Shown: positions 1 to 45,079 of the stretch, piece by piece | Layout: every line of letters begins with the position of its first letter | Position numbering within the stretch: the first letter of the stretch is position 1 | NCBI RefSeq assembly: GCF_020055635.1 | Contig: NZ_JAIPUT010000035.1 | Coordinates: 1-45,079, forward strand | Direction: 5' to 3' | DNA from: Marivita sp. | GTDB taxonomy: Bacteria > Pseudomonadota > Alphaproteobacteria > Rhodobacterales > Rhodobacteraceae | DNA length: 45,079 nucleotides | Translations under genes and position numbers: made by a program | The notes under the pieces: model-generated | What the model was told of the DNA's origin: nothing | Seen by the model: the letters and a program-made list of their open reading frames with translations, nothing else | The model's database searches: none

Positions 1-529
1 AATAGATGAAATCCAGCCGCCCCAGTGGTGAGGGTGCCCAGCCCAGCAGGTAGTAGAAGACATAGACCAGAAGGATGCCGGTGAAGAATGTGGGCAGGGA
101 TACGCCCGCCGTCACCAGAACACGACACAGGTGATCGACCCACGAGCCTTGCCGCACCGCGGCCAGAACACCCAAGGGAATGGCGATGAGGCAGGACAAC
201 ACCAGCGCCGACAGCGTCAGTTCGAGCGAGGCAGGCAGGCGCGCGGCAAGATCGGTCAGCACCGGTTGCCCTGTGCTGATCGACCGGCCTAGGTCGCCTT
301 GTGCAAGATCGCCGACATAGAGGAAGAACTGCGTCACCAGCGGTTTGTCGAGGCCAAGCGCCTCGCGCACCTGCTGGATGGATTCGGCATCCGCCATGGC
401 ACCCGCGAAATAGACGGCCGGATCGCCGGGCAGGGCGCGGGTCAAGATGAAGCTGATCACGATCACCCCGATGATCACCGGCACGGTCTGTGCCAGCCGC
501 ATCCCGATCGCGCTCGTCCGCCCGGCCAT
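1..529 (-). CDS. ABC transporter permease, DppB/OppB type (partial, 3' end off window)
   Basis: Inner-membrane permease of a peptide/opine/nickel-type ABC importer. About 176 N-terminal codons are visible, reading leftwards off the window. The start is an ATG at 529 followed by MAGRTSAIGMRLAQTVPVII. It shows the family pattern: a first transmembrane helix rich in V/I, then RALPGDPAVYFAGA, a segment ending ALGLDKPLVTQFF, then LGRSISTGQPV and further hydrophobic helices. The start lies 3 nt after the stop of the upstream binding-protein gene, so the two form one operon and are probably translationally coupled. Substrate cannot be deduced; family 5 transporters carry peptides, opines, sugars or metals. 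Confidence 0.88.
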   Translation of the reverse strand, partial: MAGRTSAIGMRLAQTVPVIIGVIVISFILTRALPGDPAVYFAGAMADAESIQQVREALGLDKPLVTQFFLYVGDLAQGDLGRSISTGQPVLTDLAARLPASLELTLSALVLSCLIAIPLGVLAAVRQGSWVDHLCRVLVTAGVSLPTFFTGILLVYVFYYLLGWAPSPLGRLDFIY

Positions 530-532
530 GGC

Positions 533-2140
533 TCAGACCCCCGCCATGCGGCGCGGGTCAAGCTGGCGGTGAAACCAGAACTCGTAGCCCGACGCGCCAT
601 TGACCGCGACGTTCAGCGCCGGCTGATAGAGAGGGATGCGTGGCAGGTCGTCGATCACGATCTGGAACATCTTCTTAACCAGAGGTGCCCATTCGGGGTC
701 GTCCATCGACATGTGCAGCGTCTGTTCGGTCAGGGCGTGAACCTCTTCATTGTCGTAGTTGGACGAATTGAACAGCCGGTCCTTCTGATAGGCCCAGAAG
801 AAGTAGTAATCAGGCGTGTTCAGCCATCCACCGAAGTTTTCCAGATGGAAATCAAGCGACTTGTCGACCAGCGCCACGGTTCGCCAGTTGGCGCCGGGGA
901 TACGTTCGACACTGGTGGTGATGCCAAGCTGACCAAGGCTTTCCTGGATCAGCAGGGCTGTCGGCTCCATCCAGCTTGCCAGATCGAGGCTGATCGACAT
1001 CTGCACCGGGAAGCCGCTCGCAAAGCTGGACGCCTCAAGGTGCTCGCGCGCCTTGTCCATGTCGGTGGCGTAGGGGAACGGGCGGGGCCAGGCGGTGTCG
1101 GTGATCTCGGTCGGGCCGCCCCACATCGGCGCACCGCGCCCGTAGGCGGCGGATTGGAAGATCGCCTCGTAGGGGATCGCATGGGCGATGGCCTTGCGCA
1201 CATCGGGGTCCTGGAACGGCTCGAACTTGGTGTTGAGGCAGGCGCAGTGGATGCAGTTCTCGATCGGCGTCGAGAAAACGTCGACCGTCCCCACCAGTTC
1301 AGACGCATCGCGGTCTGGGATGTCGAACGAGACCTGCACGTCGCCCCGTTCGATCAGTGCGCGGCGGGTCGAATTGTTCGGCACCTCGCGCATGATGACG
1401 CGCCGGATCTCGGGCAGCGGACCGCCGGTCCAGGCATCGTTGCGGTCATAGACGATCTGCTGTCCTTGGTCCCAGCGCGTGACGGTATAGGCACCCGATC
1501 CAGCGGTGGTGGTGTGCAGGTAGTCCGTGGCCCATGGGTCGGCTTCGGTCGCATTGTCGATGGCCACCTTTGAGTTGATGATGAAAGGCACAGGTACGGC
1601 CAAATTCGGCAGCGACAGCATGGACGGGTAGTCCAGTCGCAGCACGAAGGTCCGGTCGTCCACCGCCTCGAACTGGTCGGGGCGGAAGAACCCACCGGCG
1701 CGCATTTGAGTGGACGGAAACCCGCCCACCGAGACCGCGCGGTCGAAGGACCATTTCACATCCGCCGCTGTCACGGGGCTGCCATCGGTGAAGGTGGCGT
1801 CGGATTTTAGCGTGAAGGTGAAGACCAGGCCATCGTCGGAAATTGTCCAGCTTTCGGCGAGTTCGGGCACGATGGTGTCGTAATCATACGACATCTCGCC
1901 AGTTGGCAATTGCCGCGACCCGAAGCCGACAAGCCGGTCATAGCAGTTGATCGCGACCTGGTAGCTGGCGCGGTTCGTGCCCGTTCGGTGCAGGTCCAGA
2001 CTGTTGATCGTCTGGCCCGAGGCCACGACCATCGTCTCGAGGCCCTGTGCCTCTGCCTTGGTGGCCCAGGCGAAAGGTGTCATTGCCGCGCCGCCGAATG
2101 CGGCGGTCGTTGCGAGGAAATTTCTTCGATCGGTGTGCAT
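533..2140 (-). CDS. ABC transporter substrate-binding protein, family 5 (peptide/opine type), Tat-exported
   Basis: Periplasmic solute-binding protein, 535 aa, the usual length for SBP_bac_5. The N-terminus TDRRNFLATTAAFGGAAM is a twin-arginine signal ending near AKAEAQ, so it is probably exported folded. Family landmarks include the early TINSLDLHRTG segment, PELAESWTISDDGLVFTFTL and the FTDGSPVTAADVKWSFDR motif around residues 115-135. The ATG at 2140 has a purine-rich AAGGGGG upstream. It is first in an operon with the permease gene (3 nt gap) and diverges from a LysR gene, which is the likely regulator. The ligand is unknown; peptides are only the family default. Confidence 0.9.
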   Translation of the reverse strand: MHTDRRNFLATTAAFGGAAMTPFAWATKAEAQGLETMVVASGQTINSLDLHRTGTNRASYQVAINCYDRLVGFGSRQLPTGEMSYDYDTIVPELAESWTISDDGLVFTFTLKSDATFTDGSPVTAADVKWSFDRAVSVGGFPSTQMRAGGFFRPDQFEAVDDRTFVLRLDYPSMLSLPNLAVPVPFIINSKVAIDNATEADPWATDYLHTTTAGSGAYTVTRWDQGQQIVYDRNDAWTGGPLPEIRRVIMREVPNNSTRRALIERGDVQVSFDIPDRDASELVGTVDVFSTPIENCIHCACLNTKFEPFQDPDVRKAIAHAIPYEAIFQSAAYGRGAPMWGGPTEITDTAWPRPFPYATDMDKAREHLEASSFASGFPVQMSISLDLASWMEPTALLIQESLGQLGITTSVERIPGANWRTVALVDKSLDFHLENFGGWLNTPDYYFFWAYQKDRLFNSSNYDNEEVHALTEQTLHMSMDDPEWAPLVKKMFQIVIDDLPRIPLYQPALNVAVNGASGYEFWFHRQLDPRRMAGV

Positions 2141-2191
2141 TGGTGGCAGCCCCCTTGGCGTCGGTCATTGTTCTGCCGTGCAGCATGGCAG

Positions 2192-2220
2192 GTTACAGGC
2201 AGTTCGAAAAATGCTATGAT
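2192..2220 (+). promoter_or_regulatory. Putative sigma-70 promoter of the LysR gene
   Basis: A -35-like GTTACA at 2192-2197 and a -10-like TATGAT at 2215-2220 are separated by 17 nt. The predicted transcription start is near 2227, just before the palindrome at 2232-2248, so a bound regulator would sit at about +5 to +21. Assigned by consensus match only. Confidence 0.45.
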
Positions 2221-2231
2221 TTCACCGATCC

Positions 2232-2248
2232 GGTGCATTCAATGCACC
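2232..2248. promoter_or_regulatory. Perfect inverted repeat, candidate LysR operator
   Basis: GGTGCATT-C-AATGCACC is a perfect 8+1+8 palindrome containing TGCATTCAATGCA, an exact T-N11-A LysR box. It lies between the divergent binding-protein operon and the LysR gene, immediately before the LysR ribosome binding site. This position suits autoregulation. GTGCATT recurs at 2135-2141 over the binding-protein start codon, possibly by chance. Confidence 0.6.
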
Positions 2249-2265
2249 ACTAAGGAAAGCGCGTG

Positions 2266-3168
2266 ATGCAACACTTGGACACGTTCCGCCTTATCGAGGC
2301 AATCGCGCGCGCCGGATCCATCCGCAAGGCGGCGGAAGATTCGAACATCACCGCCTCGGCCTTGAACCGACGCCTGGCGCGGTTCGAGCGCGAGTTCGGG
2401 TCGCAGATCTTCGAACGGCTGCCGCGGGGCGTGCGTCTCAACCCGGCCGGAGAGCTGGTGTTGCAGCACTACCGCGCGCAACGCTCGGACCTGGCGCGCG
2501 TGAAAAGCCAGGTTGCCGATCTGACGGGGGTGCGAAGGGGCCATGTCACGATCGCCTGTTCGCAGGCACTCTTGCCCTTCTTCCTGCCGGAACAGATCGC
2601 GGCCTACCGCAATGCGCATCCGGGCGTGACCTTTGCCGTCAACGTGCGTGACCGTGAACAGGCCGAAGCGGAACTGGTCAGTTTCAGAAGCGACCTTGCG
2701 CTGGTGTTCGAACCCCGCGTGCTGGTCGATTTCCAGGTCCTGCACGCTATCCCACAGCCGGTTTGCGCGCTGTTTGCACGGGATCATCCGCTTGCCCAGC
2801 AGCCCGAACTGCGGCTGCGCGACTGTCTCGATCATCCGCATATCGCGCCTGCGCACAAGTACGGCGTGCGCGGTCTGCTCGACATGGCGGCCAAGCGGGT
2901 CGGGCGGACGGTGACGCCGGTAGTGGAGACAGAGTCTTTCGAGTTGATCCGCTACTACGTGATGCATGAGCGCGCAGTCGGCTTCCAGATTCCGATCGGT
3001 CTATCGGCCGAACGAGATACCGGGATGGTTTTCCGGCCAATCTCGGTACGTGACATGCCCCCGGGAAACCTGCTCCTTGGCCAGATGCGGGGGCGCGTCC
3101 TCTCCGTTGCCACATCGCGGTTCGCAGACCAGGTCGCGCTGGCGCTTGCGGAAATGTCAGGCGCGTGA
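2266..3168 (+). CDS. LysR-family transcriptional regulator
   Basis: DNA-binding regulator of 300 aa, the usual LysR length. Residues ~1-60 form the winged helix-turn-helix: MQHLDTFRLIEAIARAGSIRKAAE, then SALNRRLARFEREFGSQIFERLP and the RGVRLNPAGELVL wing. The rest is a periplasmic-binding-like effector domain. The ATG at 2266 is preferred over an overlapping GTG at 2263 because AAGGAAAG at 2252-2259 gives better spacing. The gene is divergent from the ABC binding-protein operon, its likely target, with a T-N11-A palindrome in between. The effector is probably the transported compound or a derivative (inference). Confidence 0.9.
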   Translation: MQHLDTFRLIEAIARAGSIRKAAEDSNITASALNRRLARFEREFGSQIFERLPRGVRLNPAGELVLQHYRAQRSDLARVKSQVADLTGVRRGHVTIACSQALLPFFLPEQIAAYRNAHPGVTFAVNVRDREQAEAELVSFRSDLALVFEPRVLVDFQVLHAIPQPVCALFARDHPLAQQPELRLRDCLDHPHIAPAHKYGVRGLLDMAAKRVGRTVTPVVETESFELIRYYVMHERAVGFQIPIGLSAERDTGMVFRPISVRDMPPGNLLLGQMRGRVLSVATSRFADQVALALAEMSGA

Positions 3169-3442
3169 GGCTGCGCTAAGCCGCAGGCCCTGCGGCGTCA
3201 TTGGAAAATGCCCAGCAAACTGGATGAAGCACGCGGCTGCGTTCCGTCTTGTCGACCTTTTCAACCACCCGACGCAATGCTGCGCCGCCGCACTGTTTCG
3301 CTTCAGGTATCCGGCAGGAACCAATCGTCCGCAGCCATCACTTGATCGGCCAAGGGAACGGCAGGTTGATGAATATAGCAAACACAGTTTTCGAGTCTCG
3401 CATGACCCACTATTCCCTTGAGCGGAAACCATAAATCGGCGG
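3169..3442. other. Intergenic region between convergent lysR and lytTR genes, with one hairpin
   Basis: No reading frame here has a credible start or family pattern. A perfect hairpin at 3180-3196 (GCCGCAG, loop GCC, CTGCGGC) just after the LysR stop lacks a T-run; it could be a weak terminator or an isolated relative of the hairpin arrays elsewhere in the window. Nothing else is seen. Confidence 0.4.
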
Positions 3443-4306
3443 TCACATCGGTTGGTCGAGGTGGCGTGAGATCCAGTCCTGTACATCGCCCAGGCGGGTA
3501 CGGGCGACGGGAACAACCGTGTCGTCGCGCAGGCGCAATGTCATGCGTCCGTTGCTGCGTTCCGGTGTTACCACCTGGTCCCGGGCGACCCACCAGGACC
3601 GGTGTGGCTGTATTCCATCCTCGGGCTGTGTCTGCGCGACAAGATCGCTGAGCCGCGCCCGGAAGAGCTTGCGCGTGTCGGTCAGGGTCAGATGCACATG
3701 ATGTTCGCGCGCCTCGATGTGGTGCAGATCGCGCAGGTCGATCTTTTCTCCGCCTACAACCAGGTGACGCGCCACGGTGGCGGTTTTGATCTCGGCCCGG
3801 ACGCCGGGCATGATGAATTTGAAGAACACGGTTTCCAGGCCCTGAACCGCCAGGAAATAGAAATTCAGCTGCGACAGGACATCCTGCGGATAGTTTCCGT
3901 TGCTTGCAATATCGGCCGCCGTCTCGCAGAGCGCGACCGTGGGGCAGAGCGCGATCAGGCTCAGCAGGGGTGATGGGATCCGAAGCCTGGGTAGCGACCG
4001 GACGAGCGCAGCGGCACCGAGCAGTACGGCGTGATAGAGGCACAGGTAGAGGACCAGGGCGATGGGCCAGATGATGACGCTGAACCACATGGGCACATAG
4101 CTGCGGGCCCCCGACGGATCGGCGGCGAAGAAGGTCACCACGCAAAGCGCCATGAACACCATTGTCCGCTTGTGGAACAGGACATGGGTGAACAGCGCGG
4201 TGTCAAACGCCATTTTCCCACCGAGCAAGTCCCAGAAGCGAATTTCAGTTTTAAAAAGTCTTTCCACTACAAGGCGTTGATTCTCATACACTGTTGAACA
4301 AGACAT
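3443..4306 (-). CDS. Membrane-anchored LytTR-domain transcriptional regulator
   Basis: Protein of 287 aa with about four N-terminal transmembrane helices (for example VFMALCVVTFFAA, FSVIIWPIALVLYLCLY, LLSLIALCPTVALC, NFYFLAVQGLETVFF) and a C-terminal LytTR DNA-binding domain (EKIDLRDLHHIEAREHHVHL, then LRLRDDTVVPVARTRL). This architecture suggests a one-component membrane regulator. The ATG at 4306 is chosen because AGGAAGGAAATTA precedes it; an internal ATG at 4213 would also keep all helices. No partner histidine kinase is in the window. Target genes and signal are unknown. Confidence 0.85.
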   Translation of the reverse strand: MSCSTVYENQRLVVERLFKTEIRFWDLLGGKMAFDTALFTHVLFHKRTMVFMALCVVTFFAADPSGARSYVPMWFSVIIWPIALVLYLCLYHAVLLGAAALVRSLPRLRIPSPLLSLIALCPTVALCETAADIASNGNYPQDVLSQLNFYFLAVQGLETVFFKFIMPGVRAEIKTATVARHLVVGGEKIDLRDLHHIEAREHHVHLTLTDTRKLFRARLSDLVAQTQPEDGIQPHRSWWVARDQVVTPERSNGRMTLRLRDDTVVPVARTRLGDVQDWISRHLDQPM

Positions 4307-4632
4307 TAATTTCCTTCCTGCGGGCGGGGCAATCTCCGTTTTCTCTTTGGTGAAACGGTCGCAGACACATGACAATTTGGGCACGATGCGATTGGCGGTC
4401 TTGCGCAGATAGACCGGCGGCGCCGGGGCGTTTGTTTGTTCGTTCTGCCCCGGGATTTGCACGGACGGCCGGAAAGGGCTGCTGCCACGGGTCGGGGCTG
4501 AACCGGTGATCTGTGATCAAAGCCAAGCCGAAATTTGCCGGACAAACCTTGCGGCTGACGCTCTGTGCCGGGCCTGCAAAACGGCGCATCTGACCGGTGC
4601 AAATTTTGCTTGGGAAAAGCGCGTGAAAGCGC
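4307..4632. other. Gene-free stretch upstream of tRNA-Asp pair
   Basis: About 330 nt without a convincing gene. The frame upstream of the LytTR start stays open but lacks an RBS and homologous-looking sequence. A short dyad AAGCGC/GCGCTT (4617-4634) overlaps the -35 region of the tRNA promoter. Nothing else is recognised. Confidence 0.4.
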
Positions 4633-4660
4633 TTGACGGGGCAGGGCGCTGACCATAGAA
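4633..4660 (+). promoter_or_regulatory. Putative tRNA-Asp promoter
   Basis: TTGACG at 4633-4638 followed after 16 nt by ATAGAA at 4655-4660; the predicted start is near 4667, about 26 nt before the first tRNA. The CTTGAC form is common at strong alphaproteobacterial promoters. Consensus-based call only. Confidence 0.45.
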
Positions 4661-4692
4661 CCCGCGACACGCCCAGATGCGGGCGGCAGTGA

Positions 4693-4769
4693 GCGGTTGT
4701 AGCTCAGTTGGTTAGAGTACCGGCCTGTCACGCCGGGGGTCGCGGGTTCGAGCCCCGTCAACCGCGCCA
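4693..4769 (+). tRNA. tRNA-Asp (GTC), copy 1
   Basis: 77 nt including an encoded CCA. Acceptor arms GCGGTTG and CAACCGC pair perfectly. The anticodon stem CCGGC/GCCGG encloses CTGTCAC with anticodon GTC, and the T arm GCGGG-TTCGAGC-CCCGT is canonical. It is the first of two identical tandem genes. Confidence 0.98.
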
Positions 4770-4798
4770 CCACTGCCAAACGGATCAGCGTGAAATGC

Positions 4799-4875
4799 GC
4801 GGTTGTAGCTCAGTTGGTTAGAGTACCGGCCTGTCACGCCGGGGGTCGCGGGTTCGAGCCCCGTCAACCGCGCCA
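4799..4875 (+). tRNA. tRNA-Asp (GTC), copy 2
   Basis: Identical over all 77 nt to the copy at 4693-4769, with a 29 nt spacer. Both are probably processed from one transcript. The 3' end lies 25 nt from the end of the converging hydrolase gene. Confidence 0.98.
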
Positions 4876-4900
4876 TTTTCACCCTTCCGGATGACGCTCT

Positions 4901-5761
4901 TTACAGCGCCGAGAGAAACGAAAGCACTGCGTCGGTCGTGGCTTTCGGCGATTGGTCCGGAAAGAAGTGCCCGCCGTCGATCGCGGCATGCTCCATCGAC
5001 ACAAGCCTGTCCTGCCACGTCGCGGGCACATCCAGCAGTTTGGCCATCGCGCCGTCCTTGCCATACAGCACAAGCGACGGGCAGGTGACCTTGCGCGGCA
5101 GGTCCTGGGTGTCGTGAACCCAGTCGATCTCGATCGCGGCGCGGTAGTCGTGGCACATGGCGCGGATGCAATCGGGATCGCGCCAGGCAGCGCGGTAATC
5201 GGCAAGAAGTTCCGGGTCGAAATCCTCCAGCGAGGCTTTGCCGAATCCCAGCAGGCAGCGTTCGAAAAAGGCATCCGGGTCATGCCCGATCATGGTCTCG
5301 GGAAACGGCGCGGGCTGGGCAAGGAACAGCCAATGGTAATAGGCCTTGGCGATGTCGGTGGTCATCCGCGTCAAAAGATGCTCGGTCGGAACGATGTCCA
5401 TCACGCACAGGCTGTGAACGGCCTCCGGGTGATCCAGCGCCATGCGATGCGCGGTGCGCGCGCCACGGTCGTGCCCGGCGACATGAAACCGGGAGTGACC
5501 CAGGGACTCCATGAGCAACACCATGTCCTGCGCCATGTGGCGAAAACTCATGTCGGCCATGTCCACGGGTTTGCTGCTTTCGCCGTATCCGCGCAGATCG
5601 GCGGCGACGATCGTGAAGGCCTGCGCAAGCGCCGGGATCAAGGGCCGCCACATCGCGCGGGTTTGCGGAAAACCATGCAACAGCAAAAGAGGCGGTCCGT
5701 TTCCGGCCACCTCGTATGCGATCACTTGCGTATGTGTCGTAAAGCTTCTCGTGTCGATCAT
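4901..5761 (-). CDS. Alpha/beta hydrolase, fluoroacetate dehalogenase-like
   Basis: Cytosolic alpha/beta-hydrolase of 286 aa, probably a haloacetate dehalogenase (haloacetate to glycolate plus halide). Every residue I recall as diagnostic of fluoroacetate dehalogenase is present: nucleophile D98 in GHDRGAR with carboxylate-binding R99 and R102, D122 in CVMDIVP, the halide pocket H143-W144 in YYHWLFLAQP, Y206 in CHDYRA, and catalytic H265 in DGGHFF. The ATG at 5761 overlaps the stop of the upstream gene as ATGA, so the two are coupled. Epoxide hydrolase is a less likely alternative because the epoxide-activating tyrosines are replaced by the HW pocket. The physiological substrate is unknown. 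Confidence 0.82.
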   Translation of the reverse strand: MIDTRSFTTHTQVIAYEVAGNGPPLLLLHGFPQTRAMWRPLIPALAQAFTIVAADLRGYGESSKPVDMADMSFRHMAQDMVLLMESLGHSRFHVAGHDRGARTAHRMALDHPEAVHSLCVMDIVPTEHLLTRMTTDIAKAYYHWLFLAQPAPFPETMIGHDPDAFFERCLLGFGKASLEDFDPELLADYRAAWRDPDCIRAMCHDYRAAIEIDWVHDTQDLPRKVTCPSLVLYGKDGAMAKLLDVPATWQDRLVSMEHAAIDGGHFFPDQSPKATTDAVLSFLSAL

Positions 5762-6339
5762 TTCGGCGAGGAGGAAACCATCACCGCACCGGCCCAGTCA
5801 ATCTCTGCGATCCGATTGCCTTTTTCCTGCGCAAAGGCGACGATGTCGACAGGACCGTCAAGGCCGGCCATCTGGTAGCCCGCCTGGATGTGGCTTTCAT
5901 CCAGGGCACTGACACCAAGGGCCACCGCCGCGCCGACGACCAGCCCGACCGCGTTGCGGCGTCCGGTGGCGCGCGGGTTCACGATGCGCAGCATGTTGGC
6001 GATGTAGAAAATGATCAGGCCGATGATCAGAATCGAAATGCCGTTCATCGCATGCCCCAGGAACGGACCAGGCCAACCGGACCGGATCAACAGGTCCTGA
6101 ACCGTTTCCGGGTTGTTGGCGGCAAAGAGCGCCGTCACGGCAAGGGCAAAACCGACCCCCAACATCACGATCGGCTTGTCCGTCTTTTTCAGGCGCCTGG
6201 ATTTCTCCATCTCCCACGGCTGACGGAATTCCTTGGCGCTTTTGGGCATGGCGGCAAACGCAGGGTCCAGCCGCTTGATGCGGCTTTCGAAATCGTTGCG
6301 ATCCTGCTTTTTCAATACATGTCTCATGGGATTAACCAT
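5758..6339 (-). CDS. Conserved membrane protein of unknown function
   Basis: 193 aa. A charged, Lys/Arg-rich N-terminal region of ~55 residues is followed by hydrophobic stretches IVMLGVGFALAVTALFA, ISILIIGLIIFYIANML and AVGLVVGAAVALGVSA, then a short acidic tail (DGPVDIVAFAQEKGNRI). I do not recognise the family. It overlaps the dehalogenase-like gene by 4 nt (ATGA), so they are co-translated. The start could instead be the ATG at 6327; neither has a strong Shine-Dalgarno. Confidence 0.7.
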   Translation of the reverse strand: MVNPMRHVLKKQDRNDFESRIKRLDPAFAAMPKSAKEFRQPWEMEKSRRLKKTDKPIVMLGVGFALAVTALFAANNPETVQDLLIRSGWPGPFLGHAMNGISILIIGLIIFYIANMLRIVNPRATGRRNAVGLVVGAAVALGVSALDESHIQAGYQMAGLDGPVDIVAFAQEKGNRIAEIDWAGAVMVSSSPK

Positions 6340-6441
6340 TCGCTAGGAATTGTGACCAGAATGGGAACCTGTTGCGTCCCTTCTGCGGTAATTCCCGCCA
6401 AGTTTAGGAGGCGCGCCTGCGTCAGCTTCCCGTTTCCGCCG

Positions 6442-7818
6442 TCACTCCTTGCTGAGAGCATCCAGGATACGCGCCCAGCTGCGCGCGCCCTTGTGGAAAC
6501 TCTCGACGTCGTATTTCTCGTTCGGGCTGTGGATCTGATCGTCATCCTTGCCGAAGCCGATCAGCATCGATTCGGTTTCGAGAAGCGACTGGAAATAGCC
6601 GGCGACCGGGATCGACCCGCCCGAGCCGATAAAGGCCGCCTCATCCGGCCATTCATCGCTCAGGGCCTTGCGGGCGGTTTCGAACATCGGGTTGTCGATC
6701 GACATGACCGAGGCCGGGGCCGCGCCGTCGCTGTTGAAACTGATGTCGCAATCGGGCGGCAGCATCGCCTGCACCATCTCGCGGAAGCTCTGGTCGATGG
6801 CGTGCGGGTCCTGGTCGCCGACAAGACGGAAACTGATCTTGGCGTGGGCCTGCGACGGCAGGACCGTCTTGAAGCCCGCGCCCTGGTATCCGCCGCCAAT
6901 TCCGTTCACCTCGCAGGTCGGCCGCGCCCAGAGCATTTCCAGCGCGCTGCGTCCGGCCTCGCCCGCCAGCTCGGACAGGCCGACATCCTTGAGGAACGCG
7001 GTGTGGTCAAAGCCAAGCATGTCCCATTGCGCGCGCATCTCGTCGGGGATCTCGTGCACACCGTCGTAAAAGCCGGGCACCGTCACGCGCCCTTCGTCAT
7101 CGTGCAGGGCGGCGATGATCCGGGTCAGCACGCGGATCGGATTCATTGCGGCGCCGCCATACATGCCGGAATGCAGATCGCGGCTGGGGCCGGTTATGGT
7201 GATCTCTTCCTTCAGCATCCCGCGCAGCATGGTGGTGATCGCGGGCACCCGGCTGTCGTAAAGCGTGGTGTCGCAGATCAGCGCGATGTCGGCCCTGAGC
7301 TCTTCCGCGTTGTCCTTGAGGAACGGGATCAGGGACGGTGAACCTGATTCCTCTTCGCCCTCGAAGAAGAAGGTGATCTTGCAGGGCAGGCTGCCATGTT
7401 CCGCGATCCAGGCGCGGCAGGCTTCGACAAAGGTCATCAGCTGTCCCTTGTCGTCCGAGGCGCCGCGACCTCGGATCACGCGTCCCTCTGGCGTGTCTTC
7501 CACCTTGGGGTCGAACGGGTCATTGTCCCACAACGCGAGCGGATCAACCGGCTGCACATCGTAGTGGCCGTAAAACAGAAGATGCGGACCCGGCCCGTCG
7601 AGATGTCCCACCACCATCGGATGCCCGGGCGTTGCGCGCTTGGACGCGGTTGCGCCAAGAGAGGTCAGGTCGGCCACCAGCCAGTCCGCCGCAGCGTCAC
7701 AATCTGCCTTGTAGGCGGGATCGGTGGAAATCGACGGAATCCGCAAGAAATCCATCAGCCGGTCAAGGCTGTCCTGCAGATTGGAATCAATGCGCTTAAG
7801 TACGGGATCTACGGACAT
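6442..7818 (-). CDS. M20-family metallopeptidase (dipeptidase)
   Basis: Zinc-dependent dipeptidase of 458 aa, typical of the M20 carnosinase/CPG2-like branch. Metal and catalytic motifs are visible: FYGHYDVQPVDP (H85, with D87), GRGASDDKGQ (bridging Asp ~122) and FFEGEEESGSPS (Glu pair ~155-156). The dimerisation insert follows, containing GPSRDLHSGMYGG. The ATG at 7818 is chosen because AACAGGAGCAATCCC precedes it and the protein then begins at the usual SVDPVLKRIDS; upstream codons in frame are non-conserved. The gene is divergent from hemA across ~300 nt that contain the FNR-type box. Confidence 0.9.
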   Translation of the reverse strand: MSVDPVLKRIDSNLQDSLDRLMDFLRIPSISTDPAYKADCDAAADWLVADLTSLGATASKRATPGHPMVVGHLDGPGPHLLFYGHYDVQPVDPLALWDNDPFDPKVEDTPEGRVIRGRGASDDKGQLMTFVEACRAWIAEHGSLPCKITFFFEGEEESGSPSLIPFLKDNAEELRADIALICDTTLYDSRVPAITTMLRGMLKEEITITGPSRDLHSGMYGGAAMNPIRVLTRIIAALHDDEGRVTVPGFYDGVHEIPDEMRAQWDMLGFDHTAFLKDVGLSELAGEAGRSALEMLWARPTCEVNGIGGGYQGAGFKTVLPSQAHAKISFRLVGDQDPHAIDQSFREMVQAMLPPDCDISFNSDGAAPASVMSIDNPMFETARKALSDEWPDEAAFIGSGGSIPVAGYFQSLLETESMLIGFGKDDDQIHSPNEKYDVESFHKGARSWARILDALSKE

Positions 7819-7971
7819 GGGATTGCTCCTGTTGCGGGTCTTTTTTCGGATTTGCGGCGACCGTATCACCGGCAATCCCACTGTCCAGACCGCGTTGCAT
7901 CGGTCCTGCGGCAAGAATGATGCGCGCGAAATGCAGTTTTTCGTCCGGTTGATGCGATTGCCACCGCGGAC

Positions 7972-7985
7972 TTGACCCAGATCAA
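7972..7985. promoter_or_regulatory. FNR/FnrL-type binding site upstream of hemA
   Basis: TTGACCCAGATCAA matches the FNR consensus TTGAT-N4-ATCAA with one mismatch. It lies ~130 nt before the hemA start, in the shared region with the M20 gene. FnrL control of hemA is established in Rhodobacter sphaeroides, so this is probably the oxygen-responsive site for tetrapyrrole synthesis. Confidence 0.65.
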
Positions 7986-8115
7986 GGCTGCGACGGTTGG
8001 TCATTCCCTAGAAACATTGTCATGCGGGGATGCGATCTATATCCATTCTAAAACGTGAATGCGACCCGGGGCGACGAAACCGGCCCTCGAAGATCGCAGA
8101 CTGAAGGAGATGCCG

Positions 8116-9339
8116 GTGAGCTATTCAGCCAAACTCGACCAAGCCCTCAACCGTTTGCACGAAGAGGGACGGTACCGGACCTTTATCGATATCGAGCGTC
8201 AGAACGGGCAATTCCCGCACGCGGTATGGCGCAAGCCCGACGGGTCCGAGCAGAACATCACCGTGTGGTGCGGCAACGATTACCTAGGCATGGGTCAGCA
8301 TCCGGCAGTTCTGGCGGCGATGCACGAGGCGCTGGATGCGACCGGCGCAGGATCGGGCGGCACACGCAACATCTCCGGCACGACCGTCTATCACAAGCGG
8401 CTCGAATCAGAGCTGGCGGATCTGCACCAGAAAGAGGCGGCGCTGCTGTTCACCTCCGCCTACATCGCCAATGATGCGACCCTGTCCACGCTGCCGAAAC
8501 TGTTCCCGGGCCTGATCATCTATTCCGACGCGCTCAACCACGCGTCGATGATCGAAGGTGTGCGGCGCAATGGCGGGGCCAAGCGGATTTTCCGTCACAA
8601 CGACATGGATCACCTGCGCGAGCTGCTGGCCGCCGACGATCCCGACGCGCCGAAGCTGATCGCCTTCGAATCGATCTATTCGATGGACGGGGATTTCGGC
8701 CCGATCGAGGCGATCTGCGATCTCGCGGACGAGTTCGACGCGCTGACCTATATCGACGAAGTGCACGCGGTGGGCATGTACGGCCCCCGTGGCGCCGGCG
8801 TGGCCGAGCGGGACGGTCTGATGGACCGCATCGACATCATCAACGGCACACTGGCCAAGGCCTATGGCGTGATGGGCGGCTATATCGCGGCCTCGGCCAA
8901 GATGTGTGACGCGATCCGGTCCTATGCGCCGGGCTTCATCTTCACCACGTCGCTGCCGCCAGCTGTCGCGGCCGGCGCGGCGGCCTCGGTGGCGCATCTC
9001 AAGACCGACCAGGGCCTGCGCGACCAGCACCAGCTTCAGGCGCGTATCCTCAAGATGCGGCTGAAAGGCCTGGGGCTGCCGATCATCGACCATGGCAGCC
9101 ACATCATTCCGGTGATCGTCGGCGATCCGGTTCACACCAAAAAGCTGTCCGACATGATGCTCGACCGGTTCGGCATCTACGTTCAGCCGATCAATTTCCC
9201 GACCGTTCCGCGCGGAACAGAGCGGCTGCGCTTTACGCCGTCGCCGGTGCACGGACCCAGAGAGATTGATACGCTGGTGCAGGCCATGGATGAACTTTGG
9301 GCGCATTGTGCGCTGAATCGCGCCGAACTTAGCGCTTAA
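8116..9339 (+). CDS. hemA: 5-aminolevulinate synthase
   Basis: PLP enzyme condensing glycine and succinyl-CoA to 5-aminolevulinate, the first step of Shemin-pathway tetrapyrrole synthesis. The GTG at 8116 is chosen: GAAGGAG at 8103-8109 sits 6 nt upstream, while the ATG at 8110 directly abuts it. The product is then 407 aa, as in Rhodobacter, and the PLP lysine in NGTLAKAYG falls at K248, the position known from R. capsulatus. Other landmarks are [31 protein letters not shown], the Asp of YIDEVHAVG, and the C-terminal [11 protein letters not shown]. An FNR-type box lies upstream. No other heme gene is adjacent. Confidence 0.97.
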
Positions 9340-9467
9340 GCCACGGAATCAGTGCTATAAACCTTGTCGTGTGCTAGAGTATGCTCAATAACATGCGCGA
9401 CTCGACTCATCGGGAACGCGCGGGTCAGGCAGCGTGTATCCGATAAGAACGGCAAGGGGCAGCGAGT

Positions 9468-11072
9468 ATGATTGGGCGAAAAACCCCAAAACCATCGCAG
9501 GATGTGACTGAACCCAAACCGCGTGGTTTCGATGATTTCGAACTCAGGCTCGGGGATGTCATGCGAGGGGAACGCGCCACCCTTGGAAAATCGCTTTTGG
9601 ACGTGCAGCGCGAACTGCGCATCAAGGCCAGCTACATCGCGGCCATCGAAAACTGCGATCCCACCGCCTTCGACACACCCGGTTTCATCGCCGGGTATGT
9701 GCGATCCTACGCGCGGTATCTGGGCATGGACCCGGATGACACCTATTCCGTCTTCTGCGCCGAAAGCGGGTTCGAAACCGCGCATGGCATGTCTGACGCG
9801 GCCTCGTCACGCAAGAAAGCCGAACTGCCCATCGCTCCGGCTGCGGCGCGCGACCCGTTCTCGCACCCGGCGTTGCCCTTCGCTCCCAGCAGCGACTCGT
9901 TCCTGTCCCGGATCGAACCGGGGGCCATCGGATCGACCCTCGTGCTGGTCCTGCTTCTGGGCGGTCTGGGCTATGGCGGATATTCGGTCCTGCAAGAGGT
10001 GCAGCGCGTTCAGCTTGCGCCGGTGGACCAGACGCCGGTCGTTCTGTCAGACCTTGACCCGTTGCAGCCCGCCATCGCCCCGCGGGACGACGCGGCAGAG
10101 CCGACCGAGACCGTGGCCGATGCGACAGGCAGCGGGGCGGGCGTGTTCACCCCGCCCACCAGCATGGATTCCTTCGACCGGCTCTACCGTCCGCAGGCGC
10201 TGGACGTGCCGGTGCTGGTTGCGCGCGATGCGCCGATCTCGACGCTTGATCCCAACAGCGTCGGTGCCTTTGCACAGGCATCCCGGCAGGCTCTGCCCTC
10301 GGTGGATCTCGAACCGGCCGAAAGCCTGACCGCGTCGCGGGTCGGGACAAGCGGTGCGCTGCCCGAAAACGGCGTGACGCTGATCGCGGCGCGTCCGGCC
10401 TGGGTGCGGGTGCGAAGCGCCGACAGGACCATCCTGTTCGAAACCGTCATGGCCGCCGGCGACACCTGGACGGTGCCCGCCACGGAAACCGATGCATCGT
10501 TGAATGTCGGTGAAAGCGGCGCGGTGTATGTCGCCGTCAACGGCCAGACCGTGGGCCCGGTGGGCCCGTCAGGCACGGTGACATCCGACCTGCTCCTGGA
10601 CGGCCCGACACTGGCCGCCGCGCTTGAACCGGCCGATCTGCGAAGTGACGGAGACCTGTCGCGCGTGCTGGCGCAGTTGGGAACGGACAGCACCCAGCCG
10701 ACGATCGGCCAGCCGAAAATCCTCGAAGACAGTGCTCCGGGTGTGACCCTCGTGGCCGTGCGACCGGCCTGGATCCGGGTGCGGGCGGCGGATGGCAGCG
10801 TGATCTTCGAGACGATCATGAACGCGGGCGACACCTACCAGGTGCCCGCGACCGAAGAGGCGCCGACATTGCGGGTGGGCGAATCCGGAGCCATCTACTT
10901 TGCAATGAACGGGCAGACCTATGGACCGGCCGGTCCGCGCGGATCCGTCACGTCGAATGTTGCCTTGTCGGTTGATGCGCTGGCGCAAACCTACTCGGTC
11001 GCCTCGATCGAAGCGGACAGCGATCTGGCCCGGGTCGTGGCTGAGCTCGATACCCCGCTGGTCACCGACTAG
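9468..11072 (+). CDS. RodZ-like helix-turn-helix membrane protein with tandem DUF4115 domains
   Basis: 534 aa. Residues ~25-105 form a cytoplasmic HTH_25/RodZ-type domain ([37 protein letters not shown], then [17 protein letters not shown]). One transmembrane helix follows at ~160-180 ([21 protein letters not shown]), then a Pro/Ala/Asp-rich linker and two similar copies of the periplasmic DUF4115 domain: ~305-380 ([37 protein letters not shown]) and ~425-500 ([37 protein letters not shown]). RodZ links MreB to the wall machinery; ordinary RodZ has one such domain. ispG follows after ~110 nt, a common RodZ neighbourhood. Confidence 0.85.
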
Positions 11073-11181
11073 GCATCGCAGCCATCAGGATTCACGCTTG
11101 AAGCACCCCGTCTGCGGGCCTAGCTATAGCTATCAGGAAACTGTAGAGTCTGCTGGACACGCTTCGCCGAAGGAGGGCTGC

Positions 11182-12309
11182 ATGAGCCTCAATCACATTC
11201 GCCCGTGGCGCAACATCTACCGCCGGAAATCGCGCCAGATCATGGTGGGCAATGTGCCGGTGGGGGGCGACGCGCCGATCACCGTCCAGACCATGACCAA
11301 CACGCTGACACCGGACGTGAAAGCGACCATCGCACAGGTGCAGGCCGCGGCGGATGCGGGCGCCGATATCGTCCGGATCTCGATCCCCGACGAGGACAGC
11401 TCCAAGGCATTGAAGCAGATCGTCCGCGAAAGCCCGGTGCCGATCGTGGCGGACATCCATTTTCACTACAAGCGCGGCATCGAAGCGGCCGAGGCGGGCG
11501 CGGCCTGTCTGCGGATCAACCCCGGAAATATCGGCTCCGAGGCGCGGGTCAGGGAAGTCATCAAGGCGGCGCGCGACCACAATTGTTCGATCCGCATCGG
11601 CGTGAATGCCGGGTCTCTGGAAAAGCACCTGCTGGACAAGTATGGAGAGCCATGTCCCGATGCGATGGTCGAGTCCGGTCTGGATCACATCAAGATCCTG
11701 CAGGACAATGATTTCCACGAGTTCAAGATCAGCTGCAAGGCCTCGGACGTGTTCATGGCCGCAGCCGCATACCAGCAATTGGCCGATGCGACAGACGCGC
11801 CGATCCATCTGGGCATCACCGAGGCGGGCGGGCTTGTCTCCGGAACGATCAAGTCGGCCATCGGTCTGGGCAACCTGCTGTGGATGGGCATTGGCGACAC
11901 GATTCGTGTGTCCTTGTCCGCCGATCCGGTGGAAGAGGTGAAGGTCGGCTACGAGATCCTGAAATCCCTGGGCCTGCGGCATCGCGGCGTGAACATCATC
12001 TCCTGCCCGAGCTGCGCGCGTCAGGGCTTCGACGTGATCAAGACCGTCGAGACTTTGGAAAAGCGGCTCGAGCACATCAAGACGCCGATGAGCCTGTCGA
12101 TCATCGGGTGCGTGGTGAACGGCCCCGGCGAGGCGTTGATGACCGATGTCGGTTTCACCGGCGGCGGCAACGGGTCGGGGATGGTCTATCTTGCGGGCAA
12201 GCAAAGCCACAAGATGTCGAACGAGCAGATGGTCGAACACATCGTCGAAGAGGTCGAAAAGAAGGCGGCCGAGCTCGAGGCGGTCAATGGGCAGGAAGCG
12301 GCGGAGTAG
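11182..12309 (+). CDS. ispG: 4-hydroxy-3-methylbut-2-enyl diphosphate synthase (flavodoxin/ferredoxin)
   Basis: Penultimate enzyme of the MEP isoprenoid pathway, an iron-sulfur protein converting MEcPP to HMBPP. 375 aa, the standard length. The [4Fe-4S] ligands are C275 and C278 (SCPSCARQ), C310 ([10 protein letters not shown]) and E317, each offset by 5 from E. coli C270/C273/C305/E312. The TIM-barrel part starts with the typical [16 protein letters not shown]. The ATG at 11182 has AAGGAGG (11170-11176) correctly spaced. It follows the RodZ-like gene on the same strand; a hairpin array begins 5 nt after the stop. Confidence 0.97.
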
Positions 12310-12313
12310 GGGG

Positions 12314-12408
12314 CAAGCCGCTTCGAAGCGGCTTGGTCCAAGCGCGTTCGCACGCGCTTGACACGCGGTTTGCAAACCGCGTCACACAAGGCGGTTCAAA
12401 CCGCCTTG
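12314..12408. repeat. Array of four tandem non-identical hairpins
   Basis: Four near-perfect palindromes in ~95 nt between the convergent ispG and DsbA genes. H1 12314-12335: arm CAAGCCGCTTC, perfect, no spacer. H2 12339-12360: CAAGCGCGT, loop TCGC. H3 12363-12382: ACGCGGTTTG, perfect. H4 12387-12408: CAAGGCGGTT, loop CA. Start-to-start distances are 25, 24 and 24 nt. Three of four arms begin CAAG and end CTTG, but interiors differ with compensating changes. No T-run follows any of them, so these are not ordinary terminators. Similar arrays occur at 20998-21043 and 40152-40215. Confidence 0.85.
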
Positions 12409-12427
12409 CACGCATATCCCGGGCCGG

Positions 12428-13186
12428 TCAGCGTTCTTGACGGGCGTCGGCGACGATTTCCTGCATGGCCTCAAGCGGCACATATCCCCGGATCAGCTGA
12501 TCGCCCATCACGAAGGACGGCGTGCCGTTGATCTGAAGCGCCTGCGCCAGAGCGCGGGTGTTTGCCAGCTGTTCGGTGACGTCCGGGCTGTCCATCGCGG
12601 CGATCACCGCATCCGCATCAAGGCCAAGCGTGTTGGCCAGGCGCTGCAGAACGGTGTCGTCCAGATCGCCGTTCAGCACGATCAGCGCTTCCTTTGCCGC
12701 CTTGTAAGCCTCGTCCCCGGCCACTTCGCGCACGGCAAGGGCGAACCGCGACGAGATCACCGAGTTTTCGCCTAGGATCGGCAATTCCTTGGCAACGTAG
12801 CGAATGTTGCCATCCAGTTCGAGCAGTTCGGCGACTTCCGGGTGCGCCCGGCGGCAGAAGCCGCAGCGATAGTCGAAGAACTCCACGATGGTCACGTCCC
12901 CTTCGGGATTGCCGCCAACCCAGGAATAGCCGTCATTGAAGATCGCCTCGGCGTTGTTCTCGATCAGGGCGACGTCGCCTTGCGCCTGTTCGGCGGCCTG
13001 CCGGTCTTCCAGGACCTGCACGGCTTCCATGATGACCTGCGGGTTTTCCAGCAGGTAGGCCCGGACCTGTTCCCCGAAGGCGGCGCGGTCGGCGTCCGAC
13101 ATGTCGGACAGATCAAGGTCGGCGGCCGAAACGCCGGAGGCCAGAACGAGGGCGAGGAAGGACGAGGCAAGACGGGTTTTCAACAT
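12428..13186 (-). CDS. DsbA-family periplasmic thiol-disulfide oxidoreductase
   Basis: 252 aa with a Sec signal peptide (MLKTRLASSFLALVLASGVSAA) and a thioredoxin fold carrying the C108-G-F-C111 active site in FFDYRCGFCRRAHPE. The cis-proline loop is NGTPSFVMGD. A helical ~60-residue N-terminal extension (DRAAFGEQVRAYLLENPQVIMEA) is typical of the ScsC/BdbD-like DsbA group. The ATG at 13186 has TTGGAGAACCCC upstream. Its start is 22 nt from the end of the M48 protease gene on the same strand, so the pair probably forms an envelope quality-control operon. Oxidase versus isomerase role is undecided. Confidence 0.9.
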   Translation of the reverse strand: MLKTRLASSFLALVLASGVSAADLDLSDMSDADRAAFGEQVRAYLLENPQVIMEAVQVLEDRQAAEQAQGDVALIENNAEAIFNDGYSWVGGNPEGDVTIVEFFDYRCGFCRRAHPEVAELLELDGNIRYVAKELPILGENSVISSRFALAVREVAGDEAYKAAKEALIVLNGDLDDTVLQRLANTLGLDADAVIAAMDSPDVTEQLANTRALAQALQINGTPSFVMGDQLIRGYVPLEAMQEIVADARQER

Positions 13187-13207
13187 GGGGTTCTCCAAGG
13201 ATCAGGC

Positions 13208-14545
13208 TTAGCGCCGGTCGGCGCGTTGAGCGGCACTTAACACATCCTGCGCGCGTTGCCACGGGCCGGATCCGCGCGGCAGGGCACCTTCGGCCCGCTT
13301 GGCGTGGATCGCGGCGTCTGAAAGGCGGCCCTGCAGGGCATAGCGTTCGGCGGTGACAAGCGATGCCATCGCGTTCTGGCCGGTCTTGGCATAGGCCACT
13401 GCCAGGTCGCGCAGGATGCGGGTATCGCCGAAATCGCGGCCCCGCGCTGCTTCGAGCGTGCGCAGGGCCTCTTGCGGGTTGTCGACGGCAAGGTAGGCAC
13501 GGCCCAGCCCGCCCAGGATCAGCGGTTCGCGCGGCGCCAGCCGGGCGGCTGTGGAATAGACCTTGACCGCATCGGCGGCGCGGCGCGATTCCAGCAGGAT
13601 CTGGCCCTTGAGTTCGCGCAGGAAGGGATCGTTAGGGCGCGTCGTGATGGCGGCGTCGATCTGGCTGAGTGCCCGACCCAGATCGCTTTGCCGGTGATAG
13701 GCAACGGCCTTGCGCATCTGCGCGATATCCGCGCTGCCGCTGTCATCTGCGCGGCGCAGCGTCCAGCCCGGCGCGCGGGTAAAGGCGGTGAGCTTGCCCT
13801 TGGCTCGGGCGAACCAGTAGTTCGCCGCCGGGTCCGGCGGGGTTTGGGCCGACGCTCCTGCGACAAGACCCTTGAGCGCGCGCAGCCGGTCCCGGGTCAG
13901 GGGGTGTGACCGCATGTAGGGATCCTGACGGCTTTCCGACAGGGCCTCCTGGCCGCGGAACAGATCCTGGACCTCGATCGCTCCCTGCGGGTCGATGCCC
14001 GCGCGGACAAGATAGCGAATCGAACTGATATCGGCCGAGGATTCCTCGGCACGTGTATGCGCCAGAAGGTTGCGCAGCGCCGAGGATTGCAGCCCGATGC
14101 CCAGCCCGATGGCGGCGCGCCCGCCGCCTGACACCGCCGCGGCGGCGGCCAGGGCCATGCCCAGCCCGGCAGCGGTGCGCGCGGTCTGCATGTTGCCCAG
14201 CCGGCGCGAGATGTGACCGTTGGCGATATGTGCGGCCTCGTGGGCGATCACCGCCTGAAGCTGCGCGGCGGTGTCCAGCTTGGTCAGGAGACCGGAATGG
14301 ATGAAGATATGCTGCGTGTCGACAATGAAGGCGTTCAGGCTGCTGTCGTCGATCAACAGGATGCGCACCTGGTTGGGGCCGAGTCCCGCGGCCCGCAGAA
14401 CCGGCGCGCCCAGTTGCTTGAGCGCGTGTTCGATATCGGCATCGCGCAGCAGGGTCGCGGCGCGCGCAGGGGCGGTGGCGATCAGCGCGCCCAGGCACAA
14501 GGCCAGTCCGGTCACCCGCAAGAGGTGCAGCGTTGCGTGATACAT
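13208..14545 (-). CDS. M48-family periplasmic metalloprotease with TPR domain (BepA-like)
   Basis: 445 aa. A signal peptide (LALCLGALIATAPARAA) is followed by an M48 zinc protease domain with HEAAH (H102, E103, H106) and the downstream Glu in TRAEESSAD (~167-168). From ~290 on come TPR-like helical repeats (AYHRQSDLGRALSQIDAAI, ELKGQILLESRRAADAVKVY, GRAYLAVDNPQEALRTLEAA). Known BepA (YfgC) combines these domains and monitors outer-membrane protein assembly. The ATG at 14545 gives a proper signal peptide. The downstream DsbA-like gene is 22 nt away. Activity against specific proteins is inferred only. Confidence 0.9.
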   Translation of the reverse strand: MYHATLHLLRVTGLALCLGALIATAPARAATLLRDADIEHALKQLGAPVLRAAGLGPNQVRILLIDDSSLNAFIVDTQHIFIHSGLLTKLDTAAQLQAVIAHEAAHIANGHISRRLGNMQTARTAAGLGMALAAAAAVSGGGRAAIGLGIGLQSSALRNLLAHTRAEESSADISSIRYLVRAGIDPQGAIEVQDLFRGQEALSESRQDPYMRSHPLTRDRLRALKGLVAGASAQTPPDPAANYWFARAKGKLTAFTRAPGWTLRRADDSGSADIAQMRKAVAYHRQSDLGRALSQIDAAITTRPNDPFLRELKGQILLESRRAADAVKVYSTAARLAPREPLILGGLGRAYLAVDNPQEALRTLEAARGRDFGDTRILRDLAVAYAKTGQNAMASLVTAERYALQGRLSDAAIHAKRAEGALPRGSGPWQRAQDVLSAAQRADRR

Positions 14546-14598
14546 TGACGTTGCCCTGTCTTCGCCCCTAGGTCTGCTGCCGACACTGTAGGAAGAGA

Positions 14599-15756
14599 AT
14601 GATGCGGAACTCAAGCCGGGGGGCGGTCGATCCCTTTATCGTGATGGACGTGATGGAGGCCGCGCGGCAGGCCGAAGACGCGGGTCGTCACGTCATCCAC
14701 ATGGAAGTGGGCCAGCCGGGCACGCCGGCGCCGGCCCTGGCGCGAAGCGCTCTGCAAAGCGCGATGAGCGCGGATGCGCTGGGATATACCGTCGCGTTGG
14801 GCCTGCCCGCGCTGCGCCAGCGCATCGCGCGGCTTTACGGCGACTGGTACAATGTCGATCTCGACCCGGCGCGCGTGGTGGTCACACCCGGATCCTCCGG
14901 CGGTTTCATCCTTGCGTTCACCGCGCTGTTCGATGCGGGCGACCGGATCGCGCTCGGCGCGCCGGGCTATCCGTCCTATCGCCAGATCATGAAATCGCTC
15001 GATCTGCTGCCTCTCGAGGTCCAGACCCGGGCCGAGGCGCGTTTCCAGATGGAGCCGTCTGACCTCGAGGGGCTGGACTATCAGGGCATGATGGTGGCCT
15101 CGCCCGCCAACCCCACCGGCACGATGCTGGGCAGGGAGGCGCTTGGCGCGCTGATCGGCGCGGCGCAGGAGCGGGGCGCGGCGTTCCTGTCGGACGAGAT
15201 CTACCACGGGATCGAGTACGAGCACAAAGCCGTCAGCGCGCTTCAGATCAGCGACGATGTCTGCGTGATCAATTCCTTTTCCAAGTATTTCAGCATGACC
15301 GGCTGGCGTGTCGGCTGGCTTGTCCTGCCGCCGGGCAACGTGCGGCAGGTCGAACGGCTGGCGCAGAACCTGTTCATCTGCGCGCCGCATGCAGCACAGG
15401 TGGCGGCGCTGGCGGCGATGGATGCAGGCGACGAGCTCGAGGCGAACATGGATGTCTACCGCGAAAACCGTCGCCTGATGATCGACGGGCTGCCGAAAGC
15501 CGGGTTCGACCGGATCGCGCCGCCCGACGGGGCGTTCTACGTCTACGCCGACGTCTCGCACCTGACCGATGACAGCCGCGCCTTCGCCCGTGCCATCCTC
15601 GACGAGGCCGGGGTGGCGGTGACGCCGGGGCTGGATTTCGATCCTCTGCGTGGCGGGGGCACCTTGCGGTTCTCCTATGCGCGGGCGACCGCGGACATTG
15701 CCGAAGGGCTTGATCGCCTGCAGCGATTCATGCGCGAGAGGGGCCACATCGACTGA
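14599..15756 (+). CDS. PLP-dependent class I/II aminotransferase
   Basis: 385 aa, fold type I aminotransferase. Landmarks: HMEVGQPGTPAP near the N-terminus, VTPGSSGGFILAF (PLP phosphate contact), SPANPTGTM with the Asn, LSDEIYHGIEY with the Asp and Tyr, the PLP lysine in NSFSKYFSMTGWRVGW, and the substrate carboxylate Arg in LRFSYARA. An AGGAAGAGA lies before tandem ATG codons at 14599 and 14602. It diverges from the M48 protease gene and is followed after ~100 nt by the amidase gene. Substrate specificity (aspartate, aromatic or alanine type) cannot be read from sequence alone. Confidence 0.88.
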   Translation: MMRNSSRGAVDPFIVMDVMEAARQAEDAGRHVIHMEVGQPGTPAPALARSALQSAMSADALGYTVALGLPALRQRIARLYGDWYNVDLDPARVVVTPGSSGGFILAFTALFDAGDRIALGAPGYPSYRQIMKSLDLLPLEVQTRAEARFQMEPSDLEGLDYQGMMVASPANPTGTMLGREALGALIGAAQERGAAFLSDEIYHGIEYEHKAVSALQISDDVCVINSFSKYFSMTGWRVGWLVLPPGNVRQVERLAQNLFICAPHAAQVAALAAMDAGDELEANMDVYRENRRLMIDGLPKAGFDRIAPPDGAFYVYADVSHLTDDSRAFARAILDEAGVAVTPGLDFDPLRGGGTLRFSYARATADIAEGLDRLQRFMRERGHID

Positions 15757-15859
15757 GGCATGCGCGACGGGCATGCGCGGGCTGCCCTTCAGGCTGTCCC
15801 ATCGGGATCGAATCCGGTATGATGACGTCAATGGCCCGGTGAGAGGCCTTGGTGGTGTC

Positions 15860-17077
15860 ATGAGCGGTCTTCTGAAACATGTCCTGACGGCTCTGCTGTC
15901 CTTTGTTCTGGCAGGGCCTGCTTTGTCGCAGGACCTTGGCGCGCTGGCGCGGTTCCTCGACGGTCGGATCTCGGACACGTGGCGCGGGGCAGAGGTGCAA
16001 CTCGAGATCAGTCAGGGTGTGCCGTGGCGGGTTTTCACACTGACCGGCCCCAATCGTCTGGTGATGGATTTCCGCGAGGTCCAGTGGGGAGACGTCGCGC
16101 AGGACACTCTGAACGATGCGAAACGGGTCAAGACCCTGCGGATGGGCGGGTACCGTCCCGGATGGTCGCGGCTCGTCGCCGAACTGGCCGAGCCGATGGC
16201 GGTGCAGAGCGCGGAACTCGTGACCGACAGTTCGGATGGCGGGGCGACGATCACGGTGCGGCTCGAAGCTGCAGACCAGGCCGCGTTTGACCTGCACTCG
16301 GGTGCGCCGCGCGACCCGCGCTGGGACCTGCCGGCACCGGCGATTGTCGAAGCCATGCCGCCGCGCGATCCGAACCGGATCAGGATCGTGCTGGACCCCG
16401 GCCATGGTGGCATTGATCCGGGGGCCGAGCGCGAGGGCATCACCGAAGCCGACCTGATGCTGACCTTCGGGCGCGAATTGCAGGACGTGCTGCGCCGTGC
16501 CGGCGGCTTCGACGTCTTCCTCACCCGCGACGGCGATTACTTCGTCTCGCTCGAGGCCCGGGTGGCGCGGGCCCGCGATGCCGGGGCGGATGTGTTCATT
16601 TCGCTGCACGCCGACGCTCTGGCCGAGGGTGAAGCGCGCGGCGCCGCCGTCTATACCCTGTCCGAGGACGCGTCGGATGCGGCTTCGGCCGCGCTGGCCG
16701 AACGGCACAACCGCGACGACCTGCTGGCAGGGATCGACCTGAGCCAGTCGGATGACCGCGTGGCCAATGTGCTGATGAGCCTGGCGCGGCTGGACAACAT
16801 GCCCCGAAGCGTGGCGCTTGCCGAGCATCTGGTGTCGGGGATGCGCAACGCGGTCGGACGGGTGCACAAGCGGCCCCTGCGCAGCGCCGGGTTCTCGGTG
16901 CTCAAGGCGGCGGACATCCCGTCGGTGCTGCTCGAAGTCGGGTTCCTGTCCACCGAGGAGGATCTGAAGAACCTCAGCGATCCGATCTGGCGACAGGGCA
17001 TGGCAGCCGGGATCCGCGACGGGTTGATCGCCTGGCGTGACGAGGACAGGGCGCTGGCACCGCTGCGGCGCAATTGA
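15860..17077 (+). CDS. amiC: N-acetylmuramoyl-L-alanine amidase with AMIN domain
   Basis: Periplasmic cell-wall hydrolase, 405 aa, cleaving the amide between MurNAc and the stem peptide during septum splitting. A signal peptide (LKHVLTALLSFVLAGPALSQ) precedes an AMIN domain (~30-140, septal targeting), and an Amidase_3 catalytic domain follows from ~175. Zinc ligands are visible in LDPGHGGIDPGA (H182), GITEADL (E196) and ISLHADAL; the catalytic Glu is in LLEVGFLST. ATG at 15860. It is followed by the PBP1A gene on the same strand, so lytic and synthetic wall enzymes are neighbours. The symbol follows general similarity; AmiA/B/C are hard to separate without alignment. Confidence 0.92.
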   Translation: MSGLLKHVLTALLSFVLAGPALSQDLGALARFLDGRISDTWRGAEVQLEISQGVPWRVFTLTGPNRLVMDFREVQWGDVAQDTLNDAKRVKTLRMGGYRPGWSRLVAELAEPMAVQSAELVTDSSDGGATITVRLEAADQAAFDLHSGAPRDPRWDLPAPAIVEAMPPRDPNRIRIVLDPGHGGIDPGAEREGITEADLMLTFGRELQDVLRRAGGFDVFLTRDGDYFVSLEARVARARDAGADVFISLHADALAEGEARGAAVYTLSEDASDAASAALAERHNRDDLLAGIDLSQSDDRVANVLMSLARLDNMPRSVALAEHLVSGMRNAVGRVHKRPLRSAGFSVLKAADIPSVLLEVGFLSTEEDLKNLSDPIWRQGMAAGIRDGLIAWRDEDRALAPLRRN

Positions 17078-17190
17078 AGCATGCCTGTGACCCTGCGTCA
17101 TAGGCAACCGAATGCCGGTTCGAACGGCAATGTGTTTTGACCATTTCGCCCCAATTCTGTAGGGGTGGAGCACTGTAACAGGGGCGCGCC

Positions 17191-19746
17191 GTGACCAGAT
17201 TTATCCTGTCCTTCTTCGGGGCGATATTCACGCTCATCACCATGGGGTTGCTGATGGTGGCGCTTGCCGTGGGCGGTGTCTTCTGGATGTATGGCCGTGA
17301 CCTGCCGAGCCACGAGAGCCTGGCGCAGTACACGCCGCCGACGATCAGCCGGATTTATTCGGTCGAGGGACGGATCATTGACGAATTCGCGCAGGAACGC
17401 CGCCTGTTTACCCCTGCCAACCAGATCCCGGACCTGGTCAAGCAGGCGTTCATCTCGGCGGAAGACAAGAATTTTTACGAACACAAGGGTTATGACCTGC
17501 GCGGCATCGCCGCCGCCGCGTTCGACGCCGCGGCCTCGGGCGGTCGCGACGTGCGCGGCGCCTCGACGATCACCCAGCAGGTGATGAAGAACTTCCTGCT
17601 GTCCGGCGACCGGCGCGTGGAGCGCAAGATCAAGGAAATCATCCTCGCCTCGCGGATCGAGGAAACGCTGAGCAAGGACAAGATCCTCGAACTCTACATG
17701 AACGAGATCTTCCTCGGGCAGAATTCCTATGGCGTCACCGCAGCCGCGCAGACCTATTTCAACAAGGCCCTGACCGAACTTGCCCCGCACGAGGCCGCCA
17801 CCCTGGCCTCGATGCCCAAGGCACCGTCGGATTACCATCCCGTGCGCCGCAAGGATCGGCTGCTGGCCCGGCGGAATTTCGTCCTGAAGGAAATGTACGA
17901 AAACGGCCATATCGACCAGGCGACCTACGAGGCCGAAGTCGCGCTGCCGCTCAAATCCGTCCAGAACGGCGATTACGAGCCGTTTCGCGATGCGCTGCCG
18001 CCGCGCAACTACTTCACCGACGAAATCCGTCGCCAGCTGAGCGTCGATTTCGGCGAAGGCGAATTCTTCTCGGGCGGCTTCAGCGTGCGCGCGACGCTTG
18101 ATCGCGAGCTTCAGCTGGAGGCCGAGGATGCGCTGCAACGCGCGCTCGAAAGCTATGACCGGTCGCAGGGCATCTGGCGCGGCACGGGCGAGACGCTCCC
18201 GGCGGACCAGTTGACCGACGAGGCAAGCTGGCGCGAGGCGCTTGGCGCCGTCACCATCGCCCGTGACATCCGCCTCGAAAACCCGTGGTATCCGGCAGTT
18301 GTGCTCGAGGTCGGCCAGAACGACGCGCGCATCGGCATCGAGGGTGTGCCCGACGACGAGGACGGCCACTGGATCCCGGCCAACGACGTGCAATGGGCGC
18401 GCAAGCGCAACGAGGACGGATCGCTGGGCCGTCGCGGGCAGGTCGCCGGCGACCTGGTCGAGGTTGGTGACGTGGTGCATGTCCGCCGCATGACCTCGGA
18501 CAGCGATGGCAGCTTCATCCGCTGGACGCTGCGGCAGGTGCCGCAGGTACAGGGCGCTTTCATGGCGATGGACGTGAACACCGGTCGTGTCATCGCGATG
18601 CAGGGCGGGTTCAGCTATCAGCATTCGGTGTTCAACCGCGCGACGCAGGCACAGCGCCAGCCGGGATCGAGCTTCAAGCCCTTTGTCTTTGCCGCGGCCC
18701 TCGACAGTGGCTATTCGCCCGCCACCATCGTCGTCGACGCCCCGATCGAGATCAACACACCGCAAGGCGTCTGGCGGCCGCAGAACGCGTCGAACCGGTT
18801 TTACGGCCCGACGCCGTTGCGCACCGGGATCGAGCAGTCGCGGAACCTCATGACCATCCGCCTCGCGCAGGAGGTCGGCATGGACACGGTGGCGCGCTAT
18901 GCCGAGAAATTCGGCGTTTACGACGATATGGGCCGGGTGCTGGCCAACGCGCTCGGCGCGGACGAAACCACGCTCTACAAGATGGTTGCGGCCTACGCGA
19001 TGTTTGCCAATGGCGGCGAACGGGTCGAGCCGACACTGGTCGACCGGGTTCAGGACCGCTACGGCAACACCGTCTACAAGCATGATCAGCGCGTCTGCGA
19101 GGATTGCACGCTGGCCAGCCTGCAACCGGGGCAGGGGCCGACCGTGCGCAGCGACCGCGAGCGGGTGATGAATGCCGTCACCGCCTATCAGCTGACCTCG
19201 ATGATGCAGGGTGTGGTCGACCGCGGCACCGCGCGCAGCGCGGTCAACCTCCCGGTGCCGACGGCAGGCAAGACCGGAACGACCAACGACTCAAAGGATG
19301 TCTGGTTCGTGGGCTTTACCTCGAACATCGTGGCCGGCTGCTATATCGGTTTCGACCAGCCGCGCAGCCTTGGCAGCGGCGCGTCGGGCGGCGGCATGTG
19401 CGGTCCGGTCTTCAATGCGTTCATGCAGAAGGCGGTGGCGAAATTCGGCGGCAGCGCGTTCCAGCCTCCGGAAAGCTGCCAGTTCATCAAGATCGACCGC
19501 AACACCGGTGCGCGCCTGTCGGATGACGCCAGCGGCGCGAACGTGGTGGCCGAATGTTTCCGCGAAGGCGAAGAGCCGATCTTCGGCATCCAGTTCGACG
19601 GCGGCTTCGCCATGGGATCGAATTTCGAACTCTACAGCCTCGGCGGCAGCGAGACCTCCAAGCAGGTCACGACGTCAAGTGGGGGCACCGGAGTTGTCGG
19701 GCCCAAGGCATCGTTCGGCACGTTGAGCTCTGGCGGGCTTTACTGA
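17191..19746 (+). CDS. mrcA: Penicillin-binding protein 1A (bifunctional transglycosylase/transpeptidase)
   Basis: 851 aa class A PBP. A short cytoplasmic start and one transmembrane helix ([21 protein letters not shown]) precede the GT51 glycosyltransferase (~50-230) with [13 protein letters not shown] (catalytic Glu), [11 protein letters not shown] and [13 protein letters not shown]. After an OB-like insert comes the transpeptidase with SSFKPF (SxxK Ser near ~490), SRN in [12 protein letters not shown], and KTGTTND (~693). The GTG at 17191 is the only start that retains the whole membrane anchor. Other evidence of normality: length and motif order match alphaproteobacterial PBP1A. It lies downstream of amiC. 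Confidence 0.96.
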
Positions 19747-19847
19747 CATCGCTTTACCGCATGATCGGACCGCGTCGTTGCCTTGAAGGGGCAGCGGTGC
19801 TGGTCTATCAGGTATCCACATCACGCCCCGAGCAAACAGGAACGCCC

Positions 19848-20972
19848 ATGCGCGCTGAAATCGAGAACACCATTGAACGGATTGAAAAATCCGTGAACCT
19901 GCTGGGGCAGCGCCTGGATTGGGAAACGGCGCAGCACCGGCTGGAAGAATTCAACGCCCGCGTAGAAGATCCGAACCTGTGGGACGATCCTGCCGCGGCG
20001 CAGAAGCTGATGCGCGACCGCCAGATGCTTGTCGACGCGATCGAGACCTACACGTCGATCAAGCAGGACCTGTCCGACAATATCGAGATGATCGAACTCG
20101 GCGAGATGGAAGGCGATCAGGAGGTCGTCACCGATGCCGAGAATGCGCTCAAGACGCTGGCCGAGAAAGCCGCCAAGAAGGAACTCGAGGCGCTGCTTGA
20201 CGGCGAGGCCGATGCCAATGACACGTTCCTCGAAATCAACTCCGGGGCGGGCGGCACGGAAAGCTGCGACTGGGCCAACATGCTGGCGCGGATGTATGTC
20301 CGCTGGGCAGAGCAGCACGGCTACGAGGTGGAACTGCAATCGGAGACGCCGGGCGAAGAGGCGGGCATCAAATCCGCCGCCTACAAGATCACGGGCCCCA
20401 ACGCCTATGGCTGGCTGAAGTCGGAATCCGGTGTGCACCGGCTGGTGCGGATCTCGCCGTTCGACAGCGCCGCCAAGCGCCACACGTCCTTCTGTTCGGT
20501 CTGGGTCTACCCGGTGGTCGATGACAATATCGAGATCGAGGTGAACCCCGCCGACATCCGCGTCGACACCTACCGGTCTTCGGGGGCCGGCGGGCAGCAC
20601 GTCAACACCACCGACTCGGCGGTGCGGATCACCCACGCGCCGACCGGGATCGTCGTGACCAGTTCCGAGAAATCCCAGCACCAGAACCGCGACATAGCCA
20701 TGAAGGCTTTGAAATCGCGCCTGTACCAGCTTGAGCTGGACAAGCGGAACGAAGCCATAAACGCCGCGCACGAGGCCAAGGGCGATGCGGGCTGGGGCAA
20801 CCAGATCCGGTCCTACGTGTTGCAGCCCTACCAGATGGTCAAGGATCTGCGCACCGGCCACGAGACCTCGGACACCAAGGGTGTGCTGGACGGTGACCTC
20901 GACCCGTTCATGGCGGCGACGCTTGCACAGAACGTGTCGGGCAAGTCCCGCGCCGACGCGCGCGCCGACTGA
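19848..20972 (+). CDS. prfB: Peptide chain release factor 2
   Basis: 374 aa factor recognising UAA and UGA. The stop-codon-recognition tripeptide SPF is in VRISPFDSA (~202), as in RF2 rather than PVT/PAT of RF1, and the peptidyl-hydrolysis motif GGQ is in [16 protein letters not shown] (~248). The ATG at 19848 follows CAGGAACGCCC. The frame is continuous: the CTTTGA programmed frameshift that autoregulates prfB in many bacteria is absent. It sits 101 nt after PBP1A, and a two-hairpin array lies just downstream. Confidence 0.97.
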
Positions 20973-20997
20973 CGCGGTCCGGATGACGCCCGGGCGC

Positions 20998-21043
20998 GGA
21001 TGTTCCGTCGACGGAACATCCACGATGCGTCGACGCATCGTGG
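20998..21043. repeat. Pair of tandem 24-nt perfect palindromes
   Basis: 20998-21021 (arm GGATGTTCCGTC) and 21020-21043 (arm CCACGATGCGTC) are both perfect 24-nt palindromes with a central GTCGAC. They overlap by 2 nt and start 22 nt apart. They lie between co-directional prfB and the DUF2189 gene with no T-run. The design matches the arrays at 12314-12408 and 40152-40215, but the sequence differs. Confidence 0.85.
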
Positions 21044-21128
21044 CGCGGTGTTCCGGGCGACGCGCGGTTGCCAAACCCGGCGCAAGCGGCTTTCATGTGC
21101 AGGTGACTGCAATGCGGTGGAGGACGGC

Positions 21129-21920
21129 ATGAAGGACACTCCGGAACTCGGTGTGCCGGCACTGGAAGACGTGTCGATCGAAACCTTGCGCACGGCCTTG
21201 GCGCGCGGCTGGCGCGACCTGGTCCGCGCGCCGGGATATGCGCTGGTCTTCGGCGGGTTCTACGTTCTGGCGGGCTGGGCGATCACCTGGATCACGCTGC
21301 AAACCGGCACGACCTTCTGGCTGGTGCTTGCGGCGATCGGGTTTCCGTTGCTCGGACCCTTTGCCGCCGTCGGGTTCTACGAGGTCAGCCGCAGGCTGGA
21401 ACGCGGTGATCCGCTGGTGTCTTCGGACATCTTCGGGGTCGTGCTGCACCAGTCGCGCCGCCAGTTGCCGTCGATCTGCGCCATCATCATCATGGTTTTT
21501 CTGTTCTGGTTCTTCATTGCGCACATGATCTTTGCCCTGTTTCTCGGGCTCAGCACGATGACCAATGTCTCAAGCTCGTTCGATGTCTACCTGACAGCCA
21601 ACGGATTGATGATGCTCGGGGTGGGCAGTGTCGTAGGCGCGCTGTTCGCGATCTTGCTGTTCAACATCACGGTGATCGCCCTGCCGCTTCTGCTTGACCG
21701 AGAGGTGGATTTCGTCACCGCGATGATCACGTCGTTCCAATACGTGATGCGCAACCCGGTCATCATGCTGGGCTGGGGCGCGTTCGTCGCCATCGTGACC
21801 TTTCTCGCGCTGATCCCCGGCTTCCTTGGCCTGCTGATCGCCTTGCCGCTGCTTGGCCACGCGACATGGCACATCTACGATCAGGTGCGCTCACCGCCAT
21901 TGGTGTCACAAGCCGCCTGA
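21129..21920 (+). CDS. DUF2189-family membrane protein
   Basis: 263 aa, about six hydrophobic helices ([129 protein letters not shown]). The pattern [44 protein letters not shown] and ending [12 protein letters not shown] is that of DUF2189 proteins, often annotated as cytochrome-c-oxidase-related without proof. ATG at 21129. Function unknown. It converges on the small gene at 21926. Confidence 0.85.
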
Positions 21921-21925
21921 CCGAT

Positions 21926-22174
21926 TCAGGCCGCGTTCGGAGCGGCCTCGGGCGGCGCGATGCTGTCCCGCCCAAGCCGGACCAGCTCTGCCCGCAGAAG
22001 GTCCGAACGGGCGTCGCCGCGTTCCAGCGCAAAGACATAGGCGTGGGTCAGGTAGAACCCGGCGCAATCTTCGTCCTCCGCCTGCATCGCGGCCTCGTGG
22101 TACAACGCGACAAGGGCCTCAAGGTCGCCGACCGCATGCGCCCGGAGCAAGGCCGTGTCGAGCGTCCGGGTCAT
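21926..22174 (-). CDS. Small protein translationally coupled to the Rieske oxygenase gene
   Basis: 82 aa, helical, acidic, with no membrane segment or signal. The segment RAHAVGDLEALVALYHEAAMQAEDED, then CAGFYLTHAYVFALERGD, suggests a pair of TPR-like helices. Its ATG overlaps the oxygenase stop as ATGA (22171-22174), so it is co-translated and may be an assembly or accessory factor of that enzyme (inference). Family not recognised. Confidence 0.75.
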   Translation of the reverse strand: MTRTLDTALLRAHAVGDLEALVALYHEAAMQAEDEDCAGFYLTHAYVFALERGDARSDLLRAELVRLGRDSIAPPEAAPNAA

Positions 22175-23319
22175 GCCGAAGCGCGCCTTTGGGCAATGCG
22201 GGTCGCCGCCCACCTGTGAAAGCAATGGGTCGGGCCATCCATCGCCGGGGAAAACCGGCCCCCGTCGAAGCCGGGCGCGCGGCGACCGCGCTGCATGCCT
22301 TCGACAACGAAGATGTCTTCCTCGAACACCTCCTTCCATTGCCGCGCGTTCGTCTCGCGCAGTTCGGCATCGGTGTCGGCTGTCGCGTAGTACAGGTGTA
22401 CATGCTCCTGAGTCCGCGTCGGGCCATCGGGGCGCAGAACGATCGCGAACGCGTGGTCGCGATGCACGCCCAGCAGCACGTTGGGATAGATTGCAAGGTA
22501 TTCCGCGCCGGCCTCCCACTTGTCGTCCAGACCTGTGAAATCCGCAAAGCGCTGACCCGCCTTTCCGGTCAATTGCCGATAGACCAGCGTGCCCTGGCCG
22601 GATGTCAGCCCGTCGATCTCGATATTGTAGTGATCTTCGAGCCGCGAATAGCTGTTCAACCCCGGATGCACCCAGGGCAGGTGATAGCTCTCGCAGTAAT
22701 TCTCGACCGCGAGCTTCCAGTTGGACTCGACGGTCAGGGTGAACTGGCTGTCCGTGCCGCCATGATGCATCGGCTGCTCGAAATCGCTCCACCGGGCGAT
22801 GACATCGGCCATCGCCTCTTCGAAAGCAGGTGCGTTTCCGGACATGTTGATCCAGACCACGTCACGCCAGACATGGCTGCGCACTTCGATCAGTCCCAGG
22901 GTGCTGCGGTCCAGGTCGGAATGCGTGTTGAAGCCCGGGCCCCCGACATGCGGTGTCGCGACAAGCTGGCCCCGGGTGCTGTAGCACCAGGAATGATAGG
23001 GGCAGCGGATCGCGCCTTCGATCCTGCGCGGCGCCTCGACGAGGATCATGCCGCGATGGCGACAGATGTTCTGGAACACCCGCACCACATTGTCCCGCCC
23101 GCGGATCAGAAGAAGTGGAATGTCCAGGAAGGTGATCGGAACGGCATCCCCGGTCTCGGGCACGTCCGAGGCCACCGCCAGGCCGGCCCATCCCGCGCCG
23201 AACAGCGCATCGCGTTCCTCTGCGAACTTGTCGGGATCGGTGTAATGGGCGTTCGGCAGACCGCGCGCCTGCGAGGTGGGTTTCTGCACATCCGCCAGGA
23301 TCGGATCAATCACTGTCAT
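22171..23319 (-). CDS. Rieske-type oxygenase, alpha (catalytic) subunit
   Basis: 382 aa. The N-terminal Rieske domain has [2Fe-2S] ligands C86-x-H88 (ICRHRG) and C106-x2-H109 (CPYHSW). The C-terminal mononuclear-iron domain has NWKLAVENYCESYHLPWVHP with H213 and H218 and a candidate Asp in EEDIFVVEGMQRG (D335), as in the group containing carnitine and glycine-betaine oxygenases. No ferredoxin or reductase gene is beside it, so electrons must come from elsewhere. A coupled 82-aa gene follows and an XRE regulator lies upstream on the same strand. The substrate is unknown; a quaternary amine or aromatic acid is possible. Confidence 0.9.
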   Translation of the reverse strand: MTVIDPILADVQKPTSQARGLPNAHYTDPDKFAEERDALFGAGWAGLAVASDVPETGDAVPITFLDIPLLLIRGRDNVVRVFQNICRHRGMILVEAPRRIEGAIRCPYHSWCYSTRGQLVATPHVGGPGFNTHSDLDRSTLGLIEVRSHVWRDVVWINMSGNAPAFEEAMADVIARWSDFEQPMHHGGTDSQFTLTVESNWKLAVENYCESYHLPWVHPGLNSYSRLEDHYNIEIDGLTSGQGTLVYRQLTGKAGQRFADFTGLDDKWEAGAEYLAIYPNVLLGVHRDHAFAIVLRPDGPTRTQEHVHLYYATADTDAELRETNARQWKEVFEEDIFVVEGMQRGRRAPGFDGGRFSPAMDGPTHCFHRWAATRIAQRRASA

Positions 23320-23418
23320 TGCACCCTCCAGCCATCCTCTGGAAAAGGCATTGCAGATCCAGAATGTGCGGTCATGCCAAAACGCGACAAAACCTGCCGC
23401 ACAGCGACCGGGACGGGG

Positions 23419-24213
23419 TCAGTAGAAGGGCTCGTCTCCGCGCAATTGGGTGCGCTGATAGGGCACCAGATCGCTGGCGCTGCAAAACCCCGATTGCCGT
23501 GCCGCGGCCCGCGCCTTGGCACCGTCATGGCCCAGGTGTTCATAGACCAGACGCGCGGCCCGCGACCCGGTCATGCTCTCGCGAACGGTGCGCACGGTGT
23601 AGCCGACCCAGAAATTGTTCTCGAACGACGGAATCCGGGCCAGAAAGTTGAACGACACCGACAGGGAGTTTCGACGGCTTGCAAGTGCCGCGACGCCGCC
23701 TTCGGCAGCCAGGAGCAGCCCGCGAAATTCGCGGGTCCGGGAGTCGGCCGGCAGGCCCTGTTCCTTCATCGCCTCCTTGGCCTCGAGCCCGCGCAGGAAG
23801 ACCGCGTCGTCCTTGCGGTAGACATAGATCAGGCCGCGCACGTAGCTTTCGTCATGCAGAAAGCTTTTGCGGACGAACTGGTAGAAGCCGCTGGGAAACT
23901 GCGTTTCATCCAGCGTCGGCACGCTCCGCGCCAGAAATTCCCTGATCTCGGGATGATTGAGAAGCGATTGCGCCCCGGGGCCGATATCCGACAGCGGCTC
24001 GAGAATGATCCGCGCATCGACGTTGAAATACTGGCAGATCCGGAACAGCACGTCGGGCCGCGGGAAACTTTCGCCCGAAAGATAGCGGTTGAACTGTGTC
24101 CGGTTGATTCCCAGGTCGCGACACAGCGCCGAGACAGATTCCGTGGATTTGGCGAGTTCGCGGAGATTCGCACCGAGCGTGTTGCGCAGTTCGGAGGGGC
24201 TTGGAGGGGTCAC
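23419..24213 (-). CDS. XRE-family helix-turn-helix transcriptional regulator
   Basis: 264 aa. Residues ~10-70 form a Cro/C1-type HTH (LGANLRELAKSTESVSALCRDLGINRTQFNRYLSGESFPRPDVLFRI cut by eye into helices). The ~190-residue C-terminal part has no recognised domain (FYQFVRKSFLHDESYVRGLIYVYR, VSFNFLARIPSFENNFWVGY) and may sense a ligand. The start is a GTG at 24213 with GGAAAAG upstream; no better ATG exists. It lies 99 nt upstream of the Rieske gene on the same strand and is the natural candidate to control it. A small dyad precedes its start. Confidence 0.85.
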   Translation of the reverse strand: MTPPSPSELRNTLGANLRELAKSTESVSALCRDLGINRTQFNRYLSGESFPRPDVLFRICQYFNVDARIILEPLSDIGPGAQSLLNHPEIREFLARSVPTLDETQFPSGFYQFVRKSFLHDESYVRGLIYVYRKDDAVFLRGLEAKEAMKEQGLPADSRTREFRGLLLAAEGGVAALASRRNSLSVSFNFLARIPSFENNFWVGYTVRTVRESMTGSRAARLVYEHLGHDGAKARAAARQSGFCSASDLVPYQRTQLRGDEPFY

Positions 24214-24475
24214 AAGAAAGCTTTTCCGTTTGATCGTTCGATAAAGATACCTGCCGTGCCGGATCGGCGGCAGTCACTCAAGACCTTAAACGTGCAATCC
24301 GGTGGGGTTTACACGCTCTGATTACGGGTGACACAATTCTGTACTATTGGTGACGCCTAACGGCGTCAGCGTCAATCGCTAATGACACAAATTCCTTGCC
24401 GAAGACACCAAGTTCGCCATGTCCGGGCAGCAGAAAAATTAAGACATTGGTCCTGCAACATGGGGAACCGGAATT
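24214..24475. other. Divergent promoter region between the XRE regulator and the OB-like gene
   Basis: 262 nt, relatively AT-rich. It contains the dyad at 24230-24245, a perfect hairpin TGACGCC-TAAC-GGCGTCA at 24351-24368, and two direct copies of TGACACAA at 24329-24336 and 24383-24390. GGGGAACC before 24476 is the likely RBS of the plus-strand gene. No further gene is seen. Confidence 0.4.
24230..24245. promoter_or_regulatory. Short dyad upstream of the XRE gene, candidate operator
   Basis: TTGATCGTTCGATAAA contains ATCG-TT-CGAT with outer TT/AA pairing and one mismatch. It begins 17 nt before the GTG start of the XRE regulator, a usual place for an autoregulatory site. Weak evidence. Confidence 0.3.
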
Positions 24476-24850
24476 ATGAATCAGCAGATTATGTTTGGGG
24501 TCGTGCTCTGGTCTGACGCTGCAGCCCGCAAGGCGGTGATCTGGTGCGAAGATCAGGGAGAGCTCGCCTATTACACACCGGCAGAGGGAAACCTGCACGA
24601 GGGGCCGGTGCTGGATGCGGGGGATCTCATCCAGTTCGATCTGTCGGTTCAGCAGAACATCCGCAAGGCCAGCAATCCGCAGCTTGTCGTCCAGTCGCAC
24701 TCACCGAACCTGCCGGAGAAACTCCGCGAAGGTCAGGGCAAGGGCGCGCATCGCGGCAAACCCGTCAATGCGGAAAAGTCGCCGAACGTGGTGGTTCTGA
24801 GCCAGTATTTCGCGGCCCCGGAGCAGCGCAAGCTGGTCTGTACCGGGTGA
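24476..24850 (+). CDS. Small conserved protein, possibly degenerate cold-shock/OB fold
   Basis: 124 aa, soluble. The N-terminus FGVVLWSDAAARKAVIWCEDQGELAYY followed by VLDAGDLIQFDL has the rhythm of a cold-shock domain (G-x-V-x-W-x5-K, later D-x-G-x-x-V-x-F), but the aromatic RNP motifs are not conserved. The C-terminal part is basic (EKLREGQGKGAHRGKPVNAEK). ATG at 24476 with GGGGAA upstream. Assignment to an OB fold is an inference; the family is otherwise unknown to me. Confidence 0.7.
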   Translation: MNQQIMFGVVLWSDAAARKAVIWCEDQGELAYYTPAEGNLHEGPVLDAGDLIQFDLSVQQNIRKASNPQLVVQSHSPNLPEKLREGQGKGAHRGKPVNAEKSPNVVVLSQYFAAPEQRKLVCTG

Positions 24851-24855
24851 TCCTC

Positions 24856-24886
24856 GCGTGTCGGGGAAGGGGGCTGTCCGACACGC
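24856..24886. terminator. Hairpin between convergent genes, possible bidirectional terminator
   Basis: GCGTGTCGG and CCGACACGC pair over 9 bp around a 13-nt loop, six bases after the stop at 24850 and 18 nt from the ilvN stop. No T-run follows, so Rho-independent function is uncertain. Confidence 0.4.
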
Positions 24887-24903
24887 CCTGTCCCCGGCGG
24901 ATG

Positions 24904-25464
24904 TCACATCCCGCGTGACAATGCCGCAACGCCGGTGCGCGCCACTTCCAACAGGCCAAGCGGCCGCATCAGATCGACGAAGGCATCCACCTTTTCCGGC
25001 GTTCCGGTGATCTGAAACACGAAGCTTTCAAGCGTGCTGTCGACCACCTGCGCCCGGAAGATATCCGCCAGCCGCAGCGCCTCGACCCGCTTGTCACCGG
25101 CACCTTCCACCTTGATCAACGCCAGTTCGCGCTCGACAGACCCGCCTTCGACGGTCAGGTCATGCACCTCGTGCACCGGAACAATCCGGCCCAGCTGCGC
25201 CTTGATCTGTTCGATCACCTGCGGCGTTCCGGTCGTCACGATCGTGATGCGGCTGGTGTGACCCTCGTGGTCGACCTCGGCCACGGTCAGGCTGTCGATG
25301 TTGTACCCACGACCCGAAAACAGACCGATGACCCGCGCGAGCACACCGGGTTCGTTATCGACAAGCACGGCAAGCGTATGGGTCTCCTGCACGTCGGAAA
25401 AGGTCGGGCGCAGGTTGTAGGCCGAATGCTTGGTCGAGCCTTTCTTGATATTCAGTGCGGACAT
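24904..25464 (-). CDS. ilvN: Acetolactate synthase small (regulatory) subunit
   Basis: 186 aa. An N-terminal ACT domain (THTLAVLVDNEPGVLARVIGLFSGRGYNIDSLTVAEV) binds branched-chain amino acid for feedback inhibition, and a C-terminal ALS_ss_C domain (ERELALIKVEG, VDSTLESFVFQITG) follows. It activates the large subunit for acetolactate and acetohydroxybutyrate synthesis. ATG at 25464. Unusually it is separated from ilvB by a porin gene and by the ilvB terminator at 26853, so it probably needs its own promoter. Confidence 0.96.
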   Translation of the reverse strand: MSALNIKKGSTKHSAYNLRPTFSDVQETHTLAVLVDNEPGVLARVIGLFSGRGYNIDSLTVAEVDHEGHTSRITIVTTGTPQVIEQIKAQLGRIVPVHEVHDLTVEGGSVERELALIKVEGAGDKRVEALRLADIFRAQVVDSTLESFVFQITGTPEKVDAFVDLMRPLGLLEVARTGVAALSRGM

Positions 25465-25534
25465 GAGGGCTTTCCGGCTGTATCTACGGGCCCTTTTCGT
25501 ATCGCCTCGGGTGGACGGGGTAAAGCCTTTTTGA

Positions 25535-26752
25535 CTACCAGAAATGCTCGATCTGCAGTCCGAAGGTCGTGCCGCGCTGATCGTCGAAATTTGCCGCCAA
25601 TCCGTTGATGTCGGCGGCGTCATTCCAGCGCGCGGTCGTCGCATAAAGACGAACCTCGGGGCGGCTGAAGAATCCTGGCCCATCCGGTTTCCAGACCAGC
25701 GCCGCCGTGGCCTTGCCCAGTGTCCGCGAGTCGCCGTCACCGGGCACCACGTGATCGATCCCGCCTTCGACCGCCAGCCAGAAATCGTCCTTGAGGCGCC
25801 ACATCGGGCGGGCACCGACGGAATACCACTCGCCATCTTCGGAATCGGTCTGTGCGATCCCTGTGCCGTAAATCGAGAAATCGTCATTGGCGTTCCAAAG
25901 CCATTTGCCCACGAGGCGCGCCGATGTCCTGTCGTCCGCTGCTTCGGGGTTGGAGGCAAAACTCAGGGTATGCCCAGCCGCCCAGCCAGCCTGCAACGCC
26001 ACGGTCAGCGTGCCGCGGGTTTCGAATTCATGTTCCAATTGCGCCGTGATCATTCCGCCGCCGTCGTTCCGCGTGTCCTCGTCGGGTTTCGGATCACGGT
26101 AATCGACCCCCAGGGTGAGGTTGCTCTGACCCACGGCAATGTCGCTCAGGCGGACATCGTAGCGCGTGTAGGGCGTGCCCTGAACCGCGTCGCGAATGTT
26201 GCCGGCGCTGTCGGTGAAGACTGCGACCGACAAGTCTCCAAAGCCCAGTTCGACCCCTTCGAGACCGAAGCCGTAGCCGGTTGCGTCCCAATAATAGAAG
26301 TCATTGATGTGGACATCTTCGCGTTTGTAGAACCGATGCCCGAACCACAGCTGTGCATCAGAAAAGGCACCGTCGCCGAAGACACCTTTGATGCCGATCC
26401 AAGCCTCTTCGCCGAAGGTGTCGATATCTTCAAAACCGTTTACCGGGGCGGCAACGAGAGAGCCGCGAAAATTCAACGAGACGCGGGGCCCGTCCTCGCG
26501 GCCGAATTCGGCCGACAGTCCCGGTTCAGCATAAATTTCGCATTCATTTCCAAGGCGGTATTTTGCTCCTGCGCCGGGAAGCTGGAAACAGCGCTGGTCA
26601 TCGCCATCGCTTTGAAAACCGATACCGGCGCGGAGATAGCCGAAACTGTCGATGCGCAGGGTCGGCGTATCAAGAATTTCGGGACGGTCTTGCGCCGCGA
26701 GTGAGATGGGAAAAAGTAAGCCCAGAACGCAAATCGTTGCGGTGCGTGACAT
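25535..26752 (-). CDS. LamB-family (maltoporin-like) outer membrane porin
   Basis: 405 aa with a signal peptide (MSRTATICVLGLLFPISLAAQ) and an outer-membrane beta-barrel ending in a terminal aromatic (IEHFW). LamB landmarks: FGYLRAGIGF near the N-terminus, CFQLPGAGAKYRLGNECEIYAE, and the segment WFGHRFYKREDVHINDFYYWD with GYGFGLEGVELG. LamB porins let maltodextrins or other sugars diffuse across the outer membrane. No sugar transporter or glycosidase is adjacent, and the gene sits between ilvN and ilvB on their strand, which looks like insertion into an ancestral ilvBN pair. The substrate is not predictable. Confidence 0.87.
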   Translation of the reverse strand: MSRTATICVLGLLFPISLAAQDRPEILDTPTLRIDSFGYLRAGIGFQSDGDDQRCFQLPGAGAKYRLGNECEIYAEPGLSAEFGREDGPRVSLNFRGSLVAAPVNGFEDIDTFGEEAWIGIKGVFGDGAFSDAQLWFGHRFYKREDVHINDFYYWDATGYGFGLEGVELGFGDLSVAVFTDSAGNIRDAVQGTPYTRYDVRLSDIAVGQSNLTLGVDYRDPKPDEDTRNDGGGMITAQLEHEFETRGTLTVALQAGWAAGHTLSFASNPEAADDRTSARLVGKWLWNANDDFSIYGTGIAQTDSEDGEWYSVGARPMWRLKDDFWLAVEGGIDHVVPGDGDSRTLGKATAALVWKPDGPGFFSRPEVRLYATTARWNDAADINGLAANFDDQRGTTFGLQIEHFW

Positions 26753-26852
26753 GGCGGGCTCCTTCTTCTTTTGATGTGAAGGAACAACAAGGGATCAGGC
26801 CGCGCGGTTCCGGACGAAGTGTGCCTGTCACGTCCGATCAAGTGGGTGTCAC

Positions 26853-26880
26853 AAAAAAGGGCGGCACCAAAGGGCCGCCC
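26853..26880 (-). terminator. Rho-independent terminator of ilvB
   Basis: On the minus strand GGGCGGC, an 8-nt loop and GCCGCCC are followed by TTTTTT. It starts 24 nt after the ilvB stop and separates ilvB from the porin gene. Confidence 0.85.
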
Positions 26881-26904
26881 TCGTTGCATGAGATCAATGG
26901 GGTG

Positions 26905-28659
26905 TCAGACCATCACCGCGCCCTTGGTGCCGATGGCGTCCTTGGTGCTTGCTTCGCCAAGCAGCATCTTGTTGTGCGGCTCGCCCGACGGGATCATTGG
27001 GAAACAGTTCTCGTGCTTCTCGACAAGGCAGTCGAAGATCACCGGACCGTCATGGTCGAGCATCTCCATGATGGCATCGTCCAGATCGGCCGGATCGGTG
27101 CACAGGATGCCCTTGGCGCCGAAGGCCTCGGCCAGCTTGACGAAATCGGGCAGGGCTTCCGACCAGCTTTGGGAATAGCGTTCGCCATGCAGCAGTTCCT
27201 GCCACTGGCGCACCATGCCCAGGCGTTCGTTGTTCAGGATGAACTGCTTGACAGGCAGGCGGTACTGAACGGCGGTGCCCATCTCCTGCATGTTCATCAG
27301 CCACGACGCCTCGCCCGCCACGTTGATGACCAGCGCGTCGGGATGCGCGACCTGAACACCGATCGATGCCGGGAAGCCGTAGCCCATCGTGCCCAGCCCC
27401 CCGGAGGTCATCCAGCGGTTCGGGTCCTCGAAGCCAAGATACTGCGCAGCCCACATCTGGTGCTGACCCACCTCGGTGCAGATATACCGGTCCCGCCCCT
27501 TGGTCAGTGCCTCGAGCCGGTCGAGCGCATATTGCGGCCGGATGGCCTGGCCGGACGGCTTGTATTTCAGGCAATCGACCTTGCGCCATTCCTCGATCCG
27601 CGCCCACCATTTCGACAGGCCTTCGCGGTTGACCTTGCGGCCGCGCGCTTTCCAGACCTTGAGGACGTCCTCGAGCACGTGTCCGACATCGCCGATGATC
27701 GGCATGTCGGTCTTGATCACCTTGTTGATCGAACTGGGGTCGATGTCGATATGCGCCTTTTTCGACTTCGGGCTGAACGCATCCAGCCGCCCGGTGATCC
27801 GGTCGTCGAACCGGGCGCCGATATTGATCATCAGGTCACAGCCATGCATCGACATGTTGGCCTCGTACAGCCCGTGCATGCCCAGCATGCCCAGCCAGTT
27901 CTTGCCCGAGGCGGGATAGGCGCCAAGCCCCATCAGTGTCGAGGTGATCGGAAACCCCGTGGCCTCGACCAGTTCTCGCAAGAGCTGGCTTGCCCCGGGG
28001 CCCGAATTGATCACGCCGCCGCCGGTATAGAAGACCGGGCGTTCGGCGGTCTCGATCGCTTCGACCAGCTGCGTGATGGTCTCCATGTCGCCTTTGACCT
28101 GAGGCTGGTAATGGCTGACCTTGACCTTGGTCTTTTCGGTGTAGGCCCCGCTGGCGAACTGGACGTCCTTGGGGATGTCCACCAGAACCGGGCCCGGACG
28201 GCCCGAGGTCGCCACGTGAAAGGCCTCGTGGATGATGCCCGACAGGCGGTCGGTGTCCTTGACCAGCCAGTTATGCTTGGTGCAGGGGCGGGTGATGCCC
28301 ACCGTGTCGGCTTCCTGGAACGCGTCCGAGCCGATCATGAAGGTCGGCACCTGGCCAGTCAGAACAACAAGCGGAATGCTGTCCATCAGCGCGTCGGTCA
28401 GGCCGGTGACGGCGTTGGTCGCGCCCGGTCCGGACGTCACCAGAACAACACCCGGCTTTCCGGTCGCGCGGGCATAGCCCTCGGCGGCGTGCACCGCGCC
28501 CTGTTCGTGACGGACAAGATAGTGGCGAATGCCGTTCTGCTGAAAAATCTCGTCGTAAATCGGTAGCACAGCGCCACCGGGATACCCGAATACCGTGTCC
28601 ACACCCTGATCCTTCAGGGCTTGAACCACCATTTTCGCTCCGGTCATCTGACGTGTCAT
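26905..28659 (-). CDS. ilvB: Acetolactate synthase large (catalytic) subunit
   Basis: 584 aa ThDP enzyme, first common step of valine, leucine and isoleucine synthesis. The N-terminal part has FGYPGGAVLPIYD and the cofactor-activating Glu in RHEQGAVHAAEGYA, then a central FAD-binding domain (DLMINIGARFDDRITGRLD). The C-terminal ThDP motif reads NVAGEASWLMNMQE, so GDG is replaced by GEA, a variant I recall from alphaproteobacterial enzymes. The ATG at 28659 is preceded by GGAGCAAAGCG; the region upstream is an attenuator, not coding. A terminator follows the gene. Confidence 0.97.
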   Translation of the reverse strand: MTRQMTGAKMVVQALKDQGVDTVFGYPGGAVLPIYDEIFQQNGIRHYLVRHEQGAVHAAEGYARATGKPGVVLVTSGPGATNAVTGLTDALMDSIPLVVLTGQVPTFMIGSDAFQEADTVGITRPCTKHNWLVKDTDRLSGIIHEAFHVATSGRPGPVLVDIPKDVQFASGAYTEKTKVKVSHYQPQVKGDMETITQLVEAIETAERPVFYTGGGVINSGPGASQLLRELVEATGFPITSTLMGLGAYPASGKNWLGMLGMHGLYEANMSMHGCDLMINIGARFDDRITGRLDAFSPKSKKAHIDIDPSSINKVIKTDMPIIGDVGHVLEDVLKVWKARGRKVNREGLSKWWARIEEWRKVDCLKYKPSGQAIRPQYALDRLEALTKGRDRYICTEVGQHQMWAAQYLGFEDPNRWMTSGGLGTMGYGFPASIGVQVAHPDALVINVAGEASWLMNMQEMGTAVQYRLPVKQFILNNERLGMVRQWQELLHGERYSQSWSEALPDFVKLAEAFGAKGILCTDPADLDDAIMEMLDHDGPVIFDCLVEKHENCFPMIPSGEPHNKMLLGEASTKDAIGTKGAVMV

Positions 28660-28698
28660 CGCTTTGCTCCGTTTACAGACACTTCTGTTCATCACGCG

Positions 28699-28727
28699 AA
28701 AAAAAACCCCCGCTTTTCAGTCGGGGG
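28699..28727 (-). terminator. Attenuator terminator in the ilvB leader
   Basis: On the minus strand CCCCCG-(A)C-loop-GCGGGGG is followed by eight T. It lies 26 nt after the leader-peptide stop and 40 nt before ilvB. GCGCATGGG inside the leader gene (28760-28768) can pair perfectly with CCCATGCGC (28727-28735), which touches the terminator arm, giving the alternative fold expected of ribosome-mediated attenuation. Confidence 0.88.
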
Positions 28728-28752
28728 CGCATGGGGTCCTGTTCAGGTTCCG

Positions 28753-28800
28753 TTACCGGCCCATGCGCATCTTCATTACGATTACTAGGACGTAGGCCAT
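28753..28800 (-). CDS. ilvB leader peptide MAYVLVIVMKMRMGR
   Basis: 15-codon gene upstream of ilvB. Codons 4-8 read Val-Leu-Val-Ile-Val (GTC CTA GTA ATC GTA), exactly the amino acids made by the pathway; CTA and GTA look rare in this GC-rich genome, which would sharpen stalling. GAGGGAG lies 7 nt before the ATG, a promoter ends ~25 nt upstream, and the stop is followed by a terminator with a competing stem. Known ilv operons use the same mechanism: shortage of charged tRNA stalls the ribosome and prevents termination. Confidence 0.9.
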   Translation of the reverse strand: MAYVLVIVMKMRMGR

Positions 28801-28825
28801 GATGGCTCCCTCTCGCGTGGCGGCG

Positions 28826-28854
28826 ACATTATGGCGGCCCTCGGGTAGGGTCAA
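28826..28854 (-). promoter_or_regulatory. Promoter of the ilvB leader transcript
   Basis: On the minus strand TTGACC (28854-28849) and TAATGT (28831-28826) are separated by exactly 17 nt, close to the sigma-70 consensus. The predicted start is ~28819, giving a ~19 nt 5' UTR to the leader ATG. Confidence 0.7.
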
Positions 28855-29007
28855 CCGCCTCTTTTCAAAAAAGATGTCTCACGGGGCCAAAAATTTTTAC
28901 GAAAGTTGCGCTGCGCGGGTGTCAACACGCCATTTTCTGCATGGAACCCCACGAAACCCTTGGAATTATCCCAGCAAGGGCCTTTGACCACCAGACTCGG
29001 AGGTGTC

Positions 29008-30279
29008 GTGCAGCAGATCAACCTGGCGATAGCGATATGCGGCGGAGTGGTGATTGCGCTGGGTTTGATGTCCGGCGCGATCAAGCGATCGGTGCTTTCG
29101 GTCCCGCTTCTGGCACTGGGCGTAGGCATCGCCACGGGCCCCGTCGGGCTGGATTTGCTGCGCTGGCAGGAGTGGAGCGACCCGCATCGCATTCTGAAGG
29201 AAGCCGCCCGGCTGACCATCGCGATCAGCGTGACCGGCATCGCCCTGCGCACCCCGGCCAGCGACATGCGCCGCCTGATCCGGCCCGTGGCGCTTTTGCT
29301 CAGTCTCGGGATGCTGGGCATGTGGGCTGTGAGCTTTGGAGTGGTATGGGGTCTGCTCAGCGTCACGCCCGTCCTGGCGCTGCTGATCGGCGCCATCCTG
29401 ACTCCGACCGACCCGGTTGTCGCGTCTTCCATCGTCACCGGTGCGGCGGCCGAAGAAAAACTGCCGTCGCGCCTTCGCAGCACCCTGTCGTTGGAAAGCG
29501 GCGCGAATGACGGGCTGGGGTATCTGATCGTCATGCTGCCCTTGCTGGCGCTGACTCCGAAAGGCGCGGACGGTCTGTGGTGGCCTTGGCTGATAGACGT
29601 GGTGATCATCGGCGTGATCGTGGCCGTTGCGATCGGCATCGCGGCAGGATGGCTGATCGGGCGCGCCTTGCGCCTTGCCGACGCCAAGGGAGTCGTGGAG
29701 AACCATTCCTTCCTGTCGCTCAGCGTGGCGATGTCGCTTGCGGTGCTGTCGCTGGCCAAGGTCGCGGGGTCGGATGGCATTCTGGCCGCCTTCGCTGCCG
29801 GGGCGGCCTTCAACATCACGGTCAATGAAGGCGAGGATTATGCCGAAGAAAACGTGCAGGAGGCGATCAGCAAGCTGTTCAATCTTCCGATCTTCGTCCT
29901 GTTCGGCGCGATGCTTCCATGGGGCGGGTGGCGCGAGCTTGGCATGATGGGCATTGTCTGCGCGCTGGCGCTGCTGCTGTTGCGGCGGCCCGTGACGATT
30001 CTGGTGTTGGGGCCGATGGTTGGGGGCGGGCTGGTCCGGCGCGACGTGGTTTTCCTCGGATGGTTCGCGCCCATGGGGGTCGCCGCACTTTATTATGCGT
30101 TGCACGCAACCGAGCAAAGCGGAACCGATATGATCTGGCATGTCGCCAGCCTTGTCATCTTTGCCTCGATCCTTGCGCATGGCATCACGGCGACCGTCGG
30201 CATGAAGATCTATACGCAACGCGCGTCACATGACAGCGCCCCGTCGCGATCGCAGGGCGACGATCCGAGCCGTTCCTGA
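29008..30279 (+). CDS. Cation:proton antiporter, CPA1 (NhaP-like) family
   Basis: 423 aa inner-membrane Na+(K+)/H+ exchanger with ~12 hydrophobic helices. Family landmarks: LLIGAILTPTDPVVASSIV (TDP motif in TM4-5), LRSTLSLESGANDGLGYLIVMLP with the ND pair of the ion site, SLAVLSLAKVAGSDGILAAFAAGAAFN, and the C-terminal FAPMGVAALYYAL. The start is a GTG at 29008, with GGAGG at 28999-29003 five bases upstream. It is divergent from ilvB across the attenuator promoter and likely serves pH or salt homeostasis. Confidence 0.92.
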   Translation: MQQINLAIAICGGVVIALGLMSGAIKRSVLSVPLLALGVGIATGPVGLDLLRWQEWSDPHRILKEAARLTIAISVTGIALRTPASDMRRLIRPVALLLSLGMLGMWAVSFGVVWGLLSVTPVLALLIGAILTPTDPVVASSIVTGAAAEEKLPSRLRSTLSLESGANDGLGYLIVMLPLLALTPKGADGLWWPWLIDVVIIGVIVAVAIGIAAGWLIGRALRLADAKGVVENHSFLSLSVAMSLAVLSLAKVAGSDGILAAFAAGAAFNITVNEGEDYAEENVQEAISKLFNLPIFVLFGAMLPWGGWRELGMMGIVCALALLLLRRPVTILVLGPMVGGGLVRRDVVFLGWFAPMGVAALYYALHATEQSGTDMIWHVASLVIFASILAHGITATVGMKIYTQRASHDSAPSRSQGDDPSRS

Positions 30280-30395
30280 CAGCAGCCTGAAAGAAATCGC
30301 GCGGAGTCGTGTATTGCCCGTGACGCCATCCGGCCGCTAGATTGATCGCGACAGGTCAGATGAGCGACCGCGATGCAAGCGCGACGGAGGCGTCC

Positions 30396-30635
30396 ATGAT
30401 CGGCAAGCACAAACATCGAGCCGCCAGGTTTACCCTGGCCCGTGCAGGCGTGCTCGCGGTTGGTCTCGCGCTGGCACCGATCCTGAGCGCACAGATCGAC
30501 TCCGACAATGTGACGCAGTTGGACGCGCTGACCGATCCGGCGGTCGAACAGGCGCCCAAGCACCGCGTCATCCGCGCGGCCTTCGCGGCGTGGTGGGCCT
30601 GCGATCCCGACGCATCTCGGGATATCGACGCCTGA
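30396..30635 (+). CDS. Small exported or membrane-anchored hypothetical protein
   Basis: 79 aa. A basic N-terminus MIGKHKHRAARFT is followed by a hydrophobic segment LARAGVLAVGLALAPILSAQ, which could be a signal peptide or anchor, and by a short acidic part with VEQAPKHRVIRAAFAAWWACDPD. CGGAGG sits 5 nt before the ATG at 30396, which supports translation. No family recognised. A small hairpin with T-rich tail overlaps its stop. Confidence 0.6.
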   Translation: MIGKHKHRAARFTLARAGVLAVGLALAPILSAQIDSDNVTQLDALTDPAVEQAPKHRVIRAAFAAWWACDPDASRDIDA

Positions 30636-30652
30636 CGGACAGGCTGTTTTAT
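30630..30652 (+). terminator. Weak candidate terminator after the small exported-protein gene
   Basis: GCCTG-ACGGA-CAGGC followed by TGTTTTATT. The stem is only 5 bp and includes the stop codon at 30633-30635. Confidence 0.35.
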
Positions 30653-30901
30653 TCGCTTTTGTGATGAATTCGACAAAGCGACGTCAGAAACTTGAACGGT
30701 CGTCGTCGCGCGCTAAACTGTCGCAACTTTCCTTCCCCAAGGTCATCCGCTTCGTACTTCAAATGCCTAAATTTTCTTCAATGGTTAGCTCAGTTAATCA
30801 TTTGCATTAGATTATTTTTTGATTACCGTCTGCCGCACTAAATGATCCGCGCAAACAGCGGACTGGCTGTTTTGTGCATCCAAAACTAGGGGAGGAAATA
30901 C
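30653..30901. other. AT-rich upstream region of the TRAP operon
   Basis: No gene. By hand count 30781-30840 is about 35% GC, far below the surroundings. It contains an inverted repeat TAATCA (30795-30800) and TGATTA (30820-30825) and the runs TTTTTT/AAATTTTC typical of curved, regulated promoters. GGGGAGGAAATAC before 30902 is a strong RBS. An exact promoter cannot be assigned. Confidence 0.45.
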
Positions 30902-31987
30902 ATGGATCGTCGTTCATTCTTGCGGACGTCCACTGTTGGGGCAGGGGCTGCGGCCGCAACAACTTTGGCGGCACCCGCAATCGCGCAGGGCAACCGCACA
31001 CTCACGATGGTGACATCGGTTCCGGACGGGTTCGCCGTGTTCGACGATGCCGCGCAGCTGGCCATCGACTACATCGCAGCGATGTCCGATGGGCAACTGA
31101 CCATCAACAAGATGCCGGCGGGTTCGCTGGTTGGCGCGTTCGAGGTGTTCGACGCCGTGTCCTCGGGACAGGCCGATCTGTACCACTCCGCCGAATACTA
31201 CTTCCTGAACCAGCATCCGGCGCTGGCATTCATGACCTCCGTGCCCTTCGGCATGACCTCGCAGGAAATGGCGAACTGGTACTATCGCCGTGGCGGTCAG
31301 GAACTGCATGACAACCTGTCGTCGCTGTTCAACCTCAAGCCGCTGATGTGCGGCATGACCGCGATGCAGCCGGGTGGTTGGTTCAACACCGAAATCAACT
31401 CGGCCGAAGACCTTCAGGGCCTGCGTTTCCGCATGCCGGGTCAGGGTGGCCAGGTTCTTGGTCGCCTCGGCGCGTCCGTGCAGAACATTCCCGGCGGCGA
31501 AATCTACCAGGCGCTCGCGTCCGGTCAGATCGACGGTGCCGAATGGATCGGGCCGTATGCGGACGAACGTCTGGGCTTCCAGGAAGTCACGAACCTCTAT
31601 TACACCGCCGGGTTCCACGAGCCGGGTTCGGCGCTGCACACCGTGTTCAACCTGGAAATCTGGGAATCCCTGACGCCGCAACAGCAGGCCATCTGCAAGG
31701 TCGCCTGCGAAGCCGCTCACGCCCAGAACACCGCGCTGTCGCTGGCCGAAAACGGTGCGGCTCTGGCCCGTCTGCAATCTGCCGGCGTCCAGGTTCGCGA
31801 ATTCCCGGATGACGTCTGGGAAGCCTTCGGTCGCGCCTCTGCCGAGGTACGCGAAGAGAACATGGGTGATCCGATCTACGCCGAAATCGCCGAAAGCTAT
31901 TTCGCGTCGATGGCGGAAAGCTCGGCATGGTACGAGATCGGCGATGGCGAATACATGCGCCAGCGTAACCGCGTAAACGCCGGTTGA
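30902..31987 (+). CDS. dctP: TRAP transporter substrate-binding protein (DctP family, TakP-like), Tat-exported
   Basis: 361 aa. The Tat signal MDRRSFLRTSTVGAGAAAA ends at PAIAQ. The mature part resembles the alpha-keto-acid-binding TakP group: AGSLVGAFEVFDAVSSG, PGGWFNTEINSAEDLQGLRFRMPG with the carboxylate-binding Arg, GGEIYQALASGQIDGAEWIGPY, and GFHEPGSALHTVFN. It captures a carboxylate in the periplasm and delivers it to the membrane subunits encoded next. A strong RBS precedes it, and a stem-loop after the gene probably raises its dose relative to the permeases. A 2-oxo acid substrate is an inference. Confidence 0.92.
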   Translation: MDRRSFLRTSTVGAGAAAATTLAAPAIAQGNRTLTMVTSVPDGFAVFDDAAQLAIDYIAAMSDGQLTINKMPAGSLVGAFEVFDAVSSGQADLYHSAEYYFLNQHPALAFMTSVPFGMTSQEMANWYYRRGGQELHDNLSSLFNLKPLMCGMTAMQPGGWFNTEINSAEDLQGLRFRMPGQGGQVLGRLGASVQNIPGGEIYQALASGQIDGAEWIGPYADERLGFQEVTNLYYTAGFHEPGSALHTVFNLEIWESLTPQQQAICKVACEAAHAQNTALSLAENGAALARLQSAGVQVREFPDDVWEAFGRASAEVREENMGDPIYAEIAESYFASMAESSAWYEIGDGEYMRQRNRVNAG

Positions 31988-32003
31988 TCTCCGTATGATC
32001 TGG

Positions 32004-32042
32004 CCCTGCCCGAAGGCGGTTGACGCCTCGGGCAGGGTTTTT
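32004..32042 (+). terminator. Intercistronic stem-loop between dctP and dctQ
   Basis: CCCTGCCCGA pairs with TCGGGCAGGG (10 bp) around an inner GGCG/CGCC stem, followed by TTTTT at 32038-32042. It lies 16 nt after the dctP stop and 60 nt before dctQ. Partial termination or 3'-end protection at this place would give more binding protein than permease. Confidence 0.8.
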
Positions 32043-32101
32043 CAACTTGAACACAGGATTTCGACGCTCTGGCTTCAGAGTTCGGGACAAGAGGTTACAG
32101 C

Positions 32102-33013
32102 ATGATCGACTTCATCGTCTGGGTGCTTCAGAATATCGCCCTGGCTCCGTATCATCTTGTTCTTGCGTTGATAAATCCGGATCAGTGGCTGAATTGGTCC
32201 AATCCCGAAGCCGTGATGCGGTTCATCTATTACGGCGCGTCGGTCGAATTCTTCTTTGTCGTCTTCACCACGTTCCTGGTGCTTACAGGGCTGGGCGCCT
32301 TCTGGAAGCGCGACATCCTCTGGTGGTGCGTCCGGGTTCTCGAAACCATCGCGAATTCGGTGGGCCGGATTGCGGCCTGGGCCGGTCTGGTGATGGTCCT
32401 GACGCAGGTGATGATCGTTTTCCTGCAACGGATCTTCCGCGTCGCCGAGATCCAGCTGGGTCCGCTTGGTACCGCCTTTGCCAAGGATCTCAGCTGGTGG
32501 GCCGAGGGGCTCAAGTTCCACAACGCGATCGTCGTCTGCCTGTGCGTCGCCTACACGTTCGTCCAGGGCGGCCATGTGCGCGTCGATCTTTTCTATTCGA
32601 CGGTCAAGTTCCGCACCAAGCGCGTGATCGACATGTTCGGCAGCCTGATCTTCATGATGCCCGCCATCGTGCTCACCTACATGTATTCATGGTTCTTCAT
32701 GTGGCGGCACCTGATGACGCCCGCGGTGACGTCCACCAGCGACCTCGACCGCATGCTGATGCAATCGCGCATCTTCCGCTGGAACGTCGAAACCATCGGC
32801 TTCAGCCCCAACGGCTTCAACGCCTATTTCCTGTTCAAGGTCCTGATCGTCCTGTTCTGCGTGATGGTCTTCATGCAGGCCATGGCCTTCTTCTGGCGCT
32901 CCTACCTCGAATGGGTCGAGGGCGAAGAGAGCGCCGGCAAGTACCTCGATCTCGACACGACCGGGGACACCGCGGAAGACCTCGAACATGCGATCCACTC
33001 GGGGTCGAGCTGA
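32102..33013 (+). CDS. dctQ: TRAP transporter small permease subunit (DctQ), enlarged
   Basis: 303 aa, against the usual 160-220. It has hydrophobic helices FIYYGASVEFFFVVFTTFLVLTGLG, SVGRIAAWAGLVMVLTQVMIVFL, HNAIVVCLCVAYTFVQGGHVRVDLFY (the DctQ signature GGHVRVDLF) and YFLFKVLIVLFCVMVFMQAMAFFWRSY. The extra length is at the N-terminus and in a polar insert at ~205-235 (TSTSDLDRMLMQSRIFRWN). ATG at 32102 with AAGAGG 7 nt upstream. It pairs with the oversized DctM encoded 65 nt downstream. Confidence 0.9.
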   Translation: MIDFIVWVLQNIALAPYHLVLALINPDQWLNWSNPEAVMRFIYYGASVEFFFVVFTTFLVLTGLGAFWKRDILWWCVRVLETIANSVGRIAAWAGLVMVLTQVMIVFLQRIFRVAEIQLGPLGTAFAKDLSWWAEGLKFHNAIVVCLCVAYTFVQGGHVRVDLFYSTVKFRTKRVIDMFGSLIFMMPAIVLTYMYSWFFMWRHLMTPAVTSTSDLDRMLMQSRIFRWNVETIGFSPNGFNAYFLFKVLIVLFCVMVFMQAMAFFWRSYLEWVEGEESAGKYLDLDTTGDTAEDLEHAIHSGSS

Positions 33014-33078
33014 AACGCACCGCTTACCAATGAAAGAACGACGCTGAAAACGGCGCGAAGTTAAAGGGATACCACAAG

Positions 33079-35433
33079 ATGCTTTTCGGACTGGATGGGG
33101 TCGAGGTCGGTCTGATCATCGTTTTCCTCACGCTCTTTGCGGGGATCATGACGGGGTTTCCGGTGGCCTTCGCCATCGCGGGGGCCGGGGTGATTTCGTT
33201 CGCGATCATCGCCGCGCTCGACTCGGCGGGTCTGCTGATCCATCAGGCGATCGACAGGGGGTCCGCCGAATTTTCGGCGCTTGTGGCCGAGGGCGTGGCG
33301 CGGGACGCCATATCCGTCTTCCGATACCCGGACTTGCCACGCATCGAGGAACCCGTGTTCCCCGGTGGCTGGGAACAGGCGATGGAACGCAACCTGTCCT
33401 TCATCGTCAACCGGATGAACGAACGCGTCATCGCCGGGCAATCCATCGAAACCCTGCTGGCGGTGCTAATGTTCGTCATGATGGGCATCGTTCTGGAACG
33501 GTCGCGCATCGCCGAAGACTTGCTGACCTCGATGGCGCGCGTGTTCGGTCCGCTGCCCGGCGGTCTGGCGGTGTCGATCGTCATCGTGGGCGCGTTCCTT
33601 GCGGCGTCGACCGGGATTGTCGGGGCAACTGTGGTGACAATGGGCCTGCTTGCCCTGCCGACGATGTTGCGCAACAACTATTCGCCGGAACTGGCGACGG
33701 GTGTGATCGCGGCATCGGGCACCCTTGGGCAGATTATCCCGCCCTCCATCGTGATCGTCCTGCTGGGCACCCTGGTTGGCGACCTTTACGCGACCGGCCA
33801 GGAAACCCGCGCGCAGCTTGCGGGCTGCAATGATGCGCTGACCTTCCTCGGCGAACCTGCGGTTCTTTCGGTGGGCACGCTGTTCCAGGCGGCGCTGCTG
33901 CCGGGCCTGTTCCTCGCGGCGCTTTATGCGCTTTACGCGTTCGGCTTTGCGCTTGTCCGTCCCAGCAGCGCGCCGCCGGTCCAGATGGCCGGCGACACCG
34001 GCGAGGTCGTCACCCGCAACGAGGCGCTGACATGGTATCTCGCGGCCCCGATCGCGCTGATCCTCGCGGTGATCCTGGGCGCAAGCTCCGGCCTGATCGG
34101 CAGCCAGACCATCAGCGTGTCGGACTATGCCGAGCGTGCCGAGGGCCCCGCGTTGCGGACCAACGTGTCCGAGCAATGCCAGGCTGCAATGATCGACCTG
34201 CACGGCCAGGAAGCCTGGGATGCCGCTGCAACTCAGCGGGCCGACATGGCGGCGGCCGGCCAGACTGGCGAAGTTGTCGAACGCACCGAGGAAGAGCTTG
34301 CGGCCGCGCGGGTCGCGGCACGTGACAATGCCGCGCCGATCGGGTCCGGCGTGGCCACCATCTTCACGCTTCTGGCGCTGACACTGATCATCGCGCGCGG
34401 CGTGTCTCCGTCCTCCAATCCGCTTCCATTGATGATCGGCGGGGCCGGTGTCGTGCTGGCTGTCCTGTTCGACATCCTCTTCATCTCTCCGCTGACCGGG
34501 GCGGGCGCCACCTTCATGATCCTCGCGATCCCGGCGATCCTGACCTTCTACGGGGTGCGCATCGCGATGGGGCGTCTGTCGCAGAACGAACTGCTGCGCG
34601 TCGTCTTCCCGCCGCTGGTCCTGATCGTCGCGGTTCTGGGCTCGATCCTGGGCGGGATCACCAATCCGACACCCGCCGCGGCGCTGGGGGCTGCGGGGGC
34701 CATCATGCTCGCCGCCTATCGCAAGCTGAAGGAAGAGGATGGCTGGTCCAAGATCATCATCTGGGCGTCGCTCGCGCTGGTCGTGATGATCCTGCTCGGG
34801 GTCAATTTCGACCTGCGTGTTACCCGCGCGGACATTCCGTTCCAGGATTGGGTGGCCTATGTGCTGGCGCAACTCGCCTATCACTTCGCCTTCTTCGGAT
34901 TGCTTTATGCGTGCTGGGTCTTGTTCCGAACGAACATCCTCGGGCCGGTGGTCCGGGAAACGGCCAAGGTGACATCGATGGTGTTCACCATCCTGATCGG
35001 CTCGCAGCTTCTGAACCTCGTGCTGATCTCGTTCGGCGGCGAGCATTACATCCAGCAGTTCCTGCGGTCGTTCGACAATGAGCTTGTCGTCTTCCTTGTG
35101 GTGATGCTGATCCTGTTCATCCTCGGCTTCGTTCTGGACTTCCTCGAGATCATCTACATCGTGGTGCCCATCGTCGGGCCGGTGATCTATGGCGGGACGC
35201 TCGACCCCGCCTGGGTGACGATCATGATCGCGATCAACCTGCAAACCTCGTTCCTGACGCCACCTTTCGGCTTTGCGCTGTTCTACCTGCGCGGCGTGGC
35301 CCCGAAAGAGGTCACCACTGGCCATATCTACCGCGGCGTCATTCCGTTCGTCGGCATCCAGGTCCTGGGTCTCGCGCTGCTCTGGCTGTTCCCGGGGATC
35401 GTGACCATCCTGCCGGATCTGCTCGCGAACTGA
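33079..35433 (+). CDS. dctM: TRAP transporter large permease subunit (DctM), enlarged
   Basis: 784 aa, nearly twice the typical ~430. Core DctM features are present: the opening GVEVGLIIVFLTLFAGIMTGFPVAFAIAGAG (cut by eye), MMGIVLERSRIAEDLL, AASTGIVGATVVTMGLLALPTML, SGTLGQIIPPSIVIVLLG, and the end FLTPPFGFALFYLRGVAP. Extra parts are a soluble insert at ~55-115, another at ~240-275, and ~330-560 with an Ala/Glu-rich loop (~345-420) plus additional helices. Lone cysteines sit in two inserts (~C248, ~C366). It transports the ligand delivered by DctP, driven by the Na+ gradient in this family. Confidence 0.92.
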   Translation: MLFGLDGVEVGLIIVFLTLFAGIMTGFPVAFAIAGAGVISFAIIAALDSAGLLIHQAIDRGSAEFSALVAEGVARDAISVFRYPDLPRIEEPVFPGGWEQAMERNLSFIVNRMNERVIAGQSIETLLAVLMFVMMGIVLERSRIAEDLLTSMARVFGPLPGGLAVSIVIVGAFLAASTGIVGATVVTMGLLALPTMLRNNYSPELATGVIAASGTLGQIIPPSIVIVLLGTLVGDLYATGQETRAQLAGCNDALTFLGEPAVLSVGTLFQAALLPGLFLAALYALYAFGFALVRPSSAPPVQMAGDTGEVVTRNEALTWYLAAPIALILAVILGASSGLIGSQTISVSDYAERAEGPALRTNVSEQCQAAMIDLHGQEAWDAAATQRADMAAAGQTGEVVERTEEELAAARVAARDNAAPIGSGVATIFTLLALTLIIARGVSPSSNPLPLMIGGAGVVLAVLFDILFISPLTGAGATFMILAIPAILTFYGVRIAMGRLSQNELLRVVFPPLVLIVAVLGSILGGITNPTPAAALGAAGAIMLAAYRKLKEEDGWSKIIIWASLALVVMILLGVNFDLRVTRADIPFQDWVAYVLAQLAYHFAFFGLLYACWVLFRTNILGPVVRETAKVTSMVFTILIGSQLLNLVLISFGGEHYIQQFLRSFDNELVVFLVVMLILFILGFVLDFLEIIYIVVPIVGPVIYGGTLDPAWVTIMIAINLQTSFLTPPFGFALFYLRGVAPKEVTTGHIYRGVIPFVGIQVLGLALLWLFPGIVTILPDLLAN

Positions 35434-35454
35434 CACCGGGCAAACGTCCATCAG

Positions 35455-35481
35455 AAGGCCGCCCCTGTGGGCGGCCTTTTT
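35455..35481. terminator. Rho-independent terminator after dctM, usable in both directions
   Basis: AAGGCCGCCC, loop CTGT, GGGCGGCCTT, then TTTTT. It lies 22 nt after the dctM stop and 40 nt from the end of the converging cupin gene, and the leading AA allows function on the other strand too. Confidence 0.88.
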
Positions 35482-35520
35482 GCATCGCGCCGAGGTCGAT
35501 CCACCCAAGGCCCGGTCGGC

Positions 35521-35907
35521 TCAATCCTCATTCGGATCAGCCTCTTCATCCGCCTTGGTGTCATGTTCGGTGCCCGGCTCATGCTCGGGAGGGCAATACG
35601 TCGTGTAGAGCCGCAACATCCCGGTGCCGGTATTGCGAAAATTGTGGAACTTGCCCGACGGCACGATCGCCACGTCTCCGGCCGAGATCTCCATCTCGTC
35701 ATCGCCGATCCTGGCCTTGCCCATGCCGTCGATGAAATAGAGCAGCTGGTCGTGGCCTTCGTGGGTCTCGCCCCCGATCTCGCCCCCTTCGGGAATCGCC
35801 ATCAGGACAAGCTGCGTGTTCTTCCCGGTCCAGATCACCTCGCGGAACTGGTCATTGCTGCGCGCCAGTTTGGCAATCGGCATCACAAGCGTGTCGCGTT
35901 CGGCCAT
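35521..35907 (-). CDS. Cupin-domain protein
   Basis: 128 aa single-domain cupin. Motif 1 reads GGEIGGETHEGHDQLLYFIDGMGKA with the metal-ligand pattern G-x5-H-x-H-x-E replaced in part (H-E-G-H-D-Q), and motif 2 is GDVAIVPSGKFHNFRN with the final His. The C-terminus is unusually acidic (EHDTKADEEADPNED). Such small cupins include mannose-6-phosphate-isomerase-like proteins; no substrate is evident. It is a single gene converging on the TRAP operon and starts ~90 nt from the bpt gene end. Confidence 0.82.
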   Translation of the reverse strand: MAERDTLVMPIAKLARSNDQFREVIWTGKNTQLVLMAIPEGGEIGGETHEGHDQLLYFIDGMGKARIGDDEMEISAGDVAIVPSGKFHNFRNTGTGMLRLYTTYCPPEHEPGTEHDTKADEEADPNED

Positions 35908-35994
35908 GCTGTATCTCTCCCCTGTCTGTGCGTCAGGGAAACGTGGCGCATCGCGTTCGGTTCCAGCGGATGCAGGGCGATCCGGTGCGACCGA

Positions 35995-36807
35995 TCAGGA
36001 CCGCAGATCGGGAAGCGAGATATTGGCAACCTGTTCGGCAATCGGATCGGTCGACAGCGGATGCGTGTCGGCGGAATAACTGTCCGGCTTGCGGAAGGGC
36101 TCCCAGCCGCCGTGACGGAACAGTTCGAGCCCCGAGAACGACGCCTTGTAGCCCATCTTCTGGCTGCCCGGCACCCAGTAGCCCAGGTACACATAGGGCA
36201 GCCCGGCCTCGCGTGCGATTTCCACGTGGTCGAGGATCATGTAGGTGCCAAGGCTCTGGGCCGGAACATGGGGCGAATAGAACGAGTAGACCATGCTCAG
36301 CCCGTCATCCAGCACATCGGTCAGGCACACCGCCTCGAGCGCACGTGTCGTCTCGTCGGTGTATTCGATCACCCGCGACCGGATCGGTGTCTCCTCGACC
36401 ATGGCGGCGAAATCGAACACGTCCATGTCGGCCATGCCGCCATCGGCATGGCGCGCGTCCAGGTAGGTCCGGAACAGGTCGTACTGGTCTTCGGTGGCCC
36501 AGGCGCTCGACGCGCGCCGCCGCAGGTGCCGGTTGCGCTTGATCGTGCGCCGCTGGCTGCGCGACGGGCGGAAATTCTCGACCGAGATCCGCGCCGACAG
36601 GCAAGCCGAGCAATCCGAACAGGACGGCCGGTACAGCACATTCTGCGATCGGCGAAACCCCTGTTTGGACAGGCTGTTGTTGAGCATGTCGGCAGCTTCG
36701 CCCTGAAGGGCGGTGAACAGCTTGCGCTCCATCCGGCCCGGAAGGTACGGACAGGGCTGTGGAGCCGTCACGTAAAACTGCGGCGCAAGTGGCAGCGAGT
36801 GGCGCAT
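35995..36807 (-). CDS. bpt: Aspartate/glutamate leucyltransferase (Bpt)
   Basis: 270 aa, the usual length for the ATE1-like bacterial transferase that adds leucine from Leu-tRNA to N-terminal Asp/Glu of proteins, feeding the N-end rule (ClpS-ClpAP) pathway. Landmarks: [16 protein letters not shown], the Cys pair [12 protein letters not shown] with [13 protein letters not shown], and the C-terminal [23 protein letters not shown] cut by eye, which is the catalytic signature. ATG at 36807. It is followed by no partner gene, and clpS is not in the window. Confidence 0.93.
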
Positions 36808-36883
36808 AAGTGTCTCTTAGTCGATATGGGTCGACCGTAGCCCAAGGCTCCGGATCAGCCAACCCCCCAGAAAAGGGGATCGC

Positions 36884-37465
36884 TCAGCGCTCCAGGATCA
36901 GCCGACCATTGTTGATTTCCAGCCGGGCAAAGCGGTTCAGGTACTCCATGCCCAGCAATGATTTGCTCATCTCACCCTCGTTCACGAAGGCGCGCACGCC
37001 CTGGTCGTGGAACGGCCCGACCGCGACATCGTCAAGCCGGACAGGCGCCGTGCGCACCGTGCCGTTGGCCGTCATCGCCTCGGAGTAGAAGATCATGTCA
37101 TCGTCGGTCAGCCCGACCCGTTGCGCGTCATCCTGCGTCAGCACCATCCCCGTGGCACCGGTATCGACAACAAAGCGCACCGGCGTGCCGTTGATGTCCA
37201 CCGTCAGGTAGTAATGTCCATCCGGACCGCGCGGCACCTCGATGCGGCCGGCATCTTCCATCACAAGCTGTTGCGGCTGAACCGTCTGCCGGATGTCGCC
37301 CCAAAGACCCGCGGCGGCGATGACGCCCAGAAAGATCAGACCCCAGACCGCGCCGTGCTGCAATGTCTTGTTCAGGCTTTGACGGTTCTGCACGAAGAAC
37401 CAGAACACGAGCACGGCGCCCAGAAGCACCAGGTAGGCCAGGTTCCCGTAATCCATCGCAGACAT
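36884..37465 (-). CDS. Membrane-anchored retropepsin-like aspartic protease (TIGR02281 type)
   Basis: 193 aa. Two N-terminal helices (LAYLVLLGAVLVFWFFV, GLIFLGVIAAAGLWG) are followed by a periplasmic retropepsin domain with FVVDTGATGMVLTQDDA (catalytic Asp in DTGA) and the late hydrophobic SLLGMEYLNRF. A single-domain protein like this must dimerise for activity. The ATG at 37465 is preferred; 37456 or 37495 are alternatives. It belongs to a minus-strand group with bpt and marC, but the 60-80 nt gaps leave operon status open. Confidence 0.85.
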   Translation of the reverse strand: MSAMDYGNLAYLVLLGAVLVFWFFVQNRQSLNKTLQHGAVWGLIFLGVIAAAGLWGDIRQTVQPQQLVMEDAGRIEVPRGPDGHYYLTVDINGTPVRFVVDTGATGMVLTQDDAQRVGLTDDDMIFYSEAMTANGTVRTAPVRLDDVAVGPFHDQGVRAFVNEGEMSKSLLGMEYLNRFARLEINNGRLILER

Positions 37466-37535
37466 CTTCGTACCCCGCACCGATTGCTTGGCCATGAATG
37501 TAGGTTGGCCCGGTCCGGATGTGTAGGGCCGCGTC

Positions 37536-38159
37536 CTAGTTGCCCAGCGCCAGTCCAAAGCCCTGGATGCCGTCAAGCACGAATTGCACCGACAGCGCGG
37601 CCAGCAGCATTCCCAGCAGTCGCGTGACAACCACGATCCCGGTCTTGCCCAGCGCCCGCTCGATCGGCGACGCGCTCAGGAACAGCAGGAAGACGATGGC
37701 CAGAACGCCCAGCATGACGCCGAGAACCGACGCCATGCCCACGCTGCCCTCGGCCTGGCCCACCAGCAGGATGATCGACGCGATCGCGCCCGGTCCGGCA
37801 ATCAGCGGAATCGCAATGGGAAACACCGACGGGTCGGGCACGTCATCCAGATCGGCCTGGTCCTCGCGCCGCTTGCTGCGCCGTTCGAACAGCATGTCGA
37901 GCGCGGTGAGAAACAGCAGGATGCCCCCGGCAATCCGGAACGCGGGCATCGAGATCCCGATGAAGCCCAGAACCTGCTCGCCGAGGAACGCGAAGAGAAA
38001 CAGCAGCCCGGCGGCGATCACCGTCGCCCGTATCGCGATCGCGCGCCGCTGCTGCGCGGTCATGCCCGGTGTCAGGGCGATGAAGATCGGCGTCAGCCCG
38101 ATCGGGTCGATCACCACGAACAGCGTCACGAAGGCGGATATGAGGAAAGCGGGATCCAT
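37536..38159 (-). CDS. MarC-family integral membrane protein
   Basis: 207 aa with six hydrophobic helices, for example FLISAFVTLFVVIDPIGLTPIF, IFPIAIPLIAGPGAI-like IAIPLIAGPGAIASIILLVG, and VVTRLLGMLLAALSVQFVLDGI. The DPIG and IAGPGAI motifs define the UPF0056/MarC family. Earlier links to multiple antibiotic resistance were withdrawn for E. coli MarC, so transport function is unknown. ATG at 38159, 64 nt after the ABC-F gene end on the same strand. Confidence 0.93.
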   Translation of the reverse strand: MDPAFLISAFVTLFVVIDPIGLTPIFIALTPGMTAQQRRAIAIRATVIAAGLLFLFAFLGEQVLGFIGISMPAFRIAGGILLFLTALDMLFERRSKRREDQADLDDVPDPSVFPIAIPLIAGPGAIASIILLVGQAEGSVGMASVLGVMLGVLAIVFLLFLSASPIERALGKTGIVVVTRLLGMLLAALSVQFVLDGIQGFGLALGN

Positions 38160-38223
38160 GCACGATCAGCTACCCTCCGCGCGAAGGGCTGGCAACCCCG
38201 CAGGCCTCGCGGCCGCGCCGGGG

Positions 38224-40077
38224 TCAGGGCGCTTCTGCCGTCTCCAGCTTTTCCAGCGCCTTCTCCCACAGCGCCTCGGCGCGGTGCAGCCCTTCCATGA
38301 CCTCGGCGTATTTCTTGTTCCATGTCGCAAGCTCACCCTTGCGCGCGGTCTCGTAGAGCGCCGGGTCGGCCAGCTTCTTGGCCAGCGTCTCGCGCATCGC
38401 CTCGATCTTCTCGACGCGCGCCTCGCATTTGCGCAGCTCGGCCTTGAGCGCCAGAACCGTGTCGCGGTCGGGCCGGGCAGGGCGCGCGGGCTTGGGCTTT
38501 TCGGCCTTCGCGGGCTTGTCCGAGGCCAGCAGCATGGCGCGGTAATCATCCAGGTCGTCCTCGTAGGGCATGACATGGCCGTCCTTCACCAGCCACAGCC
38601 GGTCCGCCACCATCGACAGCAGGTGCATGTCGTGGCTCACCAGGATGACCGCGCCGGAATAGGCGGTCAGCGCCTCGACCAGCGCCTCGCGGCTCTCGAT
38701 GTCAAGGTGGTTGGTGGGTTCGTCGAGGATCAGCAGATGCGGTGCGTCCAGTGTCGCCAGCAGCAGCGACAGCCGCGCCTTTTGCCCCCCCGACAGCTTG
38801 CCCACCACGGTCTCCGCCTGCGCCGCCATCAACCCGAACCCCGCCAGCCGCGCCCGGTGCCGGGTCGGCATCTCGTGCGGTCGCGCGCGGCGCAGATGCT
38901 CCAGCGGCGTCTCGTCGACATGCAGCTCGTCGACCTGGTGCTGGGCAAAGAACCCGATCCGCAGCTTCGACGACCGGGTGATCCGTCCCGCCATCAGCGG
39001 CAACCTGTCCGACAGGAGCTTGGCCAGCGTCGACTTGCCCTGGCCGTTCTTGCCCAGAAGCGCGATCCGGTCGTCCTGGTCGATCCGCAGGTCCAGGTTG
39101 CGCAGCACCTCCGTGTCGCCATAGCCCGTCACACCGTTCTCGACGCGGATGATCGGTGGCGACAGCTCGTCGGGCTGCGGAAAGGTGAAGACCCGCTTGG
39201 CGATCTCCTCCGGCGCGCTGACCATGTCCATCCGCTCGATCATCTTGAGCCGCGATTGCGCCTGCTTGGCCTTGCTCGCCTTTGCACGGAACCGGTCGAC
39301 AAAGCTCTGCAGGTGGGCCACGCGCGCCTGCTGCTTCTTGGCCACCGCCGCCGCCTGCGCCCGCCGTTCCGCGCGCTGCCGCGCGAACTGGTCATAGGGG
39401 CCCTGGTAGTAGGTCAGCTGCCGGTCTTCCAGGTGCAGGATGGCGCCGACAGCCCGGTTCAGCAAGCCCCGGTCGTGGCTGATCACGATCACCGTGTAGG
39501 GGTATCTCGCCAGATAGCTTTCCAGCCACAGCGCGCCTTCAAGGTCGAGATAGTTGGTCGGCTCGTCGAGCAGCAACAGGTCGGGCTGGGCAAACAGCAC
39601 CCCCGCCAAGGCCACCCGCATCCGCCAGCCACCCGAAAAGGCCGAACAGGGCATCAGCTGCTCGGCGTCGTCGAACCCCAACCCCTTGAGGATCGACGCC
39701 GCCCGCGCCTCGGCGGACCAGGCGTCGATATCCGCCAGCCGGGTCTGAACTTCCGCAATCCGCGCGCCGTCGGTCGCGGTCTCCGCCTCGGCCATCAGCG
39801 CCGCGCGCTCGGTATCGGCCTCCAGCACCGTGTCGAGCAACGACACGTCCGATCCGGGCACCTCCTGGCTCACGCCACCGACCCGCGCCCCGCGCGGCAC
39901 CGAGATCGCGCCGCCCTCCAGCGCCAGTTCGCCCCGGATCAGGCGAAACAACGTGGTCTTGCCCGCCCCGTTCGGGCCGACAAGGCCCACCTTGTGCCCG
40001 TCCGGAATGACCGCCGTGGCGCCCTCGAACAAGGGACGCCCGTCAACCGCATAGGTGATATCTTCGATCTTCAACAT
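38224..40077 (-). CDS. ABC-F family ATPase (Uup/YheS type)
   Basis: 617 aa soluble protein with two ATP-binding cassettes and no membrane segment, acting on ribosomes in this family. Cassette 1: Walker [12 protein letters not shown], signature [13 protein letters not shown], Walker [15 protein letters not shown]. Between them is the P-site-tRNA-interaction-like linker ([20 protein letters not shown]). Cassette 2: [39 protein letters not shown]-terminal coiled coil of ~70 residues ([20 protein letters not shown]) resembles Uup, which binds DNA or ribosomes. ATG at 40077. A three-hairpin array separates it from divergent ndk. Confidence 0.93.
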
Positions 40078-40151
40078 GGCACGCCCCTTACCAACGCCGG
40101 ACAGAACAGGCCAGCGCCCATCTCTTCTCCGGTTCAGAAATATCCCGGGAG

Positions 40152-40215
40152 TTTGAGGGCAGAGCCCTCAAATCCCTGCGCAGCAGGGATAGGAAAGCCC
40201 TTCCAAGGGCTTTCC
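40152..40215. repeat. Array of three tandem non-identical hairpins
   Basis: H1 40152-40172: TTTGAGGGC, loop AGA. H2 40172-40190: ATCCCTGC, loop GCA. H3 40192-40215: GGAAAGCCCTT, loop CC. All stems are perfect (9, 8 and 11 bp) and start exactly 20 nt apart. They lie between divergent ABC-F and ndk genes, so neither gene can use them as a 3' terminator. Same design as the arrays at 12314-12408 and 20998-21043. Confidence 0.85.
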
Positions 40216-40277
40216 AACGTGAAACCTCCATGCTAACCGGCGCTCCAAACACACACCCAACTCACGGAGCGACCAGC

Positions 40278-40700
40278 ATGGCCCTCGAACGTACCTTCTC
40301 GATCATCAAACCCGACGCCACCCGCCGCAACCTGACCGGCAAGATCAACGCCAAGTTCGAAGAGGCAGGTCTGCGCATCGTCGCGCAAAAGCGCATCCAC
40401 CTGACCAAGGCACAGGCCGGCAAATTCTACGCCGTGCATTCCGAACGTCCGTTCTACGACGAGCTGTGCGAATTCATGGCGTCCGAACCGGTTGTCGTTC
40501 AGGTGCTCGAAGGTGAAAACGCCATCGCCAAGAACCGCGAAGTCATGGGTGCCACCAACCCCGCAGACGCGGCCCCCGGCACCATCCGCGCCGAGTTTGC
40601 CGAATCCGTGGGTGAAAACTCGGTCCACGGCTCCGACGCACCGGAAACGGCGGCAGAAGAAATCGCCTTCTTCTTCTCGGGTCTCGAACTGGTCGGCTGA
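40278..40700 (+). CDS. ndk: Nucleoside diphosphate kinase
   Basis: 140 aa enzyme transferring phosphate from ATP to NDPs through a phospho-histidine. Landmarks: [49 protein letters not shown] and the active-site His in [16 protein letters not shown] at 40278, with ACGGAGCGACC upstream. A REP-like element and a strong terminator follow. Confidence 0.97.
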
Positions 40701-40703
40701 CCC

Positions 40704-40727
40704 GTAGGGTGCGTGGTCACACGCACC
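40704..40727 (+). repeat. GTAG-headed REP-like hairpin
   Basis: GTAG (40704-40707) directly precedes the perfect stem GGTGCGTG, loop GTCA, CACGCACC. A GTAG tetranucleotide 5' of a palindrome is the hallmark of REP elements mobilised by RAYT (TnpA-REP) transposases. It starts 4 nt after the ndk stop. A second such element is at 44968-44989. No RAYT gene is in the window. Confidence 0.6.
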
Positions 40728-40740
40728 GCTCTTGCCAGCA

Positions 40741-40771
40741 AGGCCGGGCATCTGCCCGGCCTATCTTTTTT
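40741..40771 (+). terminator. Rho-independent terminator of ndk
   Basis: AGGCCGGGC, loop ATCT, GCCCGGCCT, then ATCTTTTTT. The 3' arm and T-run contain the stop codon and last codons of the converging TfoX-C gene. Confidence 0.9.
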
Positions 40772-41099
40772 GCCCGACCCCGATCTCGTCCAGAAATCGC
40801 TCGATCCCCGAAGGCACCCCGTCGACACGCTCCGCGACCTCGGCCTTGATCGCATCGAACCGGACCCGCAGCGCGGTCTTCTCAGAACCTGTGCAGTCGT
40901 TCCAGGGCCGACCCTGCAAGCCCATCACCAATACAAAATAGCCGATGAAATGCGGCCGCATCCCCGAAAGCAAAAGCCGCCGGTAGGCTTCGTCCGCGCC
41001 GATCTCGCGCAAAGCCTCTGCCGACCCGATCCCCGCCTTGGCGCAGGCTGCGTCCATCGCGGGTCCGAGGTTGCGGATCGACGAAACCGGTTCTGCCAT
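40761..41099 (-). CDS. TfoX C-terminal-domain protein
   Basis: 112 aa. The start VSSIRNLGPAMDAACAKAGIGSAEALREIGADEAYRRLL (read in pieces) is the helix-hairpin-helix-like TfoX_C domain found at the end of the competence regulator Sxy/TfoX, here as a stand-alone protein without the N-terminal domain. The C-terminal half is family-specific. The ATG at 41099 overlaps the aminotransferase stop by one base (TGATG), so the two are co-translated. Role unknown; competence regulation is not implied by this domain alone. Confidence 0.8.
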   Translation of the reverse strand: MAEPVSSIRNLGPAMDAACAKAGIGSAEALREIGADEAYRRLLLSGMRPHFIGYFVLVMGLQGRPWNDCTGSEKTALRVRFDAIKAEVAERVDGVPSGIERFLDEIGVGQKR

Positions 41100-42280
41100 C
41101 ACGCCGCCTTGGCCAACCCGCCCGCAAAGGCGCACAGGGTGCGCAACGCCACCTCGAACCGGCTGTCCTCCAGCGTCATCGCCACGCGGACATGCCCGGC
41201 GGCAGACTGACCAAAGCTTTCCCCCGGCATGACCGCGATGCGATGCGCGTCGAGCAAGGCATTGGCGAAGCCCTCACCATTCATCCCGGTGCCGCGCACG
41301 TCCAGCATCACGTACATCGCGCCCTGCGCCGGGATCATCCGCACCACCTGCTGCGCCGCGAGAACCCGTTCAGCGATGGCCCGCCGCCGCCGGAACGGCT
41401 CTGCCACGCGCCGCTCCAGATCGGCCCCGGCGCGCAATCCGAAAAGCGCGGCGTCCTGGATATAGCCCGGCACCCCGTAGGTGGTGTTGGTCGCCAGATC
41501 GACAAGACAGGTGATGGCGTCCTCTGGCCCGACGATCCAGCCGATCCGGCTGCCGGTCATGGCGTGGCTTTTCGACATCGACCCGATCACCAGCGTGCGC
41601 TCGGCCATGCCGGGCAGGGCGCGGGGGCTCAGATGGGCGCCCTCCCAGACCTGGCTGTCATAGACCTCGTCCGAGATCAGCCACATGTCCCTTGCGGTCA
41701 CCACGTCCGCGATCTCCTGCAACGTGGCGCGCGGATAGACCGCACCGGTGGGGTTGTTCGGCGTGTTGATCAGAAGAGATGCGGCGCCTTCGCTGGCGGC
41801 CTCCAAAGCACTCCGTTCGGGCAGGAACCCCTGCGCCGACCGTGTCGCCACCGCGCGCGGCACCGCGCCCGCGGACCGCACCAGCCCGGGATAGGTCGCG
41901 TAATAGGGATCGACATGAAGCGCCACATCGCCGGGCGCGCACACTGCCATATGGGCCGCGAACAGCCCCGCCTGTCCGCCGGGTGTGATCAGCACGTTCT
42001 CGCGGCGCGTCGGCACACCTGACCGCGCCTGCACCCTTGCTGCAACTTCATCGCGTAACGCACTGATTCCCGGAACGATCGCATAGCCGGTATGGCCGCC
42101 CCTGGCGCTGTCATACATCGCGCGCAGGATCGACGGGTCGGTGCCGATGTCATGCTCGCCGATGGTCAGTTCGGTCACCGGCACACCTGCCTCGACCATG
42201 GCGCGGGCCCGGTAGAAAACATCCCACCCGTCCGATCCGTCGCCGTTGAGCGTGGTGATGCGCTGTGAAAGTGCTGGCAT
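41099..42280 (-). CDS. PLP-dependent class I/II aminotransferase
   Basis: 393 aa. Motifs: ELTIGEHDIGTDPSIL, TPGGQAGLFAAH, INTPNNPTGAVYP, the Asp/Tyr of LISDEVYDSQVW, the PLP lysine in GSMSKSHAMTGSRIGW, and the C-terminal Arg in GHVRVAMTLED. The ATG at 42280 is set by GGAGGTCTCC just upstream. It is distinct from the aminotransferase at 14599; overall it resembles the aspartate/alanine (AspC-like) group. A one-base overlap couples it to the TfoX-C gene. Confidence 0.88.
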   Translation of the reverse strand: MPALSQRITTLNGDGSDGWDVFYRARAMVEAGVPVTELTIGEHDIGTDPSILRAMYDSARGGHTGYAIVPGISALRDEVAARVQARSGVPTRRENVLITPGGQAGLFAAHMAVCAPGDVALHVDPYYATYPGLVRSAGAVPRAVATRSAQGFLPERSALEAASEGAASLLINTPNNPTGAVYPRATLQEIADVVTARDMWLISDEVYDSQVWEGAHLSPRALPGMAERTLVIGSMSKSHAMTGSRIGWIVGPEDAITCLVDLATNTTYGVPGYIQDAALFGLRAGADLERRVAEPFRRRRAIAERVLAAQQVVRMIPAQGAMYVMLDVRGTGMNGEGFANALLDAHRIAVMPGESFGQSAAGHVRVAMTLEDSRFEVALRTLCAFAGGLAKAA

Positions 42281-42346
42281 GGAGACCTCCGAAACGTCTG
42301 CCCCCTTCTGCCCAGTCCTCGGGGCAAGGTCCAGTGCCCGCGCCCC

Positions 42347-42369
42347 TTGAACCTCTCCGCGCAAGAGGT
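42347..42369 (+). promoter_or_regulatory. Dyad overlapping -35 of the CDF gene, MerR-type operator candidate
   Basis: TTGAAC (42347-42352) overlaps the left arm of ACCTCT-N7-AGAGGT (42351-42369). Metal-responsive MerR-family regulators (CueR, ZntR) bind such a dyad placed just downstream of the -35 box. No clear -10 is seen at the expected 19-nt spacing and no merR gene is near, so this is tentative. Confidence 0.35.
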
Positions 42370-42396
42370 CACCTTTGGTCTGAGCAGGAGGCCGCA

Positions 42397-43308
42397 ATGC
42401 CGCATGACCACGCGCATCATCACATCGATCCGAAAGCCGGCGATGGCCGCCTGATCGGGGCGGTTGCAGTCAATCTCGGACTGACGGTCGCGCAGATCAT
42501 CGGCGGCATCCTGTCCGGCTCGCTCGCGCTGATTGCCGACGCGCTGCACAACCTGTCGGACGCGGCGTCGCTGGTCATTGCCCTGATCGCGCGCAGGATC
42601 GCCCGCAAGGGGGCCACCGCGACCATGACCTATGGCTATGGACGGGCCGAGGTCGTCGCGGCGCTGGTCAACTACACCACGCTGATCCTGCTGGGGATCT
42701 ACCTTTGCTACGAAGCGGCGCTGCGGCTTTTCGATCCGCACGCCGTCGATGGCTGGCTCGTGGTGATCATCGCCGGGATCGCGCTTTTGGTGGATCTGGT
42801 GACAGCGGCGCTGACCTGGGCGATGGCCAAGGACAGCGTCAACATCCGCGCGGCCTTTCTGCACAATCTCGCCGATGCGCTGGGATCGGTTGCGGTGATC
42901 GTCGCGGGCACGCTGATCCTGCTCTTTGACTGGCAGATCATCGACCCGCTCGTCACCTTCGGGATCGCAGGTTACATCCTGTGGATGTCGTTCTCCGAGA
43001 TCGGCGGCGTGATCCGCATCCTGATGCTGGGCAGTCCGGCGGGCATCGACACCGACCGCCTGATCGAGGACCTGCGGACCGTGGACGGGGTGCAGGATAT
43101 CCACCACGCCCACCTGTGGCAGATGCAGGAACACGAGCCCGCGCTCGAGGCGCATGTCGTCGTGGCCCCGGGCCGCTGGAGCGATGCCGACCGGATCAAG
43201 GCCGCGCTCAAGGACAGGCTGGCCGGGGCCGGGGTCGGCCATTCGACACTGGAACTGGAATGCGCGCGCCATGCCTGTACCGATTCCCAGCGCATCGGCC
43301 ACTCTTGA
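42397..43308 (+). CDS. Cation diffusion facilitator (CDF) metal exporter
   Basis: 303 aa, proton-coupled divalent-metal exporter, ZitB-like. A His-rich N-terminus (MPHDHAHHHID) precedes six helices. Metal-site motifs are IADALHNLSDAASL (H-x3-D in TM2) and FLHNLADALGS (H-x3-D in TM5), the pattern of Zn2+/Cd2+ transporters. The C-terminal cytoplasmic domain carries DVHHAHLW-like VQDIHHAHLWQM. ATG at 42397 with GCAGGAGG 5 nt upstream. A MerR-type dyad precedes it. Its stop codon (43306-43308) lies inside the -35 box of the putative cysS leader promoter. Confidence 0.92.
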   Translation: MPHDHAHHHIDPKAGDGRLIGAVAVNLGLTVAQIIGGILSGSLALIADALHNLSDAASLVIALIARRIARKGATATMTYGYGRAEVVAALVNYTTLILLGIYLCYEAALRLFDPHAVDGWLVVIIAGIALLVDLVTAALTWAMAKDSVNIRAAFLHNLADALGSVAVIVAGTLILLFDWQIIDPLVTFGIAGYILWMSFSEIGGVIRILMLGSPAGIDTDRLIEDLRTVDGVQDIHHAHLWQMQEHEPALEAHVVVAPGRWSDADRIKAALKDRLAGAGVGHSTLELECARHACTDSQRIGHS

Positions 43309-43334
43309 CGGATCGCCGGGGCGCCGGGTATGTC
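43305..43334 (+). promoter_or_regulatory. Promoter of the cysS leader transcript
   Basis: TTGACG (43305-43310) and TATGTC (43329-43334) with an 18-nt spacer. The predicted start, about 7 nt after the -10, is at or very near 43341, the A of the leader-peptide ATG, implying a leaderless mRNA. Consensus-based. Confidence 0.5.
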
Positions 43335-43340
43335 ACGCGC

Positions 43341-43382
43341 ATGACCCGTATCGCAACACCCCTCTGCTGCATCATCCGCTAA
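43341..43382 (+). CDS. Putative leaderless Cys-Cys leader peptide upstream of cysS ([13 protein letters not shown])
   Basis: 13-codon frame ending in TAA, with tandem TGC TGC codons at 43365-43370. It has no Shine-Dalgarno, but a promoter predicts transcription starting at its ATG. The stop is 8 nt before the 5' arm of a hairpin whose 3' arm abuts the cysS RBS. By analogy with known amino-acid leader peptides, slow decoding of Cys codons when Cys-tRNA is scarce could open the RBS. Function is inferred; chance occurrence is not excluded. Confidence 0.55.
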
Positions 43383-43389
43383 TCCATCT

Positions 43390-43459
43390 GGCGGGCCGGT
43401 CTTCTATTCCCATATCGAAGTGAAGTTGCTACTCCCGCCGCAATCCGGCCCGCGAGGAG
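43390..43459 (+). promoter_or_regulatory. cysS leader RNA with alternative stems next to the RBS
   Basis: GCGGGCCGG (43391-43399) pairs perfectly with CCGGCCCGC (43445-43453), which directly precedes the cysS Shine-Dalgarno GAGGAG (43454-43459). A competing pairing is GGCGGG (43390-43395) with CCCGCC (43434-43439). The 5' arm lies where a ribosome on the leader stop codon would cover it. This suggests translational or transcriptional control of cysS; no T-run is present, which favours translation. Confidence 0.5.
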
Positions 43460-43464
43460 CATCC

Positions 43465-44898
43465 ATGACCATCCAACTGACCAACACCGCGACGCGCAAG
43501 AAAGAGCCGTTCGTCCCGCTCGATCCGGAAAACGTGCGGATGTATGTCTGCGGGCCCACCGTCTATGACCGCGCGCATCTTGGAAATGCGCGCCCCGTCA
43601 TCGTGTTCGACGTGCTCTACCGTCTGCTGCGCCATGTCTACGGTGCGGATCACGTCACCTATGTCCGCAACTTCACCGATGTGGACGACCGGATCAACGA
43701 AACAGCCCAAAAGCGCCGCGCGGCAGGGGCGGATGGAACGCTTGAGGCGCTGATCCGCGAACGCTCGGACGAGACGATCAGCTGGTATCACGCCGACATG
43801 GACGCGCTTGGTGCATTGCGCCCCGATCATGAGCCCCGCGCGACCCAATATGTTGACCAGATGATCGCCTTCATCGAAGACCTGATCGCCAAGGGTCACG
43901 CCTATGCCGCCGAAGGTCATGCGCTCTTTGCGGTGGATAGCTGGCCCGAAGGTTATGGCAAACTGTCCGGCCGGTCGGTGGACGACATGATCGCCGGTGC
44001 GCGGGTCGAGGTGGCCCCCTACAAGCGCAATCCGATGGATTTTGTGCTTTGGAAACCTTCGACCGATGATCTGCCCGGATGGGACAGCCCGTGGGGACGG
44101 GGCCGTCCCGGCTGGCACATCGAATGCTCTGCCATGGCGCATGAGTTGTTGGGCGAAACGTTTGACATCCACGGCGGCGGCAACGACCTGATGTTCCCGC
44201 ACCACGAGAACGAGATTGCGCAGAGCAAATGCGCGGGCCACGGGTTCGCGCGCTATTGGCTGCACAACGAGATGTTGCAGGTCGAGGGAAAGAAGATGTC
44301 CAAGTCACTGGGCAACTTCTTTACCGTGCGGGATTTGCTGGACGGCAATTGGACCGGTGGTTGGAAGGTTCCCGGAGAAGTCATCCGCTTTGTTTTCCTT
44401 TCGACGCACTACCGGAAACCGATGGATTGGACTGCTGACAAGGCTGAGCAAGCGAAAGAGGCTTTGGAGAAGTGGGCACTTTTCACCAAAGACGTCAAAG
44501 CCTCTGATAGCCTACCGTCAAAGCTTATCGAGATATTATCGAACGACCTCAACACACCCGCAGCTATTGCTGAGTTACACAGAATGAGTAACAGCGGCGA
44601 ATATGAAGGGCTCAAATCTGCCTTGAAATTCCTGTCTTTAGAATTGCCACTGAGTGAGACTGACGCTGGCGTTTTTGATTTCTTAGTTGAAGGCGAAACA
44701 GTTAAATCTTTGATCGAAGAATTGATCCAAGAAATGCAAAAGGCGCGTGCGGAGAAAAATTTCAGTCGATCAGATGAGATTCGCGATGCCTTCAAAGAGG
44801 CAGGAGTTTCAGTTCGTTTTGAGAAGAATGGTGAGACGATCTATAAGCGCGAAGCGAATTTTCAGGTAGCTCCGCTTGAAAAGGTTGCTTCGAAATGA
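43465..44898 (+). CDS. cysS: Cysteinyl-tRNA synthetase
   Basis: 477 aa class I synthetase. HIGH-type motif in [14 protein letters not shown], zinc ligands C of [10 protein letters not shown] of GWHIECSAM and HHENEIAQS, and KMSKS in [12 protein letters not shown]. The C-terminal ~150 residues are the DALR-type anticodon domain. ATG at 43465 with GAGGAG upstream. Odd feature: GC content is ~60% up to ~44280, ~52% to 44520 and only ~43% (156/360 by hand) in 44521-44880, where TTA codons and A/T third positions appear. The reading frame is intact. The 3' part looks recombined from a low-GC relative. Confidence 0.96.
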
Positions 44899-44921
44899 AC
44901 CCGCACGGCTCGACCCATTCA

Positions 44922-44940
44922 GCCCGGGCGCACGCCGGGC
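44922..44940 (+). terminator. Hairpin after cysS, doubtful terminator
   Basis: GCCCGG (44922-44927) pairs with CCGGGC (44935-44940) around a 7-nt loop, 23 nt after the cysS stop. No T-run. Confidence 0.3.
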
Positions 44941-44967
44941 AGCCCTCGGCAAACTGCACCACCCTTC

Positions 44968-44989
44968 GTAGGCCGGGCTTATGTCCGGC
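44968..44989 (+). repeat. GTAG-headed REP-like hairpin
   Basis: GTAG (44968-44971) followed by GCCGGGC, loop TTAT, GTCCGGC (one G-U pair). Same layout as the element at 40704-40727 with a different stem. It lies between cysS and the cimA-like gene. Confidence 0.5.
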
Positions 44990-45019
44990 ACCGGCGCCCT
45001 TACTTCCCCGGATGACCCG

Positions 45020-45079
45020 ATGACCAAAACCCGCCTCACTCTCTACGACACCACCCTGCGCGACGGGCAGCAGACGCAG
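45020..45079 (+). CDS. cimA: Citramalate synthase-like protein (partial, 5' end only)
   Basis: Only 20 codons are visible: MTKTRLTLYDTTLRDGQQTQ. The LYDTTLRDGxQ motif is the divalent-metal-binding start of the HMGL/DRE-TIM family (citramalate, isopropylmalate and homocitrate synthases). TRLTLYDTTLRDG followed by QQTQ fits citramalate synthase CimA (pyruvate plus acetyl-CoA, an isoleucine precursor) better than LeuA. The gene runs off the window. Confidence 0.7.
   Translation, partial: MTKTRLTLYDTTLRDGQQTQ

Follow-up and report, generated by a model that had tools for sequence, protein, structure and literature searches.

What kind of element is a row of four different palindromes that fills the space between two genes facing each other? 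This question is raised by positions 12314–12408 of the window, our term for the whole 45,079-nucleotide stretch of Marivita sp. DNA (contig NZ_JAIPUT010000035.1) that was analyzed. The stop-to-stop gap between ispG (GcpE, PF04551; 11182–12309, plus strand), whose stop codon ends 4 nt ahead of the array, and a convergent gene for a DsbA-like thioredoxin (PF01323 and PF18312; 12428–13186, minus strand), whose stop lies 19 nt from it, is occupied by four palindromes. These are an outer palindrome of type H4, CAAGCCGCTT-CG-AAGCGGCTTG (12314–12335; 11-bp arms, no loop, a TTCGAA core), an inner one of type H3, CAAGCGCGT-tcgc-ACGCGCTTG (12339–12360; 9-bp arms around the loop TCGC), an inner one of type H2, ACGCGGTTT-GC-AAACCGCGT (12363–12382; 10-bp arms), and an outer one of type H1, CAAGGCGGTT-ca-AACCGCCTTG (12387–12408; 10-bp arms and a central CA). 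The sequence and a palindrome scan agree with what a first-pass annotation had described, namely four near-perfect palindromes of 20–22 bp that start 25, 24, and 24 nt apart, with CAAG/CTTG borders on the first, second, and fourth. The array is adjoined by ATATCCCGGG at 12414–12423, and its RNA folding gave a z of −4.77.

Searches for known elements at this locus returned little. No terminator-like site was found in window positions 12000–12700, the array had no match in a plasmid collection, and at the gathering score Rfam matched tRNAs alone in the window and nothing in six array loci. The window also carries two tandem tRNA genes of equal model score (4693–4766 and 4799–4872). A CRISPR was rejected since the repeats are not identical to each other and the linkers, about 0–5 nt in full units of four palindromes (quads), take the place of unique spacers of similar size. 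A chance origin was excluded as well. We examined 47,759 bp of intergenic DNA, made up of 212 regions no shorter than 45 bp in 425 kb of genome including the window, and counted 10 arrays and 68 hairpins. Dinucleotide shuffling, a comparison proposed with the initial description, gave no array and at most 12 hairpins in 50 rounds, and 368,751 bp of coding sequence contained 44 hairpins and no array.

The ispG array is one copy of a repeat family, which we call family A, and the clade-specific family that the first-pass annotation had suspected therefore exists. Its unit of about 94 bp consists of four palindromes in the order H1-H2-H3-H4, with nearly all cores TTNNAA, centers about 24, 23–24, and 25 bp apart, and arms AAGGnnTTT (H1), ACGCGRTTT (H2), AAGCGCGTT (H3), and AAGCCnTTT (H4), each followed by its own reverse complement. 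Because each palindrome is its own reverse complement, the orientation of a quad can be read from the order alone, and the window copy, on the minus strand, reads H4-H3-H2-H1 along the plus strand. Exactly four hairpins are present in 84 of 121 arrays. The centers of the two outer palindromes are CG in 46 and 47 of the 48 quads kept for center and orientation counts, those of unreadable order having been excluded, while the inner centers are mixed, as if the ends were recognized.

When the ispG array was compared by BLAST with the 192 contigs (4.94 Mb) of its own genome, G000, 28 matches were obtained at 20 places, itself included. A covariance model, R1, built from 26 quads among which was the window copy, scores that copy as a complete unit with 97.5 bits and finds at least 31 distinct places in the own genome and 50 in genome G057. 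R1 matches (E ≤ 1e-7) occur in all 17 genomes of the genus including the own one, from 61 rows in the latter down to 1 in G008, both strands counted. With a stricter filter, R1 was found in 11 of 120 Rhodobacteraceae genomes (one per genus, again including the own genome) and in none of the 141 other genomes of the class sample. Scanning GTDB contigs for an H3 20-mer gave 46 stretches, of which 41 are assigned to Rhodobacteraceae, 4 are labeled Alphaproteobacteria only, and 1 is labeled Enemella; records of Marivita, Tropicibacter, Mameliella, Maliponia, Maritimibacter, Histidinibacterium, Aestuariivita, and Pararhodobacter are counted here under Rhodobacteraceae, where we take them to belong. 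The exception is an actinobacterial record, Enemella evansiae L083, whose family A array has flanks like those of a Mameliella (L069) and a Maliponia (L089) locus; this array-bearing contig is probably a contaminant. The host group of family A is thus Marivita and scattered other, mainly marine, Rhodobacteraceae. Tandem palindromes as a general trait of the family or class were rejected, since samples from other genera contained few or no arrays: 80-kb samples of G019, G017, and G021 gave 0, 2, and 1, always with cores other than TTNNAA, and 40-kb samples of G033 and G036 gave none at all, four G022 stretches of 1.1–1.5 kb each being left out of the scan. Our search of the open-license PMC literature found nothing on family A, which does not establish its absence from print; the Rhodobacterales RNA motif HRC-8-4, as far as it is described in the portion of PMC8632094 available to us, differs from it.

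Family A has spread as a unit in genome G067. Three regions of about 5 kb there have in common an array of 93–97 nt and a handful of neighboring nucleotides; BLAST aligned 101, 101, and 112 nt, with identities of 97, 96, and 93%, and two of these copies are identical at 93 of 93 compared positions. Since the three share little besides the array, the unit disperses into unrelated sites, a property in common with MITE-like elements, and the copying process that had been proposed for the window arrays does occur. No target-site duplication was seen by eye at the G067 copies. In the relatives G152–G155, where the upstream gene aligns and the contig continues, no such array lies behind the gene; G155 has one unrelated palindrome at the equivalent site, and the corresponding sites are too diverged to reveal a target-site duplication. 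Similar pairs elsewhere can be duplications of larger regions, as with L163 and L166, which have similar flanks. Two five-palindrome arrays of the own genome (L211 and L212) align closely (score 89) except for one end palindrome, and their flanks are related, a pattern that suggests duplication of the region and exchange of an end palindrome.

The annotation's view that structure is kept while sequence changes holds for family A. In the 26 aligned quads, 94.1% of cells are paired, changes on both sides are seen in 20 of 39 pairs, and covariation scores 0.281, compared with 0.091 for shuffled and at most 0.090 for slid alignments; these two controls address covariation rather than pairing perfection, which is biased upward because the quads were picked partly for palindromy. 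At orthologous sites, 2,547 of 3,073 arm pairs are unchanged, 334 changed on both sides, and 192 on one side, while linkers differ at 347 of 719 positions. These counts come from 144 array pairs that are not independent, some genomes being present twice under different names. Pairings of an array with itself or with another array of its genome were dropped, as were those whose flanks agree to 97% or more. There are hairpins that do not differ at all between the five to seven loci of a given site. Unusual arms, such as AAGAGATTT, are found again at the same site in different species, which shows that these arrays are inherited in place. They can also be lost. Scanning the ispG site of 16 congeners (arms of at least 7, loops up to 6), we found that where the own genome has four hairpins, G016 has three and an imperfect one, G005, G010, and G014 have one or two among remnants, G001, G004, and G008 have a single one, and the nine others have none near the stop, some of these showing imperfect stems by eye. 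The array at ispG is therefore dispensable, only G016 keeping three hairpins and an imperfect fourth.

Two further arrays had been reported in the window as instances of the same design. Both are present, but their elements belong to a different ordered set of hairpins, family B, with GTCGAC cores and a GGGGGC/GAGGGC hairpin beside CCCGGGATATTT. Its elements are B1 (GATGCG-TCGA-CGCATC), B2 (GATTTTCCG-TCGA-CGGAAAATC), and B3 (TTGGGGGC-tct-GCCCCCAA), and the order B1-B2-B3 is followed by CTCCCGGGATATTT...GAACC.GAGAAG; all three elements stand together at 8370–8430 of locus L012. The array at 20998–21043, in a co-directional gap between a release-factor gene (PF03462 and PF00472) and a DUF2189 gene, is B2-B1, two perfect 24-bp palindromes with GTCGAC cores. 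The three-hairpin array at 40152–40215, in a divergent gap between an ABC-ATPase gene (PF00005 and PF12848) and ndk (PF00334), is of family B type and is accompanied on the minus strand by CCCGGGATATTT (40138–40149), so that 40138–40215 consists of the motif, a B3-type hairpin, and two further hairpins. CCCGGGATATTT occurs seven times in 425 kb, always in intergenic DNA, against 0.03 expected from base composition. In the window, L012, L027, and L092–L109, it usually has a GGGGGC-type hairpin in front of it and GAACC.GAGA behind. The motif with its surroundings is a second dispersed element.

Where do family A arrays lie? We placed 121 distinct arrays, each with at least two TTNNAA hairpins and with family B, others, and repeated sequences dropped, relative to genes called with a simple codon-usage gene finder; the set came from sequence matches and random stretches, independent of gene context. 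Convergent gaps hold 53, co-directional gaps 64, and divergent gaps 2 (in L214 and L236), the other 2 being at contig edges. The nearest facing stop codon is within 15 nt in 88 of 119 arrays and within 40 nt in 105. Divergent gaps make up 32% of the intergenic bases in the random sample of the own genome (15,401 of 47,759), and against this baseline, taken from that genome alone and applied to all, 2 of 119 is far below expectation (binomial p of about 1e-17). The first-pass annotation had argued from convergent, co-directional, and divergent contexts that simple termination does not explain the arrays, an argument that is not supported, since family A is nearly absent from divergent gaps and the divergent array at 40152 is of family B type. 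Position alone is not special, however. The random sample comprises 28 convergent, 132 co-directional, and 52 divergent gaps. Arrays (family B included) occur in 5, 5, and 1 of these, and any hairpin, found in 12, 29, and 5, shows the same preference, as do stable bacterial stem-loops generally, which according to the part of PMC1590033 that deals with them tend to lie between converging genes and shortly after stop codons. A requirement for orientation is not demonstrated: in co-directional gaps, 20 quads run with transcription and 10 against it (p = 0.10). The flanks of 74 quads are G-rich at −2 to −6 and C-rich at +2 to +7, possibly reflecting a Rho site rich in C, a preferred target, or an outer stem. 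A stem that would close off the whole quad was rejected because flank pairing, for instance 40 of 74 at position 2, is by estimate about what base composition predicts.

We then asked at which level the arms are kept complementary. Functional RNA stems change via G-U pairs, and U-tract terminators of the same genome behave in this way, with 11 G-U, 0 A-C, and 3 other mismatches among 253 pairs of 28 terminators (a control that includes at least one hairpin ending an array, L019, without a mismatch). In arrays, 3,755 of 3,780 arm pairs are Watson-Crick, the rest being 5 G-U, 9 A-C, and 11 others. Distinct states within the genus number 12 G-U, 13 A-C, and 25 others, so that G-U against A-C differs from the terminators over all contexts (12:13 versus 11:0; Fisher p = 0.003). 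With ortholog groups oriented by their genes, and a chance group (L100) that is inside the within-genus counts left out of this split, co-directional sites give 6 G-U, 8 A-C, and 19 others (p = 0.003 against terminators) and convergent sites 7, 3, and 4 (p = 0.09). Relaxed thresholds give 39 G-U, 38 A-C, and 151 others at co-directional and 24, 22, and 45 at convergent sites, and the across-genus comparison 11 G-U, 16 A-C, and 27 others with 19 of 68 switches of A-U/G-C type; these counts probably contain chance sites and are not used as evidence. Of 420 hairpins, 371 have CG or GC as their two central bases, a place at which pairing within an RNA loop is impossible. The lack of a clear G-U excess and the kept CG/GC centers, on mismatch counts that are small, point to arms maintained strand-symmetrically or at the DNA level. 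At convergent sites, where both strands may be transcribed, an RNA function on two strands could yield the same picture.

Intrinsic terminators have a U-tract by definition, directly after the stem. Family A arrays lack one though they lie downstream of stop codons: at least five T in 9 nt are found at 6 of 170 array 3′ ends, as opposed to 10 of 39 single hairpins, and on this and the G-U counts canonical U-tract terminators were rejected. An RNA-level element of another kind, in which a cluster of hairpins without a U-tract terminates transcription or blocks exonucleases and is selected as RNA, is harder to dismiss. It would account for the place of the arrays mostly right behind stops and their near absence from divergent gaps, for a mean folding energy of about −13 kcal/mol per hairpin, and for the convergent groups with their 7 G-U to 3 A-C, and the weak lean of quads with transcription would fit an RNA role. 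The excerpts of PMC8355165 at hand describe comparable clusters, with several hairpins less than 15 nt apart at most 80 nt from stops, often without a U-tract; 105 of 119 arrays, in a scan allowing hairpin gaps up to 16 nt, lie well inside this distance. The same excerpts report no sequence conservation near stops, while family A is conserved in order, cores, and spacing and its copies are dispersed. The scarcity of T-rich ends speaks against an RNA-level element, as does the mode of change. Bidirectional intrinsic terminators of Bacillus cereus, in the part of PMC5381666 that we could consult, are like the arrays in their convergent gaps and compensatory evolution, but the intrinsic terminators of that species evolve largely via G-U (68 G-U intermediates versus 8 A-C, with 79% of switches between A-U and G-C). 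Family A does not: G-U is not in excess in the arrays as a whole or in the co-directional ones, and 12 of 42 within-genus switches are of this type. We regard selection as RNA alone as unlikely, though it deserves serious attention.

A functionless, selfish repeat that persists at 3′ ends since insertions elsewhere are harmful, its palindromes perfect through youth or repair, would explain the patchy distribution, the near-identical G067 copies, and the decay and loss at the ispG site. Template switching, which as presented in part of PMC8794818 both creates and mends perfect stems, is a candidate for the matching of family A arms and would serve this explanation too. In the same vein, the repetitive hairpin-forming elements of mitochondria disperse in intergenic DNA and are confined to related groups (PMC2800124, as seen in part), a likeness by description, these being single or double hairpins. 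A functionless repeat is nevertheless improbable, because at orthologous sites across the genus arms are far better conserved than linkers and some hairpins stay identical in several loci of one site. REP palindromes are known to be moved by RAYT-type Y1 transposases, and a REP/BIME or REPIN family moved in this way would likewise be extragenic, palindromic, multicopy, and at gene 3′ ends. Y1_Tnp is however absent from 13 of 17 genus genomes (present in 4) and from all 10 array-bearing genomes of other genera, and in the own genome two neighboring Y1_Tnp matches (contig C26, 49948–51247, L090), one in a single frame and one split over two frames, have no hairpin array near them. RAYT mobilization was rejected on these absences and the array-free region, and no other enzyme for family A dispersal was found. 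The GTAG/CGTC tags are not enriched either, with 21 in 242 outer array edges against about 26 expected (7 positions × 4 tetramers/256 per edge, outer edges only, even base composition). As characterized in the sections of PMC3733652 open to us, REP, BIME, and REPIN sequences resemble the arrays in being dispersed, multicopy, often grouped, and mostly in convergent or co-directional gaps and rare in divergent ones, but belong to GTAG and CGTC superfamilies. Family A, unlike them, has four different palindromes in fixed order and near-fixed spacing, its cores are TTNNAA, its arms covary between family members, its stems contain almost no G-T pairs, and it has neither an enriched tag nor a RAYT, which makes this reading hardly credible. 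Scarcely better is the idea that the palindromes are a row of operators to which a dimeric protein binds. The TTNNAA cores and regular spacing would suit it, but where an arm position varies its partner changes with it, and a dimer reading half-sites gives unread bases no reason to match.

Since family A is REP-like and hairpin-cluster-like but lacks the marks of REPs (tag and RAYT) and of canonical terminators (U-tract), we file it as a variant of extragenic palindromic repeats. It spreads as a unit in G067, lies mostly behind stop codons, and is inherited in place with complementary arms and drifting linkers. The reading that we prefer, with a probability of about 0.48, is that family A is a RAYT-independent REP-like repeat of Rhodobacteraceae that would act strand-symmetrically as a two-way boundary at gene ends. 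Whichever neighbor is transcribed, the nascent RNA or the DNA would offer as many as four stable stem-loops over some 100 bp, and these may stall RNA polymerase or exonucleases, so that less transcription would enter the neighboring gene. We infer that the arms are kept matched at the DNA level, by selection on two strands and/or by template switching during replication that copies arm onto arm, rather than by selection on one RNA alone. In Escherichia coli, the ribosome represses a terminator placed immediately after a gene (PMC4824070). Hairpins 24–72 bp further on would lie beyond the ribosome from either side, which may explain the repetition within the quad. By analogy with E. coli REPs, which can reduce translation when less than 16 nt from the stop according to extracts of PMC12306157, stop-proximal arrays could reduce it too.

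A bolder version, which we consider doubtful, would make family A an example of mobile palindromic DNA elements that inherit symmetry and order instead of sequence. Four palindromes bounded by near-invariant TTCGAA palindromes would be recognized as folded DNA by some non-RAYT enzyme or by the replication machinery, their arms re-matched by template switching, and the result used by the host as a two-way boundary.

Family A is a 3′-end element without an Rfam entry, and it hints that palindromic repeats may spread by other means than RAYT. With its symmetry kept while the letters change, it is a natural system for testing how palindromic DNA spreads and persists, and dozens of orthologous and paralogous perfect palindromes are available in cultivable genera. 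The U-tract terminators of the same genome are a built-in contrast that can separate RNA-level from DNA-level maintenance of stems, and whether compensatory changes arise stepwise via G-U or in one template-switch event would thereby be testable directly in bacteria.
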